A stretch of DNA of 47,139 bases from a virus. Where the stretch lies: the IMG/VR virus record IMGVR_UViG_3300028800_000143, positions 1 through 47,139 of that record; one strand, given 5' to 3'. This document shows positions 1 to 47,139 of this stretch, piece by piece; the first letter of the stretch is position 1; every line of letters starts with the position of its first letter. The position numbers and the translations under genes are program-made. The notes beneath the pieces are model-generated. The model was not told the DNA's origin. It did no database searches and was given only the letters and a program-made list of their open reading frames with translations.

Positions 1-135
1 CTTTAATGGTTATAAGCCGCTCCATGGCCTCATCCCGCATTGCCTGGAGGTACGTTCGATACTCCGCCCCGTCCGGAGATAGCAAGTACGTTCGAACTCG
101 GCTGCCCTTGAGGAGGAGCTTGTCCAAGGGGCTGC
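1..135. repeat. Terminal overlap, left copy (circular contig join)
   Basis: These 135 bases match 47006-47139 except for one base: the left copy reads CCAAGGGG and the right copy CCAGGGG. This is what a circular or circularly permuted genome looks like after assembly. A genuine short direct terminal repeat is also possible. The one-base difference changes the frame of the portal gene that crosses it. Confidence 0.95.
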
Positions 136-1958
136 GCGCCGGGTTGCTGTCCAGGTTGGGCCTGTGAAGTTGCATTGCCATGTGCTTCTACCTCCGGTAC
201 GAGTAGGTCTACGTCTTCCATGTCGAAGTCTTTAAGAGTAGATTTCATTACGATATTCGACGCCTTAATGACTTCACTCAAATACTTTTTAACATCGTCT
301 GGGATGGTCGGCTGACTTATCTGAGCTATCATTTGAGCGATGCCGGCATAGTGCTGCTTCATTAAGCCTATAAGCATCATCTTCGATTGTTTCTCGACCT
401 CTTTATTTATCGAAGCACTCGAAGAGTATATGGGTAATCCTAATTTACCATCTCTGACAGCTTGTAAAGCCTCTTCTATTAGCTCCGCTTTGTCTCCGAA
501 TACTTTTAAGAGTGCAGGTCGGACTTTGTTATGTGCGTAGTCGGATAGAAGAATTCGACCCAATCTCGTATGACTATATCTCATGTCAGATATGTTGAGG
601 TCTGTTCTTCTATTACCTTCTTGCATTACGGCAAGTGTTCCTTGCGCTGTATATATACCTCTTTTTCCCTGAGAACCTGCGCCTGCACCTTGCATCGGAG
701 GGCTGATACCCGCTCGTCGCTCGGCCAATTCGATAGAAAATCTTTCATCGTCAATTGTCTGCGGCGAGATGTCTCCCATTTGGAGTGGTTCAATCTCGCC
801 TTCTTCTGCAGGTACGAGCGCACTTGGATATATCCTGTAACCAGCGTGGAGCTTACTATTAGGGTCCACGCGCCATAGACGAGTATTCGCAATGGTTCTA
901 TTATCGAGGCGGCCATTATGCTCCTCGCTTAGTTCTTCTTGAAAGGACCACATCGTTTCGCAGAATCCATATCCATATATAGAATCGTCCCTGTAGAATA
1001 ATCTTGCCAGCGCGTAAGGTAATAACTTTGATGTGTCGTATATTGTTCGCAGCAGGGTATCGGAATTCTTATGATAAGTAGCGACAATCTTTGGACGCCA
1101 TTTACCATCAGGCGTGAGCCATTTAAGCCAGCATTCATATATATCCCATTCAGCATAGCCGTATCCAGAACTCGTATGAGTCCCGCTCGACTCTTCCTTC
1201 ATCGTCTGTGTATATGATGGGCCACTTCTATCAGGCTTATTCCATATCATATCTACGCGCGAAGGCTCGTATATCTTAAAGAATCGGCGTTCGCCGAGTT
1301 CGTTCCGTGTCATTACTCGCTTGTGAATAATAATATCCGCAGCCTCTAAAGTCTTCGAAGCCGGAGGTATTAGGAAGTCTTCGAATGCAATCTTCTCTGG
1401 TCTTGGACCCTCATACTCTAAACTTTGAATAAACTCAGGCTCGATGGTTCCTTTACCGTCGCCAGCCACTCCGATAACTTCGTGCATGTATCGCACTTCG
1501 TGGGGTGCTTTAACCACGGAAGTCCCGTATTTGATTGTATCGCCCGTCCATTCATGGTATACACGATACAAGTCAAGCTCTTCGGGTTCGATTCCAACAT
1601 ACTCAAGGAATTCCTCCAACGCCCCAGTTAGGCCTTCTGGCATATCTGGATGCGTGCCGATCATCTTGACTACCCAAGGTGGTCGTGTCTTCAATAAAGC
1701 TGACATTACACGAGCTTGAAGAGTATCACTAAAGATAGCAATGATAGGAACAACAAGATTAGAAGCGTGATAGAATGGGAATTCCCGTACTTCTTCTCTT
1801 GGTTTTGCCTCATAAGCTTTACGCCACTTATTGATCTTATCCTCGTGTAGTTGCTGTAAACCGTCTTCGAGAGCCAGTATTCTACCCTTGAGATGACGCC
1901 TAAGTTTAATCTCAGGGTCAGAGTTCAAAGACATTTTCAATGGTATAAAGTCGGCCAT
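30..1958 (-). CDS. Portal protein (head-to-tail connector)
   Basis: A 642-residue protein of the size and composition of podovirus-type portals, the dodecameric ring through which DNA enters and leaves the capsid. I see a charged helical N-terminus, a conserved-looking stretch with FPFYHASN and TLQARVMSALLKTRPPW near residues 60-95, and a Pro/Gln/Gly-rich, probably disordered C-terminus. It lies two structural steps downstream of the large terminase and upstream of the scaffold and capsid genes. Its ATG overlaps the TAA stop of the upstream cysteine peptidase gene (TAATG), so translation is probably coupled. The last 35 codons cross the contig overlap, where a one-base difference in the right copy would shift the frame and fuse it to the 75-residue ORF at 46863-47090. 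Identification is from composition and gene order, not a catalytic motif. Confidence 0.85.
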   Translation of the reverse strand: MADFIPLKMSLNSDPEIKLRRHLKGRILALEDGLQQLHEDKINKWRKAYEAKPREEVREFPFYHASNLVVPIIAIFSDTLQARVMSALLKTRPPWVVKMIGTHPDMPEGLTGALEEFLEYVGIEPEELDLYRVYHEWTGDTIKYGTSVVKAPHEVRYMHEVIGVAGDGKGTIEPEFIQSLEYEGPRPEKIAFEDFLIPPASKTLEAADIIIHKRVMTRNELGERRFFKIYEPSRVDMIWNKPDRSGPSYTQTMKEESSGTHTSSGYGYAEWDIYECWLKWLTPDGKWRPKIVATYHKNSDTLLRTIYDTSKLLPYALARLFYRDDSIYGYGFCETMWSFQEELSEEHNGRLDNRTIANTRLWRVDPNSKLHAGYRIYPSALVPAEEGEIEPLQMGDISPQTIDDERFSIELAERRAGISPPMQGAGAGSQGKRGIYTAQGTLAVMQEGNRRTDLNISDMRYSHTRLGRILLSDYAHNKVRPALLKVFGDKAELIEEALQAVRDGKLGLPIYSSSASINKEVEKQSKMMLIGLMKQHYAGIAQMIAQISQPTIPDDVKKYLSEVIKASNIVMKSTLKDFDMEDVDLLVPEVEAHGNATSQAQPGQQPGAQPLGQAPPQGQPSSNVLAISGRGGVSNVPPGNAG

Positions 1959-2716
1959 TAGTTTAGAACCTTAGAATCGCCAGTCAATACTGAGATATTA
2001 TATCCAGAAGGTGATCTTTTATTTGACTCGATCCAATCTTGAGTTATTACTACATAGGCTTCGTCGGCGTAGTAAGGGAGGAAGCCAAGAGTCATGGGTT
2101 GTAGGGCGCCCCAAGTCTCGCAGACAAGACGTTGGTTATCGTATTCTGAAACTGCTACACAGTGACCGCCTATCAAAGGCGAAGTCATGTCTATAGACCA
2201 AGGCTGGCCATAATTAAATTGATCCATCGCACTTTGTGGGAAGTTGAAGCCTACGAGTACAGTTCCGAAAAGTGCAATAGCATGTCGAAATTCGATCAGG
2301 TCAGAATCAATTTTGACTGAGGCCCATCCAACGATCTTGTCATTAGCGATGCCGTTATTTCTCCAATAAGCTAGAGCTTCAACCATTACGGTACCATTAT
2401 CAGTTGAAGGATCGCCAGGTACGTAGCCTGTTATACCGGAGTATGCGTCTTGAATTTGATTGTCAGTAGGTATAACGATACTCGAAGCCTGAGAGGTCAT
2501 GGTCATAATGGTATGACCAATCGCAGCCTCTACGCAGTCTCCAAGCTGATCGTTCAAAAGCATATTCCATGAAGTAACCTTACTCTCCCAAGCCACACTA
2601 GGCGGGAGGGCAGGAAGGATAGCCTTGGACAAGGCAGAGTTAAAGAGTAAGGTGTCTGAATGGCCCACTGGCTTTAACTTACCTAGCTTGCCGCCTTTGT
2701 GTGTAGGGATGCTCAT
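1958..2716 (-). CDS. Papain-like cysteine peptidase
   Basis: A 252-residue protein with the three landmarks of papain-fold (C1-like) peptidases in order: DQLGDC with Cys61, GGHCVAV with His185, and ETWG at 200-203 where papain has NSWG. The usual third catalytic Asn is therefore replaced by Glu or lies elsewhere. The fold fits a peptidase acting on peptides or on the peptide stems of peptidoglycan. It sits between a Tat-signal protein and the portal, both junctions being TAATG overlaps, and close to a holin-like gene. A role in lysis, entry or virion maturation is possible; no other classical endolysin is visible in the window. Cysteine peptidase identity is fairly sure, substrate unknown. 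Confidence 0.75.
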   Translation of the reverse strand: MSIPTHKGGKLGKLKPVGHSDTLLFNSALSKAILPALPPSVAWESKVTSWNMLLNDQLGDCVEAAIGHTIMTMTSQASSIVIPTDNQIQDAYSGITGYVPGDPSTDNGTVMVEALAYWRNNGIANDKIVGWASVKIDSDLIEFRHAIALFGTVLVGFNFPQSAMDQFNYGQPWSIDMTSPLIGGHCVAVSEYDNQRLVCETWGALQPMTLGFLPYYADEAYVVITQDWIESNKRSPSGYNISVLTGDSKVLN

Positions 2717-3303
2717 TAGTGAATTATAATCTCCCCATGATTATTTGCGAGAGCGAATGAGTTATAGTCTTTCTTAAAATCTTTAACACTCTTATAGAAT
2801 TTAGGCGTCACGGTTATACTCTTACTTCCAAGGCTGAGCCTCGTAGTTAAGGCTGTAGACTTCGTGGAAGGAAGTTGATTCATGAAGCCTTCGATAGCGG
2901 AGATAACTATGTTCGCCAAGCCGATAACGATGTTGATAATCGGATTGTCGCCAAGATTTAAGGCGTCTAAAAATGCTTGGAAGTTACTTACGATATCCGC
3001 CAGGATCGTACGAATCTTTGAGAGTAGGTTAGCCTTGTCAGCAGGATTCGTGTCGTTATTATACTCGCTTACAGCGGCGCTTAAATCAGCGAAGCCAGCC
3101 TTAATAAGAGCTAATATAGTCAAGGCGCCAGGAGAGATAAGCGGTCCAAGTACCGTAACGATGCCTTGAATGGCGGTTAGGCCGATAGGAACCCAGGTTA
3201 GAATATCATCGAATACGGTACAGCCGTCCAAAGTAGCTACGCTACCGATGGCGAAGCTTAGAACGCCTGTGCTAGAGATTTTAATGAAGGATCGTCTATT
3301 CAT
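2716..3303 (-). CDS. Tat-signal (possible lipoprotein) membrane-associated protein
   Basis: A 195-residue protein that begins MNRRSFIK, a textbook twin-arginine motif, followed by a hydrophobic stretch and Cys28 in LDGC, which resembles a lipobox with an unusual Asp before Gly. Two further long hydrophobic stretches (about 34-75 and 119-140) flank a charged helical segment. The N-terminus predicts export of a folded protein by the host Tat system and perhaps lipid anchoring. It is coupled to the cysteine peptidase by a TAATG overlap and follows the holin-like gene, so a role in lysis control, superinfection exclusion or envelope modification is conceivable. I do not recognise the mature domain. 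Confidence 0.7.
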   Translation of the reverse strand: MNRRSFIKISSTGVLSFAIGSVATLDGCTVFDDILTWVPIGLTAIQGIVTVLGPLISPGALTILALIKAGFADLSAAVSEYNNDTNPADKANLLSKIRTILADIVSNFQAFLDALNLGDNPIINIVIGLANIVISAIEGFMNQLPSTKSTALTTRLSLGSKSITVTPKFYKSVKDFKKDYNSFALANNHGEIIIH

Positions 3304-3307
3304 ATAG

Positions 3308-3469
3308 TTACCTTCGGATCACAGTCAACAGAGATGAGTCTGTTAAAAGGAACGCTAACAACCCGACCCAGAACATCATGCGTCCGATTTCAACTAGCTT
3401 TGGGTTAGAGCTAAGAGCATACATTAGAACGCCGATAATCGAGACTAAAAGGCTTAGATAGATAATCAT
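3308..3469 (-). CDS. Small holin-like membrane protein
   Basis: A 53-residue ORF starting MIIYLSLLV, with a GAGG ribosome binding site six bases before the ATG. It has two hydrophobic segments (about 2-18 and 31-43) separated by a short polar turn containing NPKLVEIGR. Pattern and length resemble the small putative holin family typified by cyanophage Pam3 gp28; that resemblance is from memory and was not tested. Holins open the inner membrane at the end of infection. It is followed by the Tat-signal protein and the cysteine peptidase, consistent with a lysis or envelope module. Confidence 0.65.
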   Translation of the reverse strand: MIIYLSLLVSIIGVLMYALSSNPKLVEIGRMMFWVGLLAFLLTDSSLLTVIRR

Positions 3470-3470
3470 G

Positions 3471-3767
3471 TTACCTCGTAGGAGGAATCAAAGTAAACTT
3501 CTTTTTAGTATCTACTGGAACTGCTACAGGCATATCGTCCACTTTAGGTGGAAGATTGCCGACAGGACTTTGAGATGCGTTAGAGCGCGCGTAGTTGGCA
3601 GCGAGCTTATTTACTAAGCGGAAGAAGAATCTATAAAACTTACTACTCGTATTGTCGGGCATCTCAAGGCTAGTCGTAACAGCGATAGCCAAGTGATAGA
3701 AGAATAGAGATACCAGAGTTTGATGAGCTAGAATCCAATCATAAATTGTCGTGAAGAATGGGTTCAT
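3471..3767 (-). CDS. Small membrane protein, unknown function
   Basis: A 98-residue protein with a hydrophobic N-terminal segment (about 8-33), an aromatic-rich amphipathic segment ending in KLAANYARS, then a Pro/Val-rich soluble tail. Proteins of this build often lie beside holin genes in tailed phages, but no enzymatic motif is visible. Its start overlaps the stop of the preceding gene (3764-3985) by four bases, so the two are translationally coupled. It may assist membrane permeabilisation, which is inferred from position only. Confidence 0.6.
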   Translation of the reverse strand: MNPFFTTIYDWILAHQTLVSLFFYHLAIAVTTSLEMPDNTSSKFYRFFFRLVNKLAANYARSNASQSPVGNLPPKVDDMPVAVPVDTKKKFTLIPPTR

Positions 3768-3985
3768 ATAGTAGGCTTTATCTCCGGGCTATCTTGTTCG
3801 TGTTTTACGCCTGCGGCGAAGGATGACTTTGCTGTCGCAGCGACTAGTTGATCTTTGACACCATCTACGCTCTTTTTAACAACAGTCATTCTACGATTCG
3901 TGTAAAGGTTAACAATGAGATTACATATACCTACCGCTAAAGGCGGAGTAGCAGCGATCAAGGCGACCTTTACTAGGTCAGTCAT
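3764..3985 (-). CDS. Small single-pass membrane protein
   Basis: A 73-residue protein with one N-terminal transmembrane segment (about 5-28), then a basic junction NRR and a helical soluble tail containing VKDQLVAATAKSSF. A membrane anchor with a short cytoplasmic or periplasmic helical tail is common among phage lysis-cassette proteins (holin partner or inner spanin), but no diagnostic motif is present. It is directly adjacent to its upstream neighbour and overlaps the next gene by four bases. Confidence 0.6.
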   Translation of the reverse strand: MTDLVKVALIAATPPLAVGICNLIVNLYTNRRMTVVKKSVDGVKDQLVAATAKSSFAAGVKHEQDSPEIKPTI

Positions 3986-4189
3986 TTATGCGCTCGTTCC
4001 AAGGCTCGATGAGTCCGTATCAGATTCGTTCTTCGAACCAGGTTGCTTCTTTACACTGTACCAAGGGTTCATAGTAGATTGACGAGCTTTATTCATATCT
4101 TGACCAACCTTAGTACCCTCAGCCCAACTTGAGGCTGCTCCACCTATCTTCTTTCCAACTGACATTAGACCACTTAGAAAGGAACTCAT
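3986..4189 (-). CDS. Small hypothetical protein after terminase
   Basis: A 67-residue protein with a Gly/Ser/Ala-rich, mildly amphipathic N-terminus and a polar Ser/Asp-rich C-terminus. No recognised domain. Its ATG overlaps the end of the large terminase gene by four bases, indicating coupled translation and late expression. It could be a minor virion component; nothing in the sequence proves it. Confidence 0.6.
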   Translation of the reverse strand: MSSFLSGLMSVGKKIGGAASSWAEGTKVGQDMNKARQSTMNPWYSVKKQPGSKNESDTDSSSLGTSA

Positions 4190-6039
4190 CGCATACCTCC
4201 TGCGGCGTATGGTTGGTTTATCTTACGGGCACCAGCGGCGTTCGCTGCCTTCCACATCATCTCCTTTAGGAAACCAGCAGGGAGACGAAGCATTTGAGGA
4301 GCGTACGCCAAAGCATCGAGAGTGTCTTTGTATTTACCTTTAGGGAACGCCGAGAACTCGCCGAAGAAATCTTGCTGTCTTCGTTGGGCCCAAAACTTGT
4401 GTGTCTCGAATATAGGTGAGAGAACATTTCGGATTCTAAATTCCTTCTTCTTAGTCATTTCTCCATCGCCGGCGTCTACCTCGCCTTCGAGGGGTATGAC
4501 TTTTAGATTGCGACCTTCGAGCCGATTTGTATAGTCGATGTGATGAAGAATATACTTCTGTGCAGCATAGGATTCTACCCCAAGCTTTCTAATTTTCCAC
4601 TTATCAGACATCTCATATATCTTGGCATAAAAAGTATCATACGAGGCTGCTTGGGCCCAGGAGTCTATGAGATAAAAATCACCGTCGCTAGACAGGCCAA
4701 CGACGTTAATAGCATGACGACAACGCCCACTTCCTGAATTCCCGGAATGGTTAGGGTCAGCAACAAGGCACAGGTTAAGATGATTAACTGCCAAGTTCTT
4801 CTTAACAACTCCATTCGTAACCTCGTGATGGATTGTCCATTCTTCGATTCCATTTTTCAAGTCCTTCTCAAGACTAAAATATCGCAGGTCTTCGGGATGG
4901 AAGTCGGCGTTTTCAGGGGCGCTAGGATTATTTAAGAACTGACACGAGAATAAATAGTTACCTAACCTTCTACGCCACCTGTCTAATTTTATTTCGTTGA
5001 ACTCTTCTGGGAAGATAGTTTGATCGGGAGGGTGCATATTACAACAGCCGCCCATAGCAGAATGAGTTGTGACCCTAAATTCAGGCTCATGCTCACGTAC
5101 ATGACTATTAAGGTCGTTGTAACCCCACCTATTTCCGATTATAAGCTCGTCGTTCTCTTCTACAGATTCTTCATTCTCAAATGCGCCAACCATGAGCTTG
5201 TGATACTCGATGGTCTTGTCCATTATGGACGTGGACTCTACGGCTTTACGTCCGACAAGATCGTCTTCGACTATAATACCGTTATAGTGACGAGACTGGA
5301 GAGCACCCCCAACGCCGAGGAAGTCGAAGGTGCCCTCACCATGTCCCCCAGATAGTGCTGCGGCAGCCGAGGGAACTCGATGGTGCAGACTGAAATTGGA
5401 CCAAGTCTGCGACGAGGTCGGTATTATTTCTGGGAAGAGGAAGCGGAAGATCGTATTACTCTCATAATGAAATGAAATTCTTCGTCCAAGTTTAGAACTG
5501 TTTGTAATGTTTTCAGAAACGAGGAGATTTCTTGCCTCTGGACGGTGAACTCGTAGGAGCCATTTGAGGAACTCATCGGAGTAGCCGAGCTTTGAAAACT
5601 CATTAAGGTCTTCCTCATTGACGGGCAGCACACGCCAGATAGGGAAACCTTCAGAACCGATGGTAGATTTGAAGTGGTCACGTGGCCACTCTATCACGTC
5701 TTTAATGTGATCCCTTTCGAGAAAAGTGCATAGCGGTTCATGAAGGTGATCGACAAGGCGCTTACGTCGAAGACCAACTTTTATAAAGTAATATAATGAA
5801 CCCAAACAATTCGTGCGCAAGGCGCGACGAAATTCAAGGCCCTTCAAGCCGGCGATGGATACGGGCTTGAACGTACCTAATTGAGTTAATATACTTTGTT
5901 CTTGAACTTCCAATTCATATCGCAATCTCCTCGGCAGGAGTCTACGACGGTGATGCTCTAAAGACTGCTCGATCGGTGAGGCTAGTCCTCGGGTCGGCTG
6001 GCGCCTCCCCTGCGGGACGACTTTTGAACTGCCTGTCAA
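4186..6039 (-). CDS. terL: Terminase large subunit
   Basis: A 617-residue DNA-packaging motor. PRDHFKST at about 119-126 is the Walker A-type motif in the RxxxKST form typical of phage terminases. IIVEDD at about 255-260 is Walker B with the catalytic acid. A C-terminal RNase H-like nuclease is indicated by LVADPN, an acidic residue in LGVES and a late DALAY motif. The ATPase drives DNA into the prohead; the nuclease cuts the concatemer. The longest frame starts with TTG at 6037-6039, has no convincing Shine-Dalgarno sequence, and follows a structured leader (6064-6211). An in-frame stop lies a short way upstream and the next in-frame ATG is far too late. The true start is uncertain and may be another TTG around codons 40-42, where a GAGGAG lies upstream. 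Confidence 0.93.
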   Translation of the reverse strand: MTGSSKVVPQGRRQPTRGLASPIEQSLEHHRRRLLPRRLRYELEVQEQSILTQLGTFKPVSIAGLKGLEFRRALRTNCLGSLYYFIKVGLRRKRLVDHLHEPLCTFLERDHIKDVIEWPRDHFKSTIGSEGFPIWRVLPVNEEDLNEFSKLGYSDEFLKWLLRVHRPEARNLLVSENITNSSKLGRRISFHYESNTIFRFLFPEIIPTSSQTWSNFSLHHRVPSAAAALSGGHGEGTFDFLGVGGALQSRHYNGIIVEDDLVGRKAVESTSIMDKTIEYHKLMVGAFENEESVEENDELIIGNRWGYNDLNSHVREHEPEFRVTTHSAMGGCCNMHPPDQTIFPEEFNEIKLDRWRRRLGNYLFSCQFLNNPSAPENADFHPEDLRYFSLEKDLKNGIEEWTIHHEVTNGVVKKNLAVNHLNLCLVADPNHSGNSGSGRCRHAINVVGLSSDGDFYLIDSWAQAASYDTFYAKIYEMSDKWKIRKLGVESYAAQKYILHHIDYTNRLEGRNLKVIPLEGEVDAGDGEMTKKKEFRIRNVLSPIFETHKFWAQRRQQDFFGEFSAFPKGKYKDTLDALAYAPQMLRLPAGFLKEMMWKAANAAGARKINQPYAAGGMR

Positions 6040-6063
6040 TATTGCTGGGCAGGCTTCGGGACA

Positions 6064-6145
6064 AGTGAGTGGCGTGACAGTTTAGTTCACCGGACCTGAG
6101 TCGTCAGAACAGGTAACCCGGATTTATAACTCAGCACCACTCACT
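6064..6145 (-). promoter_or_regulatory. Structured leader upstream of the large terminase
   Basis: A perfect 9-bp helix (6064-6072 with 6137-6145) encloses a second helix in which CCGGACCTG (6090-6098) pairs with CAGGT (6110-6114) and, after a three-base bulge, CCGG (6118-6121). CTGAGT (6096-6101) can alternatively pair with ACTCAG (6129-6134), which would exclude the second helix. Two mutually exclusive folds just before a start codon without a Shine-Dalgarno suggest control of terminase expression. No sizeable ORF fits in 6040-6257. Strand is assigned from the flanking genes. Confidence 0.55.
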
Positions 6146-6172
6146 CTCCCATCTCGGCTTTCATAATATTAG

Positions 6173-6211
6173 TAGAGGCTAGATATCCGACAACGCGGGT
6201 ACTAGCCTCTA
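6173..6211 (-). terminator. Strong hairpin between the Ig-like gene and the terminase
   Basis: TAGAGGCTAG (6173-6182) and CTAGCCTCTA (6202-6211) form a perfect 10-bp stem with a 19-base loop. No long U-tract follows on the minus strand, so it could be an attenuator, processing site or protein-binding hairpin rather than a simple terminator. The word TAGAGGCTAG recurs at 12422-12431, inside another structured element. Confidence 0.5.
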
Positions 6212-6257
6212 TCTTATAGCTGTCGTCCGTTGGATACGGAGTCCGCTATAAATCTAT

Positions 6258-6737
6258 TCAACGCTTTTTAGCGGGCGTCGAAGCGGTGATGTTGAATGAG
6301 GCTACACCACTAGGAGGCGGAGTAACCGACGTGATTGACAGCGTGGAGGTGCCAATCGCATTCGGATTAACTGCGTCTGCGATGGTGAATACGACATCGC
6401 CTGCGGTTGCCCCAGGATTAACTGCGACGGTCAAGGAAAGGCCATCAGTTGAAGGCGTAGCCGTAATCTGACTCGTATCGCTTGCGCTCCAGTTGGGTAC
6501 ATCTCCCGAAGGAAGAGTAACTGGATTTCCGTTCAAGTCCAAGGGTACAGCAGTTAGGACTGTAGACTGACCAGGATTGATATTCATTTGATTCTCCTCT
6601 ATAATAGTCGATGCAAAGATTTGGAAGGACGCTACCGACCGAACTGCGTCTTTCTTTATTTCCTTGAGAATTAGCTCAAGTTCGTGTAGAATCTTTTTAA
6701 GAAGTCTTACTTCTTCCTTCTCATCGTGGTCGTGCAT
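6258..6737 (-). CDS. Ig-like (Big-type) domain protein with helical N-terminus
   Basis: A 159-residue protein. Residues 1-50 are highly charged and helical (KKILHELELILKEIKK), probably a coiled coil; residues 51-140 look like a bacterial Ig-like beta-sandwich with TAVPLDLNGNPV and ITATPSTDGLSLTV. Such domains decorate virions and bind weakly to surfaces. An internal ATG at 6585-6587 is preceded by a very good GAGGAG signal, while the first ATG has none, so the Ig-like half may also, or only, be made alone. Gene order between small and large terminase is unusual for a decoration protein. Confidence 0.6.
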   Translation of the reverse strand: MHDHDEKEEVRLLKKILHELELILKEIKKDAVRSVASFQIFASTIIEENQMNINPGQSTVLTAVPLDLNGNPVTLPSGDVPNWSASDTSQITATPSTDGLSLTVAVNPGATAGDVVFTIADAVNPNAIGTSTLSITSVTPPPSGVASFNITASTPAKKR

Positions 6738-6740
6738 ATA

Positions 6741-7037
6741 TTATAGACCAACGTGCATCTTAGCAACTGCTGTTGCTGTGGCTAAGGTATGTTGCCTAGA
6801 GTCCCAGGCACAAGTTTGACAGTGAGCCATGAAGGCGTAGTATTGAGTTTTATCTCCGGACTTATCAATAACGTCGATGACATGGTTATTGATAGTACCC
6901 TTGAATGTCTCGACAATACGATGGGTGGCCGGCGCCGTCTGAGTTAACGGGATGCCAGAAGGCTTAGCCGGCGGGTGGACTGAAATACCAGGATGTGACG
7001 ATGCAGCTGGTAGTTTAGATAACGGAACCTGATTCAT
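6741..7037 (-). CDS. Small protein with CxxC motif
   Basis: A 98-residue protein with a Pro/Ser/Ala-rich first half and a second half containing AHCQTCAWDSR, a CxxC pair preceded by His that could bind zinc or be redox-active. It has an AAGGAG ribosome binding site. Similar short CxxC proteins are frequent in packaging regions of tailed phages, but I do not recognise a named family. Confidence 0.6.
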   Translation of the reverse strand: MNQVPLSKLPAASSHPGISVHPPAKPSGIPLTQTAPATHRIVETFKGTINNHVIDVIDKSGDKTQYYAFMAHCQTCAWDSRQHTLATATAVAKMHVGL

Positions 7038-7048
7038 AGAATCTCCTT

Positions 7049-7333
7049 TTACGAATCGAATCTTGATTTACCAGGATTGCCATTCTTACCGAATATAGGC
7101 TCATCTACGGAAGGAGCATTACATTTTGTGTGCCAGGGTCCAGAGCCACGCATACTACCACCTGGGCGACGACTCATCGAGCCTTCGTGTACTAGATTCG
7201 AATTATCGTATGAGTCTGAGGTGAAGTTAATCGTAGACGGATAATCTGAAACATCGAAGGTCTTGCCCGCAGCAATCTCTCCGCCTACTTTACCTTTGAT
7301 ATTTCCGCCTGAGCCTTTAGGTGAGTTGCTCAT
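7049..7333 (-). CDS. Small Gly/Ser-rich hypothetical protein
   Basis: A 94-residue, low-complexity protein rich in Gly, Ser, Asn and Pro, with basic residues spread through it. No domain is visible. It lies in the run between small and large terminase and may be a minor structural or disordered protein. Its ATG may overlap the stop of a 26-codon ORF immediately upstream. Confidence 0.5.
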   Translation of the reverse strand: MSNSPKGSGGNIKGKVGGEIAAGKTFDVSDYPSTINFTSDSYDNSNLVHEGSMSRRPGGSMRGSGPWHTKCNAPSVDEPIFGKNGNPGKSRFDS

Positions 7334-7410
7334 TTTGAGTCCTTATCCGTTCGCACAGCGAACACTTTAGGTTTCTTGGGCGCGCGAACACATTCGTCTA
7401 TGTCATACAT
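7330..7410 (-). CDS. Possible 26-residue peptide
   Basis: An ORF beginning MYDIDECVRAPKKPK whose TGA overlaps the ATG of the next gene (ATGA). Against it: there is no clear ribosome binding site, and a perfect 6-bp hairpin (GTTCGC/GCGAAC, 7350-7364) lies inside it. I list it as plausible only. Confidence 0.3.
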   Translation of the reverse strand: MYDIDECVRAPKKPKVFAVRTDKDSK

Positions 7411-7434
7411 CGAGGTCAAGAAGCGAAGCTCCGC

Positions 7435-7512
7435 TTACTTCTTCTTGTTCTTCTTAGCAAATGGATTCTTCTTCGAAGATTTCATCTTATCAGTTTTCTT
7501 AGATTTGGCCAT
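7435..7512 (-). CDS. 25-residue lysine-rich basic peptide
   Basis: MAKSKKTDKMKSSKKNPF followed by a Lys-rich end: about half of the residues are lysine. It starts one base after the stop of the small terminase gene, with AGAGGA upstream, so it is likely made by translational coupling. A tiny polybasic peptide here could bind DNA or RNA; function unknown. Its last codons overlap a GCGAAGC hairpin (7422-7430) that may end or process the message. Confidence 0.5.
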   Translation of the reverse strand: MAKSKKTDKMKSSKKNPFAKKNKKK

Positions 7513-7513
7513 T

Positions 7514-8119
7514 TTAATGTGTCCTCTTATTCGAGAGTTGAGTGGCAACTACGTCCGCACTTCGGGCCGTCTCTTCCATCATACTTTGAGGTATCGTCTT
7601 CATCATCGAGAATTCGTCATACGAGCCATCAACTTTAGCTGCCTTCTCAAGATCCGGAGCAACTCGATCTGGGTCCCGTTTGAGAATCTCGACGCTGGCC
7701 GCCAAGGCCGTTCGTAAGTCTCTCCGTTGAGTAGCCGCATCAACCAGGCATCGCAGCGCAGCTGGGACTGCATTCCGAATCTCCTGTCGTAGAGGGTCGA
7801 CTTGACCGGCTAAGGCTAAGTCCATCTCGGTTAGATGACCAATTAAGAGCGCCTCTTCGACTTCTTTATATTCAACCTTCTCTGTAATAAATTTAAGAGC
7901 GGCAGGGGTAATTTTAAGAATCTCCGCGATGCGAAAATCTCTAATTCCCGCAATGCGGTATCTAGCGATCTGCTCGATTCTGATTTTAGTCTGGGCATGA
8001 AGAGTACCTGGAGCCGGCCCCGGTGATGCTTGACCGCCAAAGGGCGCCCCGGGCCCCGACCCACTCGTCCCGCTTAAGGTCGTATCCCGATTCATCCCGT
8101 TTATATTAATCTTGGCCAT
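7514..8119 (-). CDS. Probable terminase small subunit (DNA-binding)
   Basis: A 201-residue protein with a disordered Gly/Pro-rich N-terminus (1-40), a helix-turn-helix-like segment around 55-80 (RDFRIAEILKITPAALKFI), then a helical region containing VPAALRCLVDAATQRRDLR, as in many small terminases. The small subunit recognises the packaging site and delivers DNA to the large subunit. It is the first gene of the leftward block, directly downstream of a very good sigma70 promoter. The distance to terL is unusually large. Confidence 0.65.
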   Translation of the reverse strand: MAKININGMNRDTTLSGTSGSGPGAPFGGQASPGPAPGTLHAQTKIRIEQIARYRIAGIRDFRIAEILKITPAALKFITEKVEYKEVEEALLIGHLTEMDLALAGQVDPLRQEIRNAVPAALRCLVDAATQRRDLRTALAASVEILKRDPDRVAPDLEKAAKVDGSYDEFSMMKTIPQSMMEETARSADVVATQLSNKRTH

Positions 8120-8169
8120 TTTATATTCGAGAAGGCGAAGCCGAAATTGTTAAGTTTAAATACACTACT

Positions 8170-8184
8170 CGATGTATGACATCG
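8170..8184. promoter_or_regulatory. Palindromic operator candidate at the leftward promoter
   Basis: CGATGT and ACATCG flank a 3-base centre, a perfect 6+6 dyad overlapping the -10 box and start point of the leftward promoter. That is the typical place for a repressor site. It could also act as a 5' hairpin in the transcript. Confidence 0.5.
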
Positions 8185-8209
8185 TATCACAGAGTAGCGA
8201 AGCTGTCAA
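8181..8209 (-). promoter_or_regulatory. Leftward sigma70 promoter
   Basis: On the minus strand TTGACA (8204-8209) and TACGAT (8181-8186) are separated by exactly 17 bases: a perfect -35 and a good -10. It points into the small terminase gene. A GCTTCGC copy lies in the spacer. The palindrome at 8170-8184 covers the end of the -10 and the likely start site. Confidence 0.8.
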
Positions 8210-8494
8210 GTCTTTTTATTTCTTTTAATATGAATAACTTACAACGAAAAATGACTAACTCTATTAAAACACGAAGTGGCCAAAGTGTTCGGTTACTGAA
8301 CAGATATGAAATTTATATGGCAGGAAAAAATTATTTGCGATTGCTCCATACTCATTCTCATATTTCTCGTTTTTTGCCCCCTCTAGGGTCAGTCCCTTCT
8401 ATATCCCATGGCTTCAGACATCGAAGCATCGCAGTCGAAGTGCGAACACTATATGTAGTAGTGCATGTATCAGAAGAGCCGATCACACTACTAG
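8210..8494. other. AT-rich divergent control region
   Basis: No convincing gene. The region is AT-rich in its first half and contains CACTA/TAGTG half-sites: CACTA-N7-TAGTG at 8447-8463 and the perfect 14-bp palindrome CACTACTAGTAGTG at 8486-8499. These look like operators for one dimeric regulator. I could not find a clear rightward promoter, although one must lie here or just downstream. Confidence 0.45.
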
Positions 8495-8662
8495 TAGTGG
8501 TAGCATAGAGTCAGTACTCACAAAAGTTGACTGCGGCAGGTTGAAAGCGTAGATGCGTTCTATATACCTGCTAGTCTTATTGGAGAGACTATGCTACCAC
8601 TATATGATACAACCCATTCGCCTAGTGAGTATCTTCGATACTTCGTAGAGGCTAACGTATCG
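8495..8662 (+). promoter_or_regulatory. Structured leader A of the rightward block
   Basis: A perfect 14-bp helix (8495-8508 with 8589-8602) encloses an 80-base loop that contains a further stem, GCAGGT (8536-8541) with ACCTGC (8566-8571). TACTCAC (8515-8521), inside the loop, can pair with GTGAGTA (8625-8631) outside it, forming a pseudoknot. GTGAGTA competes with a small hairpin, AGTATC (8628-8633) with GATACT (8637-8642), and CGATAC (8636-8641) can instead pair with GTATCG (8657-8662) next to the Shine-Dalgarno of the zinc-finger gene. Competing helices suggest a regulatory leader, for example an attenuator or a put-like antiterminator. Confidence 0.6.
8611..8625. repeat. 15-bp inverted repeat, left copy
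   Basis: AACCCATTCGCCTAG is the exact reverse complement of 9349-9363. The pair brackets the zinc-finger gene and the 147-residue gene. Confidence 0.85.
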
Positions 8663-8675
8663 CGGAGGTATTACA

Positions 8676-8792
8676 ATGAGTACACGCGATAATGGACGGC
8701 ACAATAAGACTAAGAGTGTATGCCCACAATGTAAAGCAATCGTGCGCTCACTACCGCGTCATATACGCCGCCAACATAAGACAAAGAAGTAA
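8676..8792 (+). CDS. 38-residue C2H2 zinc-finger protein
   Basis: The ORF begins MSTRDNGRHNKTKS and contains CPQCKAIVRSLPRHIRRQH, a Cys-x2-Cys-x9-His-x4-His zinc finger (Cys16, Cys19, His29, His34) in a strongly basic chain. A GGAGG sits eight bases before the ATG. A single basic C2H2 finger probably binds nucleic acid; as the first gene of the early block, behind an elaborate leader, it may be a regulator. I infer no specific target. Confidence 0.75.
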   Translation: MSTRDNGRHNKTKSVCPQCKAIVRSLPRHIRRQHKTKK

Positions 8793-8799
8793 TGTCTTA

Positions 8800-8819
8800 G
8801 CACAGGGTAATACCTGTGC
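8800..8819 (+). terminator. Intergenic hairpin
   Basis: GCACAGG and CCTGTGC form a perfect 7-bp stem with a 6-base loop just after the zinc-finger gene. No U-tract follows, so it may be a processing or stabilising hairpin rather than a terminator. Confidence 0.4.
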
Positions 8820-8858
8820 GATACGTTAGCCATACGATTCTATATACGAGGTGACGCT

Positions 8859-9302
8859 ATGGCGAATCGAATGTTCACTAAGAGGAATGGTCAACAGGTC
8901 GAGTGTAAGGACCTTATTATACCTGCGGACGCGGTGTCAAGTATTATGCGGCTTCAGGAAGAATACGCTTCGCGAGGTCATATCAAGAGCTTGCTATTCG
9001 TAGCTCTAGATATGCTCTCTACGGGCAAAGATTCCATCGAACGTCGATGGGAGAATGCTGCGAAGAATAAGGCCAATCGTAATGCTGGCAAGGCCGTCAA
9101 AGAATATATCCGTGTTCAGTTACAACTACGACGGCCAATCGACCCATTAGTGATAGCCGAACTATCGGGCATGCAAGTACCCGATGGCCACCCGACTATC
9201 GAAATGGAAGATACGCTAGACGGCGATGGGACACTTGACCATATTGACCTAACCGACGAACAGCTTGAAGCGGCGACCGACCCTAACGGTCATGTTGCAT
9301 AG
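8859..9302 (+). CDS. Hypothetical early protein, 147 residues
   Basis: I do not recognise this protein. It has a mixed helical core with WENAAKNKANRNAGK (basic) around residues 64-78 and a very acidic C-terminus containing EMEDTLDGDGTLDHIDLTDE. It has a GAGGTGAC ribosome binding site. It lies inside the 15-bp inverted repeat pair (8611-8625, 9349-9363). An acidic-tailed early protein could mimic DNA or bind a host protein; that is speculation. Confidence 0.65.
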   Translation: MANRMFTKRNGQQVECKDLIIPADAVSSIMRLQEEYASRGHIKSLLFVALDMLSTGKDSIERRWENAAKNKANRNAGKAVKEYIRVQLQLRRPIDPLVIAELSGMQVPDGHPTIEMEDTLDGDGTLDHIDLTDEQLEAATDPNGHVA

Positions 9303-9308
9303 CCTTCA

Positions 9309-9350
9309 AGCGCGCGATATATCTTCGATTTAATATCGGAGATACGCGCT
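9309..9350 (+). terminator. Two-part hairpin after the 147-residue gene
   Basis: AGCGCG (9309-9314) pairs with CGCGCT (9345-9350) and CGATAT (9315-9320) with ATATCG (9333-9338), with a 6-base bulge on one side. It ends directly at the right copy of the 15-bp inverted repeat. It may terminate, process or stabilise the message. Confidence 0.45.
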
Positions 9351-9363
9351 AGGCGAATGGGTT
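9349..9363. repeat. 15-bp inverted repeat, right copy
   Basis: CTAGGCGAATGGGTT is the exact reverse complement of 8611-8625. No target-site duplication is seen outside the pair. Confidence 0.85.
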
Positions 9364-9371
9364 ATTAAAAT

Positions 9372-9510
9372 CTATATCTCTACCACGCGGCTGGATGCAA
9401 CCTAGTCCGATAATCTAGGCGTCCACATAGGAACTACTGGCGAAGGGAAGATAGTTCATACCATTAGTGTATGGCCCCTTGACGCTACCAGCCGCGCGGT
9501 GGAGGTATAG
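9372..9510 (+). promoter_or_regulatory. Structured RNA B sequestering a ribosome binding site
   Basis: Bases 9372-9394 and 9488-9510 form a 23-base helix with 22 pairs (two G-U) and one A-C mismatch. The GGAGG Shine-Dalgarno of the gene starting at 9513 (9501-9505) lies inside the 3' arm, so translation should be blocked while the helix is closed. The interior branches: CCTAG (9401-9405)/CTAGG (9415-9419), CGTC (9420-9423)/GACG (9481-9484), GAACTA (9431-9436)/TAGTTC (9452-9457), and ATAC (9458-9461)/GTAT (9469-9472). AAGGG (9443-9447), in a hairpin loop, can pair with CCCTT (9476-9480), a pseudoknot. The architecture resembles a riboswitch-type or protein-controlled RNA; I know no matching family. 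Confidence 0.75.
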
Positions 9511-9512
9511 CT

Positions 9513-9632
9513 ATGAAAGAATATCTTGAACGTGTAGCCTCATGTGTTCAGCAATATAACGACGGTGCTATTACACTTGAGGAATTGGTGAATTGGATTA
9601 TCGCCAATTACCCTTATGAATCTAATTCGTAA
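9513..9632 (+). CDS. 39-residue early protein under RNA structural control
   Basis: The ORF begins MKEYLERVASCVQQYND and reads as an acidic helical mini-protein with a C-terminal VNWIIANYPYESNS. The ATG follows GGAGG by seven bases, but that signal is buried in the long helix of element B. It overlaps the start of the next gene by 17 bases. No family recognised. Confidence 0.65.
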   Translation: MKEYLERVASCVQQYNDGAITLEELVNWIIANYPYESNS

Positions 9633-9840
9633 GCTTGCTGAGGAACAGGCTCGCCGCGATAGTAAAGCCTTGCCAAAGGCCCATACTAAGCGCGAGCCTA
9701 GTGCCTTGGAATCTAATGCCGAATGGCATCCTCAGGGATATTACCTCCATTTCTGTTACCACGATAAAACTCTCTACGAGCCATGCGGAGCATGCCGTAG
9801 GACTAAAACTGACGCGAAGCGTAATCTATCTCTCTTGTAA
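9616..9840 (+). CDS. Small Cys/His-rich probable zinc protein
   Basis: A 74-residue basic protein. The second half carries HFCYHDKTLYEPCGACRR, with Cys and His spaced to bind one zinc ion. Similar short CxxC proteins are common among phage early genes. Its ATG lies within the last codons of the preceding 39-residue gene, so it is probably coupled to it and indirectly controlled by element B. A competing frame (9635-9856) encodes nothing recognisable. Confidence 0.55.
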   Translation: MNLIRKLAEEQARRDSKALPKAHTKREPSALESNAEWHPQGYYLHFCYHDKTLYEPCGACRRTKTDAKRNLSLL

Positions 9841-10044
9841 TCCATGTGTGTGCTAAAACTCATTTACCTAAGTATAGTAGTAGTAGTAATATAGAGAGAT
9901 ATTTAGTGAGACATCTACATCTATAAACATATAACACTCTTCTTTTCAACGACATAGCAGCGTAATAACTTTAGCACGCGCAAACGAACTATTGTGTCAA
10001 ATCAGACACGTCTAAGTCTATGAATCGAAAGAAGATAAAAAGAC
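9841..10044. other. Intergenic region upstream of an early promoter
   Basis: No gene seen. GTGCTAAA (9850-9857) and TTTAGCAC (9970-9977) are inverted repeats, and a TAG-triplet run lies near 9877-9892. TATTGTGTCAA (9990-10000) is the exact inverse of TTGACACAATA (10045-10055), which includes the -35 box of the promoter that follows. This arrangement suits a looping or dimer-binding regulator. Confidence 0.45.
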
Positions 10045-10074
10045 TTGACACAATATCTTGACGCATGAGATACT
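10045..10074 (+). promoter_or_regulatory. Rightward sigma70 promoter
   Basis: A perfect -35 TTGACA (10045-10050) is followed after 18 bases by GATACT (10069-10074), a moderate -10. It lies about 30 bases before the ribosome binding site of the zinc-ribbon gene at 10103. The -35 box is part of an 11-bp inverted repeat with 9990-10000. Confidence 0.65.
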
Positions 10075-10102
10075 CTAAAAATGCAAGCAAGGAGTGTAAA
10101 CC

Positions 10103-10372
10103 ATGCGTAGAATACCAAAATGCCCTTCATGTGGGAGAGCGCCGAGGTATGCGGTACCGTCAAAGAAAAGATTCTTGAAGGATTCCGAAGGTAATGTAGT
10201 TATGGAGAATGGTGAGCCTGTAACTGAAATGGCATTCTCATGTCGCGGGTGTGCTGAGGTATTCTATGACGCCCAAACAGGTACTAAGGATCAGATACCA
10301 GAGCAGGCTAAGAAACTGATACGTGATGTTATGGAACTCAGAAGGAAACGTGCCGAAGAGGAAAAGAAGTAA
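10103..10372 (+). CDS. Zinc-ribbon protein, 89 residues
   Basis: CPSCGRAPRY (Cys7, Cys10) and FSCRGCAEVF form a four-cysteine zinc ribbon. The C-terminus is a charged helix (RDVMELRRKRAEEEKK). AAGGAG lies upstream. Its stop is directly adjacent to the ATG of the next gene. Zinc ribbons of this kind bind DNA, RNA or RNA polymerase; the first-gene position after a sigma70 promoter fits a regulatory role, which is inferred. Confidence 0.65.
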   Translation: MRRIPKCPSCGRAPRYAVPSKKRFLKDSEGNVVMENGEPVTEMAFSCRGCAEVFYDAQTGTKDQIPEQAKKLIRDVMELRRKRAEEEKK

Positions 10373-10825
10373 ATGACTACTTGCGTATGCGGTCGCGGAT
10401 GGGATCATTGTCGTATATGCGGTGGTCGGTCTATATACCGTATGCAGAAAGAGTCTATGGTTGCTGGTGTAGACGTATGGCAGTGTAAAAGGTGTATGAA
10501 ACCGACCAGCGAGTTGTCAGGGTGTCTGGCAGCACCTAATCGAGAGTCAAAGGACTTTGTATCGAAGGAAAAGGCTATTCGTGATTTAGCCAAGCTCCCT
10601 CTCGAAGAGCGATTACATATTATGATAGACAGAGGCGCCACAGTCGAGGAAATAGCGACCGAAATAGAGGCGTCCGGAGTGAAGGCTATAGTAGAGGAAG
10701 AGAAGCCCGAATTAGTCATTAAAAAGGTTGAACCTGAAATAAAAACTGAGGATCAACCTGATACTAACGCCTTTACTCTCGATGATTTGTTTAAGAAAAA
10801 GGAGCCTCCATCCGATGAACAATAA
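10373..10825 (+). CDS. Multi-CxxC zinc protein with acidic tail
   Basis: A 150-residue protein. Residues 1-50 hold several Cys/His pairs (CVCGRGWDHCRICGG and WQCKRCMK), probably two small zinc modules. The middle is helical, and the last 50 residues are a Glu/Lys/Pro-rich linker ending in NAFTLDDLFKKKEPP, which looks like a short peptide motif for docking on a partner. No named family. It starts directly after the stop of the zinc-ribbon gene. Confidence 0.6.
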   Translation: MTTCVCGRGWDHCRICGGRSIYRMQKESMVAGVDVWQCKRCMKPTSELSGCLAAPNRESKDFVSKEKAIRDLAKLPLEERLHIMIDRGATVEEIATEIEASGVKAIVEEEKPELVIKKVEPEIKTEDQPDTNAFTLDDLFKKKEPPSDEQ

Positions 10826-10919
10826 TGACCAACCATCATGGAATGATGTTCTTGTATTCCTTACCATGGCTATATTCCTTGGTATATTTACGATAATTTT
10901 AATCGCAGCAAGTAATTAA
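10815..10919 (+). CDS. 34-residue single-pass membrane peptide
   Basis: The ORF begins MNNNDQPSWNDVLVFLTMA and continues as one strongly hydrophobic helix (about 12-32). It overlaps the end of the previous gene by 11 bases. Early, single-helix peptides of this sort often act on host membrane proteins; that is inference. Confidence 0.55.
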   Translation: MNNNDQPSWNDVLVFLTMAIFLGIFTIILIAASN

Positions 10920-10930
10920 AGAGGTTATAC

Positions 10931-11161
10931 ATGATATCAGAACAAGAAATTAGAGAAGGCTATCGCAAGCGTTTCAATAAGGATATGTCGGATAGTGATT
11001 ATCTAGCCTTTCTTCTATTTATGAAAGGCTGCGAGTGCTACGATGCTGTATCTTACGAGGACGCGCATGAAAAGATAATGGCGACATTTAGCCTATTAAT
11101 CGAGGCGCCTCTACAAGAGAAGAAAGATAGACTACATGATATAGTTTTAAGGATGGCATAA
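10931..11161 (+). CDS. Hypothetical early protein, 76 residues
   Basis: A small mixed-charge, predominantly helical protein beginning MISEQEIREGYRKRF, with a GAGG ribosome binding site. No recognisable domain. Its stop is one base away from the next start, so it is co-translated with the zinc protein that follows. Confidence 0.6.
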   Translation: MISEQEIREGYRKRFNKDMSDSDYLAFLLFMKGCECYDAVSYEDAHEKIMATFSLLIEAPLQEKKDRLHDIVLRMA

Positions 11162-11162
11162 T

Positions 11163-11447
11163 ATGATCCAAACGTGTAAATATTGTGCATCACAAAAGCG
11201 CTCCTGTGACGAATGCCACGAGCCCGTTATATCCCGTACGATAACTGAATTTCTACCATCGGAGCCATACTCCGTACATGCTACGTTCCTTCTATGCACC
11301 AACATGGATTGTAAAGAATATGGCCGCTTCAATAAAGAAATGGCCGAGCACAACCAGTCTTATGTCTGTTCCAGCGAGTCATGCTTGAAACAGGCGAAGT
11401 TATACTATTCCGAAGTGTCAGATGTCCGAACACATTCGGATGTATAA
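11163..11447 (+). CDS. Small cysteine-rich zinc protein, 94 residues
   Basis: Repeated Cys pairs: CKYCASQKRSCDECHE near the N-terminus, CTNMDC in the middle and CSSESC later, eight or more cysteines in all. This suggests two or three zinc sites, as in small treble-clef or ribbon proteins. Function unknown; it is one of an unusual number of small zinc proteins in this block. Confidence 0.6.
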   Translation: MIQTCKYCASQKRSCDECHEPVISRTITEFLPSEPYSVHATFLLCTNMDCKEYGRFNKEMAEHNQSYVCSSESCLKQAKLYYSEVSDVRTHSDV

Positions 11448-11484
11448 GATTTCCCAGTAGTTAAATTCAAATAGGAGATATAAA

Positions 11485-11976
11485 ATGTCAAAGGTAGTTA
11501 ACAACGAAACAATCGTCCGCGTGGATTGGCTCACGAAGGATGGTAAACATGAACACGATATGATTGACGAAGAGAAGGTAGCCGAGTTCGTAACCGAGAA
11601 GGAAGAGGCCGGTATCCAGGTCGAGATTAAGTTCACCCAGACCTTCGGTATCTCAGAAGTATCCGATGCCGATCCTCTAAATGACTTCGCGGAGATTGTC
11701 CCATCAAGTCTCGAACAGGCGAATATTATCAATTCCAGATTGAAGCGTAAGCAGAAGAAGTTTGCCTATGCTTTAATGGAAAATGATAACTTCACCCCAG
11801 TCGAAGGCATCTATGACCTATCGGATGCAGCCTCCGCGGTCGCAGAACGCAAGAGTGCATCGCCTGAGACCAAGGCCGCACGTGCCTTGTCGAAGCTTGC
11901 TGGATATGAAATTACACCCGAGGCGTTGGCTTCTATCCTTGCAGCAATGAATCCATCAGCCGCAGTCGGGCAGTAA
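11485..11976 (+). CDS. Hypothetical early protein, 163 residues
   Basis: An unrecognised protein with an acidic N-terminal half (DEEKVAEFVTEKEEAG) and an Ala-rich helical C-terminal half. It has a good AGGAG ribosome binding site. It is the last gene before the tandem structured element at 11984-12132. Confidence 0.6.
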   Translation: MSKVVNNETIVRVDWLTKDGKHEHDMIDEEKVAEFVTEKEEAGIQVEIKFTQTFGISEVSDADPLNDFAEIVPSSLEQANIINSRLKRKQKKFAYALMENDNFTPVEGIYDLSDAASAVAERKSASPETKAARALSKLAGYEITPEALASILAAMNPSAAVGQ

Positions 11977-11983
11977 AAGAGAT

Positions 11984-12132
11984 CACGTTCCGTGTATAGC
12001 TCCAGACTAGTCTAGTGTCGGAGAGAAACCGAAATAGACTTTCTAGCATAGAATATACACGGAACGTGCGCTACGCCATAGCGGTTCGAGTCGGGTAGGG
12101 GATACCTCCCAAGGTCCCTTACCCTTCTCGAA
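11984..12132 (+). promoter_or_regulatory. Structured RNA C: three tandem folded domains
   Basis: Domain 1: a perfect 15-bp helix (11984-11998 with 12054-12068) closes a branched loop with CTCC (12000-12003)/GGAG (12020-12023) extended by GAC/GTC, and TAGA/TCTA. Domain 2: CGCTA (12069-12073)/TAGCG (12079-12083). Domain 3: TTCGAG (12085-12090)/CTCGAA (12127-12132), then GGGTAGGGG (12093-12101)/CCCTTACCC (12116-12124) with one G-U, then ACCT/AGGT. The three abut without gaps and end about 10 bases before the ribosome binding site of the 49-residue membrane protein. No U-tract follows, so simple termination is unlikely. Confidence 0.7.
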
Positions 12133-12153
12133 TTATATAAAAGGAGATTCTAT

Positions 12154-12303
12154 ATGAGAATAGTATTATGGGCCTTCCTAACCTCAATTCTATGTGTCCT
12201 TATAAATGGACCATCTTATTGGTGGCTTCCCTTCGGGTACGTAGTAGGTTTATACGTAGTAAATATCATCGCCAAGATGGGCCAAGATTCCGTCCAAGAT
12301 TAA
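12154..12303 (+). CDS. 49-residue membrane protein between two structured RNAs
   Basis: The ORF begins MRIVLWAFLTSILCVLING and has two hydrophobic segments (about 3-18 and 22-40) with a YWWLPFG turn. AAGGAG precedes the ATG. Its stop codon TAA overlaps the first arm of structured RNA D. A tiny two-pass membrane protein flanked on both sides by elaborate RNA folds is unusual; toxin-like or holin-like action is possible but unproven. Confidence 0.65.
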   Translation: MRIVLWAFLTSILCVLINGPSYWWLPFGYVVGLYVVNIIAKMGQDSVQD

Positions 12304-12448
12304 GAATAACAGACTCGGCTAGCCTTTATCCCTGATACGTCCATTTAGAACGCATAGAATGGCTATCGCAAGTAATCCTCCGTTGCAATGGGGTACGATG
12401 TGGATTACTAACCCGTCTGGGTAGAGGCTAGCCTAGTGTTTTATTCTT
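12302..12448 (+). promoter_or_regulatory. Structured RNA D: multi-branch junction
   Basis: Nested closing helices AAGAATAA (12302-12309)/TTATTCTT (12441-12448) and GGCTAGCCT (12317-12325)/AGGCTAGCC (12425-12433) enclose three hairpins: CCATT (12341-12345)/AATGG (12358-12362), AGTAATCC (12371-12378)/GGATTACT (12402-12409), and ACCC (12411-12414)/GGGT (12419-12422). This is a four-way or larger junction. It ends just upstream of GGAG and the ATG of the J-domain gene at 12470, so it forms most of the leader of the J-domain/vWA/FtsK operon. Confidence 0.72.
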
Positions 12449-12469
12449 TAGATCGGAGATATAAAGTCT

Positions 12470-12937
12470 ATGGCGAAGTGCATGATATACTGGGATGTAA
12501 AAGTTCAAGCCTATCAACTACAAATGAAATTGCCTTACGGTGAGAAGGATAAGTTAGAAAAGGCAGTAGCATTCTTAAAGCAAGCTATTCCTCATAGTGA
12601 CAGGAATTGGGAACCGACTACCAAAACGTGGACTTTCACGGAGAAGTATATTGACGGCGTGTCTAAACTCTGTGTCTTAGTATTCGGTATCCAAGAAGTC
12701 GCCGTCCTAACACGAGATAAAGTGGAAGGCCAATCAAAGAATATAAGTGTTAGCGGAACGAACACTTTAGATTCCGCGCTCTTAACCTTTATGAAATTAT
12801 TACCATTCGATGCAGCTCAAGCGGCGTATCGAAAGGCGTCCATGACCTTGCACCCAGATAGAGGAGGTGATATGGAAGCCATGACGAAGCTTAATCAAGC
12901 GTGGTCGAAGATTGAGAAGGAGGTATATAGACAGTGA
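12470..12937 (+). CDS. J-domain protein with N-terminal HARP-like module
   Basis: A 155-residue protein. Residues 115-150 are the end of a J domain with the hallmark HPD tripeptide (128-130, LHPDRGGD) and the following helix LNQAWSKIEK; this is the part that stimulates DnaK ATPase. The N-terminal half contains WEPTTKTWTF, resembling the small WxPxxKxW module found with some helicases and nucleases. The J domain is at the C-terminus, unlike host DnaJ. It probably recruits host DnaK to a phage or host complex. It is the first gene of a six-gene overlapping operon with vWA and FtsK proteins. Confidence 0.75.
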   Translation: MAKCMIYWDVKVQAYQLQMKLPYGEKDKLEKAVAFLKQAIPHSDRNWEPTTKTWTFTEKYIDGVSKLCVLVFGIQEVAVLTRDKVEGQSKNISVSGTNTLDSALLTFMKLLPFDAAQAAYRKASMTLHPDRGGDMEAMTKLNQAWSKIEKEVYRQ

Positions 12938-13113
12938 TCTCCGACTACGAAGTTAATGAATTAAATGCACAAACGAGACAGAAGCTACAAGAGGAAACAC
13001 AACGTAAGAAATGGTGCATCGAACAATCCGTTAACCTTGACGAATCTAATTCTGACAATGTACTAAAGACCGCCGAGAAGATATACCTTTATGTATATGG
13101 AGAAAGAGAATGA
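12934..13113 (+). CDS. 59-residue helical protein in the J/vWA/FtsK operon
   Basis: Starts with GTG inside GTGA, overlapping the stop of the J-domain gene, with a good AGGAGG upstream. The chain is charged and helical (NELNAQTRQKLQEETQRKK). Its stop overlaps the ATG of the vWA gene (ATGA). No family recognised; the double overlap indicates fixed stoichiometric co-expression. Confidence 0.6.
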   Translation: MISDYEVNELNAQTRQKLQEETQRKKWCIEQSVNLDESNSDNVLKTAEKIYLYVYGERE

Positions 13114-13781
13114 GTAATATAACTACAAAGAATAAAATTGGAATAAAGCCTGGCGGCCTTCATAGTCGTATAGCTGAAAAGCAGTTATACGACGAGGTAG
13201 TACCGCCCGAGTTAAAAGAAGATAATGTTAATAACCTACCTAACCGCATAGCAATTATGATCGACCTTTCAGGTTCGATGGGTGGTGAGCCAGTTAAACT
13301 ATTAGAACAGGCCATCCAAGATTTCATCCAGAAGGCCAACATGGCCGATACTGCCATAGCAGTAGAGTCATTTCCAGAACAGATTCGTATCGAATTAACC
13401 AACGATAAAATGAAACTCTGGATGCTCTGCATGGGATTGAAGGCTGACGGCGGTACGCCTATGTATGAGACTATGCATTATTGTCTCTCTCATTATAAGA
13501 TGACCAGAGCTATTTTAATCTCTGACGGGCAGCCAAATGAGTCGCCAAGAGCGAAGGCAGAAGAGTATAAGAATATGGAGATACCAATAGATACTGTTCA
13601 CATCGGAGATTCAACATCCGGTGAGGATGTTCTAAAGAATATCTCCGATATAACCGGAGGTCTATTCGTCAAATTCAAAGATGTAAAAAGCTTCGCTACC
13701 GCATTCGCCTATCTATTACCGGAAACACGAAGCCAAGCTGCGACGCTATTCCTAACTAGCGGAGCTAATGAGGTTCGATAG
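13110..13781 (+). CDS. von Willebrand factor A (MIDAS) protein
   Basis: A 223-residue protein that is nearly all vWA domain. The metal-ion-dependent adhesion site is intact: MIDLSGSMGG gives Asp52, Ser54 and Ser56; GGTP gives Thr116; LISDGQ gives Asp139. Such intracellular vWA proteins bind a partner through Mg2+ and usually work with AAA+ ATPases. Here the coupled ATPase is an FtsK-type translocase three genes on, with a J-domain protein upstream. No signal peptide, so it acts in the cytoplasm. The domain call is strong; the role is unknown. Confidence 0.88.
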   Translation: MSNITTKNKIGIKPGGLHSRIAEKQLYDEVVPPELKEDNVNNLPNRIAIMIDLSGSMGGEPVKLLEQAIQDFIQKANMADTAIAVESFPEQIRIELTNDKMKLWMLCMGLKADGGTPMYETMHYCLSHYKMTRAILISDGQPNESPRAKAEEYKNMEIPIDTVHIGDSTSGEDVLKNISDITGGLFVKFKDVKSFATAFAYLLPETRSQAATLFLTSGANEVR

Positions 13782-14000
13782 ATGAAATTCAGTCAAATAA
13801 TCAAGAATCAAACTGTTAACTACCGACTATGCGACGAGTTAACCTGTAAGCAGATTGCTATGCACGTATTAGTCGATGATTCAATACCAAAACGTCTGGG
13901 CCCGGCATTTGCCAATAGTGAATATCACCTATGCGAAACTCACTACCTACGATATAAAGCGGAGCTTAAAGATGAAGTATCTAGTAATGAACGTGCTTGA
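13782..14000 (+). CDS. Small Cys/His protein, 72 residues
   Basis: Starts directly after the stop of the vWA gene. CDELTCKQIAMH and YHLCETHY supply Cys and His residues spaced to bind a zinc ion. No family known to me. Overlaps the next gene by 29 bases. Confidence 0.55.
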   Translation: MKFSQIIKNQTVNYRLCDELTCKQIAMHVLVDDSIPKRLGPAFANSEYHLCETHYLRYKAELKDEVSSNERA

Positions 14001-14172
14001 CACCTGTGATAACGAAGGCTACCCGCTCTACTGGTCCAACTCACATGGCTGGGTACCACTAAAAGATGCAACGTGGTTTGGCGCCAATGAATTCATCCAC
14101 CTTCCGATGGATGGGAAATGGGTAGAAGTTAAAACTCCGGAGGATTACGTTGCAGTCAAATCTAACTCCTGA
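13972..14172 (+). CDS. 66-residue protein preceding FtsK
   Basis: Start chosen at ATG 13972 because GGAG lies about ten bases upstream; the frame is open further up but without a signal. The chain begins MKYLVMNVLDTCDNEGYPLY and contains aromatic-rich SHGWVPLKDATWF. It overlaps the FtsK start by 23 bases. No recognised domain. Confidence 0.5.
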   Translation: MKYLVMNVLDTCDNEGYPLYWSNSHGWVPLKDATWFGANEFIHLPMDGKWVEVKTPEDYVAVKSNS

Positions 14173-15268
14173 CCAACTAGTCGTCCTAGCGAAGCTCCAA
14201 GTTAAACTAGCTTCGCTAAAGATAGATGGTCATTTTCTACCAGAAGTCTCCATCGGTCCTATCGTATCGTTATATAGATTCGTACCAACCAATGCTACAA
14301 AGGTCTCACACGTCGAGAACCTAAGCGACGATATGGCCATAAGCCTTGGCGTCGAGTCGGTCCAGATTCAAAGACTACCAAGTGAGAATGCTATAGGTAT
14401 CTTCGTACCAAATAAAGAACGTAAAGTATTAGAATTCAAAGAAAGCGTAGGTGCCGTATGGACGAGCAAAGCGAAGCTTCCACTCCTGCTCGGAATGGAT
14501 CACACCGGGAAAACAGTAGTCGAAGATTTAACTTCCTTGCCCCACTTATTGATAGCCGGGTCAACGGGCGGTGGAAAATCGACGCTGTTAAATTCAATGA
14601 TATCGGCACTGATGTACTGCAAATTACCATCCGAGTTAAAATTCGTCCTGTGTGATACAAAGCAAGTTGAGTTCACTCATTTTCAGAAAGCCCCACACCT
14701 TCTATATCCTGTAGCTACATCGGTTAAAGATGTTATATACAACCTGACCGATTTAGTCTCCGATGTTGAGACTCGACTAGGTACTTTAGCGAAGCACTCG
14801 TGCCAAAACATAACCCAGTATCACGAACGATTCTCTTCGAAGAATATGCCATACGTGATATTAGTAATAGATGAACTAGCCGATCCTTTACAAGACCCAA
14901 CCAAAGAGGAAGGACCTGATGGAAGACCGACGAAAAGCTACGGAAAGCAAGCCGAATATCTCCTCGGTAAGATCGTCCAAAAAGCTAGAGCTACAGGCAT
15001 CCACGTTATTGCTGCTACGCAACGTACCTCAGTCAAAGTTGTTGAGGGAAATATCAAAGCTAACTTCCCAGCTAGAATTACTTTCCGGCTGCCAAGCCAA
15101 GTTGACTCCAGAACAATTTTGGGATCTAGCGGGGCGGAGCAATTACTTAGTCAAGGAGATATGCTCTTTCTCTCACCTAATTACCCGGCTATCCAAAGAA
15201 TACACGCCCCCTACGCCAGTATCGAAGATATTAAAGTAGCCGTGGAGATGGCATGTCAGAGATTGTAG
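14150..15268 (+). CDS. FtsK/SpoIIIE-type DNA translocase
   Basis: A 372-residue soluble FtsK motor. Residues 35-100 match the FtsK beta domain (GPIVSLYRFVP, then an IGIFVPN strand). Walker A is GSTGGGKST (137-145) and Walker B VILVIDEL (236-243). ARATGIHVIAATQR and the late SRTILGSSGAEQLLSQGDML segment are the classical FtsK alpha-domain signatures. It lacks the membrane region and the DNA-reading gamma domain. Such a motor pumps double-stranded DNA; in a phage that already has a terminase it might act in replication, DNA partition, ejection or attack on competing DNA. It is translationally coupled to the vWA/J-domain genes. A perfect 10-bp hairpin made of two GCGAAGC-type words lies at 14187-14218. 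Confidence 0.9.
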   Translation: MQSNLTPDQLVVLAKLQVKLASLKIDGHFLPEVSIGPIVSLYRFVPTNATKVSHVENLSDDMAISLGVESVQIQRLPSENAIGIFVPNKERKVLEFKESVGAVWTSKAKLPLLLGMDHTGKTVVEDLTSLPHLLIAGSTGGGKSTLLNSMISALMYCKLPSELKFVLCDTKQVEFTHFQKAPHLLYPVATSVKDVIYNLTDLVSDVETRLGTLAKHSCQNITQYHERFSSKNMPYVILVIDELADPLQDPTKEEGPDGRPTKSYGKQAEYLLGKIVQKARATGIHVIAATQRTSVKVVEGNIKANFPARITFRLPSQVDSRTILGSSGAEQLLSQGDMLFLSPNYPAIQRIHAPYASIEDIKVAVEMACQRL

Positions 15269-15283
15269 AAAGGAGGATCGACA

Positions 15284-15571
15284 GTGACGACATTCGAGGA
15301 AAAACCAGCATATACCTATTTCATAGAGAAGTACCCACTTGGAAGCAGTCGGGAGTTTGAAATTTTCTGCGCTGGTGGAATCGCCGCTCTCGCCGCTTCG
15401 GAATCACGAGAGGCAGAGTTGCGGGCCGAGATGCGGAAGCTGGGCCTAAAATGGCGTGAAGTCTCTTACAATCTTCCGGGAGTTCATTCCTGCAATGATG
15501 CCGAACCAGAGCAATGCGCGTTGGCAATGTGCGCCGACGCTCTCGAATATCTCGCCGGGAGGAAATCTTGA
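15284..15571 (+). CDS. Hypothetical protein, 95 residues
   Basis: GTG start with a strong AGGAGG upstream. Acidic and Ala-rich with several cysteines (HSCNDAEPEQCALAMC), perhaps a metal site. No known family. The base composition here (15350-15660) is visibly richer in G and C than its neighbours, so the gene may be a recent arrival. Confidence 0.55.
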   Translation: MTTFEEKPAYTYFIEKYPLGSSREFEIFCAGGIAALAASESREAELRAEMRKLGLKWREVSYNLPGVHSCNDAEPEQCALAMCADALEYLAGRKS

Positions 15572-15603
15572 CCACTGAGCCGAATCCACCCCGGAGGCTG
15601 ACG

Positions 15604-15729
15604 ATGGCAGCAAGTGACTCCCACCCCATCGCGGGACGTGACCAAGGAGCGTGTGAGGTGAGCAGAATAAGAGATATTATCTGCGGTATCTATTGCATAA
15701 TATATTTTCTAATCAAAGGCGTTGACTAA
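15604..15729 (+). CDS. 41-residue protein with C-terminal membrane helix
   Basis: ATG chosen because GGAGG lies eight bases before it. The N-terminus is polar; the C-terminus (DIICGIYCIIYFLIKG) is one hydrophobic helix. A GTG at 15658, also with AGGAG upstream, could give only the helix part. Function unknown. Confidence 0.4.
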   Translation: MAASDSHPIAGRDQGACEVSRIRDIICGIYCIIYFLIKGVD

Positions 15730-15752
15730 CTAGAAAGGAACTTAGAAACGCT

Positions 15753-16349
15753 ATGGCTGATAGTACCCCAAATATCGAAACTCTATGTTTCTTTTGTACT
15801 ACCGTATTAACCTCCGAAGGACTATGTAGTATGTGTCAAAGGCCATACTGCCCCGAACATACTAGTCCGATGGATAAGAATTTATGTGTTGAGTGCGTGA
15901 ACACTTCTAACACTGGTATAACGTCTGAGCCTCTAGTAACCGAAGACGGAGTAACGAAGCAGAATGCGCGTAAAATTATATTAAACGGCGAAGCCTGGAT
16001 GCGCTCTAGGAAGTTAATCGCTAATATGACCGATATAGAACTTGAGTCATATATAAGCGCCCATCAAGAAGCCGTATACGAGGCAGAGAAAGTTCTCGAC
16101 TATCGAAGAATAATGCTCGGCCATGCGAAGCATGAAGGCGCGGAGCGTTATAATAAGAAATTAAGAACGCGATCTGAGAGGGTCAAACTAATAGGCGCCG
16201 TCGCCAAAGTACACAACATCGCCGGTTCTACTATAAAGGATAAGAGTGAGAATATAACTAAAGTAATGGGAGCCTTAAATAAACTTGGACTTACTAAAGA
16301 ACAAGTAGCCACGCTACTATTAAATTTGACGAAGAATAAACCAAAATGA
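15753..16349 (+). CDS. Zinc-finger protein with helical C-terminus
   Basis: A 198-residue protein. Residues 12-50 carry CFFCTTVLTSEGLCSMCQ, YCPEH and CVEC, a two-zinc cross-brace of B-box or LIM-like spacing. The rest is charged and helical, ending in KLGLTKEQVATLLLNLTK. It may bridge nucleic acid and a partner. AAGGAAC lies upstream. The next gene overlaps by four bases. Confidence 0.65.
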   Translation: MADSTPNIETLCFFCTTVLTSEGLCSMCQRPYCPEHTSPMDKNLCVECVNTSNTGITSEPLVTEDGVTKQNARKIILNGEAWMRSRKLIANMTDIELESYISAHQEAVYEAEKVLDYRRIMLGHAKHEGAERYNKKLRTRSERVKLIGAVAKVHNIAGSTIKDKSENITKVMGALNKLGLTKEQVATLLLNLTKNKPK

Positions 16350-16468
16350 CAAGACTAACCAGAGCAAGTATGCACATAGCCAAATGTAAGTTCTGTCGTA
16401 TCTGGAATACAGGTGGTATATGGCAGAAGTATTGCCCACGTCTATGGAAGTTGGCAGGTAGAGAATGA
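16346..16468 (+). CDS. 40-residue Cys/Trp-rich basic peptide
   Basis: The ORF begins MTRLTRASMHIAKCKFCRIW and contains CKFC plus a later KYCPRLW. It overlaps the genes on both sides by four bases (ATGA junctions), which is strong evidence that it is translated. Probably a small zinc-binding accessory of the nuclease that follows. Confidence 0.55.
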   Translation: MTRLTRASMHIAKCKFCRIWNTGGIWQKYCPRLWKLAGRE

Positions 16469-17478
16469 CCGAGGATAAAGTTAAGCCAGGCGAAATCTAC
16501 TCTATAAGACCTGACGGCCGCTGGAATATATACTTGGACGCAAGTATGGCCTCTTCCTTCGGAATATGCAACCAGTTATTCCAGTACCAATACGTCCGTC
16601 ATCTCCAGGCAAAGGGAGATAGACCATGGGCCCGTGATCTCGGTTCGTGGTGGTCATCGGTGATGGAGTCTATATACGTTAACCAATTCGAGGGTAAGTT
16701 CCTTTCACCTATGGAACTTGTTAACATAGCCACTGAGAAGTGGAATTCCTTGAATATGAACGAGATGGAAGCTTTACATCCGAAAATGTGGAAGGAATTC
16801 GGTGGTAGATACGGTGCTCTCCAAATGATCGCCGAGTACGGTGCTCGTCAACTACCTATCGACTATAAGACTTGGAAGATAATAGCAGCAGAAGCTTCCT
16901 TCGGACGTAACCGCGAGGTGTGCATTGGCGAGACTGATAAAATTGTTCTGTATTGGATGGGACAGCCGGATTTATTTGTCATATTTAATGATCGTATCAT
17001 GCCGGTTGATCATAAGTCCCTTTCACAAATCGACAACTATACTCAGCGTAAATATAAGCCGCACATCCAAATTCCTGGTTATATTATCGCGGGTCAAGTC
17101 CTACTCAGAAGCCTCGGCTATGAATTGCCGTGTGATAGAGCTATTATTAATGCCGTGGCAAGAAAGGACACAACCACCAAAGACGGTGAAGATATAAAGA
17201 GACCAAGATTCAAGCGTTTCACCATCTCATATACAGAAGCGGAGCTTGATGAGTGGAAGAGGCTACGCCTTCGACAAGCGGAGCTAATACGCGAAAGCTT
17301 CGAGCGTAACCTCTGGTTACGAAACGAAAACTCTTGTTCCTATATGTGGGGCAAGTCCTGTCAATTCCAGAATATAGACGAGAAGGATCCCGGTGTCAGA
17401 GAAGTGGTTATCAAAGCGGATTATATCCAACGTGCTCCTTGGATTCCAGGACTAAAAGATGACAAAGACGCCAAATAA
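16465..17478 (+). CDS. PD-(D/E)XK nuclease, Cas4/RecB-like
   Basis: A 337-residue nuclease. Glu143, GQPD (Asp169) and VDHK (Asp182, Lys184) make up the PD-(D/E)XK active site, followed by QIPGY (Gln202, Tyr206), the QxxxY motif of the RecB/Cas4 group. Cys35 plus two cysteines near residues 298-306 could hold an iron-sulfur cluster, as in Cas4/AddB. It probably resects DNA ends for the recombinase-like ATPase downstream. No CRISPR array or Cas1 is present, so this is a recombination enzyme rather than a CRISPR component. Confidence 0.8.
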   Translation: MTEDKVKPGEIYSIRPDGRWNIYLDASMASSFGICNQLFQYQYVRHLQAKGDRPWARDLGSWWSSVMESIYVNQFEGKFLSPMELVNIATEKWNSLNMNEMEALHPKMWKEFGGRYGALQMIAEYGARQLPIDYKTWKIIAAEASFGRNREVCIGETDKIVLYWMGQPDLFVIFNDRIMPVDHKSLSQIDNYTQRKYKPHIQIPGYIIAGQVLLRSLGYELPCDRAIINAVARKDTTTKDGEDIKRPRFKRFTISYTEAELDEWKRLRLRQAELIRESFERNLWLRNENSCSYMWGKSCQFQNIDEKDPGVREVVIKADYIQRAPWIPGLKDDKDAK

Positions 17479-17899
17479 TATAGACAAGATGACAAGAAAG
17501 AATGTCAGTAAGTTAGATAACGGTTGCTGGTTATGGATTGGCTGCACCAATGCTGACGGTTATGGTACAGTGGGCTTCCATTGGAAGACTTGTCTAGCAC
17601 ATCGAGTATTCTATGAAGAATTAAAGAAGCCTATACAAGAAGGCTACGAACTACATCACAAGTGTGGTAACAGACGTTGTGTAAATCCAGATCATATGGA
17701 GGAACATTTACCACATAAGCATCCTGATAGCAACGAGATGAAAACTCATTGCAAGCGTGGTCATGAGTTTACTCCAGAAAATACAGCAATACACCATCGA
17801 GGAGCTAGACACTGTAGAATTTGTCGTAGGCTTATAAGAGCGGCGAAGATGTTATCGAATTTACCAGGTAATAAAACCGAGAAAGTTAAGGAGAATTAA
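17459..17899 (+). CDS. HNH homing-type endonuclease
   Basis: A 146-residue protein with an HNH core LHHKCGNRRCVNPDHME (His66-His67, Asn76, His79) and a C-terminal zinc region HCKRGHEFTPENT followed by HCRICRR, the usual build of free-standing phage HNH enzymes. The longest frame overlaps the nuclease gene by 20 bases; a second ATG at 17489 is also possible. It may be a selfish endonuclease inserted between recombination genes. Confidence 0.85.
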   Translation: MTKTPNNIDKMTRKNVSKLDNGCWLWIGCTNADGYGTVGFHWKTCLAHRVFYEELKKPIQEGYELHHKCGNRRCVNPDHMEEHLPHKHPDSNEMKTHCKRGHEFTPENTAIHHRGARHCRICRRLIRAAKMLSNLPGNKTEKVKEN

Positions 17900-17902
17900 A
17901 AC

Positions 17903-18232
17903 ATGAGTACAAGTCACGATTGGGCACGAGAGTTACAGAAGACGGCAGCCTTCTTGCTCTCAAAGCCTGAAATAGATTTAAAGCAAAGTATTCCAGATAC
18001 AGTATGTACATTTTATGGGGAAAATCAGAAAGATTCGTTCTTAAATTTAGTTCGCGCATCTAAACCTGGATCTAAACATACCGGAGAGTATTATGTTACA
18101 TTTCGACCCAAGAATAACAACACATTACAATTCTCAATCAATCGAGACGTGATATGTAAGAGATTAAACCCAGTATACGAATGTACGCCTCTTCTATCCA
18201 AAGAAGAGGACGCTGAAATGGAATCAGCATGA
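17903..18232 (+). CDS. Hypothetical protein, 109 residues
   Basis: Starts four bases after the HNH stop with AAGGAG upstream. It contains TGEYYVTFRPKNNNTLQFSI, suggesting a beta-rich core, and an acidic end. It overlaps the Sak4-like gene by four bases, so it probably belongs to the recombination unit. Not recognised. Confidence 0.6.
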   Translation: MSTSHDWARELQKTAAFLLSKPEIDLKQSIPDTVCTFYGENQKDSFLNLVRASKPGSKHTGEYYVTFRPKNNNTLQFSINRDVICKRLNPVYECTPLLSKEEDAEMESA

Positions 18233-19065
18233 TAGAAGGACGTTCAATGGAACAGGAGTCTTCGACTGGACGCTTGCGCGTAGCGGTTATTGGCCCAGAA
18301 AAAAACGGGAAATCAGTTCTAATCTCTACTAATCCTGGCATAACTTTAGCTCTTGATTTCGACCAACGAGCCGAAGCCTTAGCTGGTAAAAAGGGCGTCT
18401 ATGCCATAACATTTCGAGACCCAGGCGGTATTAAAATGCCTCAAGCGGCCGAAGAGGTATTTGATGTTATGACAGGCTTAGAATCAAGCCTAGACCTATC
18501 AGAACTCAAAACTAAAATGGGCGTTAGAATCTTTCCTAATGTCCCGAAAGGTACTGTTATAACGTCATTAGCCTTCGATTCTATCTCTAGCTTTGCCAAA
18601 ATGATGATGGACTATGAAACCTATAATAACGCGGACCTATGTCGTAAAATTAAAATAGGCCCCGGACTGGAGATTCGAGTTGCGAAAAACTATGATGCCT
18701 GGAATGCGGAGATGCAGGGCGTGTCGAGTGCGGTCATGCGGGCCTTTGCACTCCCAATCAATGTGTTCTGTGTGTTTCACGAAATTCCTGAAGAAGCTCT
18801 CGATTCAACTGACGAAAAACCTAAGTATACTGGAAAGGTCTCTATCTACCCAGTGAGATATAAGTCTCTCTTAAAGTATTTCAACGAAGTTTGGCGTGTC
18901 CGTCTAACTCCTATCCCATCGCCGCAGGGCCAGAAGTATCTTCCGAGAGTATATCCTCTACCGGATTATACTATGGACGCTGCGACTACTATGTTACTGG
19001 ATCAGATAGAAGAACCAGACATATCGAAGATGATTTTAAAACACCAATCGAGGATACCAAAATGA
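18229..19065 (+). CDS. RecA-fold ATPase, Sak4/AAA_24-like recombinase
   Basis: A 278-residue P-loop protein with Walker A GPEKNGKS (22-29), a strand LALDFDQRAEAL, a likely Walker B region around ITSLAFDSIS, and a late strand pair before RYKSLLKYFNEVWRV. This is the architecture of phage AAA_24/Sak4-type RecA-like ATPases, which promote single-strand annealing. Neighbours support this: a Cas4-like exonuclease upstream and an ssDNA-binding-like gene downstream. A second start at 18247 is possible. The next gene overlaps by four bases. Confidence 0.75.
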   Translation: MIEGRSMEQESSTGRLRVAVIGPEKNGKSVLISTNPGITLALDFDQRAEALAGKKGVYAITFRDPGGIKMPQAAEEVFDVMTGLESSLDLSELKTKMGVRIFPNVPKGTVITSLAFDSISSFAKMMMDYETYNNADLCRKIKIGPGLEIRVAKNYDAWNAEMQGVSSAVMRAFALPINVFCVFHEIPEEALDSTDEKPKYTGKVSIYPVRYKSLLKYFNEVWRVRLTPIPSPQGQKYLPRVYPLPDYTMDAATTMLLDQIEEPDISKMILKHQSRIPK

Positions 19066-19310
19066 CAAGAGCACAACGTAAAAATTTAAGTATTAAAATG
19101 AAAGCAGTATATGCCAAGAAGAAGGCAGGTAAAGGTCAAAAGAAATTCGACTTCGAGCCTGCTGCTAATATGGTTAACACGGCTACTTTTCCAACACCAG
19201 ATTCAGAATTAAAACTTATACAACACGAAGATGCAAGACGCAATGCAGAATTTCAATTTCGCCGTGGTCTAGTAACAGCCATGGAATGTATTCTAAGAGA
19301 GCTTCGCTAG
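19062..19310 (+). CDS. Basic 82-residue protein
   Basis: Start chosen at the ATGA overlap with the recombinase gene; the frame is open upstream without a start signal. The N-terminus is very basic (MTRAQRKNLSIKMK, then KKKAGKGQKK), suited to nucleic-acid binding. The rest is helical. The end of the gene carries a GCTTCGC hairpin inside ATTCTA/TAGAAT. Confidence 0.55.
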   Translation: MTRAQRKNLSIKMKAVYAKKKAGKGQKKFDFEPAANMVNTATFPTPDSELKLIQHEDARRNAEFQFRRGLVTAMECILRELR

Positions 19311-19339
19311 AATTCTAAGACTTTACTCTGCAAGAAAGG

Positions 19340-19375
19340 CAGGGACTTCCCTGACCACTATAGGGCTACGCCCTA
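19340..19375 (+). promoter_or_regulatory. Twin hairpins before the ssDNA-binding-like gene
   Basis: CAGGG (19340-19344)/CCCTG (19349-19353) and TAGGGC (19361-19366)/GCCCTA (19370-19375) are two compact stems in tandem, ending a few bases before the GAGGAG of the next gene. They may control or process the message. Confidence 0.45.
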
Positions 19376-19394
19376 ACCGAGGAGATAGAATAGT

Positions 19395-19862
19395 ATGTCA
19401 CCAAAAATGACGTTTTCAAAAGAATCACTCGAATCGAAGCCAGCTCTGGCCGAAGGCCTTTATGAGCTTCGACTAGAAGGCTTTGCACCGAAGAATGCTA
19501 AGTCAGGTACAAGCGTGAATCTTAATCCAGTGATTAAGGTTATTAATCATCCGGCCGAAACAGGCCGCATAGTATTCGACAATCTGAATTCAAGTGCACC
19601 TTGGATTATCGAAGCGTTCTGTCATTCGTTCGGATTAGAACTCGTACCAGACGGCCAAGGCGGCTTTAACATCCCTGGCGACTTTAACGGCCCCGAGGAT
19701 AATCCAGAACAGTGGAATTATGTCGGGCCGCTTACGGGTTGTGTGTCGAAGGCCTTCTTAAAGCAGACGACATATAACAATAAAGTAAGCGCCAAGGTCG
19801 ACCAATGGATGTGTGCAGTTCCAGGATGTCAGAAGAAGCATCCTTCGGGTTTGGCTAAGTAG
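19395..19862 (+). CDS. Probable single-stranded DNA-binding protein (DUF669-like)
   Basis: A 155-residue protein with an N-terminal strand pattern containing LAEGLYELRLEGF and KSGTSVNLNPVIKV, then FDNLNSSAPWIIEAFCHSFG. Phage proteins of this pattern lie beside Sak4-like ATPases and bind ssDNA. A C-terminal CAVPGCQKKH could bind zinc. GAGGAG lies upstream. The ssDNA role is inferred from pattern and context. Confidence 0.6.
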   Translation: MSPKMTFSKESLESKPALAEGLYELRLEGFAPKNAKSGTSVNLNPVIKVINHPAETGRIVFDNLNSSAPWIIEAFCHSFGLELVPDGQGGFNIPGDFNGPEDNPEQWNYVGPLTGCVSKAFLKQTTYNNKVSAKVDQWMCAVPGCQKKHPSGLAK

Positions 19863-19885
19863 TAATTCTAGATAAGCCAAAGTAT

Positions 19886-19958
19886 GGCGTCGGTGTCTTG
19901 TGAGTGGCTTGGTAGGTAAAGTACACACCTAATGGGTTCGAATCCCACATCGACGCCG
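19886..19958 (+). ncRNA. tRNA-like element, not a canonical tRNA
   Basis: GGCGTCGGTG (19886-19895) pairs with CATCGACGCC (19948-19957), ten pairs with one G-U, like a long acceptor stem. TGGG-TTCGAAT-CCCA (19933-19947) is a good T-arm. TAGGT (19913-19917)/ACCTA (19927-19931) forms a middle hairpin with a 9-base loop. But there is no D-arm, no U8, the middle loop lacks the anticodon-loop pattern, and no CCA follows. It could be a decayed tRNA, a tRNA mimic or a leader for the ParB-like gene that starts at 19981. Confidence 0.5.
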
Positions 19959-19980
19959 TATAATATACGAAAGGAAGAAA

Positions 19981-20742
19981 ATGGAAATTCCGCAGATCGT
20001 TCCGATCGAAGATATTAAGATTATATCTCGTATTCGTAAAGATTTAGGCGATATTCCTGGACTAGCCAACTCTATAAAAGAGAATGGCTTGATTGAGCCT
20101 ATCGTATTGACGCATGACTCTGCAAATGACCCTAACATGCGTGGGTATGTGTATATAAAGTTAGTAGCTGGAGAACGTCGTCTAACGGCTATGAAATCCC
20201 TAGGCTTCCAAGAACTCCAACACGCAGTTCATTATATATGGCGCTCCGAACTCGAATCAGACGACCCCAAAAAGCGTCTCCTTTTCTCTGCCATCGAAAT
20301 GGAAGAGAACGTAAGACGTAAGGATTTATCCTGGCAAGAGCAAGTTCTCGGTAAGCAAAAGCTGTTGGCTATCATGCAAGAGATTTATGGCTTACCTACG
20401 CAAGGCCGTCCCTCTGAAACTCAGAAGAATAGCAGTCAGCCCGGCTTTGGCGTCAATAAATTATCCGAGATGCTCGGAGAATCGAAGGCTCAGACCTCTG
20501 AGGACTTAGAACTAGCCGCTCTTATAACGAAGATTCCCATACTAAAGAATCAACCTTCACGCGAAGCAGCCAAGAGACAAGTCGAATTGGCCGTCAAGAT
20601 ATTTACTGGTCAGAATACGCCTCGCGTGGCGCAGGTTCTTCATTATAAGATAATGATTGATTGCGATGACGAAGCCCAGCAGAAAACTCTAATCGAACAG
20701 TTTAGAAGTGTCGGCCTTAAATGCCAACCGGTGATAACATGA
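19981..20742 (+). CDS. ParB-like nuclease/CTPase-fold protein
   Basis: A 253-residue protein with the ParB N-terminal motifs: NSIKENGLIEPIVL (31-44), LVAGERRLTAM (61-71, the GERR box) and EMEENVRRKDLSWQEQ. A helix-turn-helix-like region around FGVNKLSEMLGESKAQTSEDL follows. ParB-fold proteins bind DNA and CTP or act as nucleases. No parA is present. The coupled next gene is an ABC-ATPase/acetyltransferase, a pairing associated with phage DNA base modification, so chromosome partition is less likely. AAGGAAG lies upstream. Confidence 0.85.
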   Translation: MEIPQIVPIEDIKIISRIRKDLGDIPGLANSIKENGLIEPIVLTHDSANDPNMRGYVYIKLVAGERRLTAMKSLGFQELQHAVHYIWRSELESDDPKKRLLFSAIEMEENVRRKDLSWQEQVLGKQKLLAIMQEIYGLPTQGRPSETQKNSSQPGFGVNKLSEMLGESKAQTSEDLELAALITKIPILKNQPSREAAKRQVELAVKIFTGQNTPRVAQVLHYKIMIDCDDEAQQKTLIEQFRSVGLKCQPVIT

Positions 20743-21863
20743 ATCTTGATATTAAAAAAGAAGTGTCAATAGATCGAACACTTCGAGTGGAAATGCTCGG
20801 CTCCATGTTCGATGTCCCTATCGAAGATAAACTATCCGTGTCTCTCTCAGGTCAAATCCCAATAGAAGAAAGGAACTGGAATGTTGGACTCATCGTCGGG
20901 CCTTCGGGGAGTGGCAAGACTCTTATCTTGGAGAACCAGTTCGGACGTGTGGAAGACTATAAATGGCTCAGCCGCAGTGTGGTCGATGACTTTCCTAATG
21001 ACTCGATGGAGAATATCGCTAGAGTTTGCCAGTCCGTCGGGTTTAATACAATTCCGTCTTGGCTTCGTCCGTACAATGTATTATCGAACGGAGAAAAATT
21101 TAGAGTCGAAATGGCACGCCGCCTTCTTTCCGGAGATAAGTCTGGAGCGGTACCCATCATCACCGATGAGTTCACATCCGTCGTGGACCGTCAGGTGGCC
21201 CAAATTACCTCTCACGCTGTAGCCAAGTATGTTCGATCGAATAATATGAAATTTGTAGCGGCTTCATGTCACTACGATATAATCCCATGGCTACAACCAG
21301 ACTGGATTATAGAACCTGGCTCTCCACTCAAATTCCAATGGAGGGAGCTTCAATCAAGACCAAAGCTTAACATCTCAATTTCAAGAGTCAAATACGAAAC
21401 TTGGCACCTATTCTCTAAATATCACTATATGACGCCAGAATTAAATAAAGCCGCGAGGTGCTATGGACTCTTTGTTGATGGTAGAATTGCCTCCTTCTCA
21501 TCAGTTCTATATCGACCTCACGCAAGGGTATCCGATATTATGGGACTCTCCCGTTCAGTTACACTTCCAGACTGGCAAGGTCTGGGATTGGCGCTCGTGT
21601 TATCCAACACCCTTGGTGCAGCTTATAAGACTCTTGGGAAGAGATTACATAGTTATCCAAGTCACCCAGCCTATATCAGATCCCGTCAAAGAAGTGAGAG
21701 TTGGCTTCAGATTAAACAGGCCGGGTCATTTTCCCCCGTACGAGGCGATACATCTACAGTTAAAGGTTTTGGAGGTAAGAAGTGTGCGGTGTTTATGTAC
21801 GTCGGACCTTCTATGAACCTTGAAGATGCGAAAAATCTAATATATGCAGGAGAGCCTCAATGA
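20739..21863 (+). CDS. ABC ATPase fused to GNAT (Mom-like) acetyltransferase
   Basis: Two domains. The first is an ABC-type ATPase: Walker A GPSGSGKT, signature LSNGEKFRVEMARRLL, Walker B VPIITDE and an H-loop ASCHYD. The second is a GNAT-type fold starting near KYHYMTPELNKAARCYG and containing RSVTLPDWQGLGLALVL, as in acyl-CoA-dependent transferases of the phage Mu Mom group, which modify adenine in DNA. I chose the ATG at 20739 (ATGA overlap with the ParB-like stop); an ATG six codons earlier (20721) is also open. Likely function: ATP-dependent DNA scanning plus base acylation or carbamoylation, protecting phage DNA from restriction. Domain calls are firm, the reaction inferred. Confidence 0.82.
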   Translation: MNLDIKKEVSIDRTLRVEMLGSMFDVPIEDKLSVSLSGQIPIEERNWNVGLIVGPSGSGKTLILENQFGRVEDYKWLSRSVVDDFPNDSMENIARVCQSVGFNTIPSWLRPYNVLSNGEKFRVEMARRLLSGDKSGAVPIITDEFTSVVDRQVAQITSHAVAKYVRSNNMKFVAASCHYDIIPWLQPDWIIEPGSPLKFQWRELQSRPKLNISISRVKYETWHLFSKYHYMTPELNKAARCYGLFVDGRIASFSSVLYRPHARVSDIMGLSRSVTLPDWQGLGLALVLSNTLGAAYKTLGKRLHSYPSHPAYIRSRQRSESWLQIKQAGSFSPVRGDTSTVKGFGGKKCAVFMYVGPSMNLEDAKNLIYAGEPQ

Positions 21864-22060
21864 GCCAGTGTAATTCAGAAGGCGTAGCCGAGTTTATCCG
21901 CCTAGTCGAAGAACTAAGTGACTTTGTAGATGATATGTCGGAGTATGAACAGAAATTCATCTACGACCAAGTGGATAAGATTGATAAATACGGCGACAAA
22001 ATGTTCGTAACCGAAGCGCAGCTAGAATTTCTCCGTCGCCTTTATGCTAAAACCTTGTGA
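21860..22060 (+). CDS. Small acidic helical protein, 66 residues
   Basis: Overlaps the ABC-GNAT gene by four bases and the next gene by 17. Acidic helical chain with VEELSDFVDDMSEYEQKF and a later VTEAQLEFLRRLY. Possibly a small partner of the modification or replication proteins; not recognised. Confidence 0.55.
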   Translation: MSQCNSEGVAEFIRLVEELSDFVDDMSEYEQKFIYDQVDKIDKYGDKMFVTEAQLEFLRRLYAKTL

Positions 22061-23201
22061 TGATGTTTTAAGAGCGGCCTTAAATACTAAAGGTCTAAGA
22101 TATGTCGGTACCAGGGGTGATCCACGAAGTCCAGTCTGCATAGTAGGCGAAGCCCCAGGTTCTGAAGAAGATCGAGCAGGGTTTCCCTTTGTAGGCTATT
22201 CGGGTCAATTACTAGATACTATGATAAGAGAGGCAGGATTCAATGCAAATGACATCTGGTTTACCAACCCATTCAAAGCTCGTCCTCCGGAAAATGATAT
22301 CAAAAGAATTGAGGAGCTTGGAGTCCCTCTTAACATCTACACCGATCAATTCTTTGAGGAGCTTAGAACTTCTAGACCTACTATCATTGTTGCTTGTGGA
22401 AAAACGCCGGCGAATCTCCTGTGCCCGGAGACTAAGCCTAAGTCCTATAAAGGCAAGGAAGATGAAAAGGAAGGCTTCGGTTCATGGAGAGGTTCCCTCT
22501 TAATATCTCCATTCTTGGATTGGCCTCATTATGTGATACCAATGTACCACCCTGCGTTCGTATTAAGGAACTACTCTGAGAGGGAAATATGCGTATTCGT
22601 TCTATCAAGAGCGTTCGAGGAACTATCGTACTTCAAAAAGAACAAAAGATTAAACCCCTTACCCGTGAGAGAATTAATCGTGAACCCGACTTTCGGTGTA
22701 GCTTCGGATTACTTGCGTCTATGTATTGCTTCGCCGAACGCTATCTCAATCGACATAGAATTATTAAAGAGGAAAGTCCCATATACCATTTCATTCTCAC
22801 AAAGCCCGACAAGTGCAATATCCATATCTTTCTGGAATTATCGGATTCCGGAGTTGATATATTTATGGAGACAGATGGATGAGATATTCTCGACAAAGCG
22901 TCAAATTGGCCAAAACTATACTTCTTTCGATTGTCACTGGCTTCGAGCTATGGGTTTTAACGTCAATCTCTCACTTGTTGAAGACACCCTTATTCTCCAT
23001 CATATTCTTTGGCCTGGTTTCCGTCATAAATTGGAATTTCTGGGTATGCAATATACACGACAACCATTCTGGAAATGGGAAGGGAAAGGATGGTCATTAA
23101 GGGATGGACTCGATCAGTTAATGAGATATAATGCACTCGACGCTGCCTGCACCTACGAAATATATCTACGAATGATGGAGGAACTTCGTGAAAGACGTTA
23201 A
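22044..23201 (+). CDS. Uracil-DNA glycosylase domain fused to 3'-5' exonuclease
   Basis: A 385-residue two-domain protein. Residues 1-195 are a family 4/5-like UDG: GEAPG (35-39), FVGYSGQLLD, FTNPFKARPPE and MYHPAFVL (His169). The N-terminal CxxC of iron-sulfur family 4 enzymes is absent. Residues 205-380 are a DnaQ-like proofreading exonuclease: SIDIEL (Asp237, Glu239), QNYTSFDCHW (Asn291, Asp296) and RYNALDAACTYE (Tyr362, Asp366). In several large phages UDG-like, exonuclease and family A polymerase domains form one chain; here the polymerase part is encoded separately at 23557, with a 122-residue gene between. It probably supplies proofreading in trans. Confidence 0.85.
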   Translation: MLKPCDDVLRAALNTKGLRYVGTRGDPRSPVCIVGEAPGSEEDRAGFPFVGYSGQLLDTMIREAGFNANDIWFTNPFKARPPENDIKRIEELGVPLNIYTDQFFEELRTSRPTIIVACGKTPANLLCPETKPKSYKGKEDEKEGFGSWRGSLLISPFLDWPHYVIPMYHPAFVLRNYSEREICVFVLSRAFEELSYFKKNKRLNPLPVRELIVNPTFGVASDYLRLCIASPNAISIDIELLKRKVPYTISFSQSPTSAISISFWNYRIPELIYLWRQMDEIFSTKRQIGQNYTSFDCHWLRAMGFNVNLSLVEDTLILHHILWPGFRHKLEFLGMQYTRQPFWKWEGKGWSLRDGLDQLMRYNALDAACTYEIYLRMMEELRERR

Positions 23202-23556
23202 AATACCAGAAGAATCTATTCTAGAATTTGACGAGCGTATAAAACCTACAGTAATATCCGGCTGTAGAACCACGACGATTCGTAAAGGTCATCGAGTATT
23301 CAAAAAGAATATAACCATTGCGAAGCAGCCTGCGATAGTAAACTGGCAGCGTCATTATATTCTATCTACAGTTCCTCTTCATATTTTAGTTAAAGAAGGC
23401 TTCGTATCTATATTCGACTGTTTACAAAAGCTTCAAAGGCATTATCCAGATATAAGCCTTCTAAGCCCAGTAACGGTAGTAGAATTTAGAATGGAAGTTA
23501 TAGATGGCGGCTCGACTCATCCAATCGACAAGGCTGTATCGGAGTGGCTTAGATAG
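23188..23556 (+). CDS. ASCH-like small protein between exonuclease and polymerase
   Basis: A 122-residue protein with a GTG start after GGAGG. SGCRTTTIRKGHRVF recalls the GxKTxTIRxG signature of the ASCH/YqfB fold, which binds RNA or modified nucleosides. The rest is unrecognised. It overlaps the exonuclease gene by 14 bases and abuts the polymerase gene directly. It may be an accessory of the split polymerase. Confidence 0.5.
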   Translation: MKDVKIPEESILEFDERIKPTVISGCRTTTIRKGHRVFKKNITIAKQPAIVNWQRHYILSTVPLHILVKEGFVSIFDCLQKLQRHYPDISLLSPVTVVEFRMEVIDGGSTHPIDKAVSEWLR

Positions 23557-24984
23557 ATGCCCTTATTCAAAACACTCGAAGAGTTTTACAGCTACGAGAT
23601 GAATTTAGCCAGGGCATTTTACCACATCGACAAGCGTGGTGTTCTAGTCGATCAATCAAGGTTAGAGAAATTCATTAAGCTTTTAGATTCCAGACTTGTC
23701 GGATGCTGTAATGTAATAGAAAACGAAGTTAAGATGAAAGTAGTACCGAAGCAACCCAAGGGTGTTAAAACGCCAGTTGGAACTTTAAATCTATCATCAC
23801 CAAGCCAGCTTATTAAAGTTATAACCGAAGTATTGAAAATTAAACTCAAGAAAGACTGGAATACTGGAAGAGAATCCAGTGGAGAGGAAGCCTTAAATGA
23901 AGCGTACGCCGCATCAGGAAATGTTGCACTCAAAAGTATACTTGAGGCGAGAGAGCTTAACAAAATTAAAGGAACTTACGCAGAGGCAGTCCTTGTTGAC
24001 TCAATCCTATATACAAGCTATGGAGTCGCTAATACCGTTACAGGTCGGAGGTCAGCTAGAGCCACGATCTTCACAAATGAGAGTGGTGACTCTATTGGGA
24101 CGAACGCTCAAAATCTGCCTAAGCAATCTGATCTCGGTAAATCGTTCCGTGAATGCCTTGTTGCAAGACCTGGCTTCATATTCGTCTCCTGCGACCAAGC
24201 CCAAGCCGAAGACTGGGTAGTAAGTGCCTTAATAGCCGATAACGGTGGCGGCACTCACGGCCTAGACGAGCTCAAAGCGAAAGCGGACAGGCATAAAAAC
24301 CTAGCTATGAAAATCTTCAAGAAGCCAGAAAGCGAATGTGGCAAAGGTACCATGCTTCGATATATGGGTAAAAAGACCAGACACGCCGGCAACTATGGAA
24401 TGCAAGCACCGAGAATGGCAGCGGTGCTTGCAGGTGAAGGTTTTGCAGTTAATCGACAGTATTGTGAGGTACTCCTAAATGAGTTTCATAAAGCCGAGCC
24501 AGAGATTAGAAATACGTTCCAGCAACGGATTGAGACTGATCTTAGAACTTCCCGAATTCTACAAACACCCATCGGAAGAACTCGTTACTTCTTTGGTCTA
24601 CGACCTGGCGCAGACAACGGGAAATTGTTCAAAGAAGCCTATTCTTATATCCCACAATCCACGGTCGGTGATAACACCGGCCTGGCTGTACTTTACTGCG
24701 AAACTGTACAACCGGGTTGGGTCCATATGGACCATCACGATGCAATTACACTTGAAGTGCCGGACAGTGAAGCCGACGTATCAAAAGCCATCTCACTCTT
24801 ATCAGAGTCTTTCAATCGTAAATTAGAATTCCCAAACGGGACTGTCATACAAATACCGATAGAGTTCGAGCTTGGCTATGATCTTAAAAATGAGGTAGAA
24901 TTCAACCCAAAATGTCCCGCAGACTTGCAAACTGGCTTGCCGAGTATCTTACATGGATTGCGCCAACAAGCGAGGCTCCGTTAG
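23557..24984 (+). CDS. Family A DNA polymerase, polymerase domain only
   Basis: A 475-residue protein with thumb, fingers and palm but no exonuclease domain. Motif A: SCDQAQAED with Asp213 and Glu218. Motif B (O helix): Arg268, Lys272 and Tyr280 align with E. coli Arg754, Lys758 and Tyr766, but His276 sits at the Phe762 position that governs nucleotide selection. Motif C reads HHDA (His394, Asp395, Ala396), so the usual final Glu of HDE is Ala. Catalytic aspartates are intact, so it is probably active. It replicates the phage genome, with proofreading from the UDG-exonuclease protein. The next gene overlaps its last 73 bases. Confidence 0.9.
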   Translation: MPLFKTLEEFYSYEMNLARAFYHIDKRGVLVDQSRLEKFIKLLDSRLVGCCNVIENEVKMKVVPKQPKGVKTPVGTLNLSSPSQLIKVITEVLKIKLKKDWNTGRESSGEEALNEAYAASGNVALKSILEARELNKIKGTYAEAVLVDSILYTSYGVANTVTGRRSARATIFTNESGDSIGTNAQNLPKQSDLGKSFRECLVARPGFIFVSCDQAQAEDWVVSALIADNGGGTHGLDELKAKADRHKNLAMKIFKKPESECGKGTMLRYMGKKTRHAGNYGMQAPRMAAVLAGEGFAVNRQYCEVLLNEFHKAEPEIRNTFQQRIETDLRTSRILQTPIGRTRYFFGLRPGADNGKLFKEAYSYIPQSTVGDNTGLAVLYCETVQPGWVHMDHHDAITLEVPDSEADVSKAISLLSESFNRKLEFPNGTVIQIPIEFELGYDLKNEVEFNPKCPADLQTGLPSILHGLRQQARLR

Positions 24985-26156
24985 ATTACCATACGTGGAG
25001 TGCTTTGAGTATTATATCAGCCACTCTGAGAAGACACGTATATATATCTAGAGGAACCTGGAAGCTATATCCAAATCTATTCGTCGTCCTCGTCGGGCGG
25101 CCGGGTATAGGTAAAGGCTCGGCGATAAATCCAGCGTTAAGTATACTACGTGACGCTCAAACGGCTAATTTATTATCCGATCGTGTAACGATAGAATTTG
25201 TCTTGGAGAAGTTATCTAAAGGATGGCCTCACTTCGCCGTTCATCCGGGCCAAGCTACAGTTCCACTTCCTGTACCAGGTTCTACAAGTGCTATAAATGT
25301 CGGTATAGATCATTCGTGTTTAATTCTAAGTAGAGAATTATCTGTATTCGTAACTGCTTCACAGTTCACATTACCTATATTAACCGACCTATGGGACGCC
25401 AACGAAGGAGATTGGATATATGGAACAAGAGGTAAAGGTGAGTTTAAGATCAGTGATCCATGCGTATGCATGCTTGGAGGATCGACTCAAGAGTGGCTCA
25501 TCAGTTCTATCCCACCTAGTGCCATTGGGGGAGGGTTCACTAGAAGAGTTAACTTCGTCGTTGCCTACGATCGTGAAAAGCTTATCCCTTGGCCCGTCGT
25601 CAGTAATCATTCTAACATTCGGTCCGATCTCGTCTCCGACCTCAAAGAAATCGGAAAGTTAAATGGCGAGTTTAGATTCCATAAAGATACGAGGCCGTTA
25701 TTTGAGGAGGTATATAAAGACTCAGTGCCATTACTATATGATGACATGGCTACTACTTCTTTTAAGACTTCTAAATGGGCGCAAGTTTCCAAGCTTGCTA
25801 TGTGTTTCAGTGCCGTACGAGGCGATGATTTAATAATCTCTAAAGAAGACTTTAAGCTCGCACGAGATGCCATCGAAAGCGTAGCCATAAACGTACCAAA
25901 AGTATTTCGTGGCGTCGGAGAGTCCGAGTTAGTTAAGGCTACTACGAAAGTATTAGACTTCATCGAGACTAAAGGATACGCATCTAGGAATGAAATTATG
26001 AAGGCTCATTGGCGCGACCTAACCTCAGACGATCTTGATAGAGTTTTGGCTACCTTGAAAGAAGCATATATAATCCGAGAGTATACACAAGGTAGACAAA
26101 CTCTATTCCAAGCAGTAGAAAAGCCAGTACCAAAATCAAAAGGAGTAACTCCGTGA
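24912..26156 (+). CDS. Primase/helicase-like P-loop ATPase (DUF3987-like)
   Basis: A 414-residue protein with a Walker A GRPGIGKGS (62-70), an N-terminal helical region with LDYHTWSALSIISATL, a central ATPase core with LTDLWDANEGDW, and a C-terminal winged-helix-like end (VLDFIETKGYASRNEIMKA). This is the build of phage DUF3987-type replication ATPases, and its place after the polymerase supports a replicative helicase role. It overlaps the polymerase gene by 73 bases and the GroES-like gene by four. Confidence 0.7.
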   Translation: MSRRLANWLAEYLTWIAPTSEAPLDYHTWSALSIISATLRRHVYISRGTWKLYPNLFVVLVGRPGIGKGSAINPALSILRDAQTANLLSDRVTIEFVLEKLSKGWPHFAVHPGQATVPLPVPGSTSAINVGIDHSCLILSRELSVFVTASQFTLPILTDLWDANEGDWIYGTRGKGEFKISDPCVCMLGGSTQEWLISSIPPSAIGGGFTRRVNFVVAYDREKLIPWPVVSNHSNIRSDLVSDLKEIGKLNGEFRFHKDTRPLFEEVYKDSVPLLYDDMATTSFKTSKWAQVSKLAMCFSAVRGDDLIISKEDFKLARDAIESVAINVPKVFRGVGESELVKATTKVLDFIETKGYASRNEIMKAHWRDLTSDDLDRVLATLKEAYIIREYTQGRQTLFQAVEKPVPKSKGVTP

Positions 26157-26482
26157 CAAAAGTTAAAGAGTCAAAAAGCGAAGTAGCATTCTACCTAGAA
26201 CCTTCACCCGGTCGCGTAATCGTAGTCGAGGATGAATTCGTAGAACGGAGTCGTATTATAACCCCTGACTCTGCGAAACGTAGACCGACTACAGGTAAAA
26301 TCCTAGCCGTAGGCGATGGCGTCTACGAAATGTACAAAGTCGGAGATCGTGTCGTATACGGTATGTACTCTGGAACCGTCATTAACTTCAAAGATCAACC
26401 TGCGTTCCGTATTCTTGGTCAAGATGAATTACTCTCTAAAGTAACTGGCGCAGACTTAATTCTAGAAGGGGTAGGTATCTAA
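26153..26482 (+). CDS. GroES-like co-chaperonin
   Basis: A 109-residue protein with the Cpn10 pattern: PGRVIVVEDEF near the N-terminus, GKILAVGDGV, then KVGDRVVYGMYSGTVI and a final strand. Host GroES is about 97 residues. Phage versions (compare T4 gp31) cap host GroEL so that capsid proteins fold. It starts with GTG after AAGGAG. Together with the J-domain gene it suggests the phage manipulates both host chaperone systems. Confidence 0.8.
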   Translation: MTKVKESKSEVAFYLEPSPGRVIVVEDEFVERSRIITPDSAKRRPTTGKILAVGDGVYEMYKVGDRVVYGMYSGTVINFKDQPAFRILGQDELLSKVTGADLILEGVGI

Positions 26483-26485
26483 AAG

Positions 26486-26989
26486 ATGCCAGAGGATAGA
26501 CCTCTACGAGTAATAATCTCGACTATTCCGCACTTGAAGCAAAGATATAATACCATCGGAGACTGGCAAATCCAAGACGATGGTACTATCCTAATTCGAG
26601 TATCGAGGATGCCTCCCATATCTTCGAGAGCAGAAGCGCCTATAAGCGGACGTAGACAAGAGTTCTTAGTAGCTATACACGAGCTTATAGAAGCGTTTCT
26701 GTGCTCTGAAAAAGACATAACGACTGAATCTGTAGACGAGTTCGATAAGAAGCACTACGAGACTCCAAAGATGCAATACACAGAAGAAGAGCCAGGAGAT
26801 CACCCAGAGAGTCCCTATCGAATCCAACATAGCATCGCTACTGGAATCGAGAGAACTCTCGCCTACCCGCTTAGAGTGAATTGGCATTACTATGACTTAA
26901 ATATGAAACGACTAATGGAGGAATACGATGAGCAACGAGGAAGAGAAGAAAGACCAGAACTCAAACATGATTCCAATACGGGACGGTAG
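26486..26989 (+). CDS. Putative metallopeptidase-like protein with HELxE
   Basis: A 167-residue protein containing AIHELIEAFLC (His65, Glu66, Glu69), a zincin-like signature in which the second His of HExxH is changed. The rest is polar and contains EFDKKHYE. Such proteins are frequent in phages and unproven as proteases. Overlaps the next gene by 62 bases. Confidence 0.5.
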   Translation: MPEDRPLRVIISTIPHLKQRYNTIGDWQIQDDGTILIRVSRMPPISSRAEAPISGRRQEFLVAIHELIEAFLCSEKDITTESVDEFDKKHYETPKMQYTEEEPGDHPESPYRIQHSIATGIERTLAYPLRVNWHYYDLNMKRLMEEYDEQRGREERPELKHDSNTGR

Positions 26990-27278
26990 AGGTAATTTTT
27001 TAACTATCGGCTCGGAGGTAGTCTTTACCGGCGTTAATAAAATGAACCATATGGTCGGTCGAGTTATTGGATTCGATCCTGGCGGAATGTCAGTCATCGA
27101 GTCTAATGATTCGAGGCCAAAACAAACTATGGCGAAAGTCCGGCTGGTCTTCGATATGACCCTCCAGATTCCGCCACAGTCGCCGTTCATTATAGATTTA
27201 TTCAGGGTCATAAATCCCGATAGTGAGACTGTACTATCGAAGATTCTCGATTCTGAATTAAAACCTAAGATTCAATAA
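26928..27278 (+). CDS. Hypothetical protein, 116 residues, last of the rightward block
   Basis: ATG preceded by GGAGG. Contains GNFLTIGSEVVFTGVNKMNHM and GRVIGFDPGG, a small beta-barrel pattern. No known family. Its stop lies inside the convergent hairpin at 27267-27288. Confidence 0.6.
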   Translation: MSNEEEKKDQNSNMIPIRDGRGNFLTIGSEVVFTGVNKMNHMVGRVIGFDPGGMSVIESNDSRPKQTMAKVRLVFDMTLQIPPQSPFIIDLFRVINPDSETVLSKILDSELKPKIQ

Positions 27279-27288
27279 CCTGAATCTT
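27267..27288. terminator. Bidirectional terminator between convergent blocks
   Basis: AAGATTCA and TGAATCTT form a perfect 8-bp stem with a 6-base loop; the rightward stop codon and part of the leftward stop codon lie inside. The position between convergent operons supports a two-way terminator, though the U-tracts are short. Confidence 0.65.
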
Positions 27289-27508
27289 ACGACCACGCGC
27301 CAGGTGCTTTGGAAGCTTTCTTCCTGGCCTGGCCTAGAGCCTTATCGCCACCCGCCTCCGGAGTCGCAGACTTAGAAGCTTTCTTCTGAGCCTGTAGCTC
27401 CGCGTTGGCGGAGTAGATTGACGAAGAGGGTTGATGCGCCGAAGGAGATACTTCGAGCATATCCTCAACAGACTTTACATCATTAAAGGTCATACCTGTA
27501 TTTGCCAT
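27287..27508 (-). CDS. Small Ala/Ser/Lys-rich protein, last leftward gene
   Basis: Start chosen at ATG 27508 (MANTGMTFNDVKSVEDML) because AAGGAG lies just upstream; nine upstream codons are open but have no signal. The C-terminal half is low complexity (KKASKSATPEAGGDK). Possibly a minor virion protein; not recognised. Confidence 0.5.
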   Translation of the reverse strand: MANTGMTFNDVKSVEDMLEVSPSAHQPSSSIYSANAELQAQKKASKSATPEAGGDKALGQARKKASKAPGAWS

Positions 27509-27535
27509 TTTATTCTCCTTAAGGTTATATCTCAA

Positions 27536-27570
27536 ATATTAAAGTGTCAAGATAGCGAACACTTTAATAT
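27536..27570 (-). terminator. 12-bp hairpin after the large virion gene
   Basis: A perfect 12-bp stem (27536-27547 with 27559-27570) with an 11-base loop. On the minus strand it is followed by TTTGAGAT, a weak U-tract. AGCGAACACTTTA within it recurs at 7357-7369. A TTGACA within the hairpin has a TATAAC only 15 bases on, so a weak promoter for the last gene is also possible. Confidence 0.55.
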
Positions 27571-27590
27571 CTATTGATAGGCTCTAGAAC

Positions 27591-30500
27591 CTACTCAATT
27601 CCGTATTCCTTCAATCTGTCGGAAGCAGCACCTCTCCCACCTGATCTATAATCATCCATCATTTTCTGCGCCTCTTCTAAGGTTGGAGCATAACCAATAA
27701 GCTTACTTCCTTTTCGTACAACAAAATCATGACCTTGAACTGTAGGGTGAATTATTTTTCCACCCTCATAGTTAGTAACTCTGTCACGAGGTTTAGATTC
27801 AACTTTCGGCTCAGATTTAACAGGCTCTTCTTGGACTGGCTCTGTTCCAAGACCAGGTATATTAGGTCTCTGAGCAAGCTCTTTTGCTCTCCGATCAATC
27901 GTATCCTCAAGATACCCTCTATATACTTCCTCTGACCACTTTTGCTGCCTCGCAAGCGATTGGAACTGTTTCAGGAATCTTTTACCATTTTCTCCGAATA
28001 ATGTTTGAAGTCCCTCTTCAAGTTCGATATTACTCTTCCCTTGGAAGTCCATCTTCCCGGCTACTTGCCGTGCTTGGTCTTCGAGAGAAGTTTTTATATT
28101 AGTCCTCGAAGCCTCCGCTCTACGAGCAGCGATACGCTCGGCAGCCTTAGCCTTTCGAGCCTCAGGCGTATCTTTAGTCATCCCGCTTCGCGTTGATTCC
28201 ATACGACCACGTTCTTCGGGAGCAAATCTACGAAGCATAAATGCCGCGTCTTCGGGGTCACGAAACTGCTTAGCAGATGCTTTAAAGGCTTCCTTATAAA
28301 CCTCGTTTAAATCCCATCCTTTACTTTGTGCGATTTCAGAACCTGCACGAAGCATAGCATAGGCTCTTTGCTGTCGGGGATCCATAAGCTCAGGCTTCTT
28401 TAAGTCAGCTTGGCCTATATCAGTCATAGCTTGTTTCATTGATCGACCAAGTTCTGCCTCATTCTCGCCTTGAATACTAGAGACTTTTTCGTGAAAATGC
28501 TTTATATCTTCGGCGCTTAAATTCGTAAAGTTATTACTTTTCCCGAAAAGTCTATCTTGCTGCTCAGGTGTTAAACCATCTTCCATTTCCTGTCGAAGCT
28601 TAGAGGCTGCGTCAGCGGTTACATGATTTGAGGACTCAGATGCCCTAACTAACTTCTCATACTTTGCGGCTTTCTCTTTACCAAATACATCTATGGCATC
28701 TTGCTTTTCACTTTGAGTTTCTCTATCGAGTTCCTTTTTAAGCTCGTCAACATTCATTTCATAATAAGGCTTATTAACTTTTGCCGTAGTTATAGATTTA
28801 GTCTCAGGCGAAGCCTTCGTAACCTTCGGTTCAGCTTTAGCTTCCGAAGCCTGAACTCTAGTATCCGGCTTATCAAAGGCATTAGACCCCTGACCTAGTC
28901 GAGGAGTCATACCCTTTTTAGCATCCTCAACTCTTTGCTTCAAAGATTCAACGTCCTTACCAGCCTTCTCAACATCACCCTCCGCTTCTTGGACCCATCC
29001 TAGTTTAAGAAGCTTCAAAAGCGAAGAGCTAACCGTTGAAGGATTAACCCTTCCCACCGAAGGTGAGGAAGACCCAGGCGTAATGCCAGGCGGTTGCGCA
29101 GGAGGAGGACCGCCTCCTTGTGGAGGCAAGGCACTTGGGGAACCACCTCCGGTCGGACCGCCTGGGGCTTGTTTGGAAGATTGATTCTGCGGAGCACTTG
29201 GTCTAGTACCCATGACGCCGCTAGGCCCGCCTATTTCTCGAATAGCCTTGGCTGCATCATACTTACTCATTAACTCATGTGCCGCTGCCGCACCTAAAGT
29301 CAATCCTATAAATGACCCTGCCATCGGACTTCCTACTGCTGTACCAAGAGCACGGCCCGCAGTAACACCCAAAGCCCCGCCTAGCGAAGCCGCTATAGGA
29401 TGCTGCTTTAAGGCTATAAGTCTATTCGCTGTCTTAGCCACCAAAGAATCGCCTTCAGACATCTTGGCAAAGTTTATAATAGCCTTATGCTCTTTAGCCG
29501 CTTTTTGAAAGAAGTCATAAGGCATGTGTAAATCTTTGGCTAGATTATTTAGACGGCCTTGATTCTGCTCCGATACAATCTTCTTCGCGTATTCTAAACC
29601 AGTCTTCGAGTCTTTAAGCTCCGGTATAAGACCACCCTCATGATCCGCCAACTTCTCAGCGGAGCTATTATAATCTTCCCATTCTGGCAATCCTCCGAGG
29701 TGCGCGGCTCTGCCTTTAAGATTCTTACTTAAGGAACTATAATAATCTCCTAGAACTGCCTTCTCTACGCCAGTAGCTTTGCTCAAAGAATCGCCTACTA
29801 CAGATCGAACCTGTTTTAGATCATTAAAGGTTAGATTCTGGGCATGTCCCTCAAGTAGGCCTCTAACTTGAGCTACCTTCGGAAGCATACGCTTATCTAA
29901 TAGAACTTGAGCCTTCTTATCCGATACAGCTTGATCCAACGTAGCTAGAGCTAACTTCTGCGGGACGTAGCCTTTCGGATCAGCCGCTATATCTTTCGTA
30001 TTGAGAGCTTGAACAGCGCCCCCAATTCTCTGACGCTCTGCTTTTACAGCAGTATCGAGAGCTTGACTATGATCGTCTTTAAGAGCGTCTAGCGTCGCGT
30101 GGGACGCTGCCGATACGATAGCTCGCTTCGCTGTCAAGTCTTTCGCTGCGAAGACAGCATCACGAGCACCCCCGCTAAATCCCCCTCCCCCACCACCTCC
30201 ACCAACCTTAGCAACATCTTCAGAGGATTTGGCCCCGCCAAGAAGCATCGCTAAATGACCTACAGCGAGTCCCAAACCATGCATAGTCTGATCGTGATTA
30301 CCAGACTTCAATCCGTCATGAACATCTCGGTAGGCATCCTTTTCAATCTTAACCATCTGATCTATAGGATTACCGACATTAAGAGGGTCCTTAGCTACGC
30401 TCTTAGCAAAGTCTAAGGCTCCAGAACCCATCTCCTTACCAACCTCTTTCATAGAGCCAAGAGTAGTCTTTTGCTGACCAATCTTCTCGGCGTCGAACAT

Positions 30501-30752
30501 TCCACCAGTAGCTACGCCACTACCAAAGGGATGAGCCTTCTCAGTTGGAGTGAGTCCAGGTTGAGGAGCCTTTCTAGTCTTTATCCCTTGAAGCAACGCC
30601 TGCTTCGTCGGCTCTGACATCTTCGATAAGGCGTCACGCTTCTTATTATCATCAACGGCCATGAAGGCATCTATCGTCTTATCAGACACCGCCGGAGGCG
30701 TCTGAGGCTGTTGAGGTTGAGCCGTAGGTTGTGCTTGTCCAGGATCAGGCAT
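27591..30752 (-). CDS. Large virion protein, internal-core or tape-measure type
   Basis: A 1053-residue protein, the largest in the genome. Pro/Gln-rich start, long helical regions, a Gly/Ala-rich hydrophobic segment (about 445-497) that could cross a membrane, a disordered Pro/Gly region near 515-575, more charged helices, and a C-terminal module containing GHDFVVRKGSKLIGYA. Size, helicity and one hydrophobic segment fit the internal virion proteins that podoviruses eject to build a trans-envelope channel. No transglycosylase motif seen. Confidence 0.65.
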   Translation of the reverse strand: MPDPGQAQPTAQPQQPQTPPAVSDKTIDAFMAVDDNKKRDALSKMSEPTKQALLQGIKTRKAPQPGLTPTEKAHPFGSGVATGGMFDAEKIGQQKTTLGSMKEVGKEMGSGALDFAKSVAKDPLNVGNPIDQMVKIEKDAYRDVHDGLKSGNHDQTMHGLGLAVGHLAMLLGGAKSSEDVAKVGGGGGGGGFSGGARDAVFAAKDLTAKRAIVSAASHATLDALKDDHSQALDTAVKAERQRIGGAVQALNTKDIAADPKGYVPQKLALATLDQAVSDKKAQVLLDKRMLPKVAQVRGLLEGHAQNLTFNDLKQVRSVVGDSLSKATGVEKAVLGDYYSSLSKNLKGRAAHLGGLPEWEDYNSSAEKLADHEGGLIPELKDSKTGLEYAKKIVSEQNQGRLNNLAKDLHMPYDFFQKAAKEHKAIINFAKMSEGDSLVAKTANRLIALKQHPIAASLGGALGVTAGRALGTAVGSPMAGSFIGLTLGAAAAHELMSKYDAAKAIREIGGPSGVMGTRPSAPQNQSSKQAPGGPTGGGSPSALPPQGGGPPPAQPPGITPGSSSPSVGRVNPSTVSSSLLKLLKLGWVQEAEGDVEKAGKDVESLKQRVEDAKKGMTPRLGQGSNAFDKPDTRVQASEAKAEPKVTKASPETKSITTAKVNKPYYEMNVDELKKELDRETQSEKQDAIDVFGKEKAAKYEKLVRASESSNHVTADAASKLRQEMEDGLTPEQQDRLFGKSNNFTNLSAEDIKHFHEKVSSIQGENEAELGRSMKQAMTDIGQADLKKPELMDPRQQRAYAMLRAGSEIAQSKGWDLNEVYKEAFKASAKQFRDPEDAAFMLRRFAPEERGRMESTRSGMTKDTPEARKAKAAERIAARRAEASRTNIKTSLEDQARQVAGKMDFQGKSNIELEEGLQTLFGENGKRFLKQFQSLARQQKWSEEVYRGYLEDTIDRRAKELAQRPNIPGLGTEPVQEEPVKSEPKVESKPRDRVTNYEGGKIIHPTVQGHDFVVRKGSKLIGYAPTLEEAQKMMDDYRSGGRGAASDRLKEYGIE

Positions 30753-30753
30753 T

Positions 30754-32085
30754 TTATTGTCCTATCAATTTCATAATCTCATCATCCGTCGAAGTTGACG
30801 CCCCGCTATCAGCCCCACTAATACCGGCAGTTGGAGGATCAATACCGGCCATACGATACATCTTGCTTACCGCCTCAGGCAGAGTCATCTTACCTTCGGT
30901 AACAGCAGTAGTACCTTCTCCATCATACCATGATATTGCTTTAGTCAGGTCTTTAGCCTTCTTGGCAGCGGCATCTTGTTGTTGTACTAGACCCGACTTA
31001 GGTCCGAATACATATCCCGTATCTTTAGACACAGCCTTTGCCGCGTCCTTGTTATCTGATATATAGCCTTTCAAGACAGTCACAGCGTCCGCTCTAGCAC
31101 TCTTAATCTGTGACTGCAAAGCAGAACCAGGCAACTTACCAGCCTTAACATACTTCGCCATCGCATCGTGATAACGAGCCATGGCATTCATCTCGTTAGC
31201 ATGAGCCTTAGCTTCTTGAACTTTGCTAGGATTCAAATCCTCTTCTTTAGCCTGTTTATCGTAAAGCTTGGCGTGACTCTTGGCCTCGTCAGCCAAACCT
31301 TGATTCTTAATCTTCTCACTCTCTATTCTAGCCGTCTCGGCATCCGCTTTCTGCTTATCAGCCAAAGCTTCCGCATCGTGCATTTTAGATAGAGAATCTT
31401 GTTCTCCAATCTTGGCTTCGCCTAATTGATATGCCTGCTGACTCGCTTGACTTGGCCCCGGTATAATCGCTTTCCCAGGAGGTCTAGGCTGTGCATTACC
31501 TTGCTTTTGACCTCCACTAAGCATCTGCTGTAGTTTCTGTATGGCAGTTTGCTTTTTGGTAATATTCTGTTGAGCTTGATGTATGCCGATGGCCTCTGGC
31601 GGAACTTCTTCTTCTAAAGGTACATAATCAAGGCCAGTCTTTAGAATCTTCCTAACCTTCGGGTCATCTAATAACTGCTGAGCCTTCTGTTGATCTTCTG
31701 GCTTTCCAGAAGCTAGAAAGCTATTAATCTGATTATAATACATCTCGGCTTCATTTACCTTCTTATCGTGCGTCCTCTTCTCCGCAGAGTTTACGAGTTG
31801 ACTTATAATCCCTTTTCGATCTCCAAAAGTACCATTAAATGGCGTAGGCGAAGCAGGACTTAACTGCCTCGCAGGCCCGCCTTGCGTACTATTTTGAACT
31901 TGAGGCTGCGGCGGCGGAGCCGGATTAGGCGCTGCTCCAGGTATACCCTGAGGCTGAGGCGAAGCTTGCGGAGCAGGCTGAGAGGCTGCGCCTGGTATTC
32001 CGCTTAAAGAACCTTGACCCCTCGCCTGAGCCATTCTCATAGCTAACGCCTGAAGAATCTGTTGAGTATTTACAGCATTTCCCAT
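30754..32085 (-). CDS. Helical virion protein, probable internal protein
   Basis: A 443-residue protein. Residues 1-90 are Pro/Gln/Ala-rich and disordered; 95-180 are helical; 205-305 are an Ala/Lys/Glu coiled coil with DKQKADAETARIESEKIK. It is adjacent to the 1053-residue protein, so the two are likely co-assembled internal virion components. No enzymatic motif. Confidence 0.6.
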   Translation of the reverse strand: MGNAVNTQQILQALAMRMAQARGQGSLSGIPGAASQPAPQASPQPQGIPGAAPNPAPPPQPQVQNSTQGGPARQLSPASPTPFNGTFGDRKGIISQLVNSAEKRTHDKKVNEAEMYYNQINSFLASGKPEDQQKAQQLLDDPKVRKILKTGLDYVPLEEEVPPEAIGIHQAQQNITKKQTAIQKLQQMLSGGQKQGNAQPRPPGKAIIPGPSQASQQAYQLGEAKIGEQDSLSKMHDAEALADKQKADAETARIESEKIKNQGLADEAKSHAKLYDKQAKEEDLNPSKVQEAKAHANEMNAMARYHDAMAKYVKAGKLPGSALQSQIKSARADAVTVLKGYISDNKDAAKAVSKDTGYVFGPKSGLVQQQDAAAKKAKDLTKAISWYDGEGTTAVTEGKMTLPEAVSKMYRMAGIDPPTAGISGADSGASTSTDDEIMKLIGQ

Positions 32086-32097
32086 TTTTCACTCCTC

Positions 32098-33054
32098 TTA
32101 AAAGAGCGAGCCAATAGCGCCAATAATTGAAGAGAAATTCTGAGCCGTCGTCGGTGTCTGTGCTACGCCAGGCTCGAAGTTAGCAGCCTGTGCGGTATAT
32201 TGAAGTAAAGGATTATTCTGAGGCAATGTATAGTTAAATTCTGTTAGAAGATTTTGAATCGCATTCTGATCCAAAGTCTGCATATTCGAGCCGAAGGTCG
32301 AAGCCAAGCTTTCAATCCCCTGTCCAGCGCTTAATTGTCTATTTGCGGCGGCATCGCCTTCTGCGGTTACTGCGCCGGTTAATTGAGCATTCTGGTTTAG
32401 AGTATTCTGGTTATAAAACTGCTGCATGGCAGTTCCGAAAGGCGAGCTATTAAGATCACCTCCAGAAGCGAATTGCTCTCTAAGATTATTCGCATTCTGT
32501 GCCGTATTCTGCTGCTCCGAAGCAATCATGGCCTGCCACGCAGGCGTCTGGTTAACGGGATCACCAGTCTGAGCCATTTGTGTTAATTGATTCGCGCCGG
32601 GTATACTCGATGAGCCTCCGGCTAGAAAGGCTTGAAGAGCCTGATCGGTACTATTTAACGGCGCATTTAACGCTCCAGGAGTAGTAGCCTGACCACTCGA
32701 AGGCAATAAAGTCGATAGATCGAAGGTTGGTAAGCCTTGACCTATCTGACTCGACAGCATGTTATAATACTGCTGAGTCAAAGTTGGGTCCATCGTCGGT
32801 GTCAAGTGAACCGAGTTAGTCCCTGGACTATCGCCTCCAGTAGCATAATACGCCCCAGTATTCGAGCTATAAGGATTCGCAGTTCCAGGTAACGAGCCTT
32901 GAGTCGGTACCGTACCGGGTACATTCGGATACGACATATACTGATTCGAGCCTAGATTTCCCGGCATCAAAGTATTTTGATTACTCATACCTGGCGTAGC
33001 TGTCGGACTGAATAGTCCTGAAAGGCTACTAATCGCACTCGGAGTAGATGACAT
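32098..33054 (-). CDS. Asn/Gln/Ser-rich virion protein
   Basis: A 318-residue protein of low charge, rich in Asn, Gln, Ser, Thr and Pro. The first 120 residues look disordered; then helical stretches such as WQAMIASEQQNTAQNANNL follow. Typical of internal or tail-associated structural proteins; it lies between the adaptor and the internal proteins. AAGGAG lies upstream. Confidence 0.55.
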   Translation of the reverse strand: MSSTPSAISSLSGLFSPTATPGMSNQNTLMPGNLGSNQYMSYPNVPGTVPTQGSLPGTANPYSSNTGAYYATGGDSPGTNSVHLTPTMDPTLTQQYYNMLSSQIGQGLPTFDLSTLLPSSGQATTPGALNAPLNSTDQALQAFLAGGSSSIPGANQLTQMAQTGDPVNQTPAWQAMIASEQQNTAQNANNLREQFASGGDLNSSPFGTAMQQFYNQNTLNQNAQLTGAVTAEGDAAANRQLSAGQGIESLASTFGSNMQTLDQNAIQNLLTEFNYTLPQNNPLLQYTAQAANFEPGVAQTPTTAQNFSSIIGAIGSLF

Positions 33055-33066
33055 AGTATCTCCTTT

Positions 33067-33807
33067 TTAACTCGAACCATACATATAAGGCCTACGAATT
33101 AAAGATAATCTTTGCTCTTGACGGTACATTTCTTTCCTACGCTTACGCTTCATATGATATATAAGACCCGGCTGTCCGGCTATATTCTTAGGATCACCAT
33201 ATAGAAGCGTATGAACTGCGGAGGCTTTCTCAAATTCCATAAGCTCCATGAAGCCTCGTTGCACAGCAGCCCATGTTATTACTTCATTCCAGTCTCGTGG
33301 GAGAAGGATTAACGTCGAACTCAAATCTACGTCATTAAACGGATGTTGCCTACATATTCTCGCTTGAACTTGATAATTCTTATCTGGTACAGGATTAAAT
33401 CCTATATACGCCCCGAAGTGATACCACTCTGTGGGTATAGAATATACTTGCTGGAACTTGTCTGTCTTTTGATACGATGTAACATCAAGCTTCCGCCTAT
33501 TAGACGCTGGTGGGAAGTCTAGCCATATAAGAAGATCCAACGTCGCGTTATTAACGTCACCGATCGGGATGAAATCTACCTCAGGGTATTCTTGGACAGC
33601 GGTACTCATACTATTCCCGCCGGTTAAATTGAATAACGGACCCCATAATTCTAATTCTAAAAAGTCATCTCTATAATCTGGATCAGACGACAATTCCATT
33701 ATCGTATCACGTAGCCATATCGCTGCGCGCTGAGTATCCGTCGTGCGATTCTCGCATCGGATGAGTACTTCTGGAATCAAATCCCCAATTGTAAACGTAG
33801 TTGGCAT
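33067..33807 (-). CDS. Tail adaptor / tubular protein A-like
   Basis: A 246-residue protein. Pattern elements include WLRDTIMELSSDPDYRDDF near residue 33, SIPTEWYHFGAYIGFNPVP in the middle, and WNEVITWAAVQRGFMELMEF near residue 175, resembling the head-tail connector ring (T7 gp11-like) of podoviruses. The C-terminus is very basic. I infer an adaptor between portal and tail hub from pattern and context. Confidence 0.55.
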   Translation of the reverse strand: MPTTFTIGDLIPEVLIRCENRTTDTQRAAIWLRDTIMELSSDPDYRDDFLELELWGPLFNLTGGNSMSTAVQEYPEVDFIPIGDVNNATLDLLIWLDFPPASNRRKLDVTSYQKTDKFQQVYSIPTEWYHFGAYIGFNPVPDKNYQVQARICRQHPFNDVDLSSTLILLPRDWNEVITWAAVQRGFMELMEFEKASAVHTLLYGDPKNIAGQPGLIYHMKRKRRKEMYRQEQRLSLIRRPYMYGSS

Positions 33808-33814
33808 ATTGTAC

Positions 33815-34972
33815 CTACTTCGTAGACTTCTTAGTAGATGGTCTAGGTATTACTTTGCCTTTGAGCGAAGCTGGTACAGTTCCATTTGTAGTATTCGTAA
33901 TAGTACCAGTAGTAGTCACACTCTGAATAGTTTGACCGACTGGTACATTCTGTAAAGTTGAATTACAAGTCCATACAATCGGACTTGAAAACGAACATAC
34001 AGTAGTCATATTCAGCGGTGGAGCTATCGCCGTGAATACAACATCTACCCAGTAATTAGTCGCCTGAGATATTGATGTAGGGAATGCGATCGTAGCTCCG
34101 TATATGAAAGTACCTGCATTTATCGGCGCCGTTAATGTATTCGTCGGGTCGTTTTTTGCAGTCGTGAAATAATTATAAGTGTACGAATAACGAACAGAAT
34201 TAACCGCTACTACTACACTTACATTCGCCGCGACGGATAAAGGCGTGCTCAAAGGCTGTACATTCCACCCCGGAGATATACTTGTGAAGGAGCCGGAGGC
34301 TAGTACTGCCTTTGTAGTAGCGTTATATATTGCGTAGGTTAAGGGTCCAGTCGAATTCGATACTCGATAAAATCGTACGCAATTTATCGTCCATGCTACT
34401 TTGGCGCTAAGCTTTAACCCCATAGTAACTGGCGCCGGATCATTACCAGTCGTAAGAGTTGGGTTAATACCTGACCCAAAGAAGCTACTCCCAGTACAAG
34501 TAGGCGGCGGAGGCGTGATACCTCCGGGAATTACGGCACTGACTGTATTCGACGGGATACTTTCTCCGCTTGGAGATATAGCTGTAGAATAATACCAATA
34601 TGTAGAACCACTTACTACGACCGTATCTACCGTCGCACACGTTGCCGAATTGCTAACCGTTTTTGTGAACGTCGTTCCGTCCGTACTTTTGTAAAAGTTA
34701 TATCCCGAAACGCCAACTGTCGTGGACGGCGTGCAGGTAAGGATAACCGAGTGTCCGGTGACTTGGGCGGCAAGTCCACCTGGCGCAGCTTTGACAGAGG
34801 GAGATAACCCCAACGACGCATAGAGACACCCCAGAAAGAGAATGGCTTTAAGGGGATCTCGACTATGAAGGCGCAATGATCTATCGCTATTCTGTAACAA
34901 GCCTCGCACATCTCGACTCCGTGAATCGAGAACTGCTTGCTTCTGGAAAGTTTTGTTGGACACGCGTAGCAT
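33815..34972 (-). CDS. DUF4082-containing exported or tail protein
   Basis: A 385-residue protein. After a 40-residue basic lead comes a hydrophobic stretch AILFLGCLYASLGLS with a signal-peptidase-like VKAA site, then an FN3-like domain (about 60-150), a Pro linker, and a DUF4082-type beta-sandwich (about 165-315) with VAWTINCVRFYRV and GPLTYAIYNA. Such modules bind carbohydrate or decorate surfaces. A TTG at 34876 would make the hydrophobic stretch a proper N-terminal signal peptide, freeing the first part for the overlapping zinc-ribbon ORF (34627-34977). Confidence 0.65.
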   Translation of the reverse strand: MLRVSNKTFQKQAVLDSRSRDVRGLLQNSDRSLRLHSRDPLKAILFLGCLYASLGLSPSVKAAPGGLAAQVTGHSVILTCTPSTTVGVSGYNFYKSTDGTTFTKTVSNSATCATVDTVVVSGSTYWYYSTAISPSGESIPSNTVSAVIPGGITPPPPTCTGSSFFGSGINPTLTTGNDPAPVTMGLKLSAKVAWTINCVRFYRVSNSTGPLTYAIYNATTKAVLASGSFTSISPGWNVQPLSTPLSVAANVSVVVAVNSVRYSYTYNYFTTAKNDPTNTLTAPINAGTFIYGATIAFPTSISQATNYWVDVVFTAIAPPLNMTTVCSFSSPIVWTCNSTLQNVPVGQTIQSVTTTGTITNTTNGTVPASLKGKVIPRPSTKKSTK

Positions 34973-34977
34973 TTCAT
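34627..34977 (-). CDS. Overlapping zinc-ribbon ORF
   Basis: Starts five bases before the 385-residue gene, in another frame, using the same AGGAG. The first 40 residues hold MKCYACPTKL and VEMCEACY with a further Cys35, a convincing treble-clef or ribbon spacing (Cys3, Cys6, Cys24, Cys27). Beyond about residue 75 it is Arg/Pro-rich and probably not conserved. A second zinc-ribbon gene of similar spacing exists at 43723-43980. Either the two genes overlap out of frame, or a frameshift truncated one of them. Confidence 0.45.
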   Translation of the reverse strand: MKCYACPTKLSRSKQFSIHGVEMCEACYRIAIDHCAFIVEIPLKPFSFWGVSMRRWGYLPLSKLRQVDLPPKSPDTRLSLPARRPRQLAFRDITFTKVRTERRSQKRLAIRQRVRR

Positions 34978-34989
34978 CTTCTCCTCTTA

Positions 34990-37644
34990 TTATTCTAATT
35001 CTACGTAAAATTGCCTTGCCGTCACCGAATTGCTGGCGCTGGCAGACGAAAACGAAACTGTCACCTGGAAAAAACCGTTGCCAGGGATTGCGATAGCGGC
35101 CGTGTCTGTATTTCCAAAAAGGGATAGCGCCGAAGATGGCGAAGCTCCTAACCCGATCGCCAGAGTGTCGGACATTTCTACGTCAGCGGCGGAGACTACC
35201 GAAGTCATGATAGGAGCATCCAGAAAAAACGGGTTGTTTGTAACGCTGCCTGGGTTGGCCGTGGACGTTAAATTGACGATCGTGGTTACGACCGCTGGAC
35301 TTGCGCTGCAATCCGAGTTACAGGCGTTCACCTTAAAATTGATCGTTGCAGTTGAGGCCAGGGGAGTTGAATACACGCCTCGCAAGCGAAGGTGAACTAC
35401 AGCGCCAACCCTACTCCATGTCGAAGCTGGAATCGAAAAGAAATATAGATTCTGCGCCGCTGTGGTGTTCGCACTGACGGTAACAGGTGTCGCCGTTGAA
35501 AATAGCGGCCCGTTGCCCAGGCCTATTGACATCCCTTGTTGGTTGTAGACCAGCGAACCTGTGCCGCCTGAGGCAGTTGGTATCGTGGACGTGCAATCCG
35601 AGCAATTTACAAAAGAGCCATTTCCCCTTACCGGGAGAACTGCAAAGCCGGCCCCGAACGAAGTCTGTAAAACAACGTCTCTATTACTCCCTCCCGAATC
35701 GTACAGATTCGCAGAGGCGTAACTGACGTTGTTGTCATAAATGTTGCTCATTTCGTTCGCGGTGTCGATTCGAACGATTACGCGGTTAAGATCGACGCCG
35801 ACGTTGTGACGGTAGACGTTTCCGCTACCGAACGAAGCGCCAGAGCCGCCTACCGAGTTGTCAAATTCAAAACCAACCTGGTGCGTGTCCCCATTCCCAC
35901 CGACAACCATATTGTCGGCAACGATGTTGCCGCCCAGGTGCCCGGTGGATGACGTCTTGATGATAATTCCGCCATCGTCCCCGGTAGCTACGCCAGACAA
36001 GCTCACTTCGTTATCCACAATCTCATTGCCAAAGGAATCCGGTGCCAGACGTATCCCGTACTTGGCAGTCTGCGAACCGATGTCAATAGCGATGACATTG
36101 GCTACGACGTGGGTACCTGTCGTCGTAGCCATCGAAATCCCGTCTCCGCCTGCCTTCGCAGAGATCGTATTGCCCTTGATGATTGAGCTTAGCCCTATAT
36201 TGATCGCGTTGCCGTTAGCTCCGCCCCCCTGCACCGTACTGTCTGTAAGAACGAGGGTCTTACCCGTAAATTCAAACGCAGGCCATCCCGATCCCGCCAA
36301 AATGCGCGACTGAGAAAATGTCGAGACAAGGCAGTTTGAACACGTGATCGCCGCAGCCGTGAGAGGTGTTAAAATGTTAAATGCGACGGAGCTATTTCCC
36401 GTCATCGTGATTTTGCTTGCGTCAACGGTGGAATTTGATCCGATCACAATGAGCGAGCTGGACGAGTTCCCGTCCGTCCGAATAAAAATCGAATCGGTAA
36501 ACTTCGTGTACCCGAAAGCCGTTAGCGTCAAGCCATTGGAGAACGTATTCAGGAATCGTATGTTGCTCACCACACAGTCAGACGTGGTGTTAGCAATCGC
36601 CGCCGTCGCTTCGTCCGAAATGATCATCGAATCAATTTTGCAGTTTGTCGCGCCGTTAGGAACCACGCCGTTTCCAGTGTTCGTATGCGCGCCCACTAGG
36701 ATTAAACCCTGCACTGTGTCGCCCGCGCCCGTCACCGTAATTTGATCGACGTTTCCAGACTTCGTATCTGTGCATGGCGATTCTCTAGGACTCCCAAACG
36801 TCACGTTTGCCGCAGAGATCGTGATGCCGGCGGAGTCACTAAAGCTGAGTCCTGAGCAAAAAACCGTGAGCGTTTTATTTACGGTTACAGCCGTGGAAAT
36901 CGGACTCGTCATATTCGAGATATTGATCCACGAACCCGTTGTAGCTGCGGAGATGCAGGCGTTTATTTTCGCACCCATGTCCGCGCCCGCAAACTGCGAG
37001 CAGTCTAGCATCCGCGTAGCGCCCGCCAGGTTGCCGGCGTTATTGAATTGGTACGATCCAAGCGGCGTAGCAGCTCCCGCGGCGACTGAGCCTGTAATCT
37101 CAAACTTCTGATTTCCACCGCTGGGATTCGATGGAGTGACGGTTAGCCCCGTAGCGTTTACCGTGCTGGTGACGAAATTTAACGCCGTCTGAGAACTATT
37201 AGGCGTACTATTCGTAGAAATAGCTAAGCTGCCACCGCCGCCACCAGGATTCGATGTCCACCCATCCCAGGTTACAGTTACCGAGCCTCCAGCACTTATA
37301 GTCAAGGCTGTCATATTCACGCGAACATAATTTGAGGCTACGTTAACGACGGCTGACGATCCATTCGACGTGCAAGTCTGTCCGGTGATAGCACCACCAG
37401 CGGTCCAAGTCGTCCCATTCGATGAAGTATCAAGGGCTACTGTACAAGCCGAAGCTGTGCCCGAAACACTCCATGTAAGCTGATGCCAAGCTATCGCTGT
37501 ATTCACGAGGTTAATAGCCGAGGCTGCGCCAGCTATGGTAAATTTCTGACTTCTAACGCCTTGTTGGGCAGATACGCTATAAGACATTGACAGCGTAGCC
37601 AGAAGTGTCAGGAGACCGAACACATATAATTTTAATCTTCGCAT
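34990..37644 (-). CDS. Beta-helix tail spike with Sec signal peptide
   Basis: An 884-residue protein. Residues 1-26 are a textbook Sec signal (MRRLKLYVFGLLTLL, cleavage after SVSA). Residues 30-135 form a beta-sandwich; 200-660 are repetitive Asn/Gly/Thr-rich strands with DSMIISDEA and GNTISAKAGGDGI type turns, a right-handed parallel beta-helix as in pectate-lyase-like spikes; the last 150 residues form a beta-rich trimerisation or binding end. Spikes bind or degrade surface polysaccharide. A signal peptide on a virion protein is unusual. The coding region 35030-37150 is visibly richer in G and C and lacks the phage's usual codon pattern, which suggests acquisition from elsewhere. Confidence 0.75.
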   Translation of the reverse strand: MRRLKLYVFGLLTLLATLSMSYSVSAQQGVRSQKFTIAGAASAINLVNTAIAWHQLTWSVSGTASACTVALDTSSNGTTWTAGGAITGQTCTSNGSSAVVNVASNYVRVNMTALTISAGGSVTVTWDGWTSNPGGGGGSLAISTNSTPNSSQTALNFVTSTVNATGLTVTPSNPSGGNQKFEITGSVAAGAATPLGSYQFNNAGNLAGATRMLDCSQFAGADMGAKINACISAATTGSWINISNMTSPISTAVTVNKTLTVFCSGLSFSDSAGITISAANVTFGSPRESPCTDTKSGNVDQITVTGAGDTVQGLILVGAHTNTGNGVVPNGATNCKIDSMIISDEATAAIANTTSDCVVSNIRFLNTFSNGLTLTAFGYTKFTDSIFIRTDGNSSSSLIVIGSNSTVDASKITMTGNSSVAFNILTPLTAAAITCSNCLVSTFSQSRILAGSGWPAFEFTGKTLVLTDSTVQGGGANGNAINIGLSSIIKGNTISAKAGGDGISMATTTGTHVVANVIAIDIGSQTAKYGIRLAPDSFGNEIVDNEVSLSGVATGDDGGIIIKTSSTGHLGGNIVADNMVVGGNGDTHQVGFEFDNSVGGSGASFGSGNVYRHNVGVDLNRVIVRIDTANEMSNIYDNNVSYASANLYDSGGSNRDVVLQTSFGAGFAVLPVRGNGSFVNCSDCTSTIPTASGGTGSLVYNQQGMSIGLGNGPLFSTATPVTVSANTTAAQNLYFFSIPASTWSRVGAVVHLRLRGVYSTPLASTATINFKVNACNSDCSASPAVVTTIVNLTSTANPGSVTNNPFFLDAPIMTSVVSAADVEMSDTLAIGLGASPSSALSLFGNTDTAAIAIPGNGFFQVTVSFSSASASNSVTARQFYVELE

Positions 37645-37662
37645 GTTATTCTAAGTCTCCTT

Positions 37663-38184
37663 TTAATTAACCGTCGCGAGTAGAATACCGGAGTCCATCT
37701 CAATTATTACTAGACCGGACACCCAGAATACTTTGCCTCTATTCTGCTGTCCAGGTCCAGAAGACGTAGCGAACCATACTGGGAATCCATTCTTGTCTAC
37801 GACTGTTAGTAACTGACCGAGAGCAGAGGTATTCTGCCAGCTCAAATCTTCAATTCGAGTCTCATTCGTATACTGACACTTCGCAGCGGTTCCGTCACCA
37901 GAGGCAGCGGTCCCCGCTGGAATTTTGAAGTTCTCAGGTATGATATTATAATGAGTCGAGTCCGTTACAGTTCGGACTCGATAGAAGCCTTGATAGGCTA
38001 AATTCGCGGGCTGATATATAGTGAGCTTATTATTGGCTACGAGATCGGCTTGACTGAAAGCTCCGCTCAAAGTAAGCGTAACCGACCCGTCAACATTAAG
38101 GGTAAGTCCACCAGGACTAGCCACTATAGTAGCCGTATTACAATCTGTCGGAGTGAAGGACCATGGATTCGATGCTATATTCAT
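37663..38184 (-). CDS. Beta-rich virion protein, 173 residues
   Basis: Begins MNIASNPWSFTPTDCN. Beta-strand-rich with LTIYQPANLAYQGFYRVRT in the middle and an ending that reads LVIIEMDSGILLATVN. Probably a tail-fibre chaperone, spike base or decoration subunit, given its place between spike and tail hub genes. No known family. Confidence 0.55.
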   Translation of the reverse strand: MNIASNPWSFTPTDCNTATIVASPGGLTLNVDGSVTLTLSGAFSQADLVANNKLTIYQPANLAYQGFYRVRTVTDSTHYNIIPENFKIPAGTAASGDGTAAKCQYTNETRIEDLSWQNTSALGQLLTVVDKNGFPVWFATSSGPGQQNRGKVFWVSGLVIIEMDSGILLATVN

Positions 38185-38193
38185 TCAAGGCTC

Positions 38194-38556
38194 CTATACT
38201 ACAAAGATCGAGATAATATCACTTGCTGTGTTGCATTTCAAGGTTATACTAGTCGTAGTCCAAGGCTTCGAGCCTTTATATATGATACCCGCAGCACTTT
38301 GATTCATTATAATGAACCCGACTGGAACTCTCATAAGATTATGCGTCAGTGTAAAATCTGTATTCGGCACAGATGGCGTAGTCGTTGAGGCCCATTCGCC
38401 GTCTATATTATCTCTCGTAGTACCATTGCCGAAGTTAATCTGTCCGTTAATTATACGAGCCATTTGTTCGTATAATTTACGAATCATTAAGGACCACTTT
38501 TTAAGTTCAGGAGGGTCCGTAGGCGTATAATCGAGTGTATATAAAACATGAGGCAT
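38194..38556 (-). CDS. Small tail-fibre-like protein, 120 residues
   Basis: Helical N-terminus (KKWSLMIRKLYEQMARI), then beta-rich with NLMRVPVGFIIMNQS and IYKG, the pattern of short phage fibre-tip or capping proteins. It abuts the tail-hub gene. Function inferred from position. Confidence 0.55.
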   Translation of the reverse strand: MPHVLYTLDYTPTDPPELKKWSLMIRKLYEQMARIINGQINFGNGTTRDNIDGEWASTTTPSVPNTDFTLTHNLMRVPVGFIIMNQSAAGIIYKGSKPWTTTSITLKCNTASDIISIFVV

Positions 38557-38557
38557 A

Positions 38558-40411
38558 TTATGAATCCACCATCCCGCCTCTTTGTTCTCCGGCTACACTG
38601 TACATTGGAGCAAATTCTACAAGAGTCATGTCTTGTCCAGCCTGTCCCGTTATCGACCAGTTAATTCGTATGCCTGTGATTTTGAGAGTAAGAATTTGAG
38701 ATATGTTCTTACCTGAGCCGTTACCAATAGTCACAGTCTGGGATACAGTTTGTCCGACAGCATTCGATAAAGCGACAGTAAAGGTAATGGGGCCATTATC
38801 TAGTATACATACTCGGAACTTTTGAATAGTCTTCGAGTGCCTAACATCGCCCATGACGAATACACCAGTCATTCCCCAATTTTGTTCGCTTACGCTTTGG
38901 AAGTCGAAGTTACCATCAACTCCGTTATTAAAGGCTAGTAATACGGAGTCGAGAGGGTTAATACCAGGGAACTGATCCCAGTCTAGGACTTGATCGGCCC
39001 ATGTACCAACCAAATCTTCCCATCTCGTGAACTCATTCTTGAAGAATCGACCTATCGTGGATATAAAACCTACGAAGGTAAACCTCGCCCAGTTCTGTTC
39101 GTCGAGGTTAAATATCCATACGATAGTATTCCCATTCACGTTTGGCATTACTATCCAATAAGCAGGGAATACTTGACCATTTATAGTATCCGATACATAA
39201 CCTACAACGCTTCGCGGATCGACGGAGGCTAGGTCCTTAAATATCTGACTACGAGCACCGACTCTCTTATTATTCGCTACAGGCTTATCTCCGATGGGAT
39301 TACTATTCGTTCCGTTAAAGATGTATACGTTATCTTTCCCAATATAACACGCGAATTCTTCTCCAGCGGGGGCTAGGCTATAGGGTACGATATTCCCTCG
39401 TGCTCTAGTAGTCAATGGGACGAATTGAAATGGATTCGTCCCAATCCCAGTCGGGATCATCTGTGTCACGCCCCATTGATGGAAGATATAACCTGTTTGG
39501 AATATCTTCACGGCACCAGTTATAGGGCCAAGATCACCAAGTATATCATTCAGCCCAGAGCTTGGAGAGGTCCAGTCTGTAGGATTTCCAGCACCACTCC
39601 ATCGTACTCGCTGCGTATGAGGAGTACCACCCTCGATCGTATACGCGGCTACTAGGTGAGTTCCAAGCTCCATCAAATACTTTGCAGGGTACGAATCAGT
39701 TATAACCGTCGTTACATTTATAGTTAGTCCTGTACCTGACCCACTCGTAGCCGTAGCAGCTATACCAGTCCCGGTCGAGTAACCGACTCCAGGATTCGTT
39801 ATAGCGAAGCTAGTAACAGTCGAGCCGCTAACAGTTAATACAGTGAAGGAAGCGAAGCCATTCCCGCCTGGGATCGTGAAGGTATCTCCAAGTACAAATC
39901 CTGTACCACCTACATTAACAGCTGCGGCAGTTATAACGCCAGGAGCGGCTGCACCAAACGTACTGGCTATGCCATCGTAGAGCATTATGGGATCGACGCC
40001 TTGACAAAAGCATAGCTTATCGTTTACGACAGTCCACGTAAATAAATCAAAAGGACCGCCAGTCAAAGTCGGTCCTGTTATAACAGCCCAATTTTGAGCA
40101 GAACTGTCCCATTTAATAAGCCTAGAAAGCGTCATTACCACTTGAATTCTAGTATCTACTGATGTAAAGAAATCGGCTATACCAGTCGTATCCTCATTAG
40201 CAGGACTTGGATACGGTGGTAGAATAGTATAACCAGACCGAGTCTCGGCTACACTCTTTCGAAGGGCCATATTTAATATATCAGTTTGACCGAACTGCTC
40301 CACTTGATCTAAAGGAACTTCACTCTGAATTCCACCGAATGGTCCTACATTCGAGAATTCGAGAAGCTCCTCGACTACGTTCTGCTCCGTTCTATTTTGG
40401 AAATTCGGCAT
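38558..40411 (-). CDS. Tail hub / tubular protein B-like
   Basis: A 617-residue protein of the podovirus tail-nozzle type (T7 gp12-like): repeated beta-propeller-like blades such as TRIQVVMTLSRLIKWD, YLMELGTHLVAAYT and PAYWIVMPNVNGNTIVWIFN. Residues about 158-215 hold an inserted Gly-rich module (TGFVLGDTFTIPGG, ITNPGVGYSTG) that is common in phage tail and baseplate proteins. It forms the tube end through which DNA exits. Family assignment is by pattern and size. Confidence 0.65.
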   Translation of the reverse strand: MPNFQNRTEQNVVEELLEFSNVGPFGGIQSEVPLDQVEQFGQTDILNMALRKSVAETRSGYTILPPYPSPANEDTTGIADFFTSVDTRIQVVMTLSRLIKWDSSAQNWAVITGPTLTGGPFDLFTWTVVNDKLCFCQGVDPIMLYDGIASTFGAAAPGVITAAAVNVGGTGFVLGDTFTIPGGNGFASFTVLTVSGSTVTSFAITNPGVGYSTGTGIAATATSGSGTGLTINVTTVITDSYPAKYLMELGTHLVAAYTIEGGTPHTQRVRWSGAGNPTDWTSPSSGLNDILGDLGPITGAVKIFQTGYIFHQWGVTQMIPTGIGTNPFQFVPLTTRARGNIVPYSLAPAGEEFACYIGKDNVYIFNGTNSNPIGDKPVANNKRVGARSQIFKDLASVDPRSVVGYVSDTINGQVFPAYWIVMPNVNGNTIVWIFNLDEQNWARFTFVGFISTIGRFFKNEFTRWEDLVGTWADQVLDWDQFPGINPLDSVLLAFNNGVDGNFDFQSVSEQNWGMTGVFVMGDVRHSKTIQKFRVCILDNGPITFTVALSNAVGQTVSQTVTIGNGSGKNISQILTLKITGIRINWSITGQAGQDMTLVEFAPMYSVAGEQRGGMVDS

Positions 40412-41317
40412 CTAATTTAGTCGTTCTATAAAGAATTGACGACCAGTTGCAATATCACTAGCCGTTACGCCAGCGGCCCATACGACTGTTAATTTAATTA
40501 CATGCGCTATCGTAGTATCAAATGCAAGATTAAAGGCATCGCCAGATGGCCATACGTTACCGGAAGGGCCGGCATCAGTCATAGATGTGTAAAAACCATT
40601 TATATCTACAATCCCACCAATACCAGCAGTCTTGCACATTATACAAGAATCTAAAGTCCAAATAGCATTCGTATAATTCGCATTCCCAATGGTATTTACA
40701 TTAACCAATGCTAGGCCATCTATATAAAGCCTAAGAGAAAGCTGAGTACCATCCACAGCAAGTTCAGTCATTACACCAGATGCGTGAATTCTCAAAATTT
40801 GATTTACAGCAAGCTCGTTAGCGGGTAGAATAAAGGTAAATAAAGTAGTCTCTACTGTCGTATTCGTTACCGTGACATTCGCACTTTGAACAGTCTCAAT
40901 CTTATAACCGCCAGACGCTACGATTGCCGATGGATTCTGCCACGTCGCGTGGGTGGGATCAGTTGCCACTAAAATCTGACCTGTAGTTGGAGGTACTGCC
41001 AGACTTACATTTACCGCTGCCCCAGTAGTAGCTAATGCAGAGGCAGTAGCAGTAGGTAAGCTTGTACTAATATCATCCCAGGCTGCGCCGTTCCATCTAA
41101 AAGCTTGAAGAGTATCCGTCGCCCAGTACATTACGCCAGTCCAATCTGCTGACGCAGATGTGACTTCGGGTGTCGGTCTAGCTGCAAGCAGTCCGGCTCC
41201 GAAGGAGGCGATACGTTGCATAACATCAAGCTTTGTAGCTCGGAAATCTACTGCCCCTTGATTTGCTGCCTGTGTATCAAGAGGCGCTGCGGTCGTCCAT
41301 ACGTTAGTGTATGCCAT
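40412..41317 (-). CDS. Tail fibre-like protein, 301 residues
   Basis: Begins MAYTNVWTTAAPLDTQAANQ, the common N-terminal attachment style of phage fibres. The middle contains GVMYWATDTLQAFRWNGAAW, a short shaft-like motif, and the C-terminal half is a beta-sandwich (LSLRLYIDGLALVNVN). Likely a virion surface fibre or decoration. It directly abuts the tail-hub gene. Confidence 0.6.
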   Translation of the reverse strand: MAYTNVWTTAAPLDTQAANQGAVDFRATKLDVMQRIASFGAGLLAARPTPEVTSASADWTGVMYWATDTLQAFRWNGAAWDDISTSLPTATASALATTGAAVNVSLAVPPTTGQILVATDPTHATWQNPSAIVASGGYKIETVQSANVTVTNTTVETTLFTFILPANELAVNQILRIHASGVMTELAVDGTQLSLRLYIDGLALVNVNTIGNANYTNAIWTLDSCIMCKTAGIGGIVDINGFYTSMTDAGPSGNVWPSGDAFNLAFDTTIAHVIKLTVVWAAGVTASDIATGRQFFIERLN

Positions 41318-41326
41318 ATGTGTTCT

Positions 41327-42598
41327 CTAAACTAACACTTTCGGGTTCATAGCTCTATGTAGCTTTCTCATATCAGTCTTAAAGGCTTCGCTTAAATCGT
41401 TCCGATATTGCTTGTCTTGAAGTTGAAGCTTATCAGCGACTTTATACGCCTCTTCAAACGCCCCTTCTATACTCGAACCATAGCCACAGGCTACGCCTAT
41501 GATTCCGACACCACCACTAGTGGTAAGCTCTGCTTCGCGCTTAGAGACCTCGTAAGGGTAGAAGCTCTCAAAAGAGTTTCCGCGCAGTCCACGGATCGGT
41601 AAATTCGGCTTAGACTTAAAATCCTCGGAGGGCCATGGTGGATTTGAAATCCTAACTCCCGCAGCAAAGCCGCTTCTGAGCGGCATGGTATGTGGACCTC
41701 TGCCCTTCGCACAAGCTTCGATGAATTCTCCGAAGTCTCCGTCAAAGAGAGCGTAGAGAAGCGTTGGGAATGCATCATAGCCAAATCGAGGAGTGAATTC
41801 AAGAGCATATATTTCTCCAGTCTTTGAGACTACTGAATTTATATCTATGCATCCACAGTATTCGTGCTTAGCAAGAAATCCAGACAGTTTTTCAAGGTTC
41901 CGACACAGAGGACAGTTTGATTCGTCACATCTCCAAACGACATTTCCAGTACATCCTCCGGATGGGCCAAGATCACCGCACAGGAATTGCTTTCGTTCAA
42001 GTGTATGATTTGTTGGTAGGATGAAGTGGTCTTTTGAATACCAAGCTTCGCTGGAGATGCATGTGCCATCTATGAACTCCTGTAATACGTATTCAGGCTC
42101 GGCTTCGCCTATAACGCTCTTGGCCGTCTTCATATAGCCGAGTAAGTCGTCTAAATCTTTCGATACATACGATGGAAGATTACCAGACCACTTGCCTTCT
42201 GGCTTAAATACTAATCTCGTATCCCCAAGCTCTTGAGCGAAGCTCTCGCCTTCTTCCCACGAAGTGAAGCTCATAGAGTCTGGTTCTTGAATTCCGCACT
42301 CATTAAATACTTGACTGGCAAATTTACGATCGCCTTCTAACCTATCAGCAATTTGCGACCCACCAAATACATATGAACCGCTATCTCGGTAAGAGTCAAG
42401 AAGGTAACCAGAGCCAGTACAATCAGCAATAATAATGGGATTAAAAGCCTCCAAAGTATCCTTCTCGACAAGGTTTTCTCCACGCTCTTCAAGTCGTGAG
42501 TCTTTGATTTGAATGGCTACTCGATGGCCTTCCTCTTTGAGTCTGACAGCTAGACCCAAGCCATCGCCACCCTCAGATAATATAAAGAAGTTACCCAT
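41327..42598 (-). CDS. ATP-grasp ligase (PurD-like)
   Basis: A 423-residue enzyme of the ATP-grasp superfamily resembling phosphoribosylamine-glycine ligase: an N-terminal Rossmann part (SEGGDGLGLAVRLKEEGH), RLEGDRKFASQVFNECGI, ATP-binding lysine LVFKPEGKWSG, and LEFTPRFGYDAFPT with the metal-binding Glu and Asn/Arg pattern. ATP-grasp ligases join a carboxylate to an amine via an acyl phosphate. No other purine gene is nearby. It lies in the virion block and overlaps the Tlde1-like gene by eight bases, so it may ligate an amino acid to a cell-wall or virion peptide rather than make purine. Confidence 0.75.
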   Translation of the reverse strand: MGNFFILSEGGDGLGLAVRLKEEGHRVAIQIKDSRLEERGENLVEKDTLEAFNPIIIADCTGSGYLLDSYRDSGSYVFGGSQIADRLEGDRKFASQVFNECGIQEPDSMSFTSWEEGESFAQELGDTRLVFKPEGKWSGNLPSYVSKDLDDLLGYMKTAKSVIGEAEPEYVLQEFIDGTCISSEAWYSKDHFILPTNHTLERKQFLCGDLGPSGGCTGNVVWRCDESNCPLCRNLEKLSGFLAKHEYCGCIDINSVVSKTGEIYALEFTPRFGYDAFPTLLYALFDGDFGEFIEACAKGRGPHTMPLRSGFAAGVRISNPPWPSEDFKSKPNLPIRGLRGNSFESFYPYEVSKREAELTTSGGVGIIGVACGYGSSIEGAFEEAYKVADKLQLQDKQYRNDLSEAFKTDMRKLHRAMNPKVLV

Positions 42599-42974
42599 CG
42601 AGTCTGTCCACTACTAGGAAGCCTCTATCTCCAGACGCATACATTTCTTGTCGCTTCTCGATCGGCGATTGTATAACACAGCCGTTAGATGCTAGGAAAC
42701 GTGGGCCCTTTAACCTTTCTCCATGACACATAAAATCAACTCGTCCAAATAAATCCGTCGTACTATCAGGTATAAGAGGTATAGCATAGGGGCCGTGTAT
42801 AGGACTGTCAACTGGAATTCCCATCATATAAAGTCCAATAGGAATCGGTCCTACATCTCGAACTGCCTGCATTAAAGGGTTATTAAGGCCGACCCCATAG
42901 CCAGAATAACCCTCGTTAAAGAATTTACCACTAGGGTCGTATAACTGTCCTGTAGATTGTTCGTAGGTCCACAT
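42591..42974 (-). CDS. Tlde1-like (DUF2778) peptidoglycan L,D-transpeptidase/carboxypeptidase
   Basis: A 127-residue protein with the DUF2778/Tlde1 pattern: GYSGYGVGLNNPL, GPIPIGLYMMG, and catalytic FMCHGE (His84) with ASNGCVI (Ser97, Cys99). Tlde1 proteins are type VI secretion effectors that cleave or exchange D-amino acids on peptidoglycan stems. No signal peptide, so it may act from the virion during entry or from inside at lysis. It is coupled to the ATP-grasp gene downstream. Confidence 0.75.
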   Translation of the reverse strand: MWTYEQSTGQLYDPSGKFFNEGYSGYGVGLNNPLMQAVRDVGPIPIGLYMMGIPVDSPIHGPYAIPLIPDSTTDLFGRVDFMCHGERLKGPRFLASNGCVIQSPIEKRQEMYASGDRGFLVVDRLDG

Positions 42975-42976
42975 TT

Positions 42977-43669
42977 TTAATTGTAATTGAAGTCGAAAAT
43001 TAGGTCTATGCCGTAAAGAATATACGTACTTGTAGCCGGAGTTACGACAACTAATTCGACGCCAACTTCTTGATCTGGCGTTATGAAGTAGCCATCTACG
43101 GCTGGAGCAGGACTAATCGCTACGTTTGTGACATAGGGATTTGCCTGTACGGCAGTTTGAAGTCCATTAGCTGCGCTTGCAAGTAGAACTGTAGAAGCGT
43201 TCGCTACATTATTGGCGAATACAGTTTGAACTACTGTAGTAGTCTGAGAGGTCAGGGCTAGAGTAGAAATAAGATACGCAACATCGTAGCTCTTAAATTT
43301 AATACCCTTTGTCTTCAACGCCGTTCTTGGATTCAACTGCTGAGCCGCAGACATAGCCCCTATTACATCTGGGCGGTAGGTTCTAATCTGGGCAGAACCA
43401 GCAATGGCTGATGCGGAGGGGCTGTTATAATTCGAAGGTCCAAATTCCTCTTGAATGTCTTCAAAGAAGCCTGTACGACGTATTAACAATGAGGTTACGT
43501 TAATATCGTATTGAACCGTCTGACTGGCAGGTTGGTGATATGAAACAAGACCAGCACTATCACGAGTTAGTGTAGTAGTACCGAAGGATAGAATATCCGA
43601 TGCGCTTACAAATAATCTTGCGTCATTAAAAGCTAAATCTTGTTGATACCTACTCTCTGTATGTGGCAT
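42977..43669 (-). CDS. Virion protein, 230 residues, unknown
   Basis: Begins MPHTESRYQQDLAFND. Beta-rich with Ala/Thr/Ser-rich stretches and an ending reading YILYGIDLIFDFNYN. Located between the capsid region and the Tlde1-like gene; probably a capsid-associated or head-closure protein. No domain recognised. Confidence 0.55.
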   Translation of the reverse strand: MPHTESRYQQDLAFNDARLFVSASDILSFGTTTLTRDSAGLVSYHQPASQTVQYDINVTSLLIRRTGFFEDIQEEFGPSNYNSPSASAIAGSAQIRTYRPDVIGAMSAAQQLNPRTALKTKGIKFKSYDVAYLISTLALTSQTTTVVQTVFANNVANASTVLLASAANGLQTAVQANPYVTNVAISPAPAVDGYFITPDQEVGVELVVVTPATSTYILYGIDLIFDFNYN

Positions 43670-43722
43670 TTTGGCTTAACCCTCCCTGGGTCGAGCAGAG
43701 CCTATAGCTCTCTTCTAGTCGC

Positions 43723-43980
43723 CTAACTTTCATATCCTGTTACATCATCGCCCATATTTTCTTTAAGAATCTCTGCTACTCGTAGTTCTTCTTCGCCTGT
43801 AAAATTTAACAAATCTTGAATCATAATCGGACGTTGCCAGGCAATCGGATTGTCGAAGCAAGTTTCGCATAGAATCAATCCGATTTGCCTGCGCAACTCC
43901 GTTACTCGATATTTATAACCACAACGATCGCAGTAGTGCCAGGGAGCGATCAGTATCCCGCTATGTGACTGACGAGGCAT
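43723..43980 (-). CDS. Zinc-ribbon protein in the capsid region, 85 residues
   Basis: HYCDRCGYKY and ILCETCFDN give a four-cysteine zinc site, followed by an amphipathic helix with LLNFTGEEELRVAEIL. Such small zinc proteins recur in phage head gene clusters. Spacing resembles the overlapping ORF at 34627-34977. Role unknown. Confidence 0.65.
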   Translation of the reverse strand: MPRQSHSGILIAPWHYCDRCGYKYRVTELRRQIGLILCETCFDNPIAWQRPIMIQDLLNFTGEEELRVAEILKENMGDDVTGYES

Positions 43981-44001
43981 GTGTCGCTCCCTTTCCTAGA
44001 A

Positions 44002-44955
44002 CTATGGGCCGTTTGATCCCCAAGTCCCCATCCATGAAGTGGCACCAGTGGCGAAGCGCATTCTCGAAAGCTGCTTGATACTGAAAGTATCAAAGTCATC
44101 CGAGAAGTCTTCGTCAAGTTCCCGACGAACAAGGAATTTAAGCCAGTGACCATCCTTCTCTGTTACGGCGAACCAAGCCGAGGCAGAAGTGAGATAATGG
44201 CTGATAAAGTATTGCAAATCTTCTTTAATCAGCGCATTGATTTCATTATCTGCCGTATACGGCTTGTGCGGCGATCCAAGGATTTCACGAGCGATCCACT
44301 TTAGTTCGGGCGGGATTACCAAGTAGCGAGGCTTCACCGAGATGGGCAAGCCTTGAGAGTCTACAAGCCGCTCGAATTGATTAATCATTAGCTGGATGGC
44401 TGTGAAGCTTAGGTCAACGTCAGTGGCAGGCCTATTAGGATAAGTACCTGCTGCACTGATGACATTCGCTAGTCCAGGCCCATACGAAGTAGCAGCAGGG
44501 CCTCCAAGAAGCGGATGTTGATTGTTAAAGAGAGATACACCATCAGCAGTAATCTGGGTGGTGAATCCAAGATTGAAGATATTCCACGCATTCTGTTCTT
44601 TAGTGAAATGAGCACTCCGTGCTATAGCTTTGGGAACCTGCATGATAATTCCATACTGGTCGTCCTCGTATAGCTCGAAGCTTGAACGGACGCCCAAGGC
44701 ATAGGTCTTATTGATATATCGGAAAGTGCCGCCTTGAATGGCATCTTGATATATCGTAGACTCGCCTTCGGGCTTTAGAGGCATCGGTGGGAGACCCGAA
44801 AATTCTACTTCATCTTCGAATGCTTTATCGGAAGGCTCGACGTGCAGAATATGCGAGAATTCTTCTTCTCTCTGCAAGGTGTCGATCCAGTGGACGAACT
44901 CTGCGTGCAACCCAGGGGCCATAAGCTGGGAGAACTGGCCGCGTACCATAGTCAT
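44002..44955 (-). CDS. Major capsid protein
   Basis: A 317-residue protein with the pattern of Mu gpT-like/HK97-fold capsid subunits: an N-terminal arm, IYQDAIQGGTFRYINKTYAL, then DGVSLFNNQHPLLGG and a late LVRRELDEDFSDDFDTF. It assembles into the icosahedral head. Gene order (scaffold-like, decoration-like, capsid) supports the call. Confidence 0.85.
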   Translation of the reverse strand: MTMVRGQFSQLMAPGLHAEFVHWIDTLQREEEFSHILHVEPSDKAFEDEVEFSGLPPMPLKPEGESTIYQDAIQGGTFRYINKTYALGVRSSFELYEDDQYGIIMQVPKAIARSAHFTKEQNAWNIFNLGFTTQITADGVSLFNNQHPLLGGPAATSYGPGLANVISAAGTYPNRPATDVDLSFTAIQLMINQFERLVDSQGLPISVKPRYLVIPPELKWIAREILGSPHKPYTADNEINALIKEDLQYFISHYLTSASAWFAVTEKDGHWLKFLVRRELDEDFSDDFDTFSIKQLSRMRFATGATSWMGTWGSNGP

Positions 44956-44973
44956 ACTTTTCAGTCTCCTTTC

Positions 44974-45543
44974 TTAGGCTACGGGTTGGACGTTGCCAAC
45001 CACGAATCGGAAGTACACGCCGCGAGGCGTGGCTGATTGATCGTTAGGGTCGAGCTTTACAACGATGACGCAGGTGTTAGTACCTACAGTAGTCTTCGAC
45101 GTATCGACGTACCAATGATTATCGGAGTCTTTTGTCATACCATATTGAACGCCTACGTTTGCTTGTGTTACCGATTGAGACGGGCCGACTTGACCAAGAA
45201 AGATTGTATCAGGATCGGCTGTTTCAAGTAGAGTAGCACCATCAGGATCAAAGTATGGCCGCTGAATGTTGACAGCGGAGCTTTGATTCGGGACGGAGCC
45301 TTGCGTTAGCTGTTGAGCAGTACCGGCGGTTGTAAGATTCTTGCCTGGATTCTTACAAATACCGATAATAGAACCTACAGCAGTAGTTAGTAGAGAACCT
45401 GCCCACGCGATTACATTCCCACTGGAGTTCAAAGCTACTGGAGTACCAGCTAGGAATGTCTGTGTCGCCGCTTCGGGAATATCACGAATTCGAGGCTGAT
45501 TTTCCGAGATCGTTTGTACTGAACCAATTAAAATTGATGCCAT
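44974..45543 (-). CDS. Probable capsid decoration protein
   Basis: A 189-residue beta-rich protein with GTPVALNSSGNVIAWAG and SIIGICKNPGKNL, the pattern of head-decoration or stabilisation proteins (lambda gpD-like location). It lies just upstream of the capsid gene in transcription. AGGAG lies upstream. Confidence 0.6.
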   Translation of the reverse strand: MASILIGSVQTISENQPRIRDIPEAATQTFLAGTPVALNSSGNVIAWAGSLLTTAVGSIIGICKNPGKNLTTAGTAQQLTQGSVPNQSSAVNIQRPYFDPDGATLLETADPDTIFLGQVGPSQSVTQANVGVQYGMTKDSDNHWYVDTSKTTVGTNTCVIVVKLDPNDQSATPRGVYFRFVVGNVQPVA

Positions 45544-45575
45544 TCTTAGTTCTCCTTTCCTTCGGGTTAGTGATT

Positions 45576-46124
45576 TTATTTATTAACTATACTAGATCCT
45601 GCTTTTTCTCCTGCCTCGATCTCGGCATCGGTTGGCTGGAAAGTCGATAGTTTCTTCAAAAGATCGGGGGTCTGTCGAACACCCGCTTCTTTCAAAGAGT
45701 TGTTAAGGTCAGCCCTACCTTGTTGCTGTGCTGCCTTTGGATGAAGTCTTTGTACGGCACGTTCCCAGTTATGCTTCAAGGCACCGTCATACGCAGAGCG
45801 ATCGATTTTCATAAGGATAAGATCGCCAAGTAGAATTTGACCATTCTTTATAAGCGAAGAAGGGATGGGCTTTCCATTCGGATATGAGACTTCTTCTGGC
45901 TTCGCGGGTACAAAACCAGCGTAAGTTACCTGATCTAGGCGCTGACCCTCGCCTGCGACGCGATTGCACCATCGAAGAGCGAGTTGTGGATTTTTAGGCT
46001 TAATATCTACAAAGTCGGGCATTTGTAAAGGTCGTGCTGTAACTGACGGGTATGGGTCTTTAAGCCCACCATTAACAGCTGCCCCTCGTTGTGATTCTGG
46101 TAGATTGTCTGATGTTATTGGCAT
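45576..46124 (-). CDS. Hypothetical head-region protein, 182 residues
   Basis: Begins MPITSDNLPESQRGAAVNGG. Pro-rich first half with FVDIKPKNPQLALRWCNRV, then a helical part containing LKHNWERAVQRL. Proteins of this style (short, WxxR and RLDQ-type turns) are frequent between scaffold and capsid genes. Function unknown. Confidence 0.55.
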   Translation of the reverse strand: MPITSDNLPESQRGAAVNGGLKDPYPSVTARPLQMPDFVDIKPKNPQLALRWCNRVAGEGQRLDQVTYAGFVPAKPEEVSYPNGKPIPSSLIKNGQILLGDLILMKIDRSAYDGALKHNWERAVQRLHPKAAQQQGRADLNNSLKEAGVRQTPDLLKKLSTFQPTDAEIEAGEKAGSSIVNK

Positions 46125-46126
46125 TA

Positions 46127-46870
46127 CTATGCTCCTATGAAGTTCATCTTCTTCCTAGTTTCAAGAATCTTTTCGTTGGTTACACCTTTGCCGTAGCGAG
46201 CCATCTTTTTAGCAATGTCACTTTGTTCGGAGTCAAGAATGTCTGGCTTCTTCTCATCACCTATCTTAGTATCACGCCCCGAAGCTGCACTCTCGAAGAA
46301 GGTTTCTGGCTTTGCCATCAGTTCTTCGATATGTTGGCCCTTAATGAATTGAAATAGATTGAGCCATGTACGTTCATATTGTAGAGAGGCTACGTTCGTC
46401 TTAGCCATTTCATTTGCGGCAGCGTCGATTTCGCTTGACCACTTATCCCAGAGATTAGTTAGAGAAATTTGACCATTCGGAGTTGCGATTTTCATTCCGA
46501 ATAGAGAGTTCTTGGCTCCCATACGAGCCGCGCTCTTAGCGGCGTTCATAGCCATCAAGGCTACTGGGCCCATAGTTTCCATGGCACGTTCATTGAAGGC
46601 AGCGTCTTCGTCATCCAAGAAGGAGGTCTTCTTCTTCTCTTCGTTGTTCACTTTCGTCGGACGTGAATTCGCTTCAAGATTATCAAGTCTCGCTTTGGTT
46701 TCAGCGAAGCTACTCTTAGTAGTCTCGAATTCCGTATTCAAGTTATCGTATTTACCTTGAAGTTCCGTCGTCTTGGTTTCAAGTTCCTTGGACTTGGCTA
46801 CCGCAGCTTTGATTTCGCTAGGAGTCATTCCAAGTTCTTTAAGTTCCTTTTCATATTCACTATTAAACAT
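46127..46870 (-). CDS. Scaffolding protein
   Basis: A 247-residue, highly charged helical protein. Residues 8-70 form a coiled coil (SKELETKTTELQGKYDNL), then a Lys/Asp linker and a C-terminal helical domain. No globular enzyme motif. Charged coiled-coil proteins between portal and capsid genes are the classical internal scaffold of head assembly. Overlaps the 75-residue ORF by eight bases. Confidence 0.7.
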   Translation of the reverse strand: MFNSEYEKELKELGMTPSEIKAAVAKSKELETKTTELQGKYDNLNTEFETTKSSFAETKARLDNLEANSRPTKVNNEEKKKTSFLDDEDAAFNERAMETMGPVALMAMNAAKSAARMGAKNSLFGMKIATPNGQISLTNLWDKWSSEIDAAANEMAKTNVASLQYERTWLNLFQFIKGQHIEELMAKPETFFESAASGRDTKIGDEKKPDILDSEQSDIAKKMARYGKGVTNEKILETRKKMNFIGA

Positions 46871-47090
46871 TTACAATCTCCTCGGTTATTTTCTTAAATG
46901 TTCCCTTTGATACGCCTTGCAAGTAATCGCTTATAATTCCCGGCAGAGTTATAAGCCTATCTAAAGTTCGAATCTCGCCTCGTATACGATCGGCTTCTTT
47001 TTCGTCTTTAATGGTTATAAGCCGCTCCATGGCCTCATCCCGCATTGCCTGGAGGTACGTTCGATACTCCGCCCCGTCCGGAGATAGCAA
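46863..47090 (-). CDS. Small helical protein after portal, 75 residues
   Basis: Reads LSPDGAEYRTYLQAM at the start, then MERLITIKDEKEADRIRG and a helical end. Small proteins of this pattern follow the portal in many phages. It starts with TTG (47088-47090) without a Shine-Dalgarno and overlaps the portal C-terminus once the contig is closed. In the right copy of the overlap, the single-base difference leaves this frame open into the portal frame, so a portal fusion is possible if that copy is correct. Confidence 0.6.
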   Translation of the reverse strand: MLSPDGAEYRTYLQAMRDEAMERLITIKDEKEADRIRGEIRTLDRLITLPGIISDYLQGVSKGTFKKITEEIVNV

Positions 47091-47139
47091 GTACGTTCGA
47101 ACTCGGCTGCCCTTGAGGAGGAGCTTGTCCAGGGGCTGC
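47006..47139. repeat. Terminal overlap, right copy
   Basis: Matches 1-135 except for one missing A (47131 versus 126-127). Together they define the contig join. Confidence 0.95.

Follow-up and report, generated by a model that had tools for sequence, protein, structure and literature searches.

Organization of the early leader

The DNA analysed here, called the window throughout, is a viral record of 47 kb (47,139 nt) from a soil-type phage, in which the terminase and structural genes run leftward and the other genes rightward. Relatives were reached via the terminase, the FtsK-like ATPase, alignment of the 147-amino acid (aa) protein and the DNA pattern of a promoter-like element, and the gene order common to them is small terminase subunit (leftward), conserved element YGCGRACACTATA, small variable genes, 147-aa gene and 74-aa gene. 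The conserved element TGCGAACACTATATG at 8441-8455 (+ strand, as are all genes and stem arms of the window given below) is likely the promoter of the early rightward transcript and occupies the same place in all relatives. The element YGCGRACACTATA occurs once per leader start in all of them (L016 4953, L018 3921, L019 4882, L020 1832, L021 4140, L022 4509 and others); it resembles the SP6 promoter core but may be a promoter of the host type. In addition, a 23-nt inverted repeat with TTGACA-like ends (8204-8226 / 10028-10050, 87% complementary) faces the two transcription directions and probably represents two promoters of opposite direction.

No homologue of the 147-aa gene was found in annotated phages or by a single-sequence scan, a DNA search with 9360-9640 among annotated phages gave no match, and a terminase search of bacterial genomes revealed no relative.

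Stems of ~22-30 bp make up the early leader in 17 contigs, counting the window. A short stem lies near the 5' end of the leader of the window (8494-8603, arms 8494-8508 and 8589-8603), followed by the long-range stem B (arms 8611-8640 and 9334-9363), which encloses the group-conserved 147-aa gene (8859-9302). Stem C, located between the 147-aa and 74-aa genes, begins only 8 nt past the end of stem B; closed domains joined by short linkers thus cover the leader from ~8494 up to the ATG at 9513.

Stem B and the 147-aa gene

Stem B is present in the window and in 15 other loci (L003, L008, L016-L023, L028, L034-L036 and L039), and a stem around a 119-aa gene takes its place in L014, which brings the total to the 17 contigs. 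No stem of this type was seen in L041, and L040 is too short to judge. Compensatory base changes in homologues, the mark of a conserved stem, were found: among 14 aligned arm pairs from as many phages, 23 of the 27 base pairs were changed on both sides (L017, mis-registered in the alignment, was left out of these counts). The proportion of paired cells was 90.5%, compared with 37-45% when the partner was slid by 1-3 columns, a control that only partly answers for the registration of the arms by hand from stem-finder output. The covariation score reached 0.686 versus 0.256 in shuffled alignments of these related sequences, and 0 of 500 shuffles attained it.

Stem B hides no Shine-Dalgarno sequence (SD). 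According to the folding model, opening the start of the 147-aa gene costs 4.1 kcal/mol with the stem and 9.7 kcal/mol without its 3' arm. The arms (8625-8645 and 9310-9352 in the window, and those of relatives too) can also fold locally into hairpins in competition with the inner half of the long-range pairing, and stem B may thus be bistable. The enclosed protein was modelled with an overall pLDDT of 78 and a confidently predicted N-terminal beta-beta-helix core (about 80-94 for residues 1-100); comparison of the model with the PDB gave no match at E < 0.001, and its likeness to TraM-type DNA-binding proteins was weak.

Type A stems and other local stems

Stem A, with a 5' arm at 8643-8674 and a 3' arm at 8807-8837, encloses a 38-aa zinc-finger-like gene (8676-8792), the SD of which (8664-8668) lies within the 5' arm. 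Stems of this type around a small variable gene were recognized in the window, L003, L008, L016, L018, L020/L022, L021 and L035. The SD of the enclosed gene falls within the 5' arm in six of the eight distinct cases, and the 3' arm starts a few nt from the stop codon of the gene in seven of the eight (14 nt in the window); type A stems thus pair an SD with sequence after the same gene. Modelling predicted that the 38-aa gene has a largely accessible SD on the nascent RNA, which is shut after synthesis of the 3' arm, the difference in opening cost of the start being smaller (11.3 nascent vs 14.2 kcal/mol closed). A G.G mismatch (or a 2x2 mismatch) beside the SD recurs in the type A stems of the window, L003, L008, L018, L020 and L035, at the same distance although the enclosed genes differ.

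Local stems of similar size occur elsewhere in the group. In another gene interval of the window, 12302-12331 pairs with 12419-12448 around a loop of 87 nt (score 46, z = -3.7). This stem and that of L016 at 8384-8499 measure 27-28 bp and share the same interval before a 155-aa gene, with unlike sequences. Further SD-free local stems of the size of stem C were detected at L008 13919-14027 and L039 4884-5028.

On the transcribed strand, G.U pairs outnumber A.C mismatches by 41 to 12 in the fixed arms of stems A, B and C and two other local stems, a count in which the arms of A and C were delimited by a G.U-tolerant search and the loci are related; a symmetric search gave 67:46, diluted by over-extended ends. 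The excess points to + strand RNA rather than an inverted repeat acting at the DNA level.

Stem C: outer helix and interior

The arms of stem C, 9372-9394 and 9488-9510, pair at 22 of 23 positions (20 Watson-Crick and two G.U pairs, with one A.C mismatch), and the duplex is worth -40.5 kcal/mol. The first-pass annotation had described a 23-base helix with one mismatch and GGAGG in its 3' arm ahead of the ATG at 9513, and the pairing count confirms it, the SD GGAGG occupying 9501-9505. Folding of the whole element (9372-9510) gave -60.8 kcal/mol (z = -4.1), which 0 of 200 shuffles equalled. Stem C scored 49, second among the local stems of the window, compared with 33.5-44.5 for the best local stems when the whole window was dinucleotide-shuffled eight times.

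The interior fared differently. The 93-nt loop (9395-9487), which had been considered too elaborate for a plain terminator, is when folded alone slightly below shuffle stability (z = +0.52; 137 of 200 shuffles as good), its structure being no greater than chance; the stability of the element comes from the outer stem. The AAGGG/CCCTT pairing suggested as a pseudoknot appears in the minimum-energy fold as an ordinary nested helix, and it competes with the hairpin required for a pseudoknot. Rfam, searched at the gathering score and in E-value mode, returned nothing useful and no match for the element. The earlier description is accordingly upheld in its outer helix and SD burial and not confirmed in its special interior.

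In the folding model the SD stays paired from 20 to 65 °C. Melting in the physiological range, as in an RNA thermometer, was thus not predicted. A small ligand is unlikely to move such a stem.

The buried start and its gene pair

Stem C precedes a 39-aa gene (9513-9632) overlapped by the group-conserved 74-aa gene (9616-9840). Of the 18 starts tested, the region at 9513 has the highest calculated opening cost, 20.5 kcal/mol (2.9-14.2 kcal/mol for the others), and together with the fold this cost predicts an SD sequestered in the helix, in agreement with the burial proposed at first. The modelled cost falls to 10.3 kcal/mol without the 5' arm and to 6.5 kcal/mol when the 5' end is placed at 9496, into the range of the other genes; after loss of the 5' arm, the SD is predicted to remain weakly paired with the start of the gene.

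The 74-aa gene has its own SD in several relatives and none evident in the window. Stem C probably controls both genes, given this absence and the overlap, and translation of the 74-aa gene is probably coupled to that of the 39-aa gene; the joint control put forward in the first-pass annotation is supported to this extent by the sequence. Similarity to the 39-aa gene was seen in a 49-aa gene of L018 (4068-4217; 10 of 21 residues alike), and a degenerate pattern for the 39-aa gene matched only the L018 type, L055 having a nearly identical sequence. The 49-aa gene sits in a type A stem, where the SD pairs downstream of the gene, as opposed to upstream in the window.

No homologue of stem C was found in any other locus among the relatives examined. 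In L016 and in the genome of L034, whose 147-aa proteins are 55-59% identical to that of the window, stem B is followed by the next gene without stem C. In more distant relatives (L008 13233-13388, reverse complement; L039; L003), the stretch separating stem B from the following gene contains long hairpins with AT-rich loops, which occupy the place of stem C with unlike sequences. We read stem C as a window-specific local member of the stem set; its surroundings are better supported than the element itself.

Proposed mechanism and alternatives

The stem, the buried SD, the overlap of the two genes, the series of stems and the compensatory change in stem B are demonstrated by sequence and statistics. 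Upon them we tentatively build a reading to which we give somewhat less than even confidence, in which stem C is a translational lock on the 39-aa/74-aa pair, opened by cleavage of the RNase III type; cleavage, translational silence and coupling are the parts that we infer. As one of several stems of ~22-30 bp, stem C would contribute to a partition of the early rightward transcript into closed domains. After its synthesis it would sequester the SD and block translation of the 39-aa gene, silencing the overlapping 74-aa gene along with it via translational coupling. A host double-strand-specific endonuclease (RNase III type) would most likely cut the stem and open the lock, and the genes beyond the cut would then be set free on a message of their own. 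A search of the window revealed no RNase III gene, so the cleaving enzyme would be that of the host.

Stem C has the features of an RNase III stem, namely a long intergenic double strand with free loop size and no sequence consensus; no strong consensus unites the known bacterial targets, whose loops range from four to thousands of nt, and the early mRNA of T7 is matured at such stems (PMC8708148). The lock is further supported by intergenic stems of the same length class across the group, with loops of 45 to 700 nt and drifting sequence, and by the excess of G.U over A.C on the transcribed strand. On the other side, stem C has no homologue and hence no covariation support, the SD lies inside only some stems of the set, and stem B eases the start of its gene. 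A clean release is also argued against by the model, in which the pairing between SD and gene start persists weakly without the 5' arm.

The main rival is a purely structural brake without cleavage, which would leave the pair with low constant translation or allow a start only in a short kinetic window, in the manner of other long-range SD pairings. We regard it as possible but doubtful. The highly stable stem predicted over the SD would suit such a brake, as would the modelled behaviour of the 38-aa gene in stem A, whose SD is open on nascent RNA and shut once the 3' arm is made, and SD pairing in icaR, itself an RNase III substrate, blocks initiation (PMC3868564). However, stem C has its 5' arm ahead of the SD, leaving hardly any kinetic window, and there is little reason to lock two genes for good, one of them the group-conserved 74-aa gene, unless the lock can be released.

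Stem C could instead act on the message, in processing, as a spacer or in stability, much like the intervening sequences cut out of 23S rRNA; the SD would then lie within it by accident. RNase III does remove stems of 100-200 nt from some 23S rRNAs (PMC8708148), and the local stems at 12302-12448 of the window, L016 8384-8499, L008 13919-14027 and L039 4884-5028 are free of an SD. This reading is nevertheless unlikely: within the lower helix the SD takes a central position, and in six of eight type A cases the SD of the enclosed gene likewise falls inside the stem.

The riboswitch or protein-sensing leader proposed in the first-pass annotation, in which a ligand bound by the interior would open the outer helix, has in its favour the site directly upstream of a gene, the SD in a helix and several possible loop hairpins. 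It now appears improbable, with an interior at chance level, neither a conserved sensor nor a homologue, close relatives that lack the element, no known family in Rfam, and a stem of -40 kcal/mol that would be a poor switch for a small ligand or temperature. As this case illustrates, a ribosome binding site can be buried close to a phage promoter without there being a riboswitch.

Inverted repeats acting as DNA (operators, recombination sites or an origin) are very improbable: short motifs are shared by stem B arms between phages and the 147-aa protein has its faint TraM-type likeness, but G.U exceeds A.C on the transcribed strand, complementarity is maintained despite sequence change, and the arms adjoin SDs and stop codons in a constant gene orientation.

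Returning to the lock, it may be part of a wider arrangement, for and against which we see about equal chances. In the phage group, the early message would begin with a series of RNA domains, every one shut by a stem of ~25 bp that surrounds a gene or spacer and is kept by compensatory change while the sequence drifts; several stems would join the SD and the stop codon of the same gene, and stem C would be a local variant locking a two-gene unit. Different roles within the stem set are possible. A limited literature search turned up no account of stems that enclose genes in the early mRNA of phages, and gene-by-gene closing of a phage polycistronic mRNA would, if true, be a layout not described before. 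Should the stems work as proposed, individual early genes would be timed or insulated at the RNA level, one stem per gene. The stem around the 147-aa gene offers an evolution-backed target for testing in a laboratory host.

Comparison with known systems

Translational riboswitches likewise hold the SD in a helix that lies before the gene. Unlike them, stem C has no conserved or significantly structured sensor and no family match, and it is absent in relatives.

Long-range pairing governs SD access in the fold-back inhibition of hok mRNA, which PMC3868564 names, and in the control of the levivirus maturation gene. Type A stems resemble these systems in SD access through long-range pairing with a kinetic window on nascent RNA, while there is no toxin-antitoxin context here, and stem C is local and closes at once.

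In the icaR mRNA of Staphylococcus aureus, the 3'-UTR pairs with the SD region and the duplex is a substrate of RNase III (PMC3868564). Common to both is an SD paired to a distant part of the same message in a long double strand suited to RNase III, and for type A stems the pairing partner also follows the gene. In stem C, whose cleavage and repression are putative, the partner precedes the gene instead, and here several stems succeed one another in a polycistronic phage leader.

The RNase III sites of T7 early mRNA (such as R1.1) are local hairpins without SD burial of the stem C kind, and the RNA enclosed by the stems of bacterial pre-rRNA is non-coding; cleavage in the present leader is putative. 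With both, the stems described here share an intergenic position, a length of at least about two helical turns, any loop size and no strong consensus (PMC8708148), and the pre-rRNA stems enclose a whole gene product just as stem B encloses its gene.
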